Shown here: positions 1-53,651 of the stretch, piece after piece | Numbering within the stretch: position 1 is the first letter of the stretch | How the letters are laid out: the number at the start of each line of letters is the position of its first letter | From: a virus | Virus record (IMG/VR): IMGVR_UViG_3300024273_001117 | Location: 1-53,651 of that record | Reading direction: 5' to 3' (one strand) | Length of the DNA stretch: 53,651 nt | The notes under the pieces: generated by a model | The model's input: only the letters and a program-made list of their open reading frames with translations | Told to the model about the DNA's origin: nothing | The model's database searches: none | Translations under genes and position numbers: made by a program

Positions 1-3000
1 GAAGAAGAAGCCAAACGCAAAGAAGAAGAAGCGCGCCTAGCCCGCGCCGCAGCCGAACAAGCGGCGCGTGACGAGCGCCGCAAGTTGACCCCCGAACAAC
101 TGGCCGCGTCTGCCGCAGCCGCACCAACCTTGCCAGCAAGCCCAGAGGCACAGGAGCAAGAGGCGCGACTTGCTTACGCCGCACAGCTTGACGTGGACAA
201 GGAAGCGGCGCGCGTTCTGCGCCTACAGCTATCCGCAGATGAAGTTGCCAAGCGTGAAGCACTGGCAAACACCGTTGGCCCGACGCTCAAAGAGGACGCG
301 ACGGCGGGTATTCTTTCCGCACAGCAGGGCTGGGAAGCACTAAGCAAGGTTGCACCCGGCATCGCGGACGAGGCCAGCGGCAAGTATCAGCAAGACATTG
401 GCACCAACGCAGACCGACAGCTTGCCGACGTATCGCGCGAAATGGCGCAGATCGAAACGGCGCTGAAGGACCGAAGCCAGCGCGAAAATCGGCCGCAGCT
501 TCAAGCCCGATATGCCGAACTTGGCGCGGAGCGTAACCAGCTTGGACTCGCGCTTGGGTCTGGCGGCATCGGCGCGGCACTGGCAGAAGGCAAAGCCGAG
601 CAAGCACGGGGCCGCGCGTCTATTCTTGAAGGTTCCGCCAACATTGGCGAAATCGGCAAGAAGCTGGCGCTTATCCCGACAGATGCGCGCATGGACGACT
701 TTGCCAATTCTACCGGATGGATCGAACCGCTTGGCAAATTCCTGCGCGAACCGGGGGCGATCACGCGGCAAGCAATCCTGCGCTCACTTCCAGCAATGGC
801 ACCCGCCGTTGTCGGAACGGTTGCAGGCACCGCGGTTGCAGGCCCAGTAGGCGGCGCGGCGGCAGGCGGTTCTATTTCCGCAGCCACAGAATACGGTATG
901 TCTGTTTCGCAGGCGCTTTCTGAAATCTATGCCGAGAACAAGATCGACTCGACCGATCGCATTGCCACAGAAATGTTCCTCGACAAGAACCCCGATATTT
1001 TTGACGGCGTGTTGCAGAACGCAGCAACGCGGGCGGGCATCATCGGCGCGATTGACGCCGTGTCCGCTGGCACCGCTGGCTGGATCGCGGATGCGGCGAC
1101 CGCTACAGGCAAGGCCAAACGTGCGGCATACATTGCGGCAGGCGGATTGGTCGAAGGCTTTGGCGAGGGTCTGGGCGAACTGTCCGCGTCCGTTGCGACG
1201 ACAGGCACCTACAACCCCGCCGACGTTTTGGCCGAAGCCATTGCAGGCGTTGGCATGGGCTTGCCACAGACGGCGGCACAAATGGCCGCGCTGGGTATGC
1301 AGAAAGACGGTCCACCGCCCCCTATCACGCTGAACGCAGGGCGCGACCGCGACCGCCTTGCAAGCCCGTTGCTGACTACAGCCGACCGTGAAAGCCCGAT
1401 CCAGAACGACGTGATTGACGACGGCAAAGCCGTATTGGAGTCCGTGATCAACGGGACAGGCCGGACAACTCCCATCCAGCCTACCGCCCCGGCACAAGAC
1501 GCGGGCCTGTCTGGCGCACTGACAGGCGCACCAGCACCCGTTGCACCCCCAGTGGCACCCATTGCACCCCCAGTGGCACCCGTTGCGCAGGCCGCGCCCG
1601 TGGCACCCGTGCAGAACCCCAATCTGCCCGAAGGTGCGGTTCCTTTCAGCACCCTTTACGGCGAGGAAGAAGCTGACCCCACAGACGCCCCAATTCCATC
1701 GCCAACCGTTGAACAGCAGGACGACGAAGCCAAAGCGTTTTGGGAAAAGGACGCCGCTGACCGCATTGCGGCAGAGGAGCAGAACGCCCCGGCCCCCGAC
1801 GTAGCGCCGACCAAGGCAGCAGTAAGCCAAGGTCTGACCGCGCCACAAGTTGAGGCGGCACAAGACCAAGCTGACGGCATCAACATCACCAACCTGACGA
1901 GCGAACAGGTCGGGCAGATTGAGACTGACGCCAAGGTATTCCAATACAAAGACGACGGCGACCAGAACGGCGTGACAACTGTTTTGCAGGGAACGAAGGG
2001 CTGGGACCAACGGTCTGCCACTGGCGCGATCATCTATGAATATGCAAACGGACGCCGCGTTGTTGCGGACGGCCACCAGCGTCTAGGCTTGGCAAAGCGT
2101 TTGCAGGCGGAAGGTCAGAAAACCCCTTGGACGGTTGAGATTATCCGCGAAGTGGACGGATACACCCCCGCCGACGTTCGGACTCTGGCCGCGCTCAAGA
2201 ACATTCGGCAAGGTTCCGGCACCCCTATCGACGCAGCCAAGGTTTTGCGCGAGACGCCGACAGAGATTGAGGCGCTGAACCTGCCGCCAACGTCCGCGCT
2301 TGTGCGCAACGCAAAGGGCTTGGCAAAGCTGTCAGACGACGCCTTTGGCATGACGGTCAACAAGGTTGTCAAATACGAGTGGGCGGCGGTTGTCGGCAGC
2401 ATGGTTGCAGACACCACGGCACATTCCCCGATCATGGGTCTGTTGAAGAAGCTGGAACCCGGCATTAAAAACTTGGGCCAAGTGGAGTCCATCGTCGCGC
2501 AGGCGATGCAGACGACCGCGACCGAGACGCAAACAGATATGTTTGGCGATACAGAGGTGACGGCCAACCGTTATCTTGAGCGCGCCAAGATCATCGACGC
2601 AACGATGTCCCGGCTCACGCTAAAGGGAAAAGTCTTTAAGGCGTTGCTGGACAAGTCTGACCTGATCCAGAACGCGGGCAACCAGCTAAATCAAGCTGGC
2701 AATGCCACGATTGTTGACGACGTAACCCGCGTGACCGATTACATTCGGTCGCAGGCAAACATGAAAGGCCCAGTCAGTGAAGCCCTTACAGCAGCAGCCA
2801 ACCAACTCGCAGCAAACCCCAAAGCAATCGGAGAAGCCGTCAAATCCTTCCTCGACGCAATCAACGGGCCAGAGGTCCAAAACGCTAACGGAACTGAATC
2901 TGTTAGCGGCGGGGCTGGCAATCAGGGAAGCCAGCTACAAGGACCAATTCCGAACCAAGAAGTAAGCCCCGGCACCCCCGACGTTGATATGTTTGGGGAG

Positions 3001-6000
3001 CCGATCAAGACAGCAGCCCCAGCAGCAGCGCCAGAAGGCGACAACGCAGACGGCGGAATGTTTGGCGACCTGCCGACCGACGACGGCGGCAAGGGTGCGC
3101 GCGACCGCGACGAAGTTACCGTTCGTTCCAATCAGGGAAAGGCCGGCACTCTAAACGGCAACAGCGCCGACGCAGGCGCTTTGTTCGAGCAGGGCGCGCA
3201 GCCTGATAACGGCATCGACGCGCCCGCGCAGGCAGATCGTCCGCGCGCAAAGTTTGGCGATACTGACTACACGCTGACCGACGCCATGAACGACCTTCTT
3301 GATATGAACAACGAGCAGGCGGCAAATGGCATGGTAGGCGACTCGCGCCTTGCCGACCGGATTGAAAACCAGAAGTCGATAGTAAAGCGGATGCAGGCCG
3401 ACACCGACGCGCCCGCCAACGGCATGACAAAAGACGCGACCGAGTCCGACATGGCCGCGTTGAAGGCCGCAGGGTTTGTCCGTCAACCGGGCGAATTGCC
3501 CGTTTATATTCGCACCAAGGACGGCACGACGCAGAACATCTTAGTTGGCGCTGACGGCTCTTTGGTTCTGACCGACAAAGACTCCAACTACGAATATGCG
3601 ACAGACCCCGACAATGCCGCCGAGATCATCGGCAACGCCGACGAAGCGATCACGACAAAGGCAGAGGACGCAATTACCAACGCTGAATTTGCAGCAGCGG
3701 CAGCAGTCCGAGACACAGACAAGGCCGCAGCAAAAGTAATCGACACGGCGTCATTGACTGACGCAGGCTTTACCCAATCCAAAAACGGGCCTTGGAGCAA
3801 AAAGGTATCAGACGGGACCGGAAGCCGCACCTATCTTGTCAACATCAACTACCGCGAAGCTGACAAGAAATGGATCGCCATTGCACGGCGCGACACCGAT
3901 CTAGGTCAGGGACCGGGCGGCGTCACCAATCCGCCGACCAAGCAGCTTGGCACCTTTGACACCGCAGAGGCCGCTATCAAGTCGATGGTTAATGACGGCA
4001 TGAACGCGCCGCTATCCAACCCGACCGCAGCACCAGCACCGACGCAGGCCGCAGCACCGAAGGCCCCGGCAGCAGCAGCGCCAGCCCCGGCCAAGCGTCC
4101 AAGTGGTCTAAGCCCCGAAAAGCAAGCGCGCCTAGCTGAACTTCAAGCGGCTATCGCGGCCAAGTTGCGCAACCAGACAAACGCGGGCCTTGACCCTGAA
4201 TTGGTATCTATGGCGCTGGAAAGCGCGGGCCTTTACATTGAGTCCGGCGTTCGGCGTTTCCGCGACTATGCGCTGAACATGCTGGAAGTTACCGGACTAA
4301 AATTGCCGATCATTGGCCGCTATCTGCGTATGTCCTACAACGACCAGCGCGACGAAATGGAATCCAACGGCGAGTCCGTTTCCGACATGGACAGCAGCAG
4401 CGAAGTCATTAAGGAACTGGCCCGCCTGAACATTGAAATTAACGACGCGGAAGCCCAAGCCCCAGCGCCGGACGCAGCCGAAACCGAAACCGCACCAGCG
4501 CCGAAGCCAGCCCCGGCACCTACGGCGCAAGAGCCACAGACCATTGCTGACAAACTGCGCAAGGCCAAAGAGGGCGGAACGGTCGAACACGTCACGGCCA
4601 AGGGCAAGACGCTGACCGGGTATGTGGTTGACCTGACCAAAGACGAAGCAAAAGAAGTTGACGCCTATTCCTTCAAGAAGGACGACGGCATCTTTGTGCG
4701 TGAAGCCGCCGTAACTAATTTCTTGGGTGACGCTGAACCCGACGCAGCGCCGATCACAACCCCCGCGCCGACCACACCCGCCGCGCCGATCACGGACTCG
4801 CCGTTTTATCAGACCAGCGTTTTCAAGACGCGCCTTGTCGCCGGGTTTGTCCAAGCCTTTGCGAGTGGCAAAGACTTTCCAACCATCATATCTGCCCGCA
4901 AGGCAGTCGAAGAATACACGGGCAAAGCCTACACGCCCGAAATGTCTAAGACCGTGGAAGAAGCTATCGAACTGGCCGTGGTTATCCACGCGCGCAACAT
5001 CATCGAAGCATCCAGCGACATGACCGAGGCGCAGACTTACGAGCGCATGGTCGAACTTTACGCGGCACAGCCCAACCTTGCACAGCGCACCAGCACCAGC
5101 GTTGAAATGCAGGCGTATTCCACCCCGGTCCCGCTGGCATATCTGGCGTCCCGGCTTGCCGAGATTAACGGTTACTCCGTGGTCTATGAGCCAAGCGCAG
5201 GCAACGGTATGCTTTTGATGGAAGCATCCCCGGCCAACATTCAGGCCAACGAGCTACAGGCAGAGCGCGCAGACGGCCTTCGCCGCGCGCTAGGCCCTGA
5301 CGCTACGGTGACAACTGGTGACGCCATGAAGGCCACCCCAGCGCCTTACGACACGCTGATCACAAACCCGCCGTTCGGCAAGGTCCGCAACGAAGTGGGC
5401 ATGGCAACGGTTTATGACCTGCGCGGCCTTGGCATCCAGTCGAACGAGATTGACCACGCCATATCGGCGCTGGGTCTGGACGGGTTGCCGGACGACGGAA
5501 CCGCAGTTTTGATCATCGGGGGCCAGAAAGGGTCTACACAAGAGGAGCGCCGCGACCAATATACTAAAGGTGGAAGCCGCGCGTTCTTCAAAACCCTATA
5601 CGACAATTACAACGTCACCGAACACTTCACCGCAGCAGGCAAGCTATACGTTAAGCAGGGCGCGGCATGGCCCGTTGATGTGATAGTGATCAAAGGCAAA
5701 GGCAAAAGCGCCAAGCCTTACCCAATGGCACAAGCACCCGCAGTCTATTCGACGTGGGACTCACTAGGAGAACGGTTGAATGGCACGGATAGTTTGGACA
5801 CCCGCAGCATCGCAGTCGGGGATCGGGACAGTAGCAATGAATCGACCGACAGCGCCCCTGACTCTGGATCAATACCGGGGGGCATTGGCGGGCAGGATCG
5901 ACCGAATGATACAACGGACGGACCCGCAGGAAGTGCAGGAAATTCTACAACTGGCGGAGGACTACGAGGGCCTGTCAGTGACAGCGGACCCATCGGAGAC

Positions 6001-9000
6001 GGGAACGATACTGGTATTCGAGTCGGAGACACTGGCGGAATTGTCGGGGATGCTGGGAACATCGTGGCCGATACCAACGGACAAAATCAAACAGGTGCTA
6101 ACCCCGACTCTGGAGGAACTGGAGGAAACGGAACTAAGCGACTGGATGGGCCAACTGTATCGCCGCAGCGAGTAGATCGCCAAAACGACGAAGCCGAAAC
6201 GTCTTTCCAAGTCCAGTATGAGCCGCGTTCAAACTCGCAGTTTGCCGTTGGCACCCTTGTGCCGAAGAACATGCAGCAGGCAATGTCCCGCGCGCTGGAC
6301 GCGCTTGAATCCCGCGTTGGCGACATTGACGATTATCTTGCTAGAAAGCTGGGCTACACCCGCGACGAAATGCTGGGCGTCATGGAGGTCGGGTCGGACG
6401 TTCCTGCCGCGCAGGTAAACTTGCGCCTAAAAACGGCCGATTTGCAAAAGGCGATGCAGGCGGCACAGCAGCAGACCAAGCGCGGCGACGTGCGCAAAGC
6501 CAACCTTGCCGTCATTAAGGCATCGCAGGCCGTTGCACGGGCGCGGGTTGCGCTACGCCAGCAGCAGGCAATCAAGCCAGTCGAAGGCAAGGCCGGGTAT
6601 TTTTCCGCTGAACAGATGGACGCATTGGCCCTAGCGATCGACAACGTTGAGCAGGGCAAAGCGTTCATTATTGGCGACCAAACAGGCGTAGGAAAAGGCC
6701 GCTTTGTGGCCGCTATGCTTCGCTATGCCGACCGCAACGGCATGGCCCCAGTGTTCGTGTCAAAGGACGGCGGGCTTTACGCCGACATGATACGCGACAT
6801 GCGCGATATCGGCATGGCCGACGCAGACAAGAGCGTGATGATCACCAACACCAACTACAAGGGGAAAGACGTTCTTTCCCTAAGTGCTGACCCCGAAGAT
6901 AACCTTGCCAGTTTGCAGCCAAAGAAGCTGGCCGACGCCATTCGCCATATCACGCAGAAAGGCACCCTGCCCGCAGGCGTGAAATACTTGTTCACGACAT
7001 ACAGCCAGATGCAGCAGTATCGGGGCCAGACGACAGACCGCATGTTTGCGATGGAATCCATTGCCCCGCGCGCCATGTTTATCTTGGACGAAAGCCATGA
7101 AGCAGGCGGCGTCAAAGGTGCGGGCAACGACACAGAGGACGGCAAAATGCCGCGTTCTGTTTTCATCCGGCAATTACTGGCGGCATCGAAAGGCGTTGTG
7201 TTTTCATCCGCGACCTACGCCAAGAACCCGTCTGTTATGTCCCTTTACGCCAAGACCGACTTGAGCCTTGCCGTGGACAACATCGACCAGCTTGAAGGCA
7301 TGATCACGGCAGGCGGCGTCCCGCTGCAACAGGTCATGGCTAACATGCTTGTTGAGTCCGGCCAGTATGCCCGCCGTGAACGCTCTTTCGTGGGCGTTGA
7401 AATGGGCATGAAGGAAATGGTCACAGACCGGGCAATGGCGGAACGTGGCGCAGAGGTTATCCGGTCCCTGTTTAACCTTGATGTGCAGGTCATGCAGGAC
7501 GTGCGCGAGAACTACATCAAAGACGCCGCAGAGCAGGGCTTGGCGGGCGTAGTCGATGCAGCCGTGGGTCAAGCGGGTATGTCCTCGACCAACTTCGCGT
7601 CCACCATGCACAACTTGGCGTCTCAATTCCTTCTGGCGATCAAGGTCAAGGCAGTCATTGCCGAGGCGGTTGAGATCCACAAGTCGGGCAAAAAGCCCAT
7701 CATCGCCTTGTCGAACACCAACGCCAGCATTATCAGCGAAGCCGCTGCCGAGGCAGGCGTTAGCATTGGCGATGAACTGAATGTCCCGTTCAACAAGATT
7801 CTTGAGCGTTACCTTGCGCGCCTGCGCCGGATCACGGTCAAGGACGAGTTTGAGAACAAGACCTACGTTTACCTGACAGACAGCCAGATACGCGAACATG
7901 GCGGCGCAGGGGCATTAGATGCGTTCAATGAAGCCAAGGCGTTCATTCAGAATAGCAACCTGTCCGGCCTGCCCGGTTCGCCCATTGACGCGATCCTAGA
8001 CGGATTGGCAAAAGCTGGAATCAACGGCGACGAAATCACGGGCCGGAACATGACGCTTCGCAGCAACATCATGGCATCGCGTGAAGCAAGCCCAGCCGCA
8101 AAGAAGCGCGTGATGCGCGCCTTTAACAACGGCGATCTTGATGCACTTGTCATCAACCGTTCGGGGTCCACCGGGTTTTCGATGCACGCTACTGGCCGCG
8201 ATGGAAACGACGGCAAGCCCCGGCACATGATCATTCTGCAACCAGAACCGAACATCGACATTTTCATGCAGATGCTTGGCCGTATCCACCGGACAGGCCA
8301 AATCGAATTGCCAAGCTACACCATTGCCGTGTCTGACCTTGCCGTTGAGAAGCGGCCAGCCGCCGTTCTGATGCGCAAAATGGCATCGCTGAACGCCAAC
8401 ACGACCGCCAACAAAAAGAGCGCGGTTAGCTTGGATAACGTGGTGGACTTCCTCAATTCATACGGCGACCGCGTTGTAGCGGAATACCTGCGCGAAAACG
8501 AAATGCTTGCCGTCCAGCTTGATATCGGGGTTCCGGCAGCAACCGCCCCGGCAGTTCAGCTAGACGGCCTTGCCGCGAAGTTTACCGGACGCCTAGTGTC
8601 GATCCATCCTGACGAAGTTACCCGTATCTACAACGACATTGAGGGCGCATATCAGGACTATATTGCCGCGCTAGATAGCATGGGGATGAACGCCCTAGAG
8701 GCAAAAGTCCTAGAGTTGGACGCGCGCACCGTCAATACGACAGAGATTGTCGCGGCAAGGGACGAAAGTTCACCGTTCGGCCAAGCCTCTTACGTTGAGA
8801 CGGTCGATGTGAAGCGACTGGGCAAGCCCTATTCGCCAGACCAGCTTGAAGCCGAAGTTGAAAAGGCGACAGACGGCGAAGATGGTGGCAGCTACGTCAA
8901 CACCCAAGTCGAAACGTTGCGCGGGATGCTGGGCGGCGCAGAAAAGAAGCTGTCCGATAGACTGGACCTTGCGCTTAGAAAGCTGGAAACAGCAGCAACA

Positions 9001-12000
9001 GACAAGCAACGGAGCGCGGCACAAGACAACATTAACCGGATAATCGCAGCGAGAGACGGGCTTCAGGAGCGTTTCAGCGCCATTGCGGGTATGATGGAGT
9101 CCCTCGCAGCAGGCCGCGCCGGGATTATATCGCAGGGCGTTGGCGAGTCCGCGCAGAGTTTTGCCGCCGTGTCGCTGGGCATTGATATCAAGCGCGTGAC
9201 GGGCAACCCAACAGCCGCGTCTAACATCGTGGTTCGGATTGCCATTGCCGACGCAGGCAAGGAAATGCGCGTTCCCATATCGGGCTTTTTCAACGGCGAT
9301 GCAGGATACACTTGGCGCGAGATTCCAAACCGCCAGCGCAATTCCGTGATCGAAGCGTTTGCCGCTGGGCAGTCTGACAGCCGCGAGACACGCCAGATGA
9401 TCACGGGCAACATTCCTGCCGGGTTCGGTTTGCTACAGCGCGGCCAGATCGTCATTTACACCGACGACAACGGCACCTTGAAGCAAGGCGTCATGCTACC
9501 GAAAAACTTTGAAGCCGGGGCCGAGTTGCGCAACCGCCCGGTTAAACTGTCCGCAGAACAAGTGGGCGAGTTTCTTTCGGTGGAACAAGGTGAGCGCGTT
9601 GTGCAGACTGACGACGGCATTATGTCGATCAGCTACAACGGAACCGCATATTCGCTATTGGTGAGGAAGCAGGGCCACAAGCGATACATACTGAACCAAA
9701 GGGTTCGCGCTATTGCAGGTGACTGGACGGAGCGTAACGACAAGTTCTATCGCCTAAACGTCCGCACCCCTTCGATGCTGGCCGAAGTCCTGTCAGTCTT
9801 TGCCGACAACAATGGCGTTGAATACCAGACCACAACCAACCGGAACGCGGCGCGGGCGATCACGGGCGAAGTAATCCCAGAGATTGAATCGCTGAATGAC
9901 GACGGGGCGCAGCTTTCCAGCCGCGACCAAGCGGCCAGCACCACGACAAAGGAACGCCGCGCAGATGGTTACATCATGCCGGAGTCCGTCGCTGATCGCA
10001 TGATCCCGGCCATGCGCGCCGCGCTGGACAAGATGATGCTGCAACGTGTCAAGGTGAGTGCCGAAAACCGCCGTGACCGTCAGGGCGCGTTCACCGTGGA
10101 TATGCTGGGCAACATGAATATCCTGATCGGGCAGTCCGTCGATCTAATGGCGACCCTGTATCACGAGTCCATTCACGCGATGAAGGAAATGAACCTGTTT
10201 ACAGACGCGGAATGGTCCGCGCTGGAAGCCGAAGCCGCTAAGACGTGGATGAAGAAATACGACATTGAGGGCCGCTATCCAAACCTAGACCGCGAAAGCC
10301 AGATTGAAGAAGCGATTGCCGAAGCCTTTGGCGCTTGGGGTTCTGCAAAGGGCAACGGCACCCAACCCGGCATGATCGCAACCGCGTTTGCGAAGATGAA
10401 GCGAATGGTGCAGGCAATCCGCAACGCCGCGAATGGTCTGGGCTTTGACACCAGCGAGTCAATTTTTGGCAAGGCAATGTCTGGCGAAGTCGGATCGCGG
10501 CCAGAAAACGGAAGCCGCACCTTTGGCACCAAAAACCAAGCCCCGGTAAGCCGCGAACAACAGCGCGCCAACAGCGTTGTAAGCAAGTTTGTGGGCCTAC
10601 CTTTGACCAACGCAGTTGAGGTCAGCACCCCGGCCAAGACGCGGCAGGCGCAGTTCGTCAACGCCCTACAGACGCAACCCATTGATGCAGCGTTCCGTGT
10701 GCCGTTCATGGCCGTGGGCGGCATCGACCAATATGGAAACTGGAAGTATGGCGAGGCGGCGCACAACAAGATTGTGGACGTGATCACCAAGACTGACATG
10801 GGATATTTGCAGCCTCTTGCGGAGGTCTTGCGGACGGGCCTGATCGACCGACACGGGCAAGACCCAAAATACATCGAACGCGACCGCCAACGCGGCATTG
10901 ATGAAGCCATGCTTGCCGCAGAAGGCGCAGAACACATCAAGGCGCTTATGGGCCGCAATATGGACGCCGCAGAGGCAAAGGTGTTGCAAGCTGTCCTGAC
11001 GGGCGAGGCCGTGGGCGATGCTGATATGCAGGCATTGGCCGAGCCAATCCGCAAAGCGATCGACGGTCTAGGTTCGGAGGCGGTTGCGCTGGGCCTAATC
11101 AGCCGTGAAAGCTACGAGAAGAACCGCGCAAGCTACCTGCACCGCGTCTATGAAAAGCATGAGTTTGAAAACGGAAACGTTCAGAAGTGGTCGGAACAGT
11201 TTTTTGGCAATCGCCGCCAGAAGATCGTAGGCAACCAGTTCAAAGGCCGGGGCTTGTTTGAGGAAGTCGAACGCGACCGGATCATGCGCGACAACGCCGA
11301 GTTTGTAGGCGGCACCCGTGGCCGTCTGGTAAAGGGCGAGAAGGTTACGATCCTAGAGTTGCGCGAGGGCGACGGCACACCGGGCCTGAAAGGCGTTGAT
11401 GCAAAGAAGGGCAAGCTACTGCGCCGGGTTTACTGGCCCGCGAACAAGCCTATCCCTGCCGCGATGAACAACTACACCAGCCGTGGCACCTTTGAAGTTC
11501 GTGACGAGAAGGGTTCCAAGATCGTCCTATGGCGTGACTTCACCAAGGGTGAGCGCACAAAGATGGGCGAGATTCTGGACGCGCGCTACACCATCGCAAA
11601 GACCTATCAGCTAATGTCAAAAGACTTGGCAACGGGCCGTTTCTTCAAAGACATTGCAGAGAACGAGGAATGGTCCCGCGCAACGCCACCCGAAAACGAG
11701 CGCGTTGATATGGACCCAGAGCAATACGGTTACAACTTCATCAAACGTATCTGGGCCGACCCCGGTCTAAAGTGGGTTTTGGTTCCAGACACCAAAATCA
11801 GCAAGAGCCAAGCCTATCGCTATGGCGCACTGGCGGGCCGCTACGTCCGCGCCGAGATTTGGCGCGATCTTGTTGAGCAACAGGCAATGAATAAGCCGAC
11901 GTTCTATCATGCGATCCACAACCAGTGGAAGATTATGAAAACCGCGCGCAGCCCCGTGGTTCACGTCAACAACGTTATGTCCAACTTCATGCTTATGGAT

Positions 12001-13254
12001 ATGGCCGATGTTCGAGTCCCTGATTTGATTGCAGGTATCCGGTCAATGGCGTCAGGCGATGCGGCATATATTGAGGCCGCTAGGAATGGCGCGTTTGGCG
12101 CTGACATGGTTTCGCAGGAGTTGCGCGATAACGTCCTGAAGCCGCTGATGCTTGAGTTGAGCAAAGACATGCAGGGCGGCAAGGGCGGATTGGAATGGCA
12201 GTTTGGCGCGATTGGCAAAGTTGTCGCCAAGCTGGGCAGCGCCGTCAAAACAGTCGATGAAAAGATGATCGGCTTGTATCAAACGGAAGATCAAGTTTTC
12301 CGAATGGCGACCTATATCCGCCGCCGTGAGCAGGGCATGACCGCAGCGGAAGCCGCAGTTGAAGCGCGCGACCAGTTCCTAAACTACGATATCCGCGCGC
12401 CGTGGATCAACATTGCCCGCCGTTCGGTCCTGCCGTTCGTGTCCTACACCTATCGCGCAGTCCCGAAACTTGTCGAAACTATGGCAAAGCGGCCTTGGAA
12501 AGTTGCAAAATACATTGCGATCTACCAGTCACTAAACGCGCTGGCCTATGCGCTGGCACCGTCCGATTATGACGAGGAAGAAGAACGCAAATCGTTGCGC
12601 GACGGCGAGGACGGCAAGATTGGTTTCTTGGGCATACCGATCACGGAAAGCCTTTTGCGTATGCCGTATCTTAGCAGCGGCAACCCCGTATTTCTGGACG
12701 TTCGGCGCTGGATGCCAGCAGGCGACGTATTCGATACGCGCGGGGGCGACCTTCCTTCACCGCTGCACATGGGCGGGCCTATTATCTTGGCAATGGAGGT
12801 GTATTTTAACAGGTCGGCATTTACTGGCGAAGATATCTTCAACCAATACACAGACTCTTTTGCTGAACGCACCGGAAAGCGACTCAAGTTCGGGTATCAG
12901 AGTTTTGTTCCTAACGCGCCGTGGATTCCCGGCTCTTGGTATTATGAGAAGATAGCGCGCGCCGTGAAGGGCGATGCGCTGGAATGGGGCAGCAATGAAC
13001 CATATGACGCACTGGACGCTATCATTTCGTCCGCAGGCATTAAGTTGAAGCCGAAGGACGTGGCAGTTGGGATGCGCAGCCACCAGATCACTTTTGACAG
13101 GCTGGAGCGTGAATTTGCTTACGAGCTGTCCAACCTAAAGCGGCAGCGCGAACGCCGCACGATCAATCAAGCATCGTATGAAGAAGCCTACTTACACCTT
13201 GTCGAAAAACGCAATCGTATGCGAGAAAAGAAAGCAGAACGTTTCGGGCAATAA
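1..13254 (+). CDS. Giant polyvalent virion protein (ParB / N6-methylase / SF2 helicase / HExxH / LPD38-like), main part
   Basis: Open from base 1 to the TAA at 13252-13254 (4,417 residues here; 4,467 when joined to the 50 codons at 53502-53651). Joined-protein order: acidic and charged N-terminus; glycine-rich hydrophobic segment (about 317-349); Ala/Pro linker; ParB-like domain with VVADGHQRL (about 680-827); N6-adenine methylase region with NPPF (1839-1842; nt 5365-5376); Gly/Ser/Asp linker (1977-2108); strawberry-notch-like SF2 helicase with GVGKGR (nt 6673-6702), DESH (nt 7087-7098) and QMLGRIHRTGQ (from nt 8269); HESIH peptidase-like motif (nt 10162-10176); LPD38-like C-terminus (nt about 11930-12600). 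Such polyvalent proteins are known in phages and conjugative elements and are thought to enter the cell with the DNA to counter host defences; P1 DarB is a related case. Following the ejection-protein genes directly fits virion packaging. Individual domain activities are inferred from motifs. Confidence 0.9.
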   Translation, partial: EEEAKRKEEEARLARAAAEQAARDERRKLTPEQLAASAAAAPTLPASPEAQEQEARLAYAAQLDVDKEAARVLRLQLSADEVAKREALANTVGPTLKEDATAGILSAQQGWEALSKVAPGIADEASGKYQQDIGTNADRQLADVSREMAQIETALKDRSQRENRPQLQARYAELGAERNQLGLALGSGGIGAALAEGKAEQARGRASILEGSANIGEIGKKLALIPTDARMDDFANSTGWIEPLGKFLREPGAITRQAILRSLPAMAPAVVGTVAGTAVAGPVGGAAAGGSISAATEYGMSVSQALSEIYAENKIDSTDRIATEMFLDKNPDIFDGVLQNAATRAGIIGAIDAVSAGTAGWIADAATATGKAKRAAYIAAGGLVEGFGEGLGELSASVATTGTYNPADVLAEAIAGVGMGLPQTAAQMAALGMQKDGPPPPITLNAGRDRDRLASPLLTTADRESPIQNDVIDDGKAVLESVINGTGRTTPIQPTAPAQDAGLSGALTGAPAPVAPPVAPIAPPVAPVAQAAPVAPVQNPNLPEGAVPFSTLYGEEEADPTDAPIPSPTVEQQDDEAKAFWEKDAADRIAAEEQNAPAPDVAPTKAAVSQGLTAPQVEAAQDQADGINITNLTSEQVGQIETDAKVFQYKDDGDQNGVTTVLQGTKGWDQRSATGAIIYEYANGRRVVADGHQRLGLAKRLQAEGQKTPWTVEIIREVDGYTPADVRTLAALKNIRQGSGTPIDAAKVLRETPTEIEALNLPPTSALVRNAKGLAKLSDDAFGMTVNKVVKYEWAAVVGSMVADTTAHSPIMGLLKKLEPGIKNLGQVESIVAQAMQTTATETQTDMFGDTEVTANRYLERAKIIDATMSRLTLKGKVFKALLDKSDLIQNAGNQLNQAGNATIVDDVTRVTDYIRSQANMKGPVSEALTAAANQLAANPKAIGEAVKSFLDAINGPEVQNANGTESVSGGAGNQGSQLQGPIPNQEVSPGTPDVDMFGEPIKTAAPAAAPEGDNADGGMFGDLPTDDGGKGARDRDEVTVRSNQGKAGTLNGNSADAGALFEQGAQPDNGIDAPAQADRPRAKFGDTDYTLTDAMNDLLDMNNEQAANGMVGDSRLADRIENQKSIVKRMQADTDAPANGMTKDATESDMAALKAAGFVRQPGELPVYIRTKDGTTQNILVGADGSLVLTDKDSNYEYATDPDNAAEIIGNADEAITTKAEDAITNAEFAAAAAVRDTDKAAAKVIDTASLTDAGFTQSKNGPWSKKVSDGTGSRTYLVNINYREADKKWIAIARRDTDLGQGPGGVTNPPTKQLGTFDTAEAAIKSMVNDGMNAPLSNPTAAPAPTQAAAPKAPAAAAPAPAKRPSGLSPEKQARLAELQAAIAAKLRNQTNAGLDPELVSMALESAGLYIESGVRRFRDYALNMLEVTGLKLPIIGRYLRMSYNDQRDEMESNGESVSDMDSSSEVIKELARLNIEINDAEAQAPAPDAAETETAPAPKPAPAPTAQEPQTIADKLRKAKEGGTVEHVTAKGKTLTGYVVDLTKDEAKEVDAYSFKKDDGIFVREAAVTNFLGDAEPDAAPITTPAPTTPAAPITDSPFYQTSVFKTRLVAGFVQAFASGKDFPTIISARKAVEEYTGKAYTPEMSKTVEEAIELAVVIHARNIIEASSDMTEAQTYERMVELYAAQPNLAQRTSTSVEMQAYSTPVPLAYLASRLAEINGYSVVYEPSAGNGMLLMEASPANIQANELQAERADGLRRALGPDATVTTGDAMKATPAPYDTLITNPPFGKVRNEVGMATVYDLRGLGIQSNEIDHAISALGLDGLPDDGTAVLIIGGQKGSTQEERRDQYTKGGSRAFFKTLYDNYNVTEHFTAAGKLYVKQGAAWPVDVIVIKGKGKSAKPYPMAQAPAVYSTWDSLGERLNGTDSLDTRSIAVGDRDSSNESTDSAPDSGSIPGGIGGQDRPNDTTDGPAGSAGNSTTGGGLRGPVSDSGPIGDGNDTGIRVGDTGGIVGDAGNIVADTNGQNQTGANPDSGGTGGNGTKRLDGPTVSPQRVDRQNDEAETSFQVQYEPRSNSQFAVGTLVPKNMQQAMSRALDALESRVGDIDDYLARKLGYTRDEMLGVMEVGSDVPAAQVNLRLKTADLQKAMQAAQQQTKRGDVRKANLAVIKASQAVARARVALRQQQAIKPVEGKAGYFSAEQMDALALAIDNVEQGKAFIIGDQTGVGKGRFVAAMLRYADRNGMAPVFVSKDGGLYADMIRDMRDIGMADADKSVMITNTNYKGKDVLSLSADPEDNLASLQPKKLADAIRHITQKGTLPAGVKYLFTTYSQMQQYRGQTTDRMFAMESIAPRAMFILDESHEAGGVKGAGNDTEDGKMPRSVFIRQLLAASKGVVFSSATYAKNPSVMSLYAKTDLSLAVDNIDQLEGMITAGGVPLQQVMANMLVESGQYARRERSFVGVEMGMKEMVTDRAMAERGAEVIRSLFNLDVQVMQDVRENYIKDAAEQGLAGVVDAAVGQAGMSSTNFASTMHNLASQFLLAIKVKAVIAEAVEIHKSGKKPIIALSNTNASIISEAAAEAGVSIGDELNVPFNKILERYLARLRRITVKDEFENKTYVYLTDSQIREHGGAGALDAFNEAKAFIQNSNLSGLPGSPIDAILDGLAKAGINGDEITGRNMTLRSNIMASREASPAAKKRVMRAFNNGDLDALVINRSGSTGFSMHATGRDGNDGKPRHMIILQPEPNIDIFMQMLGRIHRTGQIELPSYTIAVSDLAVEKRPAAVLMRKMASLNANTTANKKSAVSLDNVVDFLNSYGDRVVAEYLRENEMLAVQLDIGVPAATAPAVQLDGLAAKFTGRLVSIHPDEVTRIYNDIEGAYQDYIAALDSMGMNALEAKVLELDARTVNTTEIVAARDESSPFGQASYVETVDVKRLGKPYSPDQLEAEVEKATDGEDGGSYVNTQVETLRGMLGGAEKKLSDRLDLALRKLETAATDKQRSAAQDNINRIIAARDGLQERFSAIAGMMESLAAGRAGIISQGVGESAQSFAAVSLGIDIKRVTGNPTAASNIVVRIAIADAGKEMRVPISGFFNGDAGYTWREIPNRQRNSVIEAFAAGQSDSRETRQMITGNIPAGFGLLQRGQIVIYTDDNGTLKQGVMLPKNFEAGAELRNRPVKLSAEQVGEFLSVEQGERVVQTDDGIMSISYNGTAYSLLVRKQGHKRYILNQRVRAIAGDWTERNDKFYRLNVRTPSMLAEVLSVFADNNGVEYQTTTNRNAARAITGEVIPEIESLNDDGAQLSSRDQAASTTTKERRADGYIMPESVADRMIPAMRAALDKMMLQRVKVSAENRRDRQGAFTVDMLGNMNILIGQSVDLMATLYHESIHAMKEMNLFTDAEWSALEAEAAKTWMKKYDIEGRYPNLDRESQIEEAIAEAFGAWGSAKGNGTQPGMIATAFAKMKRMVQAIRNAANGLGFDTSESIFGKAMSGEVGSRPENGSRTFGTKNQAPVSREQQRANSVVSKFVGLPLTNAVEVSTPAKTRQAQFVNALQTQPIDAAFRVPFMAVGGIDQYGNWKYGEAAHNKIVDVITKTDMGYLQPLAEVLRTGLIDRHGQDPKYIERDRQRGIDEAMLAAEGAEHIKALMGRNMDAAEAKVLQAVLTGEAVGDADMQALAEPIRKAIDGLGSEAVALGLISRESYEKNRASYLHRVYEKHEFENGNVQKWSEQFFGNRRQKIVGNQFKGRGLFEEVERDRIMRDNAEFVGGTRGRLVKGEKVTILELREGDGTPGLKGVDAKKGKLLRRVYWPANKPIPAAMNNYTSRGTFEVRDEKGSKIVLWRDFTKGERTKMGEILDARYTIAKTYQLMSKDLATGRFFKDIAENEEWSRATPPENERVDMDPEQYGYNFIKRIWADPGLKWVLVPDTKISKSQAYRYGALAGRYVRAEIWRDLVEQQAMNKPTFYHAIHNQWKIMKTARSPVVHVNNVMSNFMLMDMADVRVPDLIAGIRSMASGDAAYIEAARNGAFGADMVSQELRDNVLKPLMLELSKDMQGGKGGLEWQFGAIGKVVAKLGSAVKTVDEKMIGLYQTEDQVFRMATYIRRREQGMTAAEAAVEARDQFLNYDIRAPWINIARRSVLPFVSYTYRAVPKLVETMAKRPWKVAKYIAIYQSLNALAYALAPSDYDEEEERKSLRDGEDGKIGFLGIPITESLLRMPYLSSGNPVFLDVRRWMPAGDVFDTRGGDLPSPLHMGGPIILAMEVYFNRSAFTGEDIFNQYTDSFAERTGKRLKFGYQSFVPNAPWIPGSWYYEKIARAVKGDALEWGSNEPYDALDAIISSAGIKLKPKDVAVGMRSHQITFDRLEREFAYELSNLKRQRERRTINQASYEEAYLHLVEKRNRMREKKAERFGQ
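1540..1581 (+). repeat. 21-nt tandem duplication in a Pro/Ala linker
   Basis: Two copies of a 21-nt unit, differing only at the first base (G or A, then TTGCACCCCCAGTGGCACCC), lie head to tail and encode repeated V/I-A-P-P-V-A-P. They fall in the Ala/Pro-rich linker before the ParB-like domain. Slippage expansion in a flexible linker is the simple explanation. Confidence 0.8.
5780..6175 (+). CDS. Embedded 131-aa acidic protein, overprinted in the giant gene
   Basis: ATG at 5780 follows an in-frame TGA (TGAATG) and is preceded by AGGAG at 5766-5770 with a 9-nt spacer, a near-ideal ribosome site; it stops at TAG 6173-6175. The frame differs from the giant protein. The product looks globular: a mixed N-terminus, then helix-like segments with DPQEVQEILQLAEDYEG, then an acidic LEELEETELSDWMG tail. 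Over the same bases the giant frame encodes only Gly/Ser/Asp/Asn/Thr-rich linker between methylase and helicase, as expected if constraint falls on the inner frame. I do not recognise the family. It may be a once separate gene swallowed by an in-frame fusion, or an overprinted novelty. Expression from its own start is inferred. Confidence 0.72.
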   Translation: MARIVWTPAASQSGIGTVAMNRPTAPLTLDQYRGALAGRIDRMIQRTDPQEVQEILQLAEDYEGLSVTADPSETGTILVFESETLAELSGMLGTSWPIPTDKIKQVLTPTLEELEETELSDWMGQLYRRSE

Positions 13255-13321
13255 GCGTCTGCCCAGCGCCAATAAATGACTCCCACATACAGGCCCGAAA
13301 TGAATAACCCAACGCACCTAA

Positions 13322-13379
13322 CCACCGCCAAACCCCGATCAGGGGAAGGCGGTGGCATCTTTCCCCGCGTAAGGCGGGG
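13322..13379 (+). other. Two consecutive hairpins before the lysis cassette
   Basis: Hairpin 1 spans 13322-13355: CCACCGCC pairs with GGCGGTGG and, inside it, CCCC with GGGG around a GATCA loop. Hairpin 2 spans 13363-13379: CCCCGC pairs with GCGGGG around GTAAG and ends 3 nt before the ATG at 13383. No T-tract follows, so neither is a classic terminator. Hairpin 2 contains the only purine-rich ribosome-site candidate (AAGGCGGGGG), which suggests the lysis gene start is masked by RNA structure. That regulatory role is inference. Confidence 0.6.
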
Positions 13380-13382
13380 GTA

Positions 13383-13736
13383 ATGCAGCACGAACCATCA
13401 GCTTTAGCCGCTGCAATCGGCGTTGCGGCCATTGGACCCTTTGCCGACGTGTTCAATGAAATCGGCGCGCTCATGTTTGTCATGGGCCTGCTGGGCGGCG
13501 TGACTGCCCACATGGGCATTAAGCTGCCCATCGCGTCCGCGTGGCGTCCGGCCCTTGTCGGCGGGCTTATCGGTTTCGGCCTTGGCGTTATCGCCCCGCC
13601 GCTACTTGACGCAATGCTTGACGTAAACCTAACAGGAGACGGATCAGCTCGCGGCCTTGCCGCCGTAACATACCTTGTCGGCATCCTGCATGAACGAATC
13701 CTTTTCTATCTGCGGGAGGCAAAGCCAAGTGTTTAA
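13383..13736 (+). CDS. Holin-like multi-pass membrane protein
   Basis: 117 residues with about three hydrophobic stretches (residues 6-17 weakly, 27-45 with GALMFVMGLLGGVTA, 57-78 with GLIGFGLGVIA) and a charged C-terminus. First gene of the lysis block; the next gene starts inside its stop codon (GTGTTTAA at 13729-13736). Size, topology and position before the endolysin fit a holin, but no family-specific motif is visible and a second holin-like gene follows the endolysin. The ATG lies 3 nt after a hairpin that may mask its ribosome site. Confidence 0.6.
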   Translation: MQHEPSALAAAIGVAAIGPFADVFNEIGALMFVMGLLGGVTAHMGIKLPIASAWRPALVGGLIGFGLGVIAPPLLDAMLDVNLTGDGSARGLAAVTYLVGILHERILFYLREAKPSV

Positions 13737-14244
13737 TCGTATCAGGCGACCTTCGCGCGGGTTCATAGAGGACACATGGCACGTTGCGGTTATTGGCGTT
13801 TTCATCGTTCTATTGATCGTGTTTTCAAAGCCAATGACCGACTTCGCCTTTCGGAATATGTTCATCGACCTGCAAAGCGTTCGGGTTCAAGATCACTTCG
13901 TTGACGAAAATCCAAAGATCACGGTTTACCGCCAGATCAACCACGACTTTCAGGGTTCGTTTAGCGTCAACATTCGAAAGGCGTCTGACTCTGGCGTTTC
14001 CTGCCTAACGTCATGGCCGACGTATTTCCCTTATACGAAAGCCGCGTCCAACACTAATCCGAAGATCACGGATATGCAGGAGTGGGTAGGCGACCCCGAC
14101 CAGTTGCAAGCCTGCAAAGACAACGGCAAATACCCAGCCGGTATTTACTACATCGACACCTGCCACCGCGCTTTGCTTATCAATCTGTTCGTCATGCAGC
14201 GTTGTGTTTCCAGTAACTTCTACAAGCGACAGGAGCCGGAATGA
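13729..14244 (+). CDS. Single-pass membrane protein with long extracytoplasmic domain, function unknown
   Basis: I chose GTG at 13729 because GGGAGG (13714-13719) sits 9 nt upstream and the start overlaps the previous stop by 8 nt; in-frame ATGs further upstream lie deep inside the preceding gene. The 171-residue product has an N-terminal membrane helix (WHVAVIGVFIVLLIVF) and a C-terminal domain with several cysteines. Its stop overlaps the endolysin start by 4 nt (ATGA). Position inside the lysis cassette suggests a role in lysis timing or envelope interaction (for example antiholin-like), but I do not recognise the family. Confidence 0.7.
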   Translation: MFNRIRRPSRGFIEDTWHVAVIGVFIVLLIVFSKPMTDFAFRNMFIDLQSVRVQDHFVDENPKITVYRQINHDFQGSFSVNIRKASDSGVSCLTSWPTYFPYTKAASNTNPKITDMQEWVGDPDQLQACKDNGKYPAGIYYIDTCHRALLINLFVMQRCVSSNFYKRQEPE

Positions 14245-15086
14245 ACCGCGCAAAGTTTTTTGACGCCCTTCGACAAGACGGCGAAAAGTTCACCACCGAT
14301 CAAGTGGCCGCGATTGAGGATATCCTAGACGAGTGCGGCAGGCGCGGGGCCGATCTGGGGCAAGCCGCCTACATTCTTGCAACGGCCAACGGCGAGACGG
14401 GCGGCAAGATGCGCGCCGTCCGCGAGAATATGAATTATTCCGAGTCCCGCATTAAGCAGGTTTTCAGCGTCAAGCGGCGGCAGGGAATTGACCCGGCCAA
14501 GCTGGCGTATCAGCCTAAAGCGCTGGCGAACACGGTTTACGGCGGGGATTGGGGGCTTGAGAACCTTGGCAACCGCATTGGGTCAACCGACGGTTGGGAT
14601 TATCGGGGGTTTTGGATTGGTCAGATCACAGGCCGACACAATGCCGTAAAGTGGGGGTCACGCCTTGGTGTGGACCTGACAGGCCCGCAAGCGCTCGACC
14701 ACATGGCCGACCCGAAACTGGCCGTTAAGGGATTGGTCACGCCCATGCTAGAAGGCTGGGCCACGGGCAAGAGGCTGGATCACTACGTTAAAGGAAACCG
14801 CCGCGACTACCTTCACGCCCGCCAGTGTTGGAACGGCACGTTCGAGGCCGCTAAATACGCCAGATACGCCCTTTCATACGAGCGCGCGCTGATCGTTAGC
14901 GGATACGGCGACGGTGCCGAGCGCGTTGCAATCACCTTCACCGAAAAGCCTGTATCCCTTGCGCCTATCCCATACGCCCCGGCCCCGGCCCCGGTCCCGG
15001 CCCCAGTGAAGCCCGAAAATTTCAGCGATCTTTTACGCCGCCTGTCCGTCTGGTGGACACTCAAATCAACAGGACCAAAAAAATGA
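14241..15086 (+). CDS. Endolysin, GH19 chitinase-like muramidase
   Basis: 281 residues. The catalytic-type segment LATANGETGGKM (Glu52) with the following MRAVRENMNYSE, and GFWIGQITGRHNA further on, matches phage GH19 endolysins that cut peptidoglycan glycan strands. A Pro/Ala linker (about residues 244-258) leads to a C-terminal tail ending in WWTLKSTGPKK. No signal peptide is seen, so holin-dependent export is expected. ATGA overlaps join it to both neighbours (14241 and 15083), placing it centrally in a holin-endolysin-spanin operon. Confidence 0.85.
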   Translation: MNRAKFFDALRQDGEKFTTDQVAAIEDILDECGRRGADLGQAAYILATANGETGGKMRAVRENMNYSESRIKQVFSVKRRQGIDPAKLAYQPKALANTVYGGDWGLENLGNRIGSTDGWDYRGFWIGQITGRHNAVKWGSRLGVDLTGPQALDHMADPKLAVKGLVTPMLEGWATGKRLDHYVKGNRRDYLHARQCWNGTFEAAKYARYALSYERALIVSGYGDGAERVAITFTEKPVSLAPIPYAPAPAPVPAPVKPENFSDLLRRLSVWWTLKSTGPKK

Positions 15087-15286
15087 CCCTTATCCGAAAC
15101 TGGCGCGAGTCTTGGCGCTTTTTCTCTATGCAAGCGTTCGCCTTGGCTGGCGCTATTCAGACGGCATGGCTTACCGTGCCGCCCGAAATGCAGGCTTTGG
15201 TTCCCGTTGAGTGGGTAATGATCGCCACCATCGTTTGCGTGGCGCTGGGCGCTATTGGCCGTCTCACGATTCAACCCCGTGTTTGA
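15083..15286 (+). CDS. Small holin-like membrane protein
   Basis: ATG at 15083 overlaps the endolysin stop (ATGA), with AGGA about 8 nt upstream. The 67-residue product starts MTLIRNWRESWRFFSMQ, has a hydrophobic stretch around ALAGAIQTAWLTV and a second around MIATIVCVALGAIG, and ends RLTIQPRV. This pattern is common in small phage proteins next to endolysins (DUF7940-like, often called holin). The next gene begins inside its stop codon (GTGTTTGA, 15279-15286). Confidence 0.7.
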   Translation: MTLIRNWRESWRFFSMQAFALAGAIQTAWLTVPPEMQALVPVEWVMIATIVCVALGAIGRLTIQPRV

Positions 15287-15488
15287 CGCTATCATAGGTC
15301 TGCTAATCTTTGCCGGGGGCATTGCAGGGGCGTTCTTTGCTGGCCGTCGCAAACAGAAGCAAGTTCAAAAAGTGGACACACACAATGAATACCTTGCCAC
15401 AAAAAGCCGGATCGAAGCTGCGACTAACCATAGCCTTAGCAACGCTGACGTTGACGATGGGTTGCGCAAACACGCAGGTAAACGATAG
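15279..15488 (+). CDS. Inner-membrane spanin (Rz-like)
   Basis: GTG at 15279 overlaps the preceding stop by 8 nt; an upstream in-frame TTG is possible but less likely. The 69-residue product has one N-terminal membrane helix (AIIGLLIFAGGIAGAFFAG) then a positively charged, helix-prone periplasmic tail, the i-spanin layout. A lipoprotein gene is nested out of frame from 15385, the classic Rz/Rz1 arrangement. The complex is known to fuse inner and outer membranes in the last step of lysis in Gram-negative hosts. Confidence 0.78.
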   Translation: MFDAIIGLLIFAGGIAGAFFAGRRKQKQVQKVDTHNEYLATKSRIEAATNHSLSNADVDDGLRKHAGKR

Positions 15489-15618
15489 CGCGATCTGCGA
15501 CGGCACCAGCGCGCTGCGCACAGGGGCCGCACAGGGGCAGCTAGAGGATGGGGGGCCGATAGCGCGCCGTTCAACTCTTGCCCTACTGGACGCCCTAAAA
15601 GCAGGGTGCAACGAATGA
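15385..15618 (+). CDS. Outer-membrane spanin lipoprotein (Rz1-like), nested with Rz
   Basis: ATG at 15385 lies inside the i-spanin gene in another frame; the two overlap by 104 nt. The 77-residue product has a lipoprotein signal, a basic start then LTIALATLTLTMGC, with lipidation expected at the Cys of TMGC. The box is slightly atypical (Met before Gly), so the processing site is an inference. Nesting, size and position match o-spanins. A bidirectional terminator follows immediately. Confidence 0.75.
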   Translation: MNTLPQKAGSKLRLTIALATLTLTMGCANTQVNDSAICDGTSALRTGAAQGQLEDGGPIARRSTLALLDALKAGCNE

Positions 15619-15619
15619 C

Positions 15620-15651
15620 AAACCCCGCGCCCGATTAAGGCGCGGGGGTTT
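15620..15651. terminator. Bidirectional terminator between lysis cassette and leftward operon
   Basis: CCCCGCGCC (15623-15631) pairs with GGCGCGGGG (15639-15647) around a 7-nt loop. AAA on the left and TTT on the right add pairing around one bulged G and give short U-tracts on both strands. It lies between convergent genes ending at 15618 and 15654. Confidence 0.85.
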
Positions 15652-15653
15652 CA

Positions 15654-15980
15654 CTATCCGCTGCGAAGGTCGCGGCACTTAGTATAAAATGCGTTGTATA
15701 TTTCTTCTTCCGTGAAGTCTGGATTGGCCCAGACATTAGACGCCACGTCCGCGAGGGTATCCGTGGGCGACGTGATCAAGAAGTATTGCTCAAGCGTAAG
15801 CCCCTTATCCCTTGATTGAGCCGCGCTTCGCGCCGCGTCTGCAAACCACATGCAATCGTGATGCACTGGCCTGTCTTGTGTAAATATCGTTTCTGGCTCA
15901 ATCCGCTGGAACGCAACCGCGCCCCAGCCTGCGACCCATACAGCGCCACCAATTAAGAAGTATTTTACTGCCCGTCTCAT
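15654..15980 (-). CDS. Small membrane-anchored protein, unknown
   Basis: ATG at 15980 gives 108 residues; longer upstream frames overlap the preceding gene and lack good sites, while AAGG lies 11 nt before this ATG. An N-terminal membrane segment (YFLIGGAVWVAGWGAVAF) is followed by a soluble acidic domain containing two cysteines. Last gene of the leftward operon from 17426. I do not recognise it. Confidence 0.7.
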   Translation of the reverse strand: MRRAVKYFLIGGAVWVAGWGAVAFQRIEPETIFTQDRPVHHDCMWFADAARSAAQSRDKGLTLEQYFLITSPTDTLADVASNVWANPDFTEEEIYNAFYTKCRDLRSG

Positions 15981-15984
15981 TTTT

Positions 15985-16197
15985 TCACTTACCTTTTGTT
16001 GCCGCTGATAGGCCGCTAAACCTTTGCGCCAAGGCCCGCGCCGACATGCGTTGTTCATCCTGTAACGACACTGGATGATCGTGCCAACGTTCGCACTTGA
16101 CGCATTGCCAGTTAATCCGGCCATGATCGTCCCGCGCAATTTCACCCCCGCCGTGGGTGGCTTCACACCATCGGCTTTTAAGCCAAGCGCGCGTCAC
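15985..16197 (-). CDS. 70-aa protein with a CxxC motif, unknown
   Basis: GTG start at 16197 overlaps the upstream gene's stop by 4 nt (GTGA), and its stop lies 5 nt before the next start, so it is a coupled operon member. The middle holds WQCVKCERWHDH, a Cys-x-x-Cys followed by histidines that could bind a metal, although a second ligand pair is not obvious. Basic overall. Function unknown. Confidence 0.65.
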   Translation of the reverse strand: MTRAWLKSRWCEATHGGGEIARDDHGRINWQCVKCERWHDHPVSLQDEQRMSARALAQRFSGLSAATKGK

Positions 16198-16760
16198 TCA
16201 ACGTCGTCCCGACCCTGCATGAGCGATTTTGCATCTTCGATGAACGACTCCGCCGCCGCCGAATACATGACGGCATCAAGTTCATCTTCGGGGCTGGCCG
16301 GATTCGACTGGGGCAGTTCTTCAATCTTCCATTCAGCCACTTCGCGCACAAAGTCTGTCAGGCGCGCATTGTCTTGCAAAGCCTCAAGCAAGTATTCCGA
16401 CAGCGTTTTGATTTCCCCGTCCGCAGTTTCAAGGGCGCGCCGCAGGTCAGAAAGAGCAACGGCGTGAGTGCCGTTAAGGTCTGAAATGCGTTGCGCCATA
16501 TTCGTTATTGTATCAGTCGAACGGTTTGTTGCGTCCATTAGCTTGTTGACGTTTCCAACAAGCGCGCGGTTTTCGGACACTAGACGGGCGATTGTTGCAA
16601 TGCGCTGCACTGGTGTTTCGCCTTCAAACGCATGAGCAAGGTCGCGTTCAAAGTCCAGCGCGCGGATCAGGTCGCACATTTGCGGGATACCTGACTCTTG
16701 GTCTGCAAAGGGTGCCGCGCCTAAAACGCGGGCAACGTAGTCGGGGCTTGTGTCGGTCAT
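16194..16760 (-). CDS. 188-aa helical protein, unknown
   Basis: ATG at 16760 with AAGGA 8 nt upstream. The middle (about residues 55-140) is strongly helical, with heptad-like spacing around NRALVGNVNKLMDATNRS and DLRRALETADGEIKTLSEYL, suggesting a coiled coil; the C-terminus is acidic. Coupled to the next gene by a GTGA overlap. No enzymatic motif is seen. Confidence 0.72.
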   Translation of the reverse strand: MTDTSPDYVARVLGAAPFADQESGIPQMCDLIRALDFERDLAHAFEGETPVQRIATIARLVSENRALVGNVNKLMDATNRSTDTITNMAQRISDLNGTHAVALSDLRRALETADGEIKTLSEYLLEALQDNARLTDFVREVAEWKIEELPQSNPASPEDELDAVMYSAAAESFIEDAKSLMQGRDDVE

Positions 16761-16786
16761 GGTGTTTCTTCCTTTATTTGAGTTTT

Positions 16787-17125
16787 TTAGATGCTTTCAC
16801 CGGCGGCGTCTCTGTGCAGCCCTTCGATATCTTCTTCGAGTTCAGCAACTCGTTTGATAAGTTCCGCGTTCTGCGCGATCAGGTCTATGACTGCCGCGTT
16901 GGCGCGGCAAAGGTCGGCGTCAAGCTGGCCGATATGGTCGAACAATTCCCGGCCAATTTTCCCGGTAAAGGCCCGCGACTCAATCCGGCAAGCAGGCGGA
17001 CCCAATACGGTCGTCATTTTGATCTGGGGGCTAAGAGCAAGGTGATCGACAACCTGCGCGACCGTTGCCGGGATTTTGGGCTTGATGTAATTCCAGCCCC
17101 ATTTTAGCGGGTCCGCGTCATTCAT
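16787..17125 (-). CDS. 112-aa coiled-coil protein, unknown
   Basis: I chose the ATG at 17125 because it overlaps the stop of a 45-codon gene by 1 nt (TAATG), with GGGGTGG a few bases upstream; an open frame extends further upstream but would swallow that gene. The second half is a long amphipathic helix (QNAELIKRVAELEEDIEGL). Fourth in the direction of reading from the divergent promoter; fifth counting from the operon end. Function unknown. Confidence 0.65.
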   Translation of the reverse strand: MNDADPLKWGWNYIKPKIPATVAQVVDHLALSPQIKMTTVLGPPACRIESRAFTGKIGRELFDHIGQLDADLCRANAAVIDLIAQNAELIKRVAELEEDIEGLHRDAAGESI

Positions 17126-17262
17126 TACAGCCACCCCGAAGCGATAAGGGCCATGTAGACGTTTGACCCAGCGCGCACGATAGCGGGCATTGCTTGCATC
17201 ACTATGAATATCAGGGACGCCGCCGCCGCCCAGACCACAAGAAAGATCGGAAAATTCGTCAT
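17125..17262 (-). CDS. 45-aa hydrophobic membrane microprotein
   Basis: ATG at 17262 overlaps the previous stop by 1 nt (TAATG) and its own TAA overlaps the next ATG in the same way. The product begins MTNFPIFLVVWAAAASLIFI and ends ALIASGWL, consistent with one or two membrane helices. The precise stop-start chaining on both sides is the main evidence that this short frame is real. Function unknown. Confidence 0.6.
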   Translation of the reverse strand: MTNFPIFLVVWAAAASLIFIVMQAMPAIVRAGSNVYMALIASGWL

Positions 17263-17426
17263 TATGCGTTGTCCGAGTGGAATTTGATTTCCGCAGTAAG
17301 CGCGGCAATATCGGACGACACCCAGCGCGGGCGGACGCCCGTGCCGTGTTCGCGGATCAGGTCGGCAATCGCCGCCTGTTTGCGCGCAGTAAATTCCGCC
17401 AGTGTTTCGACTTCGTAAATGTCCAT
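17262..17426 (-). CDS. 54-aa protein, first gene of leftward operon, unknown
   Basis: ATG at 17426 has AGAGG 7 nt upstream. The 54-residue product starts MDIYEVETLAEFTARK and is mostly helical with a charged surface; a longer upstream frame lacks a ribosome site. It is the promoter-proximal gene of a six-gene leftward operon diverging from the ribbon-helix-helix gene at 17540. Family not recognised. Confidence 0.68.
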   Translation of the reverse strand: MDIYEVETLAEFTARKQAAIADLIREHGTGVRPRWVSSDIAALTAEIKFHSDNA

Positions 17427-17539
17427 TATCTTGCCTCTATGTTGGCGGTTGATCTTGTCCCAATCGTCGCACGGTATAGACACCAAAACAACACCAAAAA
17501 GGTGTAGACGTTGCGATTGTTCGGCGGTAACGTCGGCGC
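17427..17539. promoter_or_regulatory. Divergent control region with paired GTCTAYRC elements
   Basis: Lies between divergent operons starting at 17426 (minus) and 17540 (plus). It holds GTATAGAC at 17474-17481 and GTGTAGAC at 17502-17509, two same-orientation copies of the GTCTAYRC element (on the minus strand) 28 nt apart, separated by a repeated ACACCAAAA sequence. The element recurs at other early promoters. It may be the operator of the adjacent ribbon-helix-helix protein, or TATAC may itself be part of a -10 box. Confidence 0.55.
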
Positions 17540-17695
17540 ATGGAAAAACCAGAAAAATTGGTCGTCCGCCTCCATGTCGCAATGACTAAATCGGACAAAC
17601 AGAAACTCGACCAAGTTGCAGAGGTCCACGGAGTCGGATCAGCAACAATGGCCCGCATACTGATTAAGCGGGCATTGCAGAGTGAAAATGAATAA
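17540..17695 (+). CDS. Ribbon-helix-helix (CopG/Arc-like) DNA-binding protein
   Basis: 51 residues from ATG 17540 to TAA 17693-17695. A short basic strand (KLVVRLHVAM) followed by TKSDKQKLDQVAEVHGV and SATMARILIKRAL matches the strand-helix-helix repressor fold, in which two chains form an antiparallel sheet that reads the major groove. It sits directly after two GTCTAYRC elements, so autoregulation of the divergent promoters is likely (inference). The next gene starts 6 nt before its end (ATGAATAA overlap). Confidence 0.72.
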   Translation: MEKPEKLVVRLHVAMTKSDKQKLDQVAEVHGVGSATMARILIKRALQSENE

Positions 17696-17903
17696 GCCCG
17701 CCGTTGTGACGGGCTTTGCCGTCAACCTGACGCCCGTGCGTTGGGAGGAATACCCGCCAGAGTCCTACCAGTATTTGAGCAATATCTTCGGGCGGTGGCA
17801 GCACCAAACCGCAAAATTCGGATGGATGGACTGCCCCGCCCCGGTCCAGATCATCCAGAACCCAGAACAAGCGCACATGGCGCTGAAAGGTATGTCAGCA
17901 TGA
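17688..17903 (+). CDS. 71-aa protein, unknown
   Basis: ATG at 17688 overlaps the upstream stop by 8 nt (ATGAATAA); an in-frame GTG at 17682 is an alternative. The product begins MNKPAVVTGFAVNLTPVRWE and is rich in aromatic and proline residues, without a motif I recognise. Its stop overlaps the next ATG (ATGA). Co-transcribed with the ribbon-helix-helix regulator and the MT-A70 methylase. Confidence 0.62.
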   Translation: MNKPAVVTGFAVNLTPVRWEEYPPESYQYLSNIFGRWQHQTAKFGWMDCPAPVQIIQNPEQAHMALKGMSA

Positions 17904-18100
17904 ACGAAAGTATCACAAAACTTGCCGAGGTCGGGGCGACATTTACGATTAGCGCTTTGTGGCGTTGCGACTGCGGAAGGGAACACGACTTTGGCGCTTA
18001 TGCCGCCGCGCACTGGTCAGAGACACTAGGCCACAAATGCAAGTGCGGCACCGAGCGCTCATTCAGGCGCGGCACGGTAACAAAATTGAAAAGCCAATGA
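17900..18100 (+). CDS. 66-aa zinc-ribbon-like protein
   Basis: ATG at 17900 overlaps the previous stop (ATGA), and the TGA at 18098-18100 overlaps the methylase ATG. Two cysteine pairs, WRCDCGREHDF and HKCKCGTERSF, are spaced as in a small zinc ribbon. The C-terminus is basic. It may bind nucleic acid or act with the methylase; this is inference from fold and position. Confidence 0.65.
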   Translation: MNESITKLAEVGATFTISALWRCDCGREHDFGAYAAAHWSETLGHKCKCGTERSFRRGTVTKLKSQ

Positions 18101-18627
18101 CCTACGATATTGTCTATGCCGATCCTGCGTGGAAGTTCGCCAGCAATAGCAAGGCCAAGCCCAGCAAAAACGCCATGCGCCACTACGACGTTATGACCGA
18201 TGCGGAAATATGCGCGATACCCGTCAAGGAGTGGGTGGGCCGTGACGCCTTGTTGCTGATGTGGACAACCGCGCCGATGCTGGCCCGGTCGATGCCAGTT
18301 TTAGGCGCGTGGGGCTTCAAGTATGTGAGTCAGGTCGTTTGGGTCAAGCCAAGGATTGCAACGGGCTACTGGGCGCGCAATCGGCATGAGGTTTTAATCA
18401 TCGCCAAGCGCGGCAAGTTCCCCTGTCCCAAGCCGACCCTGTTCCCTGACTCCGTGATCACCGCGCCGACCCGCGAACACTCGCGCAAGCCCGACTGTGT
18501 GCGGGACCGGATCGCGCAGGTTTTCCCAGATCATCGCAAGATCGAATTGAACGCCCGCGAAACGTTCGAGGGATGGGATACTTGGGGAAATGAAGTTGAC
18601 AAGTTCCTGAAAACCGAGTCTGTATAG
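18097..18627 (+). CDS. MT-A70 family adenine N6-methyltransferase
   Basis: 176 residues from the ATG at 18097, which overlaps the preceding stop. The start IVYADPAWKF carries the catalytic DPPW-type motif with Ala in place of the second Pro, followed by WVGRDALLLMWTT and HEVLIIAKRGKF, typical of bacterial and phage MT-A70 methylases that methylate adenine in DNA. There is no target-recognition extension. Likely role: marking phage DNA against restriction or altering host methylation-dependent control. The TAG stop lies inside a GTATAGAC element; a strong terminator follows. Confidence 0.85.
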   Translation: MTYDIVYADPAWKFASNSKAKPSKNAMRHYDVMTDAEICAIPVKEWVGRDALLLMWTTAPMLARSMPVLGAWGFKYVSQVVWVKPRIATGYWARNRHEVLIIAKRGKFPCPKPTLFPDSVITAPTREHSRKPDCVRDRIAQVFPDHRKIELNARETFEGWDTWGNEVDKFLKTESV

Positions 18628-18661
18628 ACCTGTGCTACTCTATCCTGACTGCCAAACTCCA

Positions 18662-18698
18662 CCCCGCAACGTTTGTCCGGCGTTGCGGGGTTTCTCTT
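18662..18698 (+). terminator. Rho-independent terminator after methylase gene
   Basis: A perfect 10-bp stem, CCCCGCAACG (18662-18671) with CGTTGCGGGG (18681-18690), 9-nt loop, followed by TTTCTCTTTG. It lies between convergent genes ending at 18627 and 18707; the T-rich tract favours rightward termination. Confidence 0.88.
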
Positions 18699-18706
18699 TG
18701 TCTGGC

Positions 18707-19069
18707 TTACTTCTGGTGGCCCGCGTCCCGCAGCGCTTGGTTCAGGCTGATAGGATCGTCGGGGCGGTAAATGTCAGCTAGGGCGCGTCCGTATTTTTCC
18801 CGCGCGTTGTATTTGCGGCTGTCCATCGTGAGGCCGGACCGGAATAAGTGACCATCGACACAAAGCCAATCAAGAGTGAATTTCGTGGCGAGGGGGCCGC
18901 GCACCGGGTCAACGTTGACGCCCCTCGTTTCGGGCGTGTCGATATCGTAGAGGCGCACCATTTCTTTGCCAAACTGGCTGAAACCGTAGTCCACCATCAC
19001 TTGCAGGGTATCGCCGTCGATCACGCGCAGCACTTCGATGCGGTAATTGTAGAGGGGTATGGTCGTCAC
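18707..19069 (-). CDS. Thermonuclease-like (SNase) nuclease
   Basis: GTG start at 19069 with GGAG 8 nt upstream; 120 residues. It carries the staphylococcal nuclease signature: VIDGDT (calcium-binding Asp), VRLYDIDTPE (catalytic Arg and Glu) and EKYGR (second Arg), in the right order and spacing. No signal peptide is visible, unlike secreted family members. Last gene of the leftward recombination operon; host DNA degradation or processing is a reasonable guess. Confidence 0.85.
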   Translation of the reverse strand: MTTIPLYNYRIEVLRVIDGDTLQVMVDYGFSQFGKEMVRLYDIDTPETRGVNVDPVRGPLATKFTLDWLCVDGHLFRSGLTMDSRKYNAREKYGRALADIYRPDDPISLNQALRDAGHQK

Positions 19070-19163
19070 GTCGCTTGCTCCTAAGTTGGTGTGCGGGGGA
19101 ACGACAGGAACCGCCCCGGCCCGGTTATCTCTCTGTGGATCAACTAGCCTGCCGTTGTCTCAA

Positions 19164-19829
19164 TTACATTGGCAGTTCTTCGTCGTCCGGCCCGTCTGGC
19201 GCTTCGTCCAGTGGGGGCGGGGTTTCATCTGCCGGGGGCAAGTCTTGCTTTTCCAGCTTGGCCGCGTCTGCCGTCGCCGCCGCCTCTTGTATCTCGGCCA
19301 TGATAGGACCGATCGCTTCGCGCAGGGCTGGGTTTGCTTTCCACCATGCTGTGAAGCCAGCTTTGCCGCCCAGCGCCGCCTCTTTCGCCGCTTTCTTCGC
19401 TGCTTCAACGTCCACGGGCGCGCGATCCTTGCCGCCCATTTCTAGCGGCTTGATCACAACCGCGCCCTTCTGGCCGCGCGTCTTGGTCAGCATCAAAGAC
19501 CGGGGCTTATCCAGCCCTTCCATGTGACTAATGCGGATGCCGCCGACTGCCGCCCCAGACCAAGTAACCGTTGGGTCGAGGAAGATCATCAAAGACAGGC
19601 CGACCCACCCTTCTGCGTTGCTGCCCCAGATGGTCGCCATGCAACGGGCAGACGTTTTGCTGGGCTTCCACGGCTTGCCGTCGTCGCCGTCAAAAAAGAC
19701 GTGGATCGGTTGCTCACCCTGAACAATCCGAACCTCGCGGATGCGGATGGTGCGCGGGCCTGTGATCAAGTTGTCCGCGTTGAGTTGGTCAGACTTCGGC
19801 TGGATCGCCGCCGTTACATCAAGTGTCAT
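19164..19829 (-). CDS. Probable single-strand DNA-binding or annealing partner of YqaJ, SSB-like tail
   Basis: 221 residues from the ATG at 19829, which overlaps the YqaJ stop (ATGA); AGGAG lies 11 nt upstream. A beta-rich N-terminal domain (about 1-130) is followed by a Lys/Ala helical segment and a Pro/Asp/Glu-rich tail ending PDGPDDEELPM. An acidic tail ending in a small hydrophobic tip resembles the protein-docking tip of SSB (DDDIPF-like). Co-operonic placement with an exonuclease suggests a single-strand binding or annealing role. No recombinase family is recognised, so this is inference. Confidence 0.6.
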   Translation of the reverse strand: MTLDVTAAIQPKSDQLNADNLITGPRTIRIREVRIVQGEQPIHVFFDGDDGKPWKPSKTSARCMATIWGSNAEGWVGLSLMIFLDPTVTWSGAAVGGIRISHMEGLDKPRSLMLTKTRGQKGAVVIKPLEMGGKDRAPVDVEAAKKAAKEAALGGKAGFTAWWKANPALREAIGPIMAEIQEAAATADAAKLEKQDLPPADETPPPLDEAPDGPDDEELPM

Positions 19830-20518
19830 GCTAAATAAATCTCCTGTGCTTCTTCATCCCGCTGGGTTTCAAACAGTCGGGCCGTGGTCTTGCGTCCGGT
19901 AAACGTCTTGATTGCCTGCTGGACCTTAACTTCAAAATCCAACGCTGCGGCAAAGATCGCCGTGGCGTATTCCGGCAATGGCTCTTGCTTGATAACCACC
20001 ATCGGCAACCCGGCGCTGTAGCTGATAAACTCCATGTAGTCCCAGCCCGTGATTAAAAGCCCGGTCTGGATTTGCAGCATGTATTCGTCGGGGATTTCAT
20101 GCTCAACGATGGTCCTGACTTGGTGTTTCTGGATGCGCGACTTGCACTCCATTCCAAAGTTGCCCAGCACCCCGGCACCGTCCGGCGAGTAACCGAGCGT
20201 GAACGCGCCAAAGTCTCGCGTGACAAAACCCAGTTCTTCCAGCGGCTCAATCTCGTCGCTGTAGCGGTCCCGCGCGGTTATCTCGTCCGCGTGGCCGCGC
20301 AGCATCGCGTCACCGATGTAAGTCGGCTCCGTCCAGCCCGTGATACGCTGGGCCGCAATCTCATAGACGTGCAGGCGCGTCTTGTCGTTGTTCGAGGGCT
20401 TTAGCGTCGGCGTCAGCACAAGGTTCATTTCCGAGGCCGTCATAAGCCCCCGGCGCGCTTCGTGCCATTCGGGCGAACCCTGCTCAAGATCGCGGTGAAT
20501 TACTGCGTCAACGTGCAT
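19826..20518 (-). CDS. YqaJ-type viral recombination exonuclease
   Basis: 230 residues. The N-terminus has SPEWHEARRGLMTASE, characteristic of YqaJ/lambda-exonuclease-like PD-(D/E)XK proteins; the metal-binding core shows YSPDGAG and then GMECKS (the E-x-K pair), followed by MLQIQTGLLITGWDY, the conserved Gln helix. Known members resect double-stranded ends for single-strand annealing. Start overlaps the preceding stop by 1 nt (TAATG), its stop overlaps the SSB-like gene by 4 nt. Confidence 0.88.
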   Translation of the reverse strand: MHVDAVIHRDLEQGSPEWHEARRGLMTASEMNLVLTPTLKPSNNDKTRLHVYEIAAQRITGWTEPTYIGDAMLRGHADEITARDRYSDEIEPLEELGFVTRDFGAFTLGYSPDGAGVLGNFGMECKSRIQKHQVRTIVEHEIPDEYMLQIQTGLLITGWDYMEFISYSAGLPMVVIKQEPLPEYATAIFAAALDFEVKVQQAIKTFTGRKTTARLFETQRDEEAQEIYLA

Positions 20519-21648
20519 TACAATGTGACCTTGATGTGAGGAATATGGCCCGCGACAATCGCGGCAAGAAGTTCGTCGGCAAGATCGGTCCCGGCGCTGC
20601 CGTTCAGGATAATTTCGTGCAGGGCTGTGAAAATTTCCGCGTGGACCTCCGCAACGTGTGCCGTGTCGGCTTCAAGCTGGGCCTGCGCCGCCCGCCGCGC
20701 TTCTGCCGCAGCATCGACCCGCTGGCGTTCAGCTTCGACTGCCGCATCAAGATCGGCCTTCGCCTGCGCTTCAAACAGTTCCATTGCAGCATCAAAGTCC
20801 CGCTGGGCCTGTGCGTCACGCTCCGCCTGCGCATCAATGCGCCGCGCCTCCATCGCCGCCAGATCGGCAATGCGCTGGGCTTCTGCCGCCGCAGCATCTT
20901 CCGCCGCTATCAGCGCCAGTTCCGCCCTCATTTCTTCCTCTGCTTCCAAGAAAGCCGCAGCCAGCTTGTCCGCTGCCTCTTTCTCGTCGCGCTCCTGCCG
21001 CGCCGCTTTTTCGGCCCGCATTTCTTCAAGTTCCTGCCGCGCCGCGTCCAGTTCAACCGCGTCCGCAACCCGCTTGTTCGCCGTGCGCAGATCGTCGGTG
21101 AATTTTGCGATAGCCTTCAACCGCATCCCAGCCGCTACGCCCTCGTATTCCTCCCACTTTTCATCAATCTCGGCTTCCTCGACCAACGCCAAGCGGTCAG
21201 CGATCATATAAGGCGCATCCATCGACGTGACGTGATCAAGATTGAAAATTGTCAGGCTATCAACGTGGTTTGCAACCCGGCGAACCTCGTTCGCCTCCCA
21301 CTCCGTCACGGGCTTGCGAACCTCGTCGCGCAGGGCGGTCAAGCGGTCGTCGGCAACTTTGCGGCCCGCGTTCACCGCTGCAATCTCTGCCCGCTGCTTT
21401 TCAGTCAGCGCCTTGCCCTCTTTGTCCAGCGCCGTTTTAGACTGCGATACGCGATAGGCCAAAGACACAAGCGCGTCCCGGCCCTTCTTCGTCTCGACCG
21501 AAAGTCCTGCCGCTTCATCGCGCACCGCTTTTGTCAGCGTGTCGATCATGCCGTGCAATACGTCGGCATCCTTGAAAACCAGTTCCAGCGCCGACCCCGT
21601 GGGCAATGCCAGTTCCGTGCTTGTCTCTTTGTGTGCAGTATCGTCCAT
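20518..21648 (-). CDS. Long coiled-coil protein of the recombination operon
   Basis: 376 residues, first gene of the leftward operon; ATG at 21648 with AGGAG about 10 nt upstream. Residues about 200-340 form an almost uninterrupted Ala/Glu/Arg-rich helix (RQELEEMRAEKAARQERDEK and similar). The N-terminal third is helical with a different composition. Coiled-coil proteins of this kind (DUF1351-like) often precede exonuclease/annealase genes in phage recombination cassettes; the mechanism is not established here. Confidence 0.75.
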   Translation of the reverse strand: MDDTAHKETSTELALPTGSALELVFKDADVLHGMIDTLTKAVRDEAAGLSVETKKGRDALVSLAYRVSQSKTALDKEGKALTEKQRAEIAAVNAGRKVADDRLTALRDEVRKPVTEWEANEVRRVANHVDSLTIFNLDHVTSMDAPYMIADRLALVEEAEIDEKWEEYEGVAAGMRLKAIAKFTDDLRTANKRVADAVELDAARQELEEMRAEKAARQERDEKEAADKLAAAFLEAEEEMRAELALIAAEDAAAAEAQRIADLAAMEARRIDAQAERDAQAQRDFDAAMELFEAQAKADLDAAVEAERQRVDAAAEARRAAQAQLEADTAHVAEVHAEIFTALHEIILNGSAGTDLADELLAAIVAGHIPHIKVTL

Positions 21649-21730
21649 TGTGTCCGTCTCCTAAGTGTTGTGTTTTGCGGCAAGCCGAAGTAAACTTGTC
21701 TATGCAATGTATAAACGGGAGTGTGTAGAC
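21649..21730. promoter_or_regulatory. Divergent control region with two GTCTAYRC elements
   Basis: The 82 nt between the leftward recombination operon and the rightward ribbon-helix-helix gene contain GTCTATGC at 21698-21705 and the inverse element GTGTAGAC at 21723-21730, the latter abutting the ATG at 21731. Same pairing logic as upstream of the first ribbon-helix-helix gene, so a shared operator is likely. Exact promoters cannot be assigned by eye. Confidence 0.55.
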
Positions 21731-21919
21731 ATGGCAAGAGAAAATCTTTTCAACGTCCGCGTGTCAGACGCCGAACGCGACGACCTAGACAAAGCCAAAG
21801 ACTTGTGCGGCTTTGCCAAGGTGTCCGAGTTTATCCGCTTTGCGGCGGAAATGGTCGCGCAAGGGCAATGGCAACCGCCTGTTCCGGCGACCGAGCAACC
21901 CCGGCCCGCCCGCCCATAG
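21731..21919 (+). CDS. Second ribbon-helix-helix DNA-binding protein
   Basis: 62 residues from ATG 21731, immediately after a GTGTAGAC element. LFNVRVSDAERDDLDKAKDL then CGFAKVSEFIRFAAEMVA gives the strand-helix-helix pattern of CopG/Arc-like repressors; the tail is Pro/Gln-rich. Its last 89 nt overlap, on the opposite strand, the 3-prime end of the VRR-NUC gene. No clear purine-rich ribosome site precedes it beyond GGGAG near 21718, so translation may be weak or coupled to operator occupancy. Confidence 0.7.
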   Translation: MARENLFNVRVSDAERDDLDKAKDLCGFAKVSEFIRFAAEMVAQGQWQPPVPATEQPRPARP

Positions 21920-22196
21920 CAACGATCATCGCAATAAAGCGAACCTGCGCATCCGTGGGCTGGCCTATTGCGGTTTTACACTCAACGCCAAGAAATAGCC
22001 CCTCTGGCGTCAGTCCGATAATATCGCACGATCCAACGCAGAGTCCGAATTTCACGGGCCTGCCAGTGCGGTCTAAAAGTGTGCCTGTGTTGTTCCGAAA
22101 CGCCTTGCACCCCGCGCCCGACAACGCCAGCAGGCACAAGTTCAAAACTTGGTTTTCCGCGTCGTGTTCGTTCTTCTTTACAGCTTTAGTGAGCAT
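21831..22196 (-). CDS. VRR-NUC-type PD-(D/E)XK nuclease
   Basis: 121 residues. VGSCDIIGLTPEGLFLGVECKTAIGQPTDAQ gives, in order, the Asp, the E-x-K pair and the trailing Gln of the VRR-NUC fold, known for structure-specific nuclease activity on flaps and junctions; the size fits stand-alone phage versions. The start overlaps the upstream nuclease gene by 19 nt, and the 3-prime end overlaps the rightward ribbon-helix-helix gene tail to tail by 89 nt. Likely replication or recombination intermediate processing. Confidence 0.8.
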   Translation of the reverse strand: MLTKAVKKNEHDAENQVLNLCLLALSGAGCKAFRNNTGTLLDRTGRPVKFGLCVGSCDIIGLTPEGLFLGVECKTAIGQPTDAQVRFIAMIVAMGGRAGVARSPEQAVAIALARPFPPQSG

Positions 22197-22789
22197 GGCG
22201 CTTTTACTTCCACAATGATGTTACCGCCGCGCCGGAATATCGCCGCGTTGTCTGGGGTCAGTCCGCGCGACTGGCAAAACGCCCGCGCCTGCCCGCCCGC
22301 TTCTTCGCTGTCAGGCACCGAAAATGGTATGTCGCCCTTCTTCATCATTTCTGCTCGTCCTCTTTGTGTGATTATTTTGAAAAGTCGCCAAGGTATCTGA
22401 TAAACGGCTTCAATGTCTGCGTGATCGCCCCGGTCCTTGCGGCCACCCGTTGCGGCTATGTATCGCCCTGGCTCAATCGTGGTCCCAACTATCTGACCTA
22501 TCAGGGAGGCAACCAGCAACGGTATCGGGTTGTCTGGATGCCCGTGACAAAGGCCCACAATCGCGTCCATTTTGGCTTTGCTGATGATCAAGCTGGGGTA
22601 TTGGTCTATCGTGATATTCCTGCACTTTATCTCGACAAAACCCATTACCTTGCCGTCTCGCTTTAACACCGCGTCATAGGCGCAAAACTTGTCAGCAGGG
22701 ATGGACTCGCACCGCCATTTAACGGACAGCGCGGCCAAAACTTCGGCTTCCCTGATCTTGTCGTCATTCGTTTCATATGTGGGCCGCAT
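22178..22789 (-). CDS. Probable PD-(D/E)XK nuclease
   Basis: 203 residues; ATG at 22789 overlaps the helicase stop by 1 nt (TAATG). An N-terminal helix (EVLAALSVKW) precedes YDAVLKRDGKVMGFVEIKCRN, with Asp and E-x-K placed as in restriction-endonuclease-fold enzymes. A C-terminal region from about residue 140 (RAEMMKKGDIPF and RGGNIIVEVKAP) may be a partial second fold. Lying between a helicase and a VRR-NUC nuclease suggests DNA-end or branch processing. Confidence 0.65.
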   Translation of the reverse strand: MRPTYETNDDKIREAEVLAALSVKWRCESIPADKFCAYDAVLKRDGKVMGFVEIKCRNITIDQYPSLIISKAKMDAIVGLCHGHPDNPIPLLVASLIGQIVGTTIEPGRYIAATGGRKDRGDHADIEAVYQIPWRLFKIITQRGRAEMMKKGDIPFSVPDSEEAGGQARAFCQSRGLTPDNAAIFRRGGNIIVEVKAPCSLKL

Positions 22790-24204
22790 TAACGGTTAGC
22801 GCCCGCCGCTACCTTGGCCTGCCGCGCCTTCCAGACGTGATCGGCCCAGCGCGCGTTCTTGCCCGTCTCTTTCGCCAGCTTGCGCAAGTCCTCAAGCGTC
22901 TCCGTTCGACCCTGCGCCGCCCGCGCCATTTTCTTCTTAGACAGCAGCGCCCGCGCCATAAGGTCTATCTCTGTCAGGTCGCCGTCCACTTCCTCAATCT
23001 GCCGCGCCTTGACGGGATAGACGTAACCGCACTCTGGGCAGCAGGCCGCAGGATGATGCACAAAATAGCATTGATCGCATTGCCGGATTGGATCGGCCTT
23101 TTCCTTATCGCTATCGCCCTTTGGCGCATCCTCAAGCGACCAGAGTCGGTCCTGATCGGGCAGGCCGTGGCGCTCCGCATTGCCCGCGTGGTCTAAGATG
23201 ATCGCAGGAAATTGCTTTTTGCGCAGAACCCGGCCCCATTTTTGCATCTGCTTTGCGAGTGACTGCGTTGGGGCCAAATCCGACATACATTCAACCGTCA
23301 CGTCCATCTGTGCCGCCGATGCCAGATCAAAGCCAAACGTCAGCAGGTCAACGCTTGTCAAAACCTGAATATCGCCCCGCGCAAACGCCCGCACCAGCTT
23401 CGATCGCTCGTCGTCCTTCATCGTTCCATAGATCGCCTGCGCAGATATCCCGTCCTCCCGAAACGCCGCCGCAACAATTTCCGCGTGATTGATCGACACG
23501 CAGAAACAGACGTTTTTCAAGCCCGCCGCGTGTTGGCGGTAATGCTTCACCGCATTGCCCACTAGAACCTTGTCGCCTTCCATCCGGTCGGCCAGTTGTC
23601 CTTTCGAATAATCCCCTGCCGTTTTTCGGATTCCGGTCATATCCGGCGCGTCAGGCGCAAACATGCGATACTTCGATAGCCTGCCTAGCTTTATAAGTTC
23701 GCGCACGGGCTGGCCCTGCACCATTGAGTCATACCAGCACCCAAGGCCGCGCCCATCCAGACGCTCCGGCGTGGCACTTAGCCCGATGATCCATGACCCG
23801 GCGTCTTTGTAATGCGTGATTATCCGGTCTAGTTCCGCGCCGCCGAAATGCGTCTCGTCCACAAACAAAACTGCCGGGATCGGCGTCTTGTCCAGCCGCC
23901 GCGCCAGACTGCCCGCCGTCGCAAGCATCGTCTTTTCAAACGGGTTGAAAGCATAGCCTGCCGACACATAGCTGTGCGGGATGCCGAACGATGTGAACGT
24001 TTCCGCCGTCTGCTTGAGCAATTCCCGGCGCGGGACCACCATCATCGACCGTGTGCCTTTGGCTATCGTGCCGTGGATCATGCTGGCCGTCAGCACCGTC
24101 TTGCCCGACCCGGTTGGCGATTGGCAAAGCACCGCCTTGTTCTTGCGCATCGCCGCGCGGATACCGTCGATAATAACTTGCTGATCGTCATACAGATTGA
24201 TCAT
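22789..24204 (-). CDS. SF2 DEAD/DEAH-type helicase with zinc ribbon
   Basis: 471 residues. Walker A PTGSGKT (30-36), DETH (116-119), SATPERLDG (from about 143), and C-terminal helicase motifs including a Q-rich QKWGRVLR segment. After the helicase core a four-cysteine knuckle (CDQC then CCPECGY, about 375-395) resembles a zinc ribbon. It probably unwinds DNA for replication or recombination; similar helicases occur next to primases in phages lacking their own polymerase. ATGA overlap with the upstream gene. Confidence 0.87.
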   Translation of the reverse strand: MINLYDDQQVIIDGIRAAMRKNKAVLCQSPTGSGKTVLTASMIHGTIAKGTRSMMVVPRRELLKQTAETFTSFGIPHSYVSAGYAFNPFEKTMLATAGSLARRLDKTPIPAVLFVDETHFGGAELDRIITHYKDAGSWIIGLSATPERLDGRGLGCWYDSMVQGQPVRELIKLGRLSKYRMFAPDAPDMTGIRKTAGDYSKGQLADRMEGDKVLVGNAVKHYRQHAAGLKNVCFCVSINHAEIVAAAFREDGISAQAIYGTMKDDERSKLVRAFARGDIQVLTSVDLLTFGFDLASAAQMDVTVECMSDLAPTQSLAKQMQKWGRVLRKKQFPAIILDHAGNAERHGLPDQDRLWSLEDAPKGDSDKEKADPIRQCDQCYFVHHPAACCPECGYVYPVKARQIEEVDGDLTEIDLMARALLSKKKMARAAQGRTETLEDLRKLAKETGKNARWADHVWKARQAKVAAGANR

Positions 24205-24401
24205 TCGCCCGACCCTTCGATAACGGGTTCTGCGCTGTATATTGTGTAAAGATCGTCAATCATCTTGGCTGTGTGCGGGGCGTAGGGGAACGCTAGATAC
24301 CGCAAAACATCAAGAACGCTGTCCTGAAAATCGGCAAACTTGACCATTTCTGAAACCATCGTTTGATAGTCTTGTTCGTGTTTGACGCTGTAAAAGTTCA
24401 C
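24201..24401 (-). CDS. 66-aa acidic protein, unknown
   Basis: Start at 24401 overlaps the primase stop and its stop overlaps the helicase start, both as ATGA, which supports it as a real gene despite its size. The product (MNFYSVKHEQDYQTMVSEMV and on) is helical and aromatic-rich. Position between primase and helicase suggests an adaptor or loader, but nothing in the sequence proves this. Confidence 0.68.
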   Translation of the reverse strand: MNFYSVKHEQDYQTMVSEMVKFADFQDSVLDVLRYLAFPYAPHTAKMIDDLYTIYSAEPVIEGSGE

Positions 24402-27094
24402 GCGAAATCCCCCTCGAATATCGGCTCATTCGTCCAGTCTGGCGGCGTGTGATGGTCTAGGACCGATGAAAGCGGGATCGACATGCTGCGACTTGTCAGG
24501 CCGGGGCCGTAATAGATCGGCTTGGCCTCACTCTCTGCCTTTGGGAAGTCGCTCAAAGTCCGCTGCCACGGCACCCAAGGCGTCTCGATCAGCAGCTTGC
24601 GCAACTGGGGCGATGAATTGGCAATGTAGATTCGGCCATTGTCCACTTTGATACCCAGCCCGCGCAGGCCCGCGCTTGCGCTTTCGCTTTCAACTGTGCC
24701 GCTGGATGCCGCCCGGTCGATCATATCACCGATTGAAGACTCCCGCCGTGACCCTGCCGTGTCGTAACTGACGCGGCTTGTCATAATGTGTTGCAGCAGC
24801 TTGTGCGCGTCCCCGTCGCTGTCCTCTTGCGTTGACCACTTCCAGTCCTGCAAGTTCATCCATGCCCGCGCGTCCTCGAACGATATCAGGCCCGTCGATG
24901 TGAGCGAATACGCACCCGCTAATAATGGCCCGATCTGGTCGCCGTTGCGCTTGTTCCCCATGACTGCACTCGCCGCCATGCTGAACGTCTTTGTGTTCGT
25001 CAGCAGCGCATCCATGTTTTCAATCGTCCGCCGCAGCAGCGCTTTGGAATAGTCGGGGGTAAACGTTTCATTTATGAACGCCAGCAGCTTCGCAAAGCGA
25101 TCTTCGCGCCCCGCCGCCACGTCCTGTATCAGTTCCAACTGTGTGATCCGGCCCTTGTCAGCAGTCTGCTCGACCCGTGGGTTGATCGCGGAAAAGCAAA
25201 ACGCCGAGCGCGCTTGAAAACTGGCGTTGAAGTTCTCGACAATGCCGCCCGATGACGCCCGCCGCGCAAGGAAGATAATCTTTTCCATGTTTTTGCGGTC
25301 GTCGGCTGTCTCTGACTCCGCTTCGTCCAGAATGAACGGTCGGCCAGAATTGCCCAGCGCCTTTCTAACGCCCGCCTCCGTCGTCCCGCCGTCGCGCCGG
25401 ATCGCAACCGCGCCAAGGATAGGCGTGATCAAGCTATCAATGATCGTGGATTTGCCGGACCCGCTTCGACCAGTCAGCCATATGTGCGGACGCCACGCAA
25501 ACGCCGCGCCAACTGGGGCCACAACCAGCCACCCGGCCAGCAGGTCAGCATAGATACCGCGCCGCCAGCAAAGCATCCGCGTTGCGTCCCGCAGCTTTGA
25601 CGATTCAGAATTGCCGAGCGCAGGCCGGGACAGGTCGATGATCTTCGGCCCGCTTTCATAAACGGACTCGCCACGAAACGCCGAGGCATTGTAGCTTTTG
25701 CCCTCGCACAACACTTCGTTGCCCGTGTTGATCACCAGACGCTCGCCGTCCATCCACGCGCCAACGCCCCGTGTGCTTTCTGGCTGGAATATCCCGACCG
25801 TGTGGCAGGCTTTCATCAAATGCGCCGATGCCAGCACCGCAATGGCCGTGTCACTCACCTTGTCGCCGCCGTAGTGCCGATCCCAGAACCTTCGGTCGGC
25901 AAGCATCCCCAGATAGTTCATTTTTGCCATCATCGACGGCGACAGCTTTACGATCTGGCCCGTGATCTTAGGGAAAAAATAGTAGTCGCCCTTATTGTGT
26001 CCAAGCGGCCAGATATCCGTGAAAGGATCGCCCTCGCCCTGCCCGAAACTGTCATACGGGGGCAGCTCGTCCGCGTGATCATCCGGCCCGTGGTATCCCG
26101 CGTCGTCATAGTCGCGTTGCTCATAGCCCTGATCGTCCGGCGCGCGCTCATATACGGGGGCTGTGAGGGCCAACTTCACCGCCGCGATACCATCCGTCAC
26201 CGCAATGTCATTCCAGTCTGTGCGCCGCGCCACATCGTCCGCAGGCACCATCGGCAGAACAACCCGCGCGCCCCCGATACTGACTGCCGCTTGCTGGGCC
26301 TTGTCCGACCCGGTGTTGTATGGCGTCCCGTCCTGTTTGGTCGTCCACTGATCATTGTCGCCAGCAATCACAATCTTCGCGTCTGGATACTTCGCGCGAA
26401 TAGTAGCGCAGACCGATTTAAGATTGCCCGCGTCAAAAGCAACGATAACTGGTGCGCCCATTGCTTCGCGTATTGATCCACCAGTAGCAAAGCCCTCGCA
26501 GATAAAGATTAGGCTAAGATCGTCGCCTTTCTTCGCAATCGAAAAATAAGACCCATCCTTGGCGACATTCTTGTTAAAGACTTTCGAGCCGTCTGGCTTA
26601 ATGAATTGCAGCCCGGTCAATTCGCCGTCCCGCCGCAACGGCACAACGATCATATCGCCCATCACGCGCGCCCCGTTCAGCGCCACCTGCTTGCGGTCCA
26701 GATAGGCCGTGGTCCCGGTCTTTGTGCATCGTTCATCCCAGAGCCGCGCCGCCCGCTTGGCCGCAAGATCGGACTCCTCTTTCGTCTTAGCATCGCGCAA
26801 AGCCTTGGCCGTCGCCGCCTGCACCTTGAACGCCATTTTTTCAGCCGCCGAGAGGGTGCGCGCCGACTTCGTGTGCCACTTGTGGGTGAACGCCTCTTTG
26901 AATGATAGCGCCCAGCCGAACGCGAACCCGTCGCCGCCCACGCTCAAAGCATAACTGCCGTTTTTGGTTTTCGGCTTGTCGTCCTCCAGCCGATACCGCC
27001 GCTTCTTGTCGTCGCCTACGATTTCAGAGGCATCAAAGGGGCCGACCCCCGACTGCCGCATAAAGTCCACAAAGTCCGCGATTTGGTCGTGCAT
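24398..27094 (-). CDS. TOPRIM primase fused to AAA-type helicase ATPase
   Basis: 898 residues. After a variable N-terminus, a TOPRIM core shows FICEGFATGG (about 197-206) and VIAGDND (about 241-247), the acidic residues that bind metal for primer synthesis. The C-terminal ATPase has GRSGSGKST (about 541-549) and FILDEAESE (about 585-593). An acidic disordered linker (about 315-355) joins the halves. No clear zinc-binding domain precedes TOPRIM. First gene of the leftward replication operon, next to the candidate origin; likely replication initiator or helicase-primase. Confidence 0.87.
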   Translation of the reverse strand: MHDQIADFVDFMRQSGVGPFDASEIVGDDKKRRYRLEDDKPKTKNGSYALSVGGDGFAFGWALSFKEAFTHKWHTKSARTLSAAEKMAFKVQAATAKALRDAKTKEESDLAAKRAARLWDERCTKTGTTAYLDRKQVALNGARVMGDMIVVPLRRDGELTGLQFIKPDGSKVFNKNVAKDGSYFSIAKKGDDLSLIFICEGFATGGSIREAMGAPVIVAFDAGNLKSVCATIRAKYPDAKIVIAGDNDQWTTKQDGTPYNTGSDKAQQAAVSIGGARVVLPMVPADDVARRTDWNDIAVTDGIAAVKLALTAPVYERAPDDQGYEQRDYDDAGYHGPDDHADELPPYDSFGQGEGDPFTDIWPLGHNKGDYYFFPKITGQIVKLSPSMMAKMNYLGMLADRRFWDRHYGGDKVSDTAIAVLASAHLMKACHTVGIFQPESTRGVGAWMDGERLVINTGNEVLCEGKSYNASAFRGESVYESGPKIIDLSRPALGNSESSKLRDATRMLCWRRGIYADLLAGWLVVAPVGAAFAWRPHIWLTGRSGSGKSTIIDSLITPILGAVAIRRDGGTTEAGVRKALGNSGRPFILDEAESETADDRKNMEKIIFLARRASSGGIVENFNASFQARSAFCFSAINPRVEQTADKGRITQLELIQDVAAGREDRFAKLLAFINETFTPDYSKALLRRTIENMDALLTNTKTFSMAASAVMGNKRNGDQIGPLLAGAYSLTSTGLISFEDARAWMNLQDWKWSTQEDSDGDAHKLLQHIMTSRVSYDTAGSRRESSIGDMIDRAASSGTVESESASAGLRGLGIKVDNGRIYIANSSPQLRKLLIETPWVPWQRTLSDFPKAESEAKPIYYGPGLTSRSMSIPLSSVLDHHTPPDWTNEPIFEGDFA

Positions 27095-27159
27095 CGTTTT
27101 TTGTCCTCAACTGACTGCCCCCCCGTTGTATAGACGGTTGCGCGCTTGGCAAGCGATCT
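27095..27159 (-). promoter_or_regulatory. Control region of the leftward replication operon
   Basis: Contains GTATAGAC at 27128-27135 (GTCTATAC on the minus strand) and a 13-nt palindrome CGCTTGGCAAGCG at 27143-27155, within 65 nt of the primase start. On the minus strand TATACA could be a -10 box. Whether this is operator, promoter or both cannot be decided by eye. Confidence 0.5.
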
Positions 27160-27596
27160 CTAACAAAAGCCCAACATTCTGTAAGTGATTTGGGCGATTT
27201 TGTTAGGAGTCAAGTCATTGAAAACGTTGGATAATCCGAAAAGCCCAACAGAAATGTTCGTGTTTTCGTGTCTAAAATAGCCGTTTGCCAGAATAGGCTT
27301 AAACGAAAGTTTTTGAAAAAGTAGCGTTTTTTCTGGGGAAATGGACCCCCTACTATTGGTAGGAGTCTTACTAGGTCTTCACCCCCCCTTAGACCAGTTT
27401 TCTAGACGAGGTATCTTTATCTATATATATATATTCTTTTTAATAAATATATATATATAGAGGTGTTGAAAACGCTGGAAAAAATGGCAAACCAAGCCAT
27501 TACGCCCAAAAACGCGATATTCCGGTTTCCTCAATAAACCCGCACATAATCCCTAACAGAACGTCTAACAATTTGGGCCGATCCTGTAAGTTATTT
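27160..27596. other. Candidate replication origin: AT palindrome inside nested direct repeats
   Basis: Part of the only gene-free stretch above 300 nt (27095-27744). Core: perfect 14-nt inverted repeat CTATATATATATAT (27421-27434) and ATATATATATATAG (27447-27460) around a T/A-rich 12-nt spacer, in an otherwise GC-rich genome. Inner direct repeat: TTGAAAACGyTGGA at 27218-27231 and 27466-27479 (13 of 14 identical). Outer composite repeat: CTAACA, 13 nt, then CTGTAAGTnATTT at 27160-27191 and 27565-27596, same spacing in both copies. The left copy is itself part of an imperfect inverted repeat (CTAACAAAAGCCCAA against TTGGGCGATTTTGTTAG, 27160-27206). An unwinding element with initiator repeats beside a primase gene is the standard origin layout; function is inferred. 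Confidence 0.6.
27349..27363. repeat. Small hairpin in the origin region
   Basis: CCTAC (27349-27353) and GTAGG (27359-27363) can pair around TATTG, just left of the AT-rich palindrome. No T-tract follows directly, so it is not a convincing terminator. Confidence 0.5.
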
Positions 27597-27689
27597 CCAG
27601 ACGTTGCAAAACATACCAGCAAGCGACTGACACTATGGCGAAAATACACATTCACGCCACATCGCTCGACCCCCCCAAAAATACCGCTT

Positions 27690-27744
27690 GATCGTCTATG
27701 CATACCGAGTATTGTCTACACAGCAACCAGAAGGGGAAAGCACC
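27690..27744 (+). promoter_or_regulatory. Rightward control region with two GTCTAYRC elements
   Basis: GTCTATGC at 27694-27701 and GTCTACAC at 27714-27721, same orientation and 20 nt apart, lie just before the first gene of the rightward small-gene block (GTG 27745, with AAGGGG at 27731-27736). The arrangement mirrors that before the two ribbon-helix-helix genes. Likely operator pair or promoter boxes. Confidence 0.55.
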
Positions 27745-27951
27745 GTGAACAAAGTCGTAAAGATGAACTACCGCGTCCCGCCTGACCTGCCGTTCATCAC
27801 CGTGGGCCGATCACTCCTGATCGAAGGTGTCACTGGCGGCATCATGTCACCGCAAGCACAAGCCACCCGCGTCTACGCTGCCCGCGAAGGTAAAAAATTC
27901 GCAATCCGCAGCCTCGGACGCGACGGCATCACAATCACTCGCACCAAGTAA
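27745..27951 (+). CDS. 68-aa basic protein, unknown
   Basis: GTG at 27745 is preceded by AAGGGG with an 8-nt spacer; an internal ATG at 27763 lacks a good site. The product starts MNKVVKMNYRVPPDLPF and ends with a basic, beta-rich segment (KKFAIRSLGRDGITITRTK). First gene of the rightward block. It may be a small nucleic-acid-binding protein; no family recognised. Confidence 0.65.
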   Translation: MNKVVKMNYRVPPDLPFITVGRSLLIEGVTGGIMSPQAQATRVYAAREGKKFAIRSLGRDGITITRTK

Positions 27952-27964
27952 AAGGATCGAACCA

Positions 27965-28114
27965 ATGGAAAACCATACCCTCGAACTACAACGCCAGATC
28001 GAACGCACCGACATACTGACCAAGGCCGTAACCGCGACCATCATCGTCGTAGGCTTCCTGATCATCACCTTCGTCGCTTTCGCAATCGGAACATACGCAA
28101 GTAATCTAATCTAA
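27965..28114 (+). CDS. 49-aa single-pass membrane protein
   Basis: ATG at 27965 has AAGGA 7 nt upstream; 49 residues. A charged N-terminal helix (LELQRQIERTDILTK) leads into one membrane segment (ATIIVVGFLIITFVAFAIG). Its TAA overlaps the next ATG by 1 nt. Early-phage membrane microproteins may act in superinfection exclusion or host takeover, but nothing here shows which. Confidence 0.65.
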   Translation: MENHTLELQRQIERTDILTKAVTATIIVVGFLIITFVAFAIGTYASNLI

Positions 28115-28425
28115 TGACGTTCGAGGAATTGTATGCAGAGCAATTAAAAAACGCAAAAAAACAACCCATCATTCCGAATGAAGATCACAGAGGTATCGAC
28201 GCAGTAATACTTAAAAGCCTGACCAAACATTGCACCGTTCACGACATAATGAAACGCACCAGCATTAAAGAGGATGATGTTAGAGCCTCATGCCGAAGAT
28301 TAACCGCCACCTGCGCCGCACATAAGGGCGCGCGATATGGACTATCAGTTTATATCTCAATGCACCTGCACGATCCAAACGCCGACCCCCAACCTAAAGA
28401 CAGGCCCCGTAAAAAAGCGGGGTGA
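28114..28425 (+). CDS. 103-aa protein with winged-helix-like middle, unknown
   Basis: ATG at 28114 shares a base with the previous stop (TAATG). Around residues 30-65, LKSLTKHCTVHDIMKRTSIK and then EDDVRASCRRLTA have the spacing of a helix-turn-helix of a small winged-helix protein. The C-terminus is Pro/Lys-rich. A regulatory role is possible. A weak hairpin overlaps the 3-prime end. Confidence 0.6.
   Translation: MTFEELYAEQLKNAKKQPIIPNEDHRGIDAVILKSLTKHCTVHDIMKRTSIKEDDVRASCRRLTATCAAHKGARYGLSVYISMHLHDPNADPQPKDRPRKKAG
28405..28422 (+). terminator. Weak terminator-like hairpin before the first repeated promoter
   Basis: CCCCG (28405-28409) and CGGGG (28418-28422) pair around TAAAAAAG, followed by TGAAAATAT. 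Only 5 bp and no clean T-tract, so termination would be partial at best. It lies just before the promoter at 28436. Confidence 0.4.
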
Positions 28426-28435
28426 AAATATCCTA

Positions 28436-28477
28436 TTGACCCCCGGTAATATTTACCGATAGATTGTCTATACAGAC
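28436..28477 (+). promoter_or_regulatory. Promoter copy 1 with GGTAAnnnTTACC palindrome and GTCTATAC operator
   Basis: TTGACC (28436-28441), then 18 nt to TAGATT (28460-28465), a sigma70-like pair. Between them lies GGTAAtatTTACC (28445-28457), and directly after comes GTCTATACAGAC (28466-28477), over the expected start of transcription. A near-identical block stands at 30008-30049. Two palindromes within one promoter suggest two bound regulators. Confidence 0.65.
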
Positions 28478-28512
28478 ACCGGGCGAGTCGCCCCACACAG
28501 GATACCGGACAC

Positions 28513-28716
28513 ATGGCACAATTTCAGATCAACGTCGCAACCGCAAAGCCAACCTTGGATTGGCAGGGCGTCCAGCAATACGCCCACCTGTTCCGCACCG
28601 ACTGGATGGAAAACATTAGCACAGCACGGAATGTTATGATCGGCCTGCGCGCCGCATGGCCCGACGCGGCGATCAGCCTCTACCAGCGTGAAATTTCGAC
28701 CACTTCCGTCGAATAA
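28513..28716 (+). CDS. 67-aa protein, unknown (first in repeated-module block)
   Basis: ATG at 28513 follows the shared leader ending CAGGATACCGGACAC. The product starts MAQFQINVATAKPTLDWQG and contains several tryptophans; compact globular look, no motif recognised. A tetraloop hairpin begins 5 nt after its stop. Confidence 0.65.
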   Translation: MAQFQINVATAKPTLDWQGVQQYAHLFRTDWMENISTARNVMIGLRAAWPDAAISLYQREISTTSVE

Positions 28717-28721
28717 TCAGA

Positions 28722-28739
28722 GCCGGGGGCAACCCCGGC
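28722..28739 (+). other. Intercistronic hairpin, GCAA tetraloop
   Basis: GCCGGGG pairs perfectly with CCCCGGC around GCAA, a stable GNRA tetraloop. It begins 5 nt after a stop codon and ends 33 nt before the next ATG. One of four such elements in 28.7-30.3 kb. No T-tract, so mRNA stability, processing or translation control is more likely than termination. Confidence 0.8.
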
Positions 28740-28772
28740 AACCCATCCACCCCCAGCAGCAGGAACCGGACA

Positions 28773-29018
28773 ATGAAAACCATGCACCAGAAAATCCAAG
28801 GCATCATCGACGCGGCCCAATCGTCCGCAATGTCTTTGAGTGAAGCCGACCACGCCCGCGAGATTGACTCCCGCCTTGACGTGCTGGCCTGCGAGTTCAT
28901 GGCAACGCGCCGCTACCTGACGCCAATGAGTCTGGACGAGTGGCTGGCCGAAAATCACGACCTTCTCACGCAGGCCGAGCGCGACGACGGCAACTCCATC
29001 CTTGCAGCATACTTCTAG
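28773..29018 (+). CDS. 81-aa acidic helical protein, unknown
   Basis: ATG at 28773 after the shared leader (CAGGAACCGGACA). The product is largely helical (KIQGIIDAAQSSAMSLSEAD), acidic, with one cysteine. No recognised domain. Its stop TAG forms part of the next gene's leader (TAGGACACCGGACAC). Confidence 0.62.
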   Translation: MKTMHQKIQGIIDAAQSSAMSLSEADHAREIDSRLDVLACEFMATRRYLTPMSLDEWLAENHDLLTQAERDDGNSILAAYF

Positions 29019-29030
29019 GACACCGGACAC

Positions 29031-29252
29031 ATGACACACGCAGAACGCACCAAGGCATTTTTCAACGCCACCACGCGCCGCACGGTCAACATGGTCCTCG
29101 ACCACATCGCCGCCCACTACGGGTGCGACCGCGCCGCCGCACACGCCGAGGTCACGCACGACGAGGCGCACAACCTGCTCGACTACATGACCGAGCCGCA
29201 CCGCAGCGCCGCCTACGTCGTCATGCAGGGGCATGGCCTGCGCGCCGTCTAA
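29031..29252 (+). CDS. 73-aa His-rich protein, unknown
   Basis: ATG at 29031, leader AGGACACCGGACAC. Starts MTHAERTKAFFNATTRRT and is unusually rich in histidine. The first codons share 15 identical bases (CACGCAGAACGCACC, 29038-29052) with the gene at 29307, so the leader module extends into coding sequence. Function unknown. Confidence 0.62.
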   Translation: MTHAERTKAFFNATTRRTVNMVLDHIAAHYGCDRAAAHAEVTHDEAHNLLDYMTEPHRSAAYVVMQGHGLRAV

Positions 29253-29259
29253 CCACAGC

Positions 29260-29275
29260 GCCGGGGCAACCCGGC
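29260..29275 (+). other. Intercistronic hairpin, GCAA tetraloop
   Basis: GCCGGG pairs with CCCGGC around GCAA. It starts 7 nt after a stop and ends 31 nt before the next ATG, matching the other three elements in placement. Confidence 0.8.
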
Positions 29276-29306
29276 ACCCACACCCAGCAACAGGATACCG
29301 GACACC

Positions 29307-29693
29307 ATGAACACCCACGCAGAACGCACCGCCCTGATCGAAACGACACTAGCGCAGTTTGAGGATCGTCGCGCCGCACTGGCCGCAGCAGTCACGCCGA
29401 GCGTGTATTTCTCGACCATCGAAAGCCACGCTTGGATAATCACCTGCGACGGCTACGGCATCGCGTTCGACACCGCACCGATGGAGAGCGATGGACGAGC
29501 GCGTTCTGTTTCCAACGCCCGCACCTGCGACGTGATGAAGTGTAACCGACTGACCGAGATTGAGGCTAGGAGCCTTGCGACCCTGACCAAAAACGACGCC
29601 GGGACCATCGCCAAGGCAAAGTACTGGAAGGACGCATACGCGGACGAGATTGCCAGCCTGACCGACGTGATTGCGATGCTCAAGGCACTCTAA
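29307..29693 (+). CDS. 128-aa protein, unknown
   Basis: ATG at 29307 after the leader CAGGATACCGGACACC. Starts MNTHAERTALIETTLAQFED; helical N- and C-terminal parts flank a beta-rich middle (SHAWIITCDGYGIAFDTAP). Shares the THAERT start with the gene at 29031. A UUCG hairpin begins 6 nt after the stop. Confidence 0.65.
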   Translation: MNTHAERTALIETTLAQFEDRRAALAAAVTPSVYFSTIESHAWIITCDGYGIAFDTAPMESDGRARSVSNARTCDVMKCNRLTEIEARSLATLTKNDAGTIAKAKYWKDAYADEIASLTDVIAMLKAL

Positions 29694-29699
29694 GTAACC

Positions 29700-29715
29700 G
29701 GGGGCTTCGGCCCCC
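29700..29715 (+). other. Intercistronic hairpin, UUCG tetraloop
   Basis: GGGGGC pairs with GCCCCC around TTCG; C(UUCG)G is among the most stable RNA loops known. It starts 6 nt after a stop and ends 31 nt before the next ATG. The stem sequence differs from the GNRA copies while position is kept, so structure rather than sequence is conserved. Confidence 0.82.
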
Positions 29716-29746
29716 ACCATCCACCAGCACACAGGAACCGGACACC

Positions 29747-30001
29747 ATGAAAATTCGCATCCCAGCCCAGACCGTCAACGTCAACGCCGAGGACTGGGCG
29801 ATTGCCTACGGCATCCACCCCAGCACCGTCAGCAACGACGTGAAAATGTATTTCGAGGGATACTTTCAACAACAGGTCGAAGCGCTGGGATTGCAGGCCG
29901 AGGAACACAACCGCAAGGTCCACTTTCAGGAAATGGCCCAGCGCTGCCATGACGACCCTGACTTTGCCGACGCATACGAGCGCGATGCACGGGACCGCTA
30001 A
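29747..30001 (+). CDS. 84-aa acidic protein, possible helix-turn-helix
   Basis: ATG at 29747 after the leader CAGGAACCGGACACC. DWAIAYGIHPSTVSNDVKMY has helix-turn-helix-like spacing near the N-terminus; the rest is acidic and helical. DNA binding is only a possibility. The second promoter copy starts 6 nt after its stop. Confidence 0.62.
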   Translation: MKIRIPAQTVNVNAEDWAIAYGIHPSTVSNDVKMYFEGYFQQQVEALGLQAEEHNRKVHFQEMAQRCHDDPDFADAYERDARDR

Positions 30002-30007
30002 AGGCCA

Positions 30008-30049
30008 TTGACGCCCGGTAAGATTTACCGATACAGTGTCTATACGGAC
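30008..30049 (+). promoter_or_regulatory. Promoter copy 2 with GGTAAnnnTTACC palindrome and GTCTATAC operator
   Basis: TTGACG (30008-30013), 18 nt, TACAGT (30032-30037), then GTCTATACGGAC (30038-30049); GGTAAgatTTACC lies at 30017-30029. The layout is the same base for base as the copy at 28436, about 1.57 kb upstream, and conservation continues into GACACCGGGCG. A duplicated promoter within one transcription direction. Confidence 0.65.
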
Positions 30050-30088
30050 ACCGGGCGCGCTATGCCCCAGCAATCAGGACACGGACAC

Positions 30089-30289
30089 ATGACACAGAAC
30101 GCAGGACGCCTCCCGATACTCGACCACGCCGACTGGCCGCGCCATGAAGGCAATGCCTTTAACGCAGACTGGGCAAAGGCCCAGCGTGATGCAGACGAGG
30201 CTGACAAGCGCGCACAGGCAGCACGGGCCAAGCGCGGTTGCACCTGCGACGATCACCAGCTTGCACACATCGGTTGCGACTGCGCCTAA
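30089..30289 (+). CDS. 66-aa Cys/His-containing protein, unknown
   Basis: ATG at 30089 after the leader CAGGACACGGACAC; the frame is open further upstream but that crosses the promoter. The C-terminus GCTCDDHQLAHIGCDCA has four cysteines and two histidines, suggesting a small metal site. N-terminus begins MTQNAGRLPILDHADW. Function unknown. Confidence 0.62.
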   Translation: MTQNAGRLPILDHADWPRHEGNAFNADWAKAQRDADEADKRAQAARAKRGCTCDDHQLAHIGCDCA

Positions 30290-30296
30290 CACCATC

Positions 30297-30314
30297 GCCG
30301 GGGGAAACCCCGGC
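30297..30314 (+). other. Intercistronic hairpin, GAAA tetraloop
   Basis: GCCGGGG pairs perfectly with CCCCGGC around GAAA. It starts 7 nt after a stop and ends 31 nt before the next ATG. Same stem as the 28722 copy with a different GNRA loop. Confidence 0.82.
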
Positions 30315-30345
30315 ACCATCCCCCAGCAGACAGGACACCAGCACA

Positions 30346-30600
30346 ATGTCACCCAGCAACGCCATGACCGCCTTGCGCAAACGCCTTGACGATCTGACCG
30401 ACGAGAACAGCCACACCGAAGCCGCCTGCGTCATGGCAGAGGCAGTCGAAGGCGCTATGGCCCTCGCCTATCACCTTATCCTGATCGACATTGCCGACCG
30501 CACGTCGCTCTACGGCTTCATCGACAAAGACGACCAGAAGTTGCGGGACGCTATCGCAACCAAACTGCGCGCAACCCTAATCCGCGAACGGAAGATTTGA
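30346..30600 (+). CDS. 84-aa helical protein, unknown
   Basis: ATG at 30346 after the last clear copy of the leader (CAGGACACCAGCACA). Starts MSPSNAMTALRKRLDDLTDE and is helical throughout, with a hydrophobic middle (EGAMALAYHLILIDIA) that could be a packed helix. No recognised family. Confidence 0.65.
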   Translation: MSPSNAMTALRKRLDDLTDENSHTEAACVMAEAVEGAMALAYHLILIDIADRTSLYGFIDKDDQKLRDAIATKLRATLIRERKI

Positions 30601-30602
30601 CC

Positions 30603-30875
30603 ATGATACCGCTAATGACAGTGATCGCCCGCGAAGTGACCAGCCCCTACGGCGCACCATACCCTGACCCCATGATCTTCCATGTGCCGCTTGGCCTTCG
30701 TCACAGCGAAAAGGCAATGCTCAAGCATATCGCCCGCGAACGCTTTGACGATATCGGCCCGACCTACATCGAAGCCCACACCCCCAAGATGGTTCGTAAG
30801 ATGATCCGCCAAGGCATGAGCATCCTCTTTGCTTTCGACGGCGAACACGATGCAATCTTGGACCTCCGCACATGA
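30603..30875 (+). CDS. 90-aa protein, unknown
   Basis: ATG at 30603 has GGAAG 8 nt upstream; a TTG at 30597 overlapping the previous stop is an alternative. The product starts MIPLMTVIAREVTSPYG and has a basic middle. Its stop overlaps the next ATG by 4 nt. No family recognised. Confidence 0.63.
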   Translation: MIPLMTVIAREVTSPYGAPYPDPMIFHVPLGLRHSEKAMLKHIARERFDDIGPTYIEAHTPKMVRKMIRQGMSILFAFDGEHDAILDLRT

Positions 30876-31165
30876 CCGCCCCTTGGACCGTGGCGTTCTA
30901 CCGCTTGGATCGCGCCTACGGTGGTGGCGAAGAAGGCGGTTGGTGGTTCGACACTGGCGACCTCGAACGCCCCGCCAAGCGCACCTTTGCGACCGAGGAC
31001 GAGGCTTGTATCTATTCGAGCCGCGTCAACCGCCTGCTACGCCTGATCCAGCGCCACAAGCGCAGCATCGGGTCAATGGCCTACGATGGTGGCCGCTATG
31101 GCGCATCCGTCTACGAAGGCACCCCGCCGCCGTTCTACCCACCCCATCAACCTTTTTACGAGTGA
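30872..31165 (+). CDS. 97-aa aromatic-rich protein, unknown
   Basis: ATGA overlap with the previous gene. The product has GGGEEGGWWFDTGD near residue 20, a basic middle (RVNRLLRLIQRHKRSI) and a Pro/Tyr-rich C-terminus (PPPFYPPHQPFYE). Compact and probably cytoplasmic. No recognised family. Confidence 0.65.
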   Translation: MTAPWTVAFYRLDRAYGGGEEGGWWFDTGDLERPAKRTFATEDEACIYSSRVNRLLRLIQRHKRSIGSMAYDGGRYGASVYEGTPPPFYPPHQPFYE

Positions 31166-31169
31166 TCCA

Positions 31170-31409
31170 ATGTCAAAGACACGCCAAGCCCCAGAGATTA
31201 TCGCGCACCACCTTGGATGGAACGTCAGCGAGGTATCGGAAGCCCGCTACCAGCCGCACAAATACCCAGCCCCCGGCATTTACATTTGCGGCGACGAATA
31301 CTTCTGCGCCCCGACCGACCGCCAAGCCCTGCACAAGATCGACGGTCTGAACTGGGCCAAGGTCGGGACCGAATACGACCGCGTTATCTACTCCGCAAAC
31401 CCGTTCTAA
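31170..31409 (+). CDS. 79-aa protein, unknown
   Basis: ATG at 31170; upstream codons in the same frame overlap the previous gene and lack a ribosome site. Starts MSKTRQAPEIIAHHLGWNVS; a YICGDEYFCAP segment carries two cysteines. Function not evident. Confidence 0.6.
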   Translation: MSKTRQAPEIIAHHLGWNVSEVSEARYQPHKYPAPGIYICGDEYFCAPTDRQALHKIDGLNWAKVGTEYDRVIYSANPF

Positions 31410-31421
31410 AAGGCTCACACA

Positions 31422-31898
31422 ATGAAGCGCACCATCCTGACACTGACCGCACTGGCCTTCACCGCCGCCTGCGCACAGCCGACCCCGATCTGCGACCGCA
31501 GCAAGCAGCAATGGGACAAGATCAACACCCAGATGGACGAGTGCATTGCGCGCCCTGCCAACCGGAACAAGCCGACACGGGAATATGTCTATCAAGCGCG
31601 GGACAACACCCCGCGCTTGACGCCGACCATCGTGACCGTGACGCCCGTGGACACCCCGCGCACCCCTGAAATAACGCCGCCAGTGACCCAAACACCCGTC
31701 ACAACCATCACAACCCCTGAAACCCCCGCGCCTACGCCACCTGCCCCGCTAGACGCGCCCAAGGAACCCAAAGGACCGCAAGGCAATAACGGGTATGGAA
31801 ACGGCGACCAAGATGCACCGGGCGGTTCTGGCCCGAACAACAACGCCGAGAACGCAGACGGCGACAAACCCGGCAAGGGAAAGGGCAAAGGCCAATGA
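31422..31898 (+). CDS. Lipoprotein with Pro/Thr linker and Gly/Asn tail
   Basis: 158 residues; ATG 31422 after AAAAGG. Signal MKRTILTLTALAFTAAC has a good lipobox (FTAAC), so Cys17 should be lipidated. A short globular part with two more cysteines is followed by a long Thr/Pro-rich stretch (about 65-115) and a Gly/Asn/Asp tail ending KGKGKGQ. An extended envelope lipoprotein made early could block superinfection, as some phage lipoproteins do; that role is inference. Confidence 0.72.
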   Translation: MKRTILTLTALAFTAACAQPTPICDRSKQQWDKINTQMDECIARPANRNKPTREYVYQARDNTPRLTPTIVTVTPVDTPRTPEITPPVTQTPVTTITTPETPAPTPPAPLDAPKEPKGPQGNNGYGNGDQDAPGGSGPNNNAENADGDKPGKGKGKGQ

Positions 31899-32332
31899 CA
31901 AACGACACCCGCGACTGGCGTGACGCAAAGCCCAAATGGGCTATCGACGCCGCCCAAGCTGAAATGAAGCGATGGGAAATCACCGCCGCACTGGCATGGC
32001 CGCAAGAGGCCAGACCGGAACCCCTGCCGTTCGGTTGGGGCGGATACGACCATCCTTACGGGACACCAGAACCCGGCACCTACTGGAATACTGGGCGCTA
32101 TGCGTCCCGCGTTGAAATCCGCGCGAAGATCGCAGGCGATACGACTTGGAAGCAATGGCTCTTCCGACATGGAAGCGCGGACGAATGGTCAACCAACGTT
32201 GTGCGCGGGCCGCTTTATAAGACCGAGCGCGAGGCTTGCCTTGCCTCACTTTGGAACGCCTGCGAAGCCGCCGCCCCAGCACTGGCGGCTGCACGGGCCA
32301 AACTTCTGACAGCATCGGACACACCAGAATGA
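31895..32332 (+). CDS. 145-aa tryptophan-rich protein, unknown
   Basis: ATGA overlap with the lipoprotein gene and with the next gene (32329). About eight tryptophans, concentrated in FGWGGYDHPYGTPEPGTYWN and WKQWLFRHGSADEWS; helical C-terminus. No signal peptide. Function unknown. Confidence 0.66.
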   Translation: MTNDTRDWRDAKPKWAIDAAQAEMKRWEITAALAWPQEARPEPLPFGWGGYDHPYGTPEPGTYWNTGRYASRVEIRAKIAGDTTWKQWLFRHGSADEWSTNVVRGPLYKTEREACLASLWNACEAAAPALAAARAKLLTASDTPE

Positions 32333-32532
32333 CGAGCGACGAGCGCCGCACCCTACTCCGGTCACTACGCCGGGGCGATACGATCACCGTCAAGCACGGC
32401 AAAGGCACAATGTCCGCTTTCGTTGTTAGCGCCCAGCCTATGCTTGTGGTCCGCAAGATCACCAAGGACGGCCACCAGATGCAGCCAACGTTGTTTTCGG
32501 CGCTGGACGTGCTGGCGAGGGTCACGACATGA
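32329..32532 (+). CDS. 67-aa small basic protein, unknown
   Basis: ATGA overlap at both ends. The product begins MTSDERRTLLRSLRRGDTIT; the middle GDTITVKHGKGTMSAFVVSA looks like a small beta barrel, perhaps SH3- or KOW-like. Nucleic-acid binding is possible but unproven. Confidence 0.62.
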   Translation: MTSDERRTLLRSLRRGDTITVKHGKGTMSAFVVSAQPMLVVRKITKDGHQMQPTLFSALDVLARVTT

Positions 32533-32936
32533 GCCAGAGGTTCAAGCTGGCAGGCATAACCGCCGAGACGCTTGGCCCGATCTGGGCCAACAAGTCGATG
32601 AACATGGCCACGATTGCGAAGGCGCTGAACGTTAGCGTTGCTGGCCTTCACCTGCGCGCGGGAGTCCTCAACCTGCCCGCGCGGGGCAATTCCAAGAAGC
32701 CGATAGACGAAGCCCTGTTTGTGGCGATGTGGACGGCAGGCGTGGACGGCGAGGATATCGCCGCACACTTTGGATTTGCCAGCTATCGGAGCGTTTGGGT
32801 TTTGTCCAAGCGTCTGAACCTTGGCCGGAAGCGCCGCACCAAGCACGTTGACCGGGTGACGATCAAGCAATTCATGGAACAGCGTTTCGGCGCAATGATG
32901 ATAGAGCGCGCACAAAGCGACAGAAAGGCCGGATGA
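32529..32936 (+). CDS. GcrA-like protein with two helix-turn-helix repeats
   Basis: 135 residues. Two similar segments, IWANKSMNMATIAKALNVSV with LRAGVLNLPARG, and MWTAGVDGEDIAAHFGFAS with LSKRLNLGRKRR, each follow the W-x(2)-G/K...IA...L...V...LNL...R pattern of the DNA-binding domain of GcrA, an alphaproteobacterial cell-cycle regulator that reads methylated GANTC promoters. Two copies in tandem are unusual. A phage transcription factor redirecting host RNA polymerase is a plausible inference; the similarity is by eye. Confidence 0.58.
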   Translation: MSQRFKLAGITAETLGPIWANKSMNMATIAKALNVSVAGLHLRAGVLNLPARGNSKKPIDEALFVAMWTAGVDGEDIAAHFGFASYRSVWVLSKRLNLGRKRRTKHVDRVTIKQFMEQRFGAMMIERAQSDRKAG

Positions 32937-33118
32937 TGGAATATCTACTGATCGTGGTGCTGTCCGGTTTCACCGATCACGCATCATGCGCCGCACAAGC
33001 CGCCCACGAACAGGCATACCTTGACGAAGTTGAGGGAGAGGGCGGATTGATTGCGACGTGCATCGTGCAGGCCCCATATGCGCCCGCTGTCACCCTGCGC
33101 CCGGTTGCGCGGCCATGA
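32933..33118 (+). CDS. 61-aa exported or membrane-anchored peptide, unknown
   Basis: ATG at 32933 overlaps the previous stop (ATGA). A hydrophobic start (MMEYLLIVVLSGFTDHASCA) could be a short signal or anchor, followed by an acidic middle and a Pro-rich end with two cysteines overall. Its stop overlaps the next ATG. Function unknown. Confidence 0.6.
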   Translation: MMEYLLIVVLSGFTDHASCAAQAAHEQAYLDEVEGEGGLIATCIVQAPYAPAVTLRPVARP

Positions 33119-33504
33119 CCCCCGACGACTTCCGCGATATGCGCGTGGCGCTGGGCTGGACGCAGGAACACCTTGCCGCGCACTGGGGGATGCCGACCGA
33201 TGGAGCGCGCACAATCAGGGGATGGGAACGGGGGGAGCGAGACATTCACCCCATTGCCGCCTTTGCCCTCGACCGCATGAGCAAGGCCGACGAGCGTGAC
33301 CCAGACCCCACGCCACCACGGCCAAAGATGCCACCGCGCGTGAAGCCACCCAAGACACCCAAGCCCAAGCCGGAGCCGAAGCCCCGCAAGATACCGAAGC
33401 CACCGCGCCCCAAGCTGGGCATCATGCCGCATCACGACGCCGAGACGCGCAAGCTACTGCGCGCCGAATACTCAATGAAGATCAAACAGTTAAGCGGCGG
33501 ATAA
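33115..33504 (+). CDS. XRE-type helix-turn-helix protein with Pro/Lys linker
   Basis: 129 residues. The start MTPDDFRDMRVALGWTQEHL and AHWGMPTDGARTIRGWERGE form a Cro/CI-type helix-turn-helix. Residues about 63-102 are a Pro/Lys-rich, extended linker (PKTPKPKPEPKPRKIPK), and a basic helix ends the protein. A transcription regulator; the linker may bring the tail to another protein. A large palindrome lies 20 nt after its stop and could be its operator. Confidence 0.75.
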   Translation: MTPDDFRDMRVALGWTQEHLAAHWGMPTDGARTIRGWERGERDIHPIAAFALDRMSKADERDPDPTPPRPKMPPRVKPPKTPKPKPEPKPRKIPKPPRPKLGIMPHHDAETRKLLRAEYSMKIKQLSGG

Positions 33505-33523
33505 AGTCCCGACATTAAACAAC

Positions 33524-33553
33524 CTGACAACGTTTCGCGGGAAACCTTGTCAG
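33524..33553. promoter_or_regulatory. 30-nt palindrome with parS-like core
   Basis: Arms CTGACAAcGTTTC and GAAACcTTGTCAG surround GCGG, with one C/C mismatch per arm pair. The core GTTTCGCGGGAAAC (33532-33545) agrees with the ParB site core GTTTCACGTGAAAC at 12 of 14 positions. It follows the XRE gene and is followed by a doubled AGATTGC. It may be a regulator operator, an RNA hairpin, or a site for ParB/Noc-like proteins. Confidence 0.5.
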
Positions 33554-33616
33554 ATTGCAGATTGCGGGCAATGATCACGGCATCTTGAAAGCCAACCCCA
33601 AGGGAGACACGACACC

Positions 33617-33868
33617 ATGCGGCAAACATTCCGCAACCTTTACGCCGCCGTTGCCATGATGTGCGGCCACCTATTCAGCGCCATTGCTTGCCGGGTATCT
33701 GGTCGATCCATCACAATGCCGCATGACCTGTGCCGCGAGGTTTGGGCCGCGTCCCGTCGCTTCACCGAACAGCCCCGCGATTGGCCCTATGAACTGGCCT
33801 ATGAGAAGCAACCGCGCCCCAGCACTCACACTCGCCGCATTGAGCGTTGGCCGCACACGGACGGTTGA
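33617..33868 (+). CDS. 83-aa basic protein, unknown
   Basis: ATG at 33617 with AAGGGAG about 12 nt upstream. A mildly hydrophobic start (RNLYAAVAMMCGHLFSAIA) may be membrane-associated; the rest is basic with several tryptophans. Last gene before the strong terminator that separates early/middle genes from the late operon. Confidence 0.6.
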   Translation: MRQTFRNLYAAVAMMCGHLFSAIACRVSGRSITMPHDLCREVWAASRRFTEQPRDWPYELAYEKQPRPSTHTRRIERWPHTDG

Positions 33869-33900
33869 ACCACACATACATATCATCACGGGATGAAGGG

Positions 33901-33926
33901 ACGGGGTGCAATGCGCCCCGTTTTTT
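33901..33926 (+). terminator. Rho-independent terminator between early/middle and late genes
   Basis: ACGGGGTGC pairs with GCGCCCCGT (one G-U pair) around AAT, immediately followed by a T6 run. This is the strongest terminator shape in the window. Confidence 0.9.
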
Positions 33927-33935
33927 CGTGAAACA

Positions 33936-33964
33936 TTGACTAAACCAAAACCCGCCGCAATATG
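33936..33964 (+). promoter_or_regulatory. Candidate late promoter
   Basis: TTGACT (33936-33941) then 17 nt to AATATG (33959-33964), in the 114-nt gap between the terminator and the first packaging gene. The -35 is good, the -10 is weak, so an activator may be needed. The remaining leader to 34041 holds no ORF that I would support. Confidence 0.4.
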
Positions 33965-34040
33965 ACCCCGTGCTGACGTGGTAAGTTTTTGAGCCTTTCT
34001 AGCTGCGTTGGCGCGCTTTCATTCAAGGCTTGGAGACGTA

Positions 34041-34481
34041 ATGACCGACGAGGCAGCAGCAGAGAAGCCAGCACCGAACCATTCAACCCGGTTTGGCGCA
34101 GGCAACAACGCGAACCCGCAGGGCAAGACGAGCGCGCAGAAGAAGATGGAAATGGCAAACGCAGAACGGGCCACCCGCCTGCGTGGCCGCTTTCTGGAGT
34201 CGCTGGAGCTGATCATTGAGCAGGCCGACCGCAAACACGCACAGGCGATTGCAGACGGCGAGGAAATGGAAGATCAACACACCGCCACCCCGATGATGAT
34301 GATAACCAACGAGGTGTTGAAGCTACTCAAGGACACCGAAGATCGTGGCCTTGGCACCGCAATGCAGTCGATCAACTTGCAGGCTGACGTGGCGCTTGCC
34401 GGGAAGTCAGACGCAGAGATTGCAAACCGCCTTGCCGAACTGTCCGCGATGATGCCCGAAGGTATGGGCGGCGCTAAGTGA
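34041..34481 (+). CDS. Small terminase subunit-like protein (DUF5681-like N-terminus)
   Basis: ATG at 34041 with GGAG 7 nt upstream; 146 residues. TRFGAGNNANPQGKTSAQKK matches the FxxGNxxNPxGR pattern of DUF5681-type proteins found directly upstream of phage terminases. The rest is helical with a coiled-coil-like middle. ATGA overlap with the ATPase gene. DNA recognition for packaging is the likely role. Confidence 0.7.
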   Translation: MTDEAAAEKPAPNHSTRFGAGNNANPQGKTSAQKKMEMANAERATRLRGRFLESLELIIEQADRKHAQAIADGEEMEDQHTATPMMMITNEVLKLLKDTEDRGLGTAMQSINLQADVALAGKSDAEIANRLAELSAMMPEGMGGAK

Positions 34482-35224
34482 ACGCCCGCGAAGCACAAGA
34501 GGAACGCCTTGCGCTGATGGAGGAGCAATACCTTCGACAAAGCCGCACCATGCTTGCCAACGTGTATCCCGACGAGGACACGCACGGCATCAACGGTTCC
34601 TTTTTCCATGCCCGCCACAAATACGCCAAGCACCTTGAGTTTTTCGAGGCAGGCGCGACCTTCCGCGAACGGTGCGCGCGATGTGCCAACCGTATCGGCA
34701 AGTCATTCGGGATGGGCGGATACGAGTCCGCGCTTCACGTTACTGGCCGATACCCGACGTGGTGGAAGGGCCGACGCTTCACCAAGCCCGTCAGTTGGTG
34801 GGCAGCAGGCAAGACGAACGAGACAACCCGCGACATCAATCAGGCGATCCTGCTAGGCAAGCCAGAGTCAGGCCGCACGGCGAAGGGCTTTACCGGGACC
34901 GGGCTGATACCGCACTCCGACATTGGCCGCGTGACGTGGAAATCTGGCGTTGCCGATCTGGCCGACACCATTTCAATCAAGCACCAGTCAGGCGGCTGGT
35001 CACAGCTTGGCCTTAAATCCTACCACCAAGGGCGCAGCGCGTTTGAAGGCACCCAGCAGGACGGCATCTGGTTTGACGAAGAACCCCCGATGGACGTTTA
35101 CGGCGAGGCGCTAATCAGGACCGCGACCACGAACGGGATGATGATGATAACGTTCACGCCGCTGGAAGGCATGAGCGAAGTCGTCATGCAGTTTATGCCC
35201 GCCGACCAGAGGCTAGACTCCTAA
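34478..35224 (+). CDS. Large terminase, ATPase half
   Basis: 248 residues. Walker A-like CANRIGKSFG (NRIGKS at 71-76) and Walker B GIWFDEEPP (about 195-203) identify the packaging motor ATPase, of the P22/Sf6-like terminase type. The frame ends just after FTPLEGMSEVVMQFMPADQ, the usual end of the ATPase core, and the nuclease part follows as a separate gene with a 1-nt TAATG overlap. Intact relatives are about 480-500 residues in one chain. Confidence 0.87.
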   Translation: MNAREAQEERLALMEEQYLRQSRTMLANVYPDEDTHGINGSFFHARHKYAKHLEFFEAGATFRERCARCANRIGKSFGMGGYESALHVTGRYPTWWKGRRFTKPVSWWAAGKTNETTRDINQAILLGKPESGRTAKGFTGTGLIPHSDIGRVTWKSGVADLADTISIKHQSGGWSQLGLKSYHQGRSAFEGTQQDGIWFDEEPPMDVYGEALIRTATTNGMMMITFTPLEGMSEVVMQFMPADQRLDS

Positions 35225-35982
35225 TGCCCGCAGTCAGCGAGTCCCGATATCTTGTGCAGGCGGGATGGTCTGATGTGCCGCATATACCGCTGCAAACCCA
35301 GCGCGAGTTACTGGACTCCACCCCGCCTTACCTGCGCGCCGCCCGGTCAGAAGGCGCACCATCGCTAGGGTCTGGCGCAATCTTTCCTATTCCGTGGGAA
35401 GATATCAGCGTCACCCCGTTTCCAATCCCCGACTTCTGGCCCCGCGCCTATGGGCTTGACGTGGGCTGGAAGATGACAGCCGCGATCTGGGCAGCTTGGG
35501 ACCCATCTGACGGAACCCAGTATTGCTACTCCGAATACCGCATGGGCCAGCAGCCCCCATCCGTCCACACCGCAGCCATTGGCGCGCGTGGCATGTGGAT
35601 ACCGGGCGCGATTGACCCCGCCGCCCGTGGCCGGACGCAGGACGAGGGGCGGCAGCTTATCACGTCTTACGAGGAATTTGGCCTGACCCTGACCCCGGCG
35701 AACAACAAGGTGCGCGGAGAAGGTGGCGGTTTGGATATCATGTGGCAGCGCTTGGTCGCGGGCCGCATCAAAGTGTTTCGGTCACTTACTGGACTCGAAA
35801 ACGAATACCGCGTCTATCGACGTGACGAGAACGGCAACGTGGTGAAAAAGAACGATCACGGCATGGACGCTTGGCGTTACGTGTCAATGACCGGGCCGGA
35901 TATCAAGTTGATCAAACCCGCCGCTGGGAACTACGCAGTCCCGTCCGGCTTTTCAGTTAGCGATTCAAGGGGCGGCTACTAA
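35224..35982 (+). CDS. Large terminase, nuclease half
   Basis: 252 residues from the ATG at 35224. YLVQAGWSDVPHI and YLRAARSEGAPSLGSGAIFP are the inter-domain linker and start of the nuclease fold in intact terminases; YGLDVGW supplies the first catalytic Asp and DHGMDAWRY the last. It therefore cuts the concatemer. Almost nothing is missing between the halves, so the split is by frame, at the domain boundary. AGAGG lies 11 nt before the ATG; coupled reinitiation is likely. Confidence 0.85.
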   Translation: MPAVSESRYLVQAGWSDVPHIPLQTQRELLDSTPPYLRAARSEGAPSLGSGAIFPIPWEDISVTPFPIPDFWPRAYGLDVGWKMTAAIWAAWDPSDGTQYCYSEYRMGQQPPSVHTAAIGARGMWIPGAIDPAARGRTQDEGRQLITSYEEFGLTLTPANNKVRGEGGGLDIMWQRLVAGRIKVFRSLTGLENEYRVYRRDENGNVVKKNDHGMDAWRYVSMTGPDIKLIKPAAGNYAVPSGFSVSDSRGGY

Positions 35983-38240
35983 TGCTGGACGATACCGACA
36001 AACAGAAGCCGTCGCGCAAACGCAGCCGGGACGCGAAAGACGACAAGACCGAAGGCCCAATCCGCGCTTTGGTCAGTCGCATGGCGGCAGAGGCCAAGCG
36101 CCGGGTAGGATTGCGCGAACCCATTGAGCAACGTTGGCTTCAAGACCTGCGCCAATTCCACGGCCAGCACGAACCATCGACCGTCACCGCCATGTCCAAG
36201 GACGCGGAACGGTCGCGCTTGTTTATGAACCACACCCGGCCAAAGACCAACGCAATGTCCGCGCGCCTGCAAGACCTGCTATTCCCAACCGACGACCGGA
36301 ACTGGGGCATCCAGCCCACACCCGTCCCTGAATTGCTGATGAAGGCCGACCGGGCCAAGGCGCAGATCGCGGGACCAATGGGCCGACTTGCCAGCGCGGA
36401 AGAAACCGGGACCAATCCAGACAGCACCGACGAAGAACTTGAACTGGCGGGGCAGCAAGCCACCGCCGCACGGGATGAACTGGAACCGATTGCCGCCGCG
36501 CTTGAGGAGATTGAAGCGATAAACGGTGACGCCAAGCAGCGCGCCGACCTGATGCAAGATGAAATGGCCGACCAGTTGCAGGCGTGTTCCTACAATGCCG
36601 TTGCGCGTGACGCTATCGAACAGGGGTGCAAGCTGGGAACTGGCGTGATCAAGGGGCCGATCCTTGGCAACAGTCGCCGCCGCCGCTGGAAGCAGAACGA
36701 GGCAGGCGAACGTGTCCTAGAGAACAGCGCCAACGAACGCCCCAGCTACAAGTTTCTGGACGTTTGGGGATACTTCCCCGACCCCGACTATCAGAACCCA
36801 AGCGACGGTGAAGGTGTTTATGAACGCCACCTGCTATCCAGCACCAAGCTACGCGAACTGGCGCGCGATGAAGGCGTTGACGAGGACGCCATTCGCCGCC
36901 TGTTGAAGCAAGAGCCGCAAGAGGCAATGCCGAACAACGTGCAGCAGCTTCACCAGATCACCAGTGACCAGAACGTGCGGCCAGTCCCGCGCTACATCGT
37001 CTGGGAATACACGGGACCGATCGCTTTGCACGAACTTGAAGAAGTCGCGCTGGGCTATGCGGACTCCGACTTGCTGAACGACGCCGAGGAAATGGATATC
37101 TTGGACGAAGTGCAGGCCCGCATCATGTTCTGTGGCGAGGAAATCCTGTCATTCAGCTTGCACCCGCTGGACAGCAGCGAACAGCTATACTCCGTGTTCA
37201 ATCTGGAAAAGGACGAGGCCGGACCTTTCGGCTTTGGCATCCCGGCAATCATGCGTGACCCCCAGTCTGCCATGAACGCCGCATGGCGCATGATGATGGA
37301 TAACGGGCGCATCGCATCCGGCCCGCAGATCGTTATCAACACCGACGTGATCAAGCCGCAGGACAACGAATTTGTGCTGGCCCCGTTCAAGATATGGAAG
37401 CGCACCACGGGCGCACCAAACTCCCCGGCGTTCGAGACGTATCAATTCGACATGAACCAAGGGCTATTGCAGTCGATCATCGAACTGGCCCGCCGTGACA
37501 TTGACGACACGACGGCCATGCCGCAGATCACGCAAGGCGAACAGGGAACAGGCGTCACCAAGACCGCGCAGGGCATGGCGATCTTGATGAACAGCGCCAA
37601 CGTTGTGTTTCGCCGGATCGTGAAGAACTGGGACGACGATGTGACCGTGCCGAACATTCGCCGCCTCTACGACCACAACATGCAATTCAGCAAGAAGGAC
37701 GAGATCAAGGGCGACTTCGACATTGACGCCCGTGGTTCATCCGTTCTGTTGGTGCGCGAAATGCTTTCCAGCAACCTGATGCTATTTGCGCAGACTTTTG
37801 GCGATCATCCTGATTATGGCCCGTGGATCAAAAAGCCTGACCTGTTGAAGCAGATCACCAAGGCAATGATGATCCCGGTTAGCGACGTGATCCACACCAA
37901 GACCGAACACGACGACAACATGGCGAAGATGCAGCAAGAGCAGGGCGACGGCGTTGATCCTATGATTGCGATACGCGAAAGGGAACTGGAACTGACCCAA
38001 GCGGGCATCGACGCCAAGGTTTCTATTGCGCAGATGGAGTCCAGCAGCCGCGTGAAGGTGGCCCAGCTTAACTTCGACGGCGACATGCAACGTGCGGCCA
38101 TGAGTGCAAACGAAGGCGTTGACGACCGCGCCCAACGTGCAGCCGAGGCAAAGGCCAAGGTGGACAGCGGCGAACGCAAGCTGGCCGCAGAAGTCGGGAT
38201 GATCGAACGCACGGGCGAACATGCCGGGGGTAGCGTCTAA
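35982..38240 (+). CDS. Portal protein
   Basis: 752 residues, within the size range of podovirus portals (N4 and P22 types). Charged N-terminus, then a portal-type core with NHTRPKTNAMSARLQDLLFP and PFGFGIPAIMRDPQSAMNAA; the C-terminus (about 660-752) is Ala/Glu/Lys-rich helix, as in portal barrels. TAATG overlaps at both ends. It forms the dodecameric DNA channel and docks the terminase. Confidence 0.88.
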   Translation: MLDDTDKQKPSRKRSRDAKDDKTEGPIRALVSRMAAEAKRRVGLREPIEQRWLQDLRQFHGQHEPSTVTAMSKDAERSRLFMNHTRPKTNAMSARLQDLLFPTDDRNWGIQPTPVPELLMKADRAKAQIAGPMGRLASAEETGTNPDSTDEELELAGQQATAARDELEPIAAALEEIEAINGDAKQRADLMQDEMADQLQACSYNAVARDAIEQGCKLGTGVIKGPILGNSRRRRWKQNEAGERVLENSANERPSYKFLDVWGYFPDPDYQNPSDGEGVYERHLLSSTKLRELARDEGVDEDAIRRLLKQEPQEAMPNNVQQLHQITSDQNVRPVPRYIVWEYTGPIALHELEEVALGYADSDLLNDAEEMDILDEVQARIMFCGEEILSFSLHPLDSSEQLYSVFNLEKDEAGPFGFGIPAIMRDPQSAMNAAWRMMMDNGRIASGPQIVINTDVIKPQDNEFVLAPFKIWKRTTGAPNSPAFETYQFDMNQGLLQSIIELARRDIDDTTAMPQITQGEQGTGVTKTAQGMAILMNSANVVFRRIVKNWDDDVTVPNIRRLYDHNMQFSKKDEIKGDFDIDARGSSVLLVREMLSSNLMLFAQTFGDHPDYGPWIKKPDLLKQITKAMMIPVSDVIHTKTEHDDNMAKMQQEQGDGVDPMIAIRERELELTQAGIDAKVSIAQMESSSRVKVAQLNFDGDMQRAAMSANEGVDDRAQRAAEAKAKVDSGERKLAAEVGMIERTGEHAGGSV

Positions 38241-38485
38241 TGGCCGGATTTACATACGTCGCTGACCCCGACAGCCGTGACCGCCACAGCCTTGCGCCGG
38301 AACCCCGGCGCATCGACCGCTTTAGCCCGACATGGCTGTTCCTTGAGGCGCATATCAAGTCAGACATAGAGGCAATCCGCGATCAACTTGAATACCCGCA
38401 GCCAGAACTTCGTTCAAGTGAACTGCGTGGACAGTTGACTAGCTTGAGAAACTTGCTGCAATTAGGCGCATCAGACCCCGGTTAA
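38240..38485 (+). CDS. 81-aa protein between portal and scaffold, unknown
   Basis: TAATG overlap with the portal gene. Starts MAGFTYVADPDSRDRHSLAP; a helical middle (FLEAHIKSDIEAIRDQLEYP) may dimerise. Location suggests a minor head or neck component. The following 87-nt gap holds a 5-bp hairpin (GGGGC 38503-38507 with GCCCC 38518-38522) and no gene. Confidence 0.65.
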   Translation: MAGFTYVADPDSRDRHSLAPEPRRIDRFSPTWLFLEAHIKSDIEAIRDQLEYPQPELRSSELRGQLTSLRNLLQLGASDPG

Positions 38486-38572
38486 TAGCTGGGCAGACTA
38501 CTGGGGCCGCATTAGCCGCCCCACAACACGGAAGCAGGGGAAACCCACCTTTCAACGGCAAAGGCTAACTGA

Positions 38573-39496
38573 ATGACTGAATCGACAACTAGGAACGACG
38601 CGGCTTCGCAATCCCCGTCAGACTTGGAAGAAACGCCGGAGCAAATGTGGGACGACCTGAACGCAGCGGATGAAACCGACGCAGACGGTGACGAACCTTT
38701 CATTCCCTCCGACGACTTCGATGATGCAGACTGGAACGCCGACGACGCAGGCCAAACCGACGACGCCCCCGCGAAGGGCAAGATCGGGACAACACCCGCG
38801 ACGAGCGACTTATGGGCTAATGCCAGCGAGGCACAGCGCAAAGAGATTGACAGACTACAGGAGCGCGACAAGCGCGCTCGCGGCCAAGTTTCCGCCACCG
38901 CCAAGAAGATGAACGAGCTACGAGAGCAGCTTCGCAATCTGAACAACACCGACGGCGACGAGGAACTTGCACGGTTGAATGAGGACTATCCCGACGTGGC
39001 TGGTCCTTTGGTCCGAACCCAGACCCAGATACGGGACGCGGTGCGGGCTATGTCAGAGATAGAGGGTATGCGCGCCGACGAGGCCAATGCTTTGTATCTT
39101 GAGCAAGTTGAGGAACAACGGGCGTCCGTGCAAACGGCACACCCCGAATGGGAGAAAGTGATCTTCGCCAATTCCGCCGCCTTTCGGGCATGGAATGAAG
39201 ATCAACCCAAGGCAATCCGAGACGCCGTTGCTGCGAACATGGAGGACGTTACAGACGCGCCCGCCCTGAACCAAGTCTTAACCAGTTTCAAAGCGTTTCT
39301 TGCTGGCAATGATCCACAACCCGGCCAATCATCATTGTCGGCCAAGCGTCAACGCCAGTTGCAAGGTTCCAAATCTATTGCGGGGAATACCCGTCAGGTC
39401 ACAGCGGTAAATCAGGCGTCCAGCACGGACGGCGAGGCCATGTGGAATGAAATGCAAGACGAGGAAGAACGAACCAACCGGACGAGACGCCGCTGA
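38573..39496 (+). CDS. Scaffolding protein
   Basis: 307 residues immediately before the capsid gene. The first 80 are extremely acidic and disordered, followed by a coiled coil (AQRKEIDRLQERDKRARGQ and on) and a basic C-terminus ending RTNRTRRR. This order is typical of internal scaffolds, whose basic end binds the capsid protein. No protease gene is adjacent. Confidence 0.78.
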   Translation: MTESTTRNDAASQSPSDLEETPEQMWDDLNAADETDADGDEPFIPSDDFDDADWNADDAGQTDDAPAKGKIGTTPATSDLWANASEAQRKEIDRLQERDKRARGQVSATAKKMNELREQLRNLNNTDGDEELARLNEDYPDVAGPLVRTQTQIRDAVRAMSEIEGMRADEANALYLEQVEEQRASVQTAHPEWEKVIFANSAAFRAWNEDQPKAIRDAVAANMEDVTDAPALNQVLTSFKAFLAGNDPQPGQSSLSAKRQRQLQGSKSIAGNTRQVTAVNQASSTDGEAMWNEMQDEEERTNRTRRR

Positions 39497-39521
39497 CCAC
39501 AACCTTTGAAAGAGGTTTATC

Positions 39522-40523
39522 GTGGTAATGACTACATCTGGCGCAGTCGGAATCTCCGAGCGCACAAACGTGTATGCAGCAAAAGAAATGCTGAAACACG
39601 CCGAGCCTATTATGATCTTGGAAAAAATGGGCAAGCCCATTTCCATGCCCAAGAACAAATCGACCAACGCGAAGTTTCGGCGTCCCATCCCGTTCACGGC
39701 AAAGACCACGCCGCTGACCGAAGGTGTCACTCCTGACTCCACGTCGATCCAGTTTGAGGACGTTTCGGTTGTCCTGAAACAGTATGGCGATGTGTCGATC
39801 ATCACCGACGTTATCGAAGATACGCATGAAGACCCCGTTCTGAACGAGGGTGCAATGTTGCACGGCGAGAACATCGGTCGCACCCGTGAAGCACTGACCT
39901 ATGCGGTTCTGAAAGCTGGCACGTCCGTTTACTACTCGAACGGCGCAACCCGCCCTGCCGTCAACACTGTCCTTTCGCTGACCCGGCAACGTGCCGTTGT
40001 CCGCTTCTTGAAGGATATGAAGGGCAAGCCTATCCGTCGCGTCATTGCCGCGTCTGACAAGGTATCCACGTCTGCCGTTGAAGCTGCGTTTGTCGCCGTG
40101 GGTCACACTGACCTTGAAGCCGATATCCGTGGTCTGGCTGGCTTCGTCCCTGTGTCGAAGTATGGTCAGATGCAGACCATCTGTGACGAGGAAATCGGTT
40201 CTGTTGAGGGCGTTCGTTACGTTCTGTCCGCAGACCTTGAGCCGTTCGCAGATGCAGGCGGCTTGAAGGCGGCAACGCTTTCCACGTCCGGCTCGAACTC
40301 CGACGTTTACCCGATCCTGTTCTTGGCCCAAGACGCTTTCGGCGTTGTGGCACTCAAGGGCTTTGGTTCGGTTGAGCCGTCCATCATCCCGGCAGGCCAG
40401 AAAACCAAAGATGATCCACTGGGTCAACGCGGTTACATCGGCTGGAAAACTTGGTTCGCGGCACTTCGCCTGAACGAGTCTTGGATGGTCCGGCTGGAAG
40501 TCGCAGTTTCCGACCTTCTGTAA
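39522..40523 (+). CDS. Major capsid protein, N4-gp56 family
   Basis: 333 residues. GTG at 39522 has AGAGG 6 nt upstream; an ATG two codons later is possible. HAEPIMILEKMGKPISMPKN at the start, LTEGVTPDS, and QRGYIGWKTWFAALRLNESW near the end are hallmarks of the N4-gp56 capsid family (HK97 fold). Codon use is less extreme than its neighbours, as expected of a highly expressed gene. A strong hairpin follows. Confidence 0.92.
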   Translation: MVMTTSGAVGISERTNVYAAKEMLKHAEPIMILEKMGKPISMPKNKSTNAKFRRPIPFTAKTTPLTEGVTPDSTSIQFEDVSVVLKQYGDVSIITDVIEDTHEDPVLNEGAMLHGENIGRTREALTYAVLKAGTSVYYSNGATRPAVNTVLSLTRQRAVVRFLKDMKGKPIRRVIAASDKVSTSAVEAAFVAVGHTDLEADIRGLAGFVPVSKYGQMQTICDEEIGSVEGVRYVLSADLEPFADAGGLKAATLSTSGSNSDVYPILFLAQDAFGVVALKGFGSVEPSIIPAGQKTKDDPLGQRGYIGWKTWFAALRLNESWMVRLEVAVSDLL

Positions 40524-40541
40524 TCCAAACCCCTGAAAAAA

Positions 40542-40568
40542 GTCAGTCCGCTTCACAAGCGGGCTGGC
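40542..40568 (+). terminator. Strong hairpin after capsid gene (attenuator)
   Basis: GTCAGTCCGCTT (40542-40553) pairs with AAGCGGGCTGGC (40557-40568) around CAC, 12 bp with two G-U pairs. There is no T-tract, so it may stabilise the capsid mRNA or reduce read-through rather than fully terminate. Confidence 0.6.
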
Positions 40569-40594
40569 CCCTTGCAGCCTGAAAGGCACACCAA

Positions 40595-40954
40595 ATGGCT
40601 AAGAAAACCCCAGCAGAAAAAGCCCAGCTTGACGACCTGAAAGCACAGGCCGACGCGGCAGGCATCGAATATGGCAACAGCATCGGCATCGACACGCTGG
40701 CCGCACGGATTGACGAGGACGCGCCCGAAGCGCTTGAGGCTGATGAGCAAGCGGCCCCGGTCGATGCAGGCCCAGCAAAGATCATGGTTGAAGTGAACAG
40801 CACCAACCCCAACCCTGTCCGCCTGATGGTCAACGGCAAGCGCGTTGGCGCTGATATCTGGCAGGGCGAGGCGACGGACGTATCAGAAGAAGCCCTAGAG
40901 GCGCTGATTAACTCCGCAGTCGATTTTGTTTTCATCCACGGTCAGAAGGAATAA
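40595..40954 (+). CDS. Head or neck protein with HeH/LEM-like N-terminus
   Basis: 119 residues. QLDDLKAQADAAGIEYGNSI resembles the short helix-extended-helix domain seen at the start of some phage head proteins; the C-terminal half is beta-rich (AKIMVEVNSTNPNPVRLMVN). Position right after the capsid gene suggests a decoration or completion protein. Confidence 0.6.
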   Translation: MAKKTPAEKAQLDDLKAQADAAGIEYGNSIGIDTLAARIDEDAPEALEADEQAAPVDAGPAKIMVEVNSTNPNPVRLMVNGKRVGADIWQGEATDVSEEALEALINSAVDFVFIHGQKE

Positions 40955-40958
40955 GCCC

Positions 40959-41453
40959 TTGCCCAAAGTTTTAATTGAAGAAGCCGACGCCGCCACCCTG
41001 CGCACGTTTGCAAAGGTCTACCTTGGCCTTGAGATTGACGGCACCGAAACCAAGAACGTGATGAAGTCCAAGCTGAAAATGGGCGGATACGAGCAAGACT
41101 TCGTTGTGTCGGAAGAACCGCAGGCAACCCGCGTTGAAGGCGCTGACCGCCCTTCCAGCTTTCGCGTGACGCGCCTGCCGAACGGCCAAGAGCAAACGCA
41201 GGTCTGCATCATGGTCGAGGCATCCAACGCTATCGGCGGCGACCGCCCGGTTCCTGTTGCAGTCAACGGCCTGACCATGCTTATCCCGCGCGGCAAGCCC
41301 GTCTGGGTGCCGGAGCCTTACGAACACGCGCTGCGCAACGCCGTTGAAGATCACTATGACCAGACCGACAGCGGACTAGGCAAACCGCACCAGTCCCGGT
41401 CCTATCCGTATTCTGTTGCGCTGCCGACGCCGCAGACAGGTGCGACGGCCTAA
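40959..41453 (+). CDS. 164-aa virion-associated protein, unknown
   Basis: I chose TTG at 40959, with AGGA 8 nt upstream; no ATG lies near. The product starts (M)PKVLIEEADAATLRTFAKV, has a basic middle and a beta-rich C-terminal half (LTMLIPRGKPVWVPEPYEHA). Its stop overlaps the adaptor gene (TAATG). Head completion is likely by context only. Confidence 0.65.
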   Translation: MPKVLIEEADAATLRTFAKVYLGLEIDGTETKNVMKSKLKMGGYEQDFVVSEEPQATRVEGADRPSSFRVTRLPNGQEQTQVCIMVEASNAIGGDRPVPVAVNGLTMLIPRGKPVWVPEPYEHALRNAVEDHYDQTDSGLGKPHQSRSYPYSVALPTPQTGATA

Positions 41454-42148
41454 TGCCTACGTTCCTGCAAATCTGTCAGTATGTGGCGCAGGAGTCGGGG
41501 GTTATCCCCAACCTTCCTGCGCCGCTGTCTGTCACCGGGCAAACCGGAAAGCTGCAACGCATCGTGTCGTGGGTGGATAGCGCCTATCGTCACGTCCAGA
41601 ACTCGCAAGACTCTTGGAAGTGGATGCACGGCGACTTTGAAGCCCCGCTGATTGCCAGCCTTGCCAGCTATTCGGGGTCAGACCTTGGCCTAACGCGACA
41701 TGCACGGTGGCACGGCCTGAACACGCCCCAGCCAACGTGGACAATTCGCGCCCCCGGCACGACGCGGGACACGGAGCAACGCCTTCAATATGTGAGCGCG
41801 GACTACTTTGACTCGATGCTGGACATTGGCATCGTTCAAACCGGAGCGCCTACCATTGTGGCTATCGGCGCTGACGACAAGGTGCGCCTGCACCCGACGC
41901 CCGACGACGCCTACATTGTGCGCGGCAAATACTATAAATCCCCGCAGGCGCTATTGCTTGATGGTGACGTGCCGGAAATGCCCGCGCGCTTTCACGACGC
42001 AATCCAGTGGCGCGCGCTGATCCTGCTAGGCACGTTTGACGAGACGCCAACCCAGATTCAGAACTGGAACGCTTTTTACAATGAAGTGATCGGGCAGGCG
42101 CAATCGTCGCAACTCCCGCAAGTCACCAAAACAGGCGCATTGGCATGA
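41453..42148 (+). CDS. Head-to-tail adaptor protein
   Basis: 231 residues. MPTFLQICQYVAQESG, RIVSWVDSAYRHVQNSQDSW and DAIQWRALILLGTFDETP match the helical core and length of phage adaptor proteins (P22 gp4/T7 gp11-like) that sit under the portal. TAATG and ATGA overlaps link it to both neighbours. Confidence 0.77.
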   Translation: MPTFLQICQYVAQESGVIPNLPAPLSVTGQTGKLQRIVSWVDSAYRHVQNSQDSWKWMHGDFEAPLIASLASYSGSDLGLTRHARWHGLNTPQPTWTIRAPGTTRDTEQRLQYVSADYFDSMLDIGIVQTGAPTIVAIGADDKVRLHPTPDDAYIVRGKYYKSPQALLLDGDVPEMPARFHDAIQWRALILLGTFDETPTQIQNWNAFYNEVIGQAQSSQLPQVTKTGALA

Positions 42149-44247
42149 CCCAACAAGAGACGATCACCCTTCTAAGCGGGGGGGTCGATCTTGTTACCCC
42201 CGCAATCTCTATGGGACCGGGCAGCTTGATTGCATCCCGCAACTACGAGTCAGAGGCGCGCGGATATCGCCGCTGCGAAGGGTATGAGCGTTTCGATGGG
42301 AAGGCCAAGCCGAGCCTTGAGGAATACTGGATACTGAACTTTGTCGCGGGCAACGCTTCGTTTGCCGCTGGCGTCACAGTCACGGGCGCGACTTCCGGCG
42401 CAACGGGCATCCTGCTTTATACGTCCTATGCGCAATCAGGATTGGCAGGCAGCGGCACCTTGGCCGGGTTCCTGACCATTGTGCGCCTGACCGGAACTTG
42501 GGCGGACGGCGAGAATATAAACGTTGCCGGGGTGCGCAAAGCAACCGTGAACGGATTGGTCCTGCCGTTGGCGACCACGGACAACGGCACCCGATCCAAG
42601 GTGACATATGACGCGGGGCAATACGCCCGGTCCCTGATCGGCATTGTGCCGGGGTCCGGTCATGTTCGCGGTATTCATGTTTTCGGAACAAAGACTTACG
42701 CCTTCCGAGACAACGCAGGCGGCACCGCTTGCATAATGTGGGAGTCGTCACCGACTGGCTGGGTTTCTATAGCCATGCCCAAGCGCGCAAATTTCACTCT
42801 TGGTTCTGTTGAGATATACGAAGGCCAGACGGTTGTAGGCGTCACATCGTTTGCGGTTGGTGTTGCTATCAGCGTTGTGGTCCGCAGCGGCGACTGGTCA
42901 AGCGGCACCGCCGAAGGTTACATCATCTTTGCAACCACATCGGGACTTTTTGCACACAACGAAACCCTGACTGCCGATAACCCCGGCGCTATTCCTGACG
43001 GCACAGCCAAAGCGGTAGGCGCAAGTTTTAATGTCACCATTCCACCGGGCGGCACCTTCAACGCGATCAACCACAACTTTTACGGCCAGAGTGACCGCTA
43101 TGCCTTTTATGCGGCATCATCCGCAGGCTTTGCGTTTGAGTATGACGGCATCACCCTTGTCCCGATCAACACTGGAATCACCCCCGCGCTTGATAAGCCG
43201 ACGCGCGTGGGCGTTCATGCGAACCACCTTGTTCTAGGCTATGACGCCGGGGCCATGATGATAAGCGGCACCGGAACGCCGCTGTCATTCCTTGCCATTG
43301 ACGGTGCGGCTGAAATTTCACTGGGCGAAGATATCACAGATATCCTGTCCAACTCCGCAACATCGACCGTTGTTTTCGGCGGCAACCGCATTGGCTATCT
43401 GGCCGGGACGAGCGTTGCAGACTTTGCGTTTCAGATCATCACGGCAACATCGGGCGCGTTTTCCGATACCGCCGTCATGCTGGACGAGCCGATCTATCTG
43501 GATGATCAAGGCGTCCGCAAGCTGTCCACCAGTCAGGCGTTTGGTGACTGGAAGATGGGAACAATGACGCGGCAGATTGAGCCGTTTTTCACGACGCAGC
43601 GCCTTTTGAACTCGCAACCCGTGGGCGCGCAGAAAATCCGGTCAAAGGACCAGTATCGCCTATACTTCGACAACGGCATCGTCATGCAGCTTTACCTTGG
43701 CCGCGCCAATCCCGAACCAATGTTTTTCGCCTACCTGTTTACGCCGACCTGTCTGGCGTCTGGCGAGACGGCCCAAGGGAACGAGATACTGTTTGCGGGC
43801 GGGGCAGATGGATACGTTTACCAGCTTGACGTAGGCACCAGCTTCGACGGCAGCACGATACAGGCTTACATGCGTATGCCGTTCGCCGCGCAGGGCCGAC
43901 CGCACATGAATAAGCGCTATCACTCCGTCCGGTTCGATGTGGTCGCGCCGCAGGTTGATATCACTTTCGGCGTTGGCGCTGAATACTCTTACGGCGATGC
44001 AGGCTTGCAAGGATCGCTGGAGTCAACGCAGCGACTCGAAGGCGTTGGCGGCACGGGCGGTTACTGGGACGTGGACAACTGGGACCAATTCGCTTGGTCC
44101 GGTCTGGCGCAGACTGAACTTTACGTTGACCTGCAAGCAGTCGGCAAAAACATATCGCTATTCCTTGTGACTGACAGCGCGGAAAACCAGCCGCACACGA
44201 TCACAAGCTACACCATCAATCACACAAACAGGCGGAGTCTGCGCTAA
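42145..44247 (+). CDS. Tail nozzle-like protein
   Basis: 700 residues, almost wholly beta-rich. The N-terminus (SGGVDLVTPAISMGPGSLIA then RNYESEARGYRRCEGYERFD) is typical of podovirus tail-hub proteins with a beta-propeller (P22 gp10 / T7 gp12-type). A Gly/Ser/Thr-rich insert (about 70-150) may be a surface domain. Lies between adaptor and fibre genes. It likely forms the tail tube end through which DNA leaves. Confidence 0.72.
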   Translation: MTQQETITLLSGGVDLVTPAISMGPGSLIASRNYESEARGYRRCEGYERFDGKAKPSLEEYWILNFVAGNASFAAGVTVTGATSGATGILLYTSYAQSGLAGSGTLAGFLTIVRLTGTWADGENINVAGVRKATVNGLVLPLATTDNGTRSKVTYDAGQYARSLIGIVPGSGHVRGIHVFGTKTYAFRDNAGGTACIMWESSPTGWVSIAMPKRANFTLGSVEIYEGQTVVGVTSFAVGVAISVVVRSGDWSSGTAEGYIIFATTSGLFAHNETLTADNPGAIPDGTAKAVGASFNVTIPPGGTFNAINHNFYGQSDRYAFYAASSAGFAFEYDGITLVPINTGITPALDKPTRVGVHANHLVLGYDAGAMMISGTGTPLSFLAIDGAAEISLGEDITDILSNSATSTVVFGGNRIGYLAGTSVADFAFQIITATSGAFSDTAVMLDEPIYLDDQGVRKLSTSQAFGDWKMGTMTRQIEPFFTTQRLLNSQPVGAQKIRSKDQYRLYFDNGIVMQLYLGRANPEPMFFAYLFTPTCLASGETAQGNEILFAGGADGYVYQLDVGTSFDGSTIQAYMRMPFAAQGRPHMNKRYHSVRFDVVAPQVDITFGVGAEYSYGDAGLQGSLESTQRLEGVGGTGGYWDVDNWDQFAWSGLAQTELYVDLQAVGKNISLFLVTDSAENQPHTITSYTINHTNRRSLR

Positions 44248-47200
44248 TGGCTAACGACTATTTTGACTCTATCGACAGCCTACGCCGCTTCACACTCGCA
44301 AAGGCGGGCGACGTAAACGCCCTGTTTAACGAAGTCGAAGTCGGCTTTGATCGCTTGCCGGGTAAGCTGGCGTTGGCGCAAGACATGATCACCTATGCCG
44401 TGGCAGGCGGGACGGCCAACGCGCTCACCGTAGCATTGCCGCAAACCCTCGCAGCACTGACAGACGGGGTGCGGATCACGGTCAAGGCACCGCTTTCGCC
44501 TACCGGAGCCTGCACCATTAACGTTGACGGGCTGGGGCCGCGCGCAATCAAGCGGCCTGACCAGTCAAACCCCGGTTCGTCCGAATGGCTTGCGGGCGAT
44601 GTGCTGGGCCTAGTGTTCGCGCAAAACTCTTGGGTTCTGCTATCGGAAACGGGCTACGTCGCACGGCGCGCGAATGAAGCAGCGGCATCCGCAGCCGCAG
44701 CACTTGCCGACAAGAACACCACGGCGGCTGACAAGGCGATTGTGGCCGCTGACAAAGCGATTGTTGCGGCAGACAGGGCAACCGTGGCCGCTGATAAGGC
44801 GACGGTCAACACGGACAAGGGCATTGTTGCAGCCGATAAAGCGACGGTTCTGGGCTACAAGAACACGGTCAACACTGACAAGGGTATCGTGGCCGCTGAC
44901 AAGGCCATTGTGGCGGCTGACAAGGCCATAGTTGCAGCGGACAAGGCAACCGTAGCAGCAGACAAAGCAACGGCTACAGCACAGGCCACAGCGGCGCTGG
45001 CAAGTGCCAACAGCGCGGCGGCATCCTACGACAACTTTGACGACCGATACCTTGGCCCGAAGTCGGTAAACCCGACAGTGGACAACGACGGCGGCGCGCT
45101 TATTGCGGGCGCGCTATACTTCAACACGGCAATTCCTGAAATGCGGGTGCGGACGGCAACCGCGTGGATTTCCACGGGCTACAACTCGGAGTCGATCGAC
45201 ATTAACGGCGGCACCGTGGACGGCGTTAATATCGGCGTTTCAGTCGCCGGGTCCGGCAAGTTTACCACACTGAACGTCACCGGGACCGCGACGATCACGG
45301 GCCTAGTGAACGGGCGCAACATCGCCACAGACGGCACCAAGCTGAACGGCATTGAAGCGCTGGCCGACGTTACCGACACGATAAACGTGACCGCAGCCGG
45401 GGCGCTGATGGACTCGGAACTTACAAACATCGCGGCGATCAAGGCGCTGAACCAAGGCGTAGGGACGGCAGACAGCCCGACACACGCGGCGCTGACGACG
45501 ACCGGGCAAATGACAGCCGGGACGCACTTGCAGCATAAGGGATTGGTCAACGTTCCCACGGGCGGCACCAGCATCCTGTTTCCAGAGGGCGGTTATTTTA
45601 ACGGCGCGGCGGCAGAGACGGGTTTCATCAAGATCACGATGCCGCAAGGCTTTCTGAACACGATGCTTCGCATGACGGTTCGCGTCTTTAATTACATTCA
45701 AAACTCATCCGTTGATTATGTGATTGCGGGCTATACCGCTACAACGGGATGGACGCGGACAACCGCTTTTGCGCTGAACTCGCCCATCCTATCGAACAAC
45801 CTGCCCGTTGCCTTTGGCGTTGAAAGCGGCAAGGCTGTCATACTCATTGGCAACGCTGACACCGCTTGGTATTATCCAAAGGTTGTCGTGCAGGACTTCT
45901 TTGCATCCCACTCCAACTGGGCGGACTCGCTATGGCGCACGGGCTGGACCGTTGGCGTTGGGGCATTGGGAACCGCAACCATATCGTCCACGATCACGCA
46001 AACGGAACTGGGGCAGAGTGCGGCCATTGCGCTAAACACGGCCAAGCTAACCAACGTTTCAACGAACCTTAGCTGGCTACCTGCCACCCTGAACGGTCGC
46101 ATTGACTCATCGGACGGCACCAACGCCACGATCACCGCAGTTGACGCCACCAACGCGGGCCTAATGTTGCCCGCGCACCTTACCAAGCTGAACGGGATTG
46201 AGACGGCGGCAACGGGCGACCAGACCGGGGCAGAGATTAAGACTCTGTATCAGGCGCAAGTTAGCGCGTTCACTGACGCCCTGTTCACCAAGCTGGCAGG
46301 CATCGAAACAGGCGCGACCGCCGACCAGACAGCCGCCCAACTTCTGGCGTTACTGAAAACGGTTGACGTGGGCGGGACCGCTGGACTTAACGCCGGAACG
46401 CTTGACGGCTTGTCGGGTGAGGCTGGCAGCGCGGTTATCAACACCGTTGCCGTTCGAGACCCAGCGGGCGATATATTCGCGCGCCTAATCCGTAGCGAAT
46501 TCACGCTTCAAAACGCCACCGTGAACAACATTATGACGCAGGTGACGCCGGGTGTAGGAACGGACAACTACATTCGTCCATCCAGCCCAGCGCAGGTCAT
46601 GGCGGCAGTTGGCGCGACCAGAAGCATCACCACGGGCAACGGCCTTACCGGAGGCGGAACGCTGGGGGCCAACCTAACGCTAACCGTTGTCGGGGGCAGC
46701 GGCATCACAGCGACGGCCACAGGCGTTCAAGTTGACTCCACCGTTGCGCGCAATAACGCCGCGCAGACTTTTTCATCGTCTGTTGCCGCGACTGTATTCG
46801 TGGCAGGCAATGGAACAGAGTTGCTGCCATCGCTCACGTTTGGAACTGATCCTAATACGGGCATCTATTCGGACACGGCGGATATCATCAAGTTTACCAC
46901 GGCGGGTTCTCACCAAGTCGGGGTCAACACGGTTGGTTTCTTTGGCAACGGCGTGGGCGTAACGGCACTCAATGGCACAAACGTTACAAGCGGAACCATC
47001 GCTAGTGCGCGCGTGTCTGGATACGACGTTGCCCTTGCCAAGCTGGCCGGGATTGAAGCGGGCGCAACAGCCGACCTAACCGCAGCCCAAATCCTTGCAT
47101 CCCTTAAAACCGTGGACGTGGACGGGACCGCTGGCCTCAACGCCGGGACGCTCAACAGCTTGGGAACTGCGGCCAGCAGCGCAGTCAACAACACTATCGC

Positions 47201-47909
47201 CGCGCGAGACGGATCGGGCGACATTCACGCGCGAATTTTCCGCAGCGAATACGCTACTCTAAACGCCACCGTGAACAACATTATGACGCAAGTTACGCCG
47301 GGGGTGGGAGGTGACAACTACATTCGCCCATCAACCCCGGCGCAGGTTATGGCGGCAGTCGGCGCAACCAGAACCATTACCACGGGTAACGGCCTGACCG
47401 GGGGTGGAACGCTGGCGGGAAACCTAACGCTAACCGTTGTTGGTGGTTCTGGTATCAACGCAACGGCAACGGGAGTTGAAGTTGACAGCACGGTTGCGCG
47501 GACGACAGTGAGCATGGTCGCAGGCAACGGCCTGTCTGGCGGCGGCACACTTGCTGCATCCCGCACGATCACGCTTGGCACGCCGGGGGCTATTACTGCG
47601 GTTTCGACAGACGCCGTTACGGCTACGTCGCACACGCACTCGCTAAGTGCTGCAAACGTAGGCACCCGTATGGGGCAGCTTGCGGTTGGTAACGTGGGAA
47701 CTTTTGCCATGCTATATTATCCGGGCAACCTCAACGTATATAGAACCCCGGGCTTTTCCGTTGCGGGGTCGGCGCTGCGTTTTGCTACTGCTAGTGGCTT
47801 CGCAAACGGCAACGCGAACCCCGCCGCCGGGACGTGGGAACTGCAAGGGGTGCTGCAAAACACATCGGGGACTACGGCAAATACTTCCACTTGGCTGCGC
47901 GTAATTTAA
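44247..47909 (+). CDS. Tail fibre / receptor-binding protein
   Basis: 1,220 residues, TAATG overlap upstream. N-terminal virion-binding domain (about 1-145), then 13 exact heptads of the ADKAIVA type (about 154-244) forming a trimeric coiled coil, then a beta-rich shaft with several KLxGIExxATxDQT motifs common in phage fibres, a 154-residue module duplicated at a 250-residue offset, and a compact C-terminal tip. It should bind the host surface. A fibre chaperone gene follows. Confidence 0.88.
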   Translation: MANDYFDSIDSLRRFTLAKAGDVNALFNEVEVGFDRLPGKLALAQDMITYAVAGGTANALTVALPQTLAALTDGVRITVKAPLSPTGACTINVDGLGPRAIKRPDQSNPGSSEWLAGDVLGLVFAQNSWVLLSETGYVARRANEAAASAAAALADKNTTAADKAIVAADKAIVAADRATVAADKATVNTDKGIVAADKATVLGYKNTVNTDKGIVAADKAIVAADKAIVAADKATVAADKATATAQATAALASANSAAASYDNFDDRYLGPKSVNPTVDNDGGALIAGALYFNTAIPEMRVRTATAWISTGYNSESIDINGGTVDGVNIGVSVAGSGKFTTLNVTGTATITGLVNGRNIATDGTKLNGIEALADVTDTINVTAAGALMDSELTNIAAIKALNQGVGTADSPTHAALTTTGQMTAGTHLQHKGLVNVPTGGTSILFPEGGYFNGAAAETGFIKITMPQGFLNTMLRMTVRVFNYIQNSSVDYVIAGYTATTGWTRTTAFALNSPILSNNLPVAFGVESGKAVILIGNADTAWYYPKVVVQDFFASHSNWADSLWRTGWTVGVGALGTATISSTITQTELGQSAAIALNTAKLTNVSTNLSWLPATLNGRIDSSDGTNATITAVDATNAGLMLPAHLTKLNGIETAATGDQTGAEIKTLYQAQVSAFTDALFTKLAGIETGATADQTAAQLLALLKTVDVGGTAGLNAGTLDGLSGEAGSAVINTVAVRDPAGDIFARLIRSEFTLQNATVNNIMTQVTPGVGTDNYIRPSSPAQVMAAVGATRSITTGNGLTGGGTLGANLTLTVVGGSGITATATGVQVDSTVARNNAAQTFSSSVAATVFVAGNGTELLPSLTFGTDPNTGIYSDTADIIKFTTAGSHQVGVNTVGFFGNGVGVTALNGTNVTSGTIASARVSGYDVALAKLAGIEAGATADLTAAQILASLKTVDVDGTAGLNAGTLNSLGTAASSAVNNTIAARDGSGDIHARIFRSEYATLNATVNNIMTQVTPGVGGDNYIRPSTPAQVMAAVGATRTITTGNGLTGGGTLAGNLTLTVVGGSGINATATGVEVDSTVARTTVSMVAGNGLSGGGTLAASRTITLGTPGAITAVSTDAVTATSHTHSLSAANVGTRMGQLAVGNVGTFAMLYYPGNLNVYRTPGFSVAGSALRFATASGFANGNANPAAGTWELQGVLQNTSGTTANTSTWLRVI
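44706..44978 (+). repeat. 13 heptad repeats in tail fibre
   Basis: Thirteen unbroken 7-residue units of the form (A/T)-D-K-x-(I/T)-V-(A/N) give a 21-nt DNA periodicity. One unit reads GYKNTVN. Heptads of this kind form the triple coiled coil of fibre shafts, and the DNA repeats could allow length change by slippage. Confidence 0.85.
46290..47500 (+). repeat. Duplicated fibre module, 750-nt period
   Basis: Segments 46290-46750 and 47040-47500 encode closely similar 154-residue modules (KLAGIExGATADxTAAQ to VDSTVAR), including the identical NATVNNIMTQVTPGVG. About 290 nt of unrelated sequence separates them. The offset is exactly 750 nt, so the frame is kept. Confidence 0.85.
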
Positions 47910-47921
47910 AAGGAAATTAAA

Positions 47922-48335
47922 ATGAATACAGACAACGAAATGCGCAACGCCGTTGAAGTCGAACCGGGTGTAATTGATTGCGAAATACTACATCCGACAA
48001 AGGGCTGGCTACCGCATACGTGCTGCGCCGCCGATATAGACCCGGCTGGCAAAGCCCGCCACGAAATGATGGTGGCTACAAATAGCTTCCGCCAAATGAC
48101 TACAGACGAAGCTGCGGCGCGGGCTGCAATGAAGCGCAGCATTTTAGAACAGGATGCCCGGCAACAGCGCGACGGTTTGATCGCGGCGACAGATTGGCGG
48201 ATCATGCCCGACATATCGCCGCCACTATCGACAGATAAAAAAGACAGCTTGGCGGCTTATCGCCAAGCCTTGCGCGACGTGCCGCTGCAAGCTGGCTTTC
48301 CTGAAACTATCGTCTGGCCGACACCACCAACATAA
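47922..48335 (+). CDS. Tail fibre assembly chaperone
   Basis: 137 residues directly after the fibre. The C-terminus LAAYRQALRDVPLQAGFPET with IVWPTPPT is the signature of the phage tail-fibre assembly protein family, which helps fibre trimerisation or attaches to the fibre tip. The N-terminus is variable. Highly likely to be specific to the fibre next to it. Confidence 0.82.
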   Translation: MNTDNEMRNAVEVEPGVIDCEILHPTKGWLPHTCCAADIDPAGKARHEMMVATNSFRQMTTDEAAARAAMKRSILEQDARQQRDGLIAATDWRIMPDISPPLSTDKKDSLAAYRQALRDVPLQAGFPETIVWPTPPT

Positions 48336-48421
48336 TTCCCAAGAGGCACGGGGCGTCATATGAATAATCAAGCGCAATCGTTGCGGATTTTACCTAAACA
48401 CAAAACCCAGAGGCAAATGCA

Positions 48422-50083
48422 ATGGCGCTAGACCCCCGAACCGACGTTAGCAAAATAGCTGGCGACATGATGAAAGAGCAAAACCCGATGATGAAGGCGG
48501 CGGCGGCACAGGGCCGCGCCGCTGGAAACGCACGGGGATTGCTGAACAGCAGCATTTCATCCGGCGCAGGCGTTCGCGCCGCCCTCGACTTTGTTTCCCC
48601 ATTGGCCCAACAGCAAGCTGGCTTTGGTCAGGCGGACAAGCAGCAGGGCCGACAGATCGCCGCAGACGCAGCAACGCAAGGCCGTGGGTTTACTCAACAA
48701 GACAAGATGCAGGGCGCAGAGTTTGCCTATGGCGACCGCCAACAAGCGGCGGGGTTTGGGCAGGAAACGAAGATGCAGACCGCAGGCTTTAGGCAGGCGG
48801 ACAAGCAGCAGCAGGCGGGCTTTGGGCAGGAAGATAAGACCAACGCCGCCCAGTTTGCCTATGGCGACCGACAGCAGGCGGCAGGGTTTGCGCAAGAAGA
48901 TAAGACGCAGGCCGCTGGATTCCGGCAGGCTGACAAGTCGCAGCAAGCTGGATTCGGTCAGGAAAATACGGTTCAAGGCCGCACTATCGCAGCGAACACG
49001 GCAACGCAGGTTACAGCTATTCGGGCTGAAACCGTGGCCCAGATTAGAGGCATCGAAGCCGAAGCGGCATCGCAAGGCCGCGCTTTGACGGCAGCGGAAA
49101 AATCGCAAATCTTGACGATTCAATCTCAAGAAAAGCAGCAGTTGACCCAGATCGGGGCCGACACGAAAGCGCAGGACAAGTCTATCACAGCCGAAGCCGC
49201 AGCGCAGGCGCGGACTATCGTTGCGCAAAAACAGCAGCAAGCCACCCAGATAGAAGCCGATGCAACATCGCAGGGCCGCGCACTGACTTCCGCTGAAAAG
49301 CAACAACTGACCCAGATCAATGCGGACATTGCATCGCAAAACAAGACTATTGCAGCGGACGAAGCAACGCAGGGACGGGGGCTTCAAGCCGCGATGGACC
49401 AGCAGACCGCAGGTATCAACGCTGATACAGCAACGCAGGGCCGAAGCATTGCCGCCGATGCAGCCACACAAGGCCGCAGCATCACGGCAGAGCGCGACAG
49501 CCAAGGCCGATTGATCGCGGCGCAGGATCGCCAGCAGCAGGTTGGCATCAATGCCGACTCCGCGACGACGGACAAGAACATCGCCGCGACCGACCGCCAA
49601 CAACTGACGGGCATCCAAGCGAACGCCAAAGAAAACACCCTCAATCGCGCCGCTGACACAGCCACCCAGAAGGCGACGATTGAAGCCGACAAGCTGGCCG
49701 CAAACGCGCGGACGGACGCAGAGATAAAGGCGGCGTCCGCAGCCGTGACCGCAGCAGGAAAGGCGGCGGCGTCTGAATACAATTTCCGGTCTGGGCAATC
49801 CGCGCTTGAACGGACGAGCCAAGAGAAGATCGCAAGCCTTGGCCTAAAGCAGAACGACAACAAGGCCGCGTCTGACATGCTTTCCACATTCCACGGTTTG
49901 TATGGTGACGAGGTGAACACGATCAACGCGAACAAAGACCTGACCGCAGATCAACGAACAAAAATGCTTGCGTCTGCCAAGACTAACCTGACCGCCAGAA
50001 CGGTCATGGTGGAAAGCCTTTACAGCGTGAACATCAACTGGGCCGGGACCAAGACGACCGGAACCACGACGTTGCGCACATGA
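48422..50083 (+). CDS. Hendecad-repeat internal virion protein
   Basis: 553 residues. After 64 residues, 35 consecutive 11-residue units run without one break in register (residues 65-449). Each has a Phe/Ile/Leu at position 4 and usually Gln at position 11; examples are AAGFGQETKMQ, GRSIAADAATQ and LTQINADIASQ. Hendecads form long, slightly right-handed helical bundles. The C-terminal 100 residues are a separate helical domain. Position beside the ejection proteins suggests an internal, possibly channel-forming, ejected protein. Not recognised as a known family. Confidence 0.8.
   Translation: MALDPRTDVSKIAGDMMKEQNPMMKAAAAQGRAAGNARGLLNSSISSGAGVRAALDFVSPLAQQQAGFGQADKQQGRQIAADAATQGRGFTQQDKMQGAEFAYGDRQQAAGFGQETKMQTAGFRQADKQQQAGFGQEDKTNAAQFAYGDRQQAAGFAQEDKTQAAGFRQADKSQQAGFGQENTVQGRTIAANTATQVTAIRAETVAQIRGIEAEAASQGRALTAAEKSQILTIQSQEKQQLTQIGADTKAQDKSITAEAAAQARTIVAQKQQQATQIEADATSQGRALTSAEKQQLTQINADIASQNKTIAADEATQGRGLQAAMDQQTAGINADTATQGRSIAADAATQGRSITAERDSQGRLIAAQDRQQQVGINADSATTDKNIAATDRQQLTGIQANAKENTLNRAADTATQKATIEADKLAANARTDAEIKAASAAVTAAGKAAASEYNFRSGQSALERTSQEKIASLGLKQNDNKAASDMLSTFHGLYGDEVNTINANKDLTADQRTKMLASAKTNLTARTVMVESLYSVNINWAGTKTTGTTTLRT
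48614..49768 (+). repeat. 35 tandem 33-nt (11-codon) repeats
   Basis: The hendecad region as DNA: 1,155 nt of 33-nt units, divergent in sequence but exact in length. Several neighbours are near-identical in protein (QAGFGQADKQQ and QAGFGQEDKTN; GRSIAADAATQ and GRSITAERDSQ), indicating growth by unequal duplication. Confidence 0.9.
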
Positions 50084-50568
50084 TAAGAGTTGCGAAATTC
50101 GGTGACATACCGGGGATTGTGGCGGTTATGCGCGATGCGTTTGACCGTTCGGAATACGCCAACGCCGACGTTTGCAGCTTTGACGAGGCGGCGGCGCGCG
50201 CCACCGCACTGACCGGGGTGAAGCGCCACGGCACACATCACGAAGGATCGACCTTCGCCGCTGTTTCGGTGACGGACGATGGAACGGTTGAAGGGTTCAT
50301 CATTGGCTTGTTGCAGAGGTTTTACAGCTTCACCGACAAGCTGGAAGCGACAGATGCACATTGGATTTGCACAGAGCGCGCAAACCCCCGCGATGCGATC
50401 AAGTTGGTGAAGGCCATGCACAAATGGGCAGAAGCAGCCCCGTTGTGCGTGGCGATCATGCAGGCCAACACCAATGTCATTGTTGACGATGCACCCGTAA
50501 CACGCGCTTTAGAAGGTCTAGGAATGGTCCGGTTTGGCAGCGTCCTAAAGAAAGATATCAAGCGATGA
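50080..50568 (+). CDS. GNAT-like acetyltransferase in the late operon
   Basis: 162 residues; ATGA overlaps on both sides. MIRVAKFGDIPGIVAVMRDA is a typical GNAT start, VEGFIIGLLQRFY fits the central strand and loop that bind acetyl-CoA, and MQANTNVIVDDAPVTRALEG with LGMVRFGSVLKKDI resembles the C-terminal part. Similar genes occur among structural genes of other podoviruses. The substrate is unknown. Confidence 0.72.
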   Translation: MIRVAKFGDIPGIVAVMRDAFDRSEYANADVCSFDEAAARATALTGVKRHGTHHEGSTFAAVSVTDDGTVEGFIIGLLQRFYSFTDKLEATDAHWICTERANPRDAIKLVKAMHKWAEAAPLCVAIMQANTNVIVDDAPVTRALEGLGMVRFGSVLKKDIKR

Positions 50569-51419
50569 GTGGCTTCATTAAGAAGATCGGCAAGGTTTTC
50601 AAGAAGGTCGGCAAGTTTGTCAAAAAGGTGGCCCTGCCCGCGTTGGCAGTCGCCGCAATCGTGTTCACCGCAGGCGCGGCACTGGGCGTTGGCGCAATGG
50701 CTGGCGGTTGGGGGGCGGCGGTATCGACTGGCTTGGGTGCAATCGGGATACCAGCGGGCGGCTTGGTTAGCACGGTCCTGACCGGAGCGCTAACCAAGGC
50801 CGGAACTTACGGCGCGATTGCCGGACTCGGCAGCATGGCAATGGGCGGCGGCTTTTCAAAGGGCGCGCAAGTTGGCGGCATGGCAGGTCTGGCCGTTGGC
50901 GGTATCGGGGCGGCACTGGGCGGCGCTACGGGCGCAGCAGGGGCAGCAGGGGCGGCAGGCGCACCAGCGGCGGCAGGCGTTGCACCGACTATGGCAGCAC
51001 CAGCAGCAGCGGGCGGTTCGTTTATGGCGGCACCGACTATCGCGGCACCAGCAGCAGCAGCAGCAGCGGCGGCACCAGCGGCAGGCGGCGTTGGCGGTAT
51101 GCTGGCTGGCTTTGGTCAATCCGGTATCGGTCAATTCCTAATGTCACCAGCAGGCGGCACGGCTATTGCGGGTCTGGGTCAGGGCTTGGCGACAGGCATG
51201 GCGGCGAAGGACGAGCAAAAGGCGGTTGAGAAAGAGCAGAACCGTATCACAAACAGTTACGACGGCGCAGGCGATGCGATGGACCTGACGGCTTACAACA
51301 CCGCGCCCCGCCCCGGCCAAGCAGCCCCCCCGATTAGCTACGCGAGGCGTGATGAAAAGCCTCAAGCCGCGCCGCGCTACCAGTGGAACCAGTCTACCGG
51401 CATGATTGACCGGGCATAA
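50565..51419 (+). CDS. Internal virion (ejection) protein, Ala/Gly-rich membrane-active
   Basis: 284 residues. The strongly basic amphipathic start FIKKIGKVFKKVGKFVKKV is followed by long Ala/Gly-rich hydrophobic segments (about 22-120 and 125-200, including an A-run) and a hydrophilic tail. This resembles ejection proteins that insert into the host membrane during genome delivery, and also resembles pore-forming peptides. Position before the virion lysozyme supports this. Confidence 0.7.
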   Translation: MSGFIKKIGKVFKKVGKFVKKVALPALAVAAIVFTAGAALGVGAMAGGWGAAVSTGLGAIGIPAGGLVSTVLTGALTKAGTYGAIAGLGSMAMGGGFSKGAQVGGMAGLAVGGIGAALGGATGAAGAAGAAGAPAAAGVAPTMAAPAAAGGSFMAAPTIAAPAAAAAAAAPAAGGVGGMLAGFGQSGIGQFLMSPAGGTAIAGLGQGLATGMAAKDEQKAVEKEQNRITNSYDGAGDAMDLTAYNTAPRPGQAAPPISYARRDEKPQAAPRYQWNQSTGMIDRA

Positions 51420-51430
51420 GGAACGCCAAG

Positions 51431-52066
51431 ATGAACAACGGAATCCAAGGGGCAATGCAAAACGCGCCCGACCCCGCGCAAGCCGACCCACAAGCCCAGC
51501 CAATGCCGCCCGTTGACCCTCAAGCGATGCAGCCGGGGATGGAGCCGGGGGGTGCGCCAGATGAAGGCGTGACTCCAGAGGAACAGGAAATCTATGAAAC
51601 CTTTGTTTCGCAGGCCCAAATGGCGATCTACACGCCAGAGACAACCACGGCGTTTTTGAAGGTTGTGAAGGCAGCAAAAGACCCAGTGTCAGAACTGGGC
51701 AAGTTTGCCGCCAACGTTGCCTTTCGCGTGGTGCAGGCCGCGCAAGACTCTGGCGTTGATATTGACGACGAGATTGTTTTGCAGGGCGGCGCTGAAATTG
51801 TCGAAGCCCTTGTTGAAGTCAGTGAGGAAGGCGGCGGGCCTCAATTTGAACCGGATCAAGTTGACGGCGCGTTCTATGCAGCCGCCGACGAATACCGATC
51901 GCTCATGGAAGGCGCTGGGCAGATAAACCCCGACGCCGCCCAGCAGGGTATGCAGGATATCGCGGCAGCGGAGCAAAGCGGCGAACTTGAGCAGATGCTT
52001 CAAGGCGCGGCACCAGCCGGGGCGCAGCCGGGGCCACCGCCACCCGCAGGCATGGAGCAAGCATAA
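51431..52066 (+). CDS. 211-aa acidic internal virion protein
   Basis: Pro/Gln/Met-rich, disordered N-terminus (about 1-50) and C-terminus (PAGAQPGPPPPAGMEQA) flank an acidic helical core (PEEQEIYETFVSQAQMAIYT and on). No motif recognised. Between two probable ejection proteins, so likely part of the internal core or an ejected protein. Confidence 0.68.
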   Translation: MNNGIQGAMQNAPDPAQADPQAQPMPPVDPQAMQPGMEPGGAPDEGVTPEEQEIYETFVSQAQMAIYTPETTTAFLKVVKAAKDPVSELGKFAANVAFRVVQAAQDSGVDIDDEIVLQGGAEIVEALVEVSEEGGGPQFEPDQVDGAFYAAADEYRSLMEGAGQINPDAAQQGMQDIAAAEQSGELEQMLQGAAPAGAQPGPPPPAGMEQA

Positions 52067-53509
52067 ATGGTCAACGTATTCGCCTACGGGCTGGCCGGGG
52101 CCACAGAGGGCTTGGGCAACGGCATTGTTGCGCAGGCAGAGGCAAAGCGCATTGCCGCGCTAGAACTGGCGCGCGAACAGCGCGAGGACAAAAGACGGGC
52201 AGAGGATCGCAAGAACGATCTAGCCGACCGCGACGAGGATCGGGCCTACACAACAGGCCAGACGGACGCCTTTAACACGCGCAACGCCGACGCTCTTAGG
52301 GGCGCTGTCAACGAGGATGATTTGTTTAGCCTGATGGACGGCGTTGAAGGCGAAGTAGGTGGAAACTACGATACGCTTTATGGTCACGCCCAGCGCGACG
52401 GTAACAAATACGCCGGAACCCAAGTGACAGGCATGACGCTGGACGAACTTGACCAGTTTGCCGGATTGAACAGCGAATACGGCAAGTGGGTGAAGGCGAA
52501 CAATCCCAAGGGCGACTTTGCGACTCCGGTTGGCCGCTATCAGATCGTAGGCACGACGCGGCGCTATGTGGCAAAGGCGCTTGGCCTGTCTGGCGATACC
52601 GTCTTTACCAAAGACGTGCAGGATCAAATGGCGCGATACCTTGCCACCGAAGCGCTCAAAGGCAAGGCACCGGGCGAAGAAAGCCGCAAAGCGCTTGCTG
52701 GCGTTTGGGATGGGTTTAACACTGGCAAGGTTTCGCCTGATGCGTTTGACCGGGCGATTGAGAACTTCCGCAACGGCGTCACACCACGGCAAGTGTCCGA
52801 AGCGGATGCTTTGGTTCTGGCCGATGATAAAACCCCGGCCAACGTTAAAGCCGCCCTTGAAAAGCAATACGGAATTAACGGCGCACTGGACGGCAATTTG
52901 TCGGGCGAGGAATGGATACCTAACCCCGATGGAAGTGCAACAGAGGTTCGTATGGGAACGGTCAAAGGGTCAAGAGAAATGGTCCCGTATCTGGTGGGGG
53001 GCAAGCCTGTCACCCGACCAACAGAAGCGCGCGACGTTAAGCTGTCCGCTTCCTTTGTGAACACCATCAAAGGCCGATTCAAAGATCAATTTGGCGACGT
53101 GGATCAAGACGCGATTGACGCCTTCACCGGGGAGGTTGTTCGCCTGATGGAAACATACCCGACCATGACGGAGATTCAGGCGCAGGACGACGCGCTTCGC
53201 CGCATGGATTTTGAAGTTACCGTTCTTGACGACGGGCAGAACTGGGTATTTGCCGACACCGCCCCGGTTACAGAGAAGGGCGATTGGAAAAAGACCTTTA
53301 CGCCGCGTGACGACGAGCAGCCAACCATTCAACCAACTGGAGGTGAAACAGTATCGCCACCGACAGCGGACGCCGCTACACAATCACCAACAGCACCCGG
53401 CCCTGCGCCTGACGATCCAACCAAGCGCGTTACAGGACAGGTCTACCGCAGTCCAAGCGGAACACTCGCCACATGGAATGGCATAGGATGGGAATTACTG
53501 AATGGCTAA
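52067..53509 (+). CDS. Virion-associated lysozyme-like ejection protein
   Basis: 480 residues. An N-terminal Ala/Glu/Arg coiled coil leads to a lysozyme-like domain (about 90-225) with GEVGGNYDTLYG (candidate catalytic Glu, about 95) and DFATPVGRYQIVGTT, the GRYQ signature of phage muramidases. The C-terminal part contains SPSGTLATWNGIGWELLNG, a small repeat-like tail. It likely opens peptidoglycan for DNA entry. The giant polyvalent gene starts inside its last codons (8-nt overlap, 53502-53509). Confidence 0.8.
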   Translation: MVNVFAYGLAGATEGLGNGIVAQAEAKRIAALELAREQREDKRRAEDRKNDLADRDEDRAYTTGQTDAFNTRNADALRGAVNEDDLFSLMDGVEGEVGGNYDTLYGHAQRDGNKYAGTQVTGMTLDELDQFAGLNSEYGKWVKANNPKGDFATPVGRYQIVGTTRRYVAKALGLSGDTVFTKDVQDQMARYLATEALKGKAPGEESRKALAGVWDGFNTGKVSPDAFDRAIENFRNGVTPRQVSEADALVLADDKTPANVKAALEKQYGINGALDGNLSGEEWIPNPDGSATEVRMGTVKGSREMVPYLVGGKPVTRPTEARDVKLSASFVNTIKGRFKDQFGDVDQDAIDAFTGEVVRLMETYPTMTEIQAQDDALRRMDFEVTVLDDGQNWVFADTAPVTEKGDWKKTFTPRDDEQPTIQPTGGETVSPPTADAATQSPTAPGPAPDDPTKRVTGQVYRSPSGTLATWNGIGWELLNG

Positions 53510-53651
53510 GATTCTGACCGACGAAGAATTTTTCGGAATACCACCCAAGGCCACCCTTACAGACGAAGAATTTTTAGGCGGACAGACTTCTAACCCCAAT
53601 GCCCCCGACCGAGCAGAAGCGGCCCGTTTAGCGCAAGAGCGCAAGCGGGCC
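53502..53651 (+). CDS. Giant polyvalent protein, first 50 codons (continues at position 1)
   Basis: ATG at 53502 overlaps the virion lysozyme stop by 8 nt (ATGGCTAA). The frame stays open to the last base and has exactly 50 codons, so codon 51 is GAA at position 1 if the ends join. The product starts MAKILTDEEFFGIPPKATLT and then repeats DEEFLGG, a doubled TDEEF(F/L)G motif, then enters a charged Glu/Lys/Arg/Ala helix that continues seamlessly across the junction. Confidence 0.85.
   Translation, partial: MAKILTDEEFFGIPPKATLTDEEFLGGQTSNPNAPDRAEAARLAQERKRA

Follow-up and report, generated by a model that had tools for sequence, protein, structure and literature searches.

The window analysed here, a 53,651-nt virus sequence (IMG/VR record IMGVR_UViG_3300024273_001117), carries on its plus strand a giant ORF (positions 85-13254) encoding a polyvalent-type protein of 4389 aa. 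Within it, an adenine-methylase region with an NPPFGKV motif (4900-5781) is followed by a Gly/Ser/Asp/Asn linker (5782-6210) and, in the same frame and C-terminal to the methylase, by an SF2 helicase composed of an N-terminal ATPase domain (Pfam AAA_34, 6562-7437, E 4.8e-21) and a Strawberry-notch C-terminal helicase domain (Pfam Helicase_C_4, 8032-8493, E 4.3e-17), all on the plus strand. The methylase region gave PHROG methyltransferase matches, and the NPP(F/Y) signature of N6-adenine methylases reads NPPFGKV in the window as well as in each of the 13 sequences aligned.

Wholly enclosed by the giant frame, and in frame +1 relative to it, lies a second plus-strand ORF of 131 aa (5780-6175), which opens with an ATG at 5780, where the methylase region ends, and closes with a TAG at 6173-6175. 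An AGGAG ribosome-binding site (5766-5770) stands 9 nt before the ATG, and an inner-frame TGA (5777-5779) directly abuts it, barring read-in from upstream in that frame. As the original prediction had held, this is a complete ORF that lies in a different frame and has start signals of its own, that is, a nested gene, and the outer frame across it reads as a Gly/Ser/Asp/Asn-rich linker with the methylase before and the Strawberry-notch helicase after. Base composition at the three codon positions (GC1/2/3) was.621/.462/.652 in the inner frame and.626/.451/.659 as the giant-gene average; the outer frame across the nested gene gave.636/.621/.470. The coding signature changes frame exactly at the nested gene. 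A second, nearly identical virus record spans the region and encodes an unchanged inner protein.

A virus with 54% helicase identity had a +1 ORF at the same spot whose product was 31% identical. Scans based on the methylase, run over viral and bacterial contigs, yielded 181 loci, including some repeats of one contig; a helicase alignment search of genome contigs confirmed nothing. Counts were restricted to the 118 loci among L030-L086 and L110-L189 with an unbroken methylase-to-helicase frame. At 117/118 of these, a +1 ORF of at least 85 aa starts at the methylase end, and the +2 frame offered one at 1/118. The combination that was expected to speak against an inner gene, an intact giant frame over a broken inner frame, occurred at a single locus of this clade, L052. 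ORF length alone proves nothing, because a long +1 ORF (at least 85 aa) is also present in 9/21 GC-rich outgroup loci lacking the gene; the chance ORFs of these outgroups are rich in Arg, Pro and Ser. Judged by their titles, the carrier genome loci belong to Alpha-, Beta- and Gammaproteobacteria, Bacteroidales and cyanobacteria, with further carriers in an Acidobacteria MAG, a Phycisphaerae MAG, Nitrospira, Desulfovibrio and deltaproteobacterial MAGs. Distant members (Nitrospira, deltaproteobacterial, planctomycete) keep place, frame and ribosome-binding site, and their homology is argued by position, since most are too diverged for a single profile. The locus in the Acidobacteria MAG (L038:4831-7281) has a methylase gene with a nested ORF, whose outer frame ends 14 nt past the inner stop; it has no helicase, and chromosome-like genes lie downstream.

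Start signals recur across the family. In most relatives a GGAG or AAGGAG is suitably spaced from the start, and several Bacteroidales have weak sites within A-rich leaders. The mean energy of pairing with the 16S tail was -7.6 kcal/mol, versus -4.9 kcal/mol when codons were redrawn synonymously for an unchanged outer protein (Wilcoxon p 2e-16, with rows that are not independent; taken singly, 15% of rows reached p < 0.05). A stop codon directly abuts the start in 34/100 distinct relatives. A separate internal start for the helicase at the inner stop was also considered and rejected, with a nearby ATG in 9/100 and any start within 6 nt in 3/100.

We then asked how often such an arrangement would arise by chance, by holding the protein of one frame fixed, redrawing synonymous codons and scoring the other frame for stops. 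With the outer amino acids of the window fixed, the +1 frame was stop-free in 29% of resamplings; because so many of them are open too, the inner ORF carries little weight by itself. In the reverse direction, keeping the inner protein constant left the outer frame open in 0.7% of resamplings in the window (P = 0.007) and in almost none for many relatives (P ~0). Since the outer frame is so rarely open by chance given the inner protein, the outer reading must be maintained as well.

Substitution patterns, which the original prediction had proposed comparing in both frames, pointed the same way. Among 21 disjoint close pairs, sites silent in the outer and changing in the inner frame differed at 0.107, and sites changing in the outer and silent in the inner frame at 0.317. 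The resulting ratio of inner-changing to outer-changing rates was 0.34 (95% CI 0.29-0.39) in the nested region; in the methylase just upstream, used as control, it was 2.7 (2.2-3.7), a rough value in that a few pairs show apparent stop-making changes, probably alignment slips. Changes creating a stop in the outer frame occurred at 3% of the neutral rate, and a separate analysis on overlapping pairs agreed. The region is dual coding: the inner protein is under purifying selection, and the outer linker is held open and little else, its amino acids drifting near neutrality. The idea that the linker is a by-product of the inner reading thus holds for its composition, which follows the inner codons, and fails for its stop-free state, which is itself strongly selected.

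The inner proteins form a recognizable family. Homologues share 31-38% identity (tblastn E to 1e-23), and one blastp cluster takes 79 of the 100 distinct inner proteins that we gathered (<88% identity). A profile built from 61 of them, which match it by construction, recovers the nested ORF in 89/118 catalogued loci, misses 29 diverged ones and finds nothing else credible in any locus. The best conserved positions are W6, P8, L36, R39, P97, L119 and W122. The family is acidic (median pI 4.57; 4.34 for the protein of the window), and AlphaFold2, run with 61 sequences, predicted a strand pair followed by a helical bundle (mean pLDDT 93.2, pTM 0.88). The expectation of a globular, acidic product was therefore borne out, and relatives carry it. 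A short subtype of about 88-112 aa lacks the N-terminal strand pair; its prediction (pLDDT 93.0, pTM 0.85) has the helices in the same order. For both subtypes, fold comparison gave no match at E <= 0.001 in the PDB and none in BFVD. A PDB sequence search returned nothing credible (one stray match to an unrelated protein, E 0.28), and neither the inner protein nor 17 relatives gave more than stray sub-threshold matches in Pfam, NCBIfam and PHROG. The inner proteins thus appear to constitute a previously undescribed family, with a predicted fold that has no match in the PDB or BFVD.

To place the gene among genomes, we searched beyond the catalogued loci. Searching phages and plasmids with the inner proteins by tblastn yielded no credible match beyond the query's own record. 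Profile matches were found in eleven of ~1,480 host genomes, seven of which had been chosen because their methylase-helicase dyad locus was already in hand; in the four drawn blind (G374, G848, G960, G1001), three copies were nested between methylase and helicase and one was a decayed remnant. The remnant (L191:1498-1860) retains the inner gene plus a little of the outer linker, with no methylase or helicase nearby, in a genome of the same family as L030. On a methylase tree (a quick tree with many weak forks), most members of a single large clade carry the gene. It is lacking in the distant fused outgroup, in L007/L008/L087, in L052 and in the split genes of Bacteroidota; L071 was also scored absent, although it has a 137-aa +1 ORF. 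Three Bacteroidota loci (L059, L062, L066) encode methylase and helicase in two genes that abut directly, leaving no linker and no nested gene.

These distributions bear on how the overlap arose. According to the original prediction, an older gene had been trapped when methylase, small gene and helicase fused, the small gene surviving inside. The inner frame does have ordinary codon-position composition and a confidently predicted fold, neither of which the outer linker has, and on the Gloeobacter plasmid pGMOR1 (L192:3489-3938) the nested ORF is annotated as a gene in its own right (WP_230844304.1) although it lies within an open outer frame, the methylase being left unannotated. However, the searches of phages, plasmids and ~1,480 host genomes for a stand-alone homologue produced none, the decayed remnant being the only copy outside the dyad; the split methylase and helicase genes abut with no small gene between them; and in the distant fused outgroups the linker is ordinary in composition and harbours no inner gene. 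We therefore regard trapping as unlikely and lean towards overprinting of a linker. The age of the overlap blurs the evidence on origin, having erased the codon-usage signal of polarity.

Regarding expression, we consider it quite probable that this is a nested overlapping gene making a separate 131-aa protein alongside the methylase-linker-helicase product. The Shine-Dalgarno site, written into the last methylase codons, would recruit ribosomes that initiate at the ATG at 5780 in frame +1 and synthesize the acidic globular protein from the same mRNA, while the remaining ribosomes would continue in the outer frame to produce the giant protein; selection would preserve the inner sequence and a stop-free linker, and barely the linker amino acids. 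Conservation, start signals, selection on both frames and the confident fold of the inner gene are computational observations, and from them we infer that the ORF is translated in vivo. The opposite view is that the ORF arose by chance or from a sequencing error, or that ribosomes frameshift into it and add it to the giant protein as a domain; it can point to GC-rich, Gly/Ser/Asp-rich linkers often leaving the +1 frame open, as the value of 0.29 in the window illustrates. Such an artefact is very improbable given the identical place and frame in 117/118 loci, the ORF's own start site and stop, the identical protein in the second record, and purifying selection on the inner protein beneath an outer frame that is maintained open. 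A frameshift product in particular is ruled out by the TGA before the ATG together with the maintained outer frame.

What the protein does is a matter of more graded judgement. If translated, it would be made in step with the methylase-helicase, and the original suggestion of a partner or inhibitor remains a candidate: we give slightly less than even credence to an accessory role in which it binds or regulates the methylase-helicase, aiding its folding or packaging, or holding it in an inactive state inside the producing cell. This role is favoured because the profile matched nothing outside the dyad except one decayed remnant, and because loci with split methylase and helicase genes do not have the nested gene; exclusive association with the dyad is nonetheless weak evidence for physical partnership, since nesting forces co-inheritance. 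The protein might instead act independently of the methylase-helicase, for instance in acidic counter-defence, and be sited here because the linker tolerates overprinting. The acidity of the family (median pI 4.6), its great sequence divergence and the near-neutral linker amino acids would suit such a protein, which we hold to be possible but rather doubtful, as the gene was found nowhere else in phage records or the ~1,480 host genomes save for that remnant, and the PDB fold search gave no match. The most specific version of the accessory role, which we offer tentatively and think unlikely in its entirety, is that of a family with a new fold, found only inside methylase-helicase genes of phages from many phyla, whose members are built-in regulators translated from the same message and either hold the antirestriction methylase-helicase inactive or escort it during assembly in the producing cell.

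Nested same-strand genes are known in phages, as in lambda Rz1 within Rz and phiX174 E within D. Here too one gene encloses another, complete gene read in a different frame from start signals of its own; unlike in those pairs, the host gene encodes a giant polyvalent enzyme, the protein family is unrelated, and the inner frame carries the constrained fold over an outer frame that is a near-neutral, stop-free linker. Ocr and ArdA are acidic antirestriction proteins encoded by mobile elements. The inner protein resembles them as a small, acidic protein of mobile elements with antirestriction genes and differs in having no PDB fold match at E <= 0.001 and no credible sequence match. The present gene is old, widespread and almost never annotated; the annotation of Bacteroides phage BS-TP4, for example, lists the giant gene only, although the nested ORF lies at 6695-7054 of its locus L006. 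Its family, so far undescribed, occurs in phages and prophages of Pseudomonadota, Bacteroidota and Cyanobacteriota, and in other phyla as judged by position.

The methylase-helicase dyad itself (DarB-like) has been described in polyvalent proteins (Iyer et al. 2017, PMC5512222), and the outer gene agrees with that description in joining an NPPF adenine methylase to an SF2 Strawberry-notch helicase within a giant phage protein. Unlike here, no nested gene is described there: the word 'overlap' is not used, and reading frames are mentioned once, for separate cassettes (PMC5512222). Our literature search likewise found the dyad described and the nested gene not, an absence that does not prove novelty. 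For DarB-like antirestriction machinery, the nested gene supplies a new testable component, and it indicates that the DNA for a giant protein's disordered linker can also encode a well-folded second protein, the linker's own frame being held only to staying stop-free; other polyvalent-protein linkers are worth scanning likewise. Finally, the second virus record (L002) joins the end of the window (53431-53651) straight to its start (1-221), and because it runs from the one into the other, the map of the window is circular or circularly permuted.
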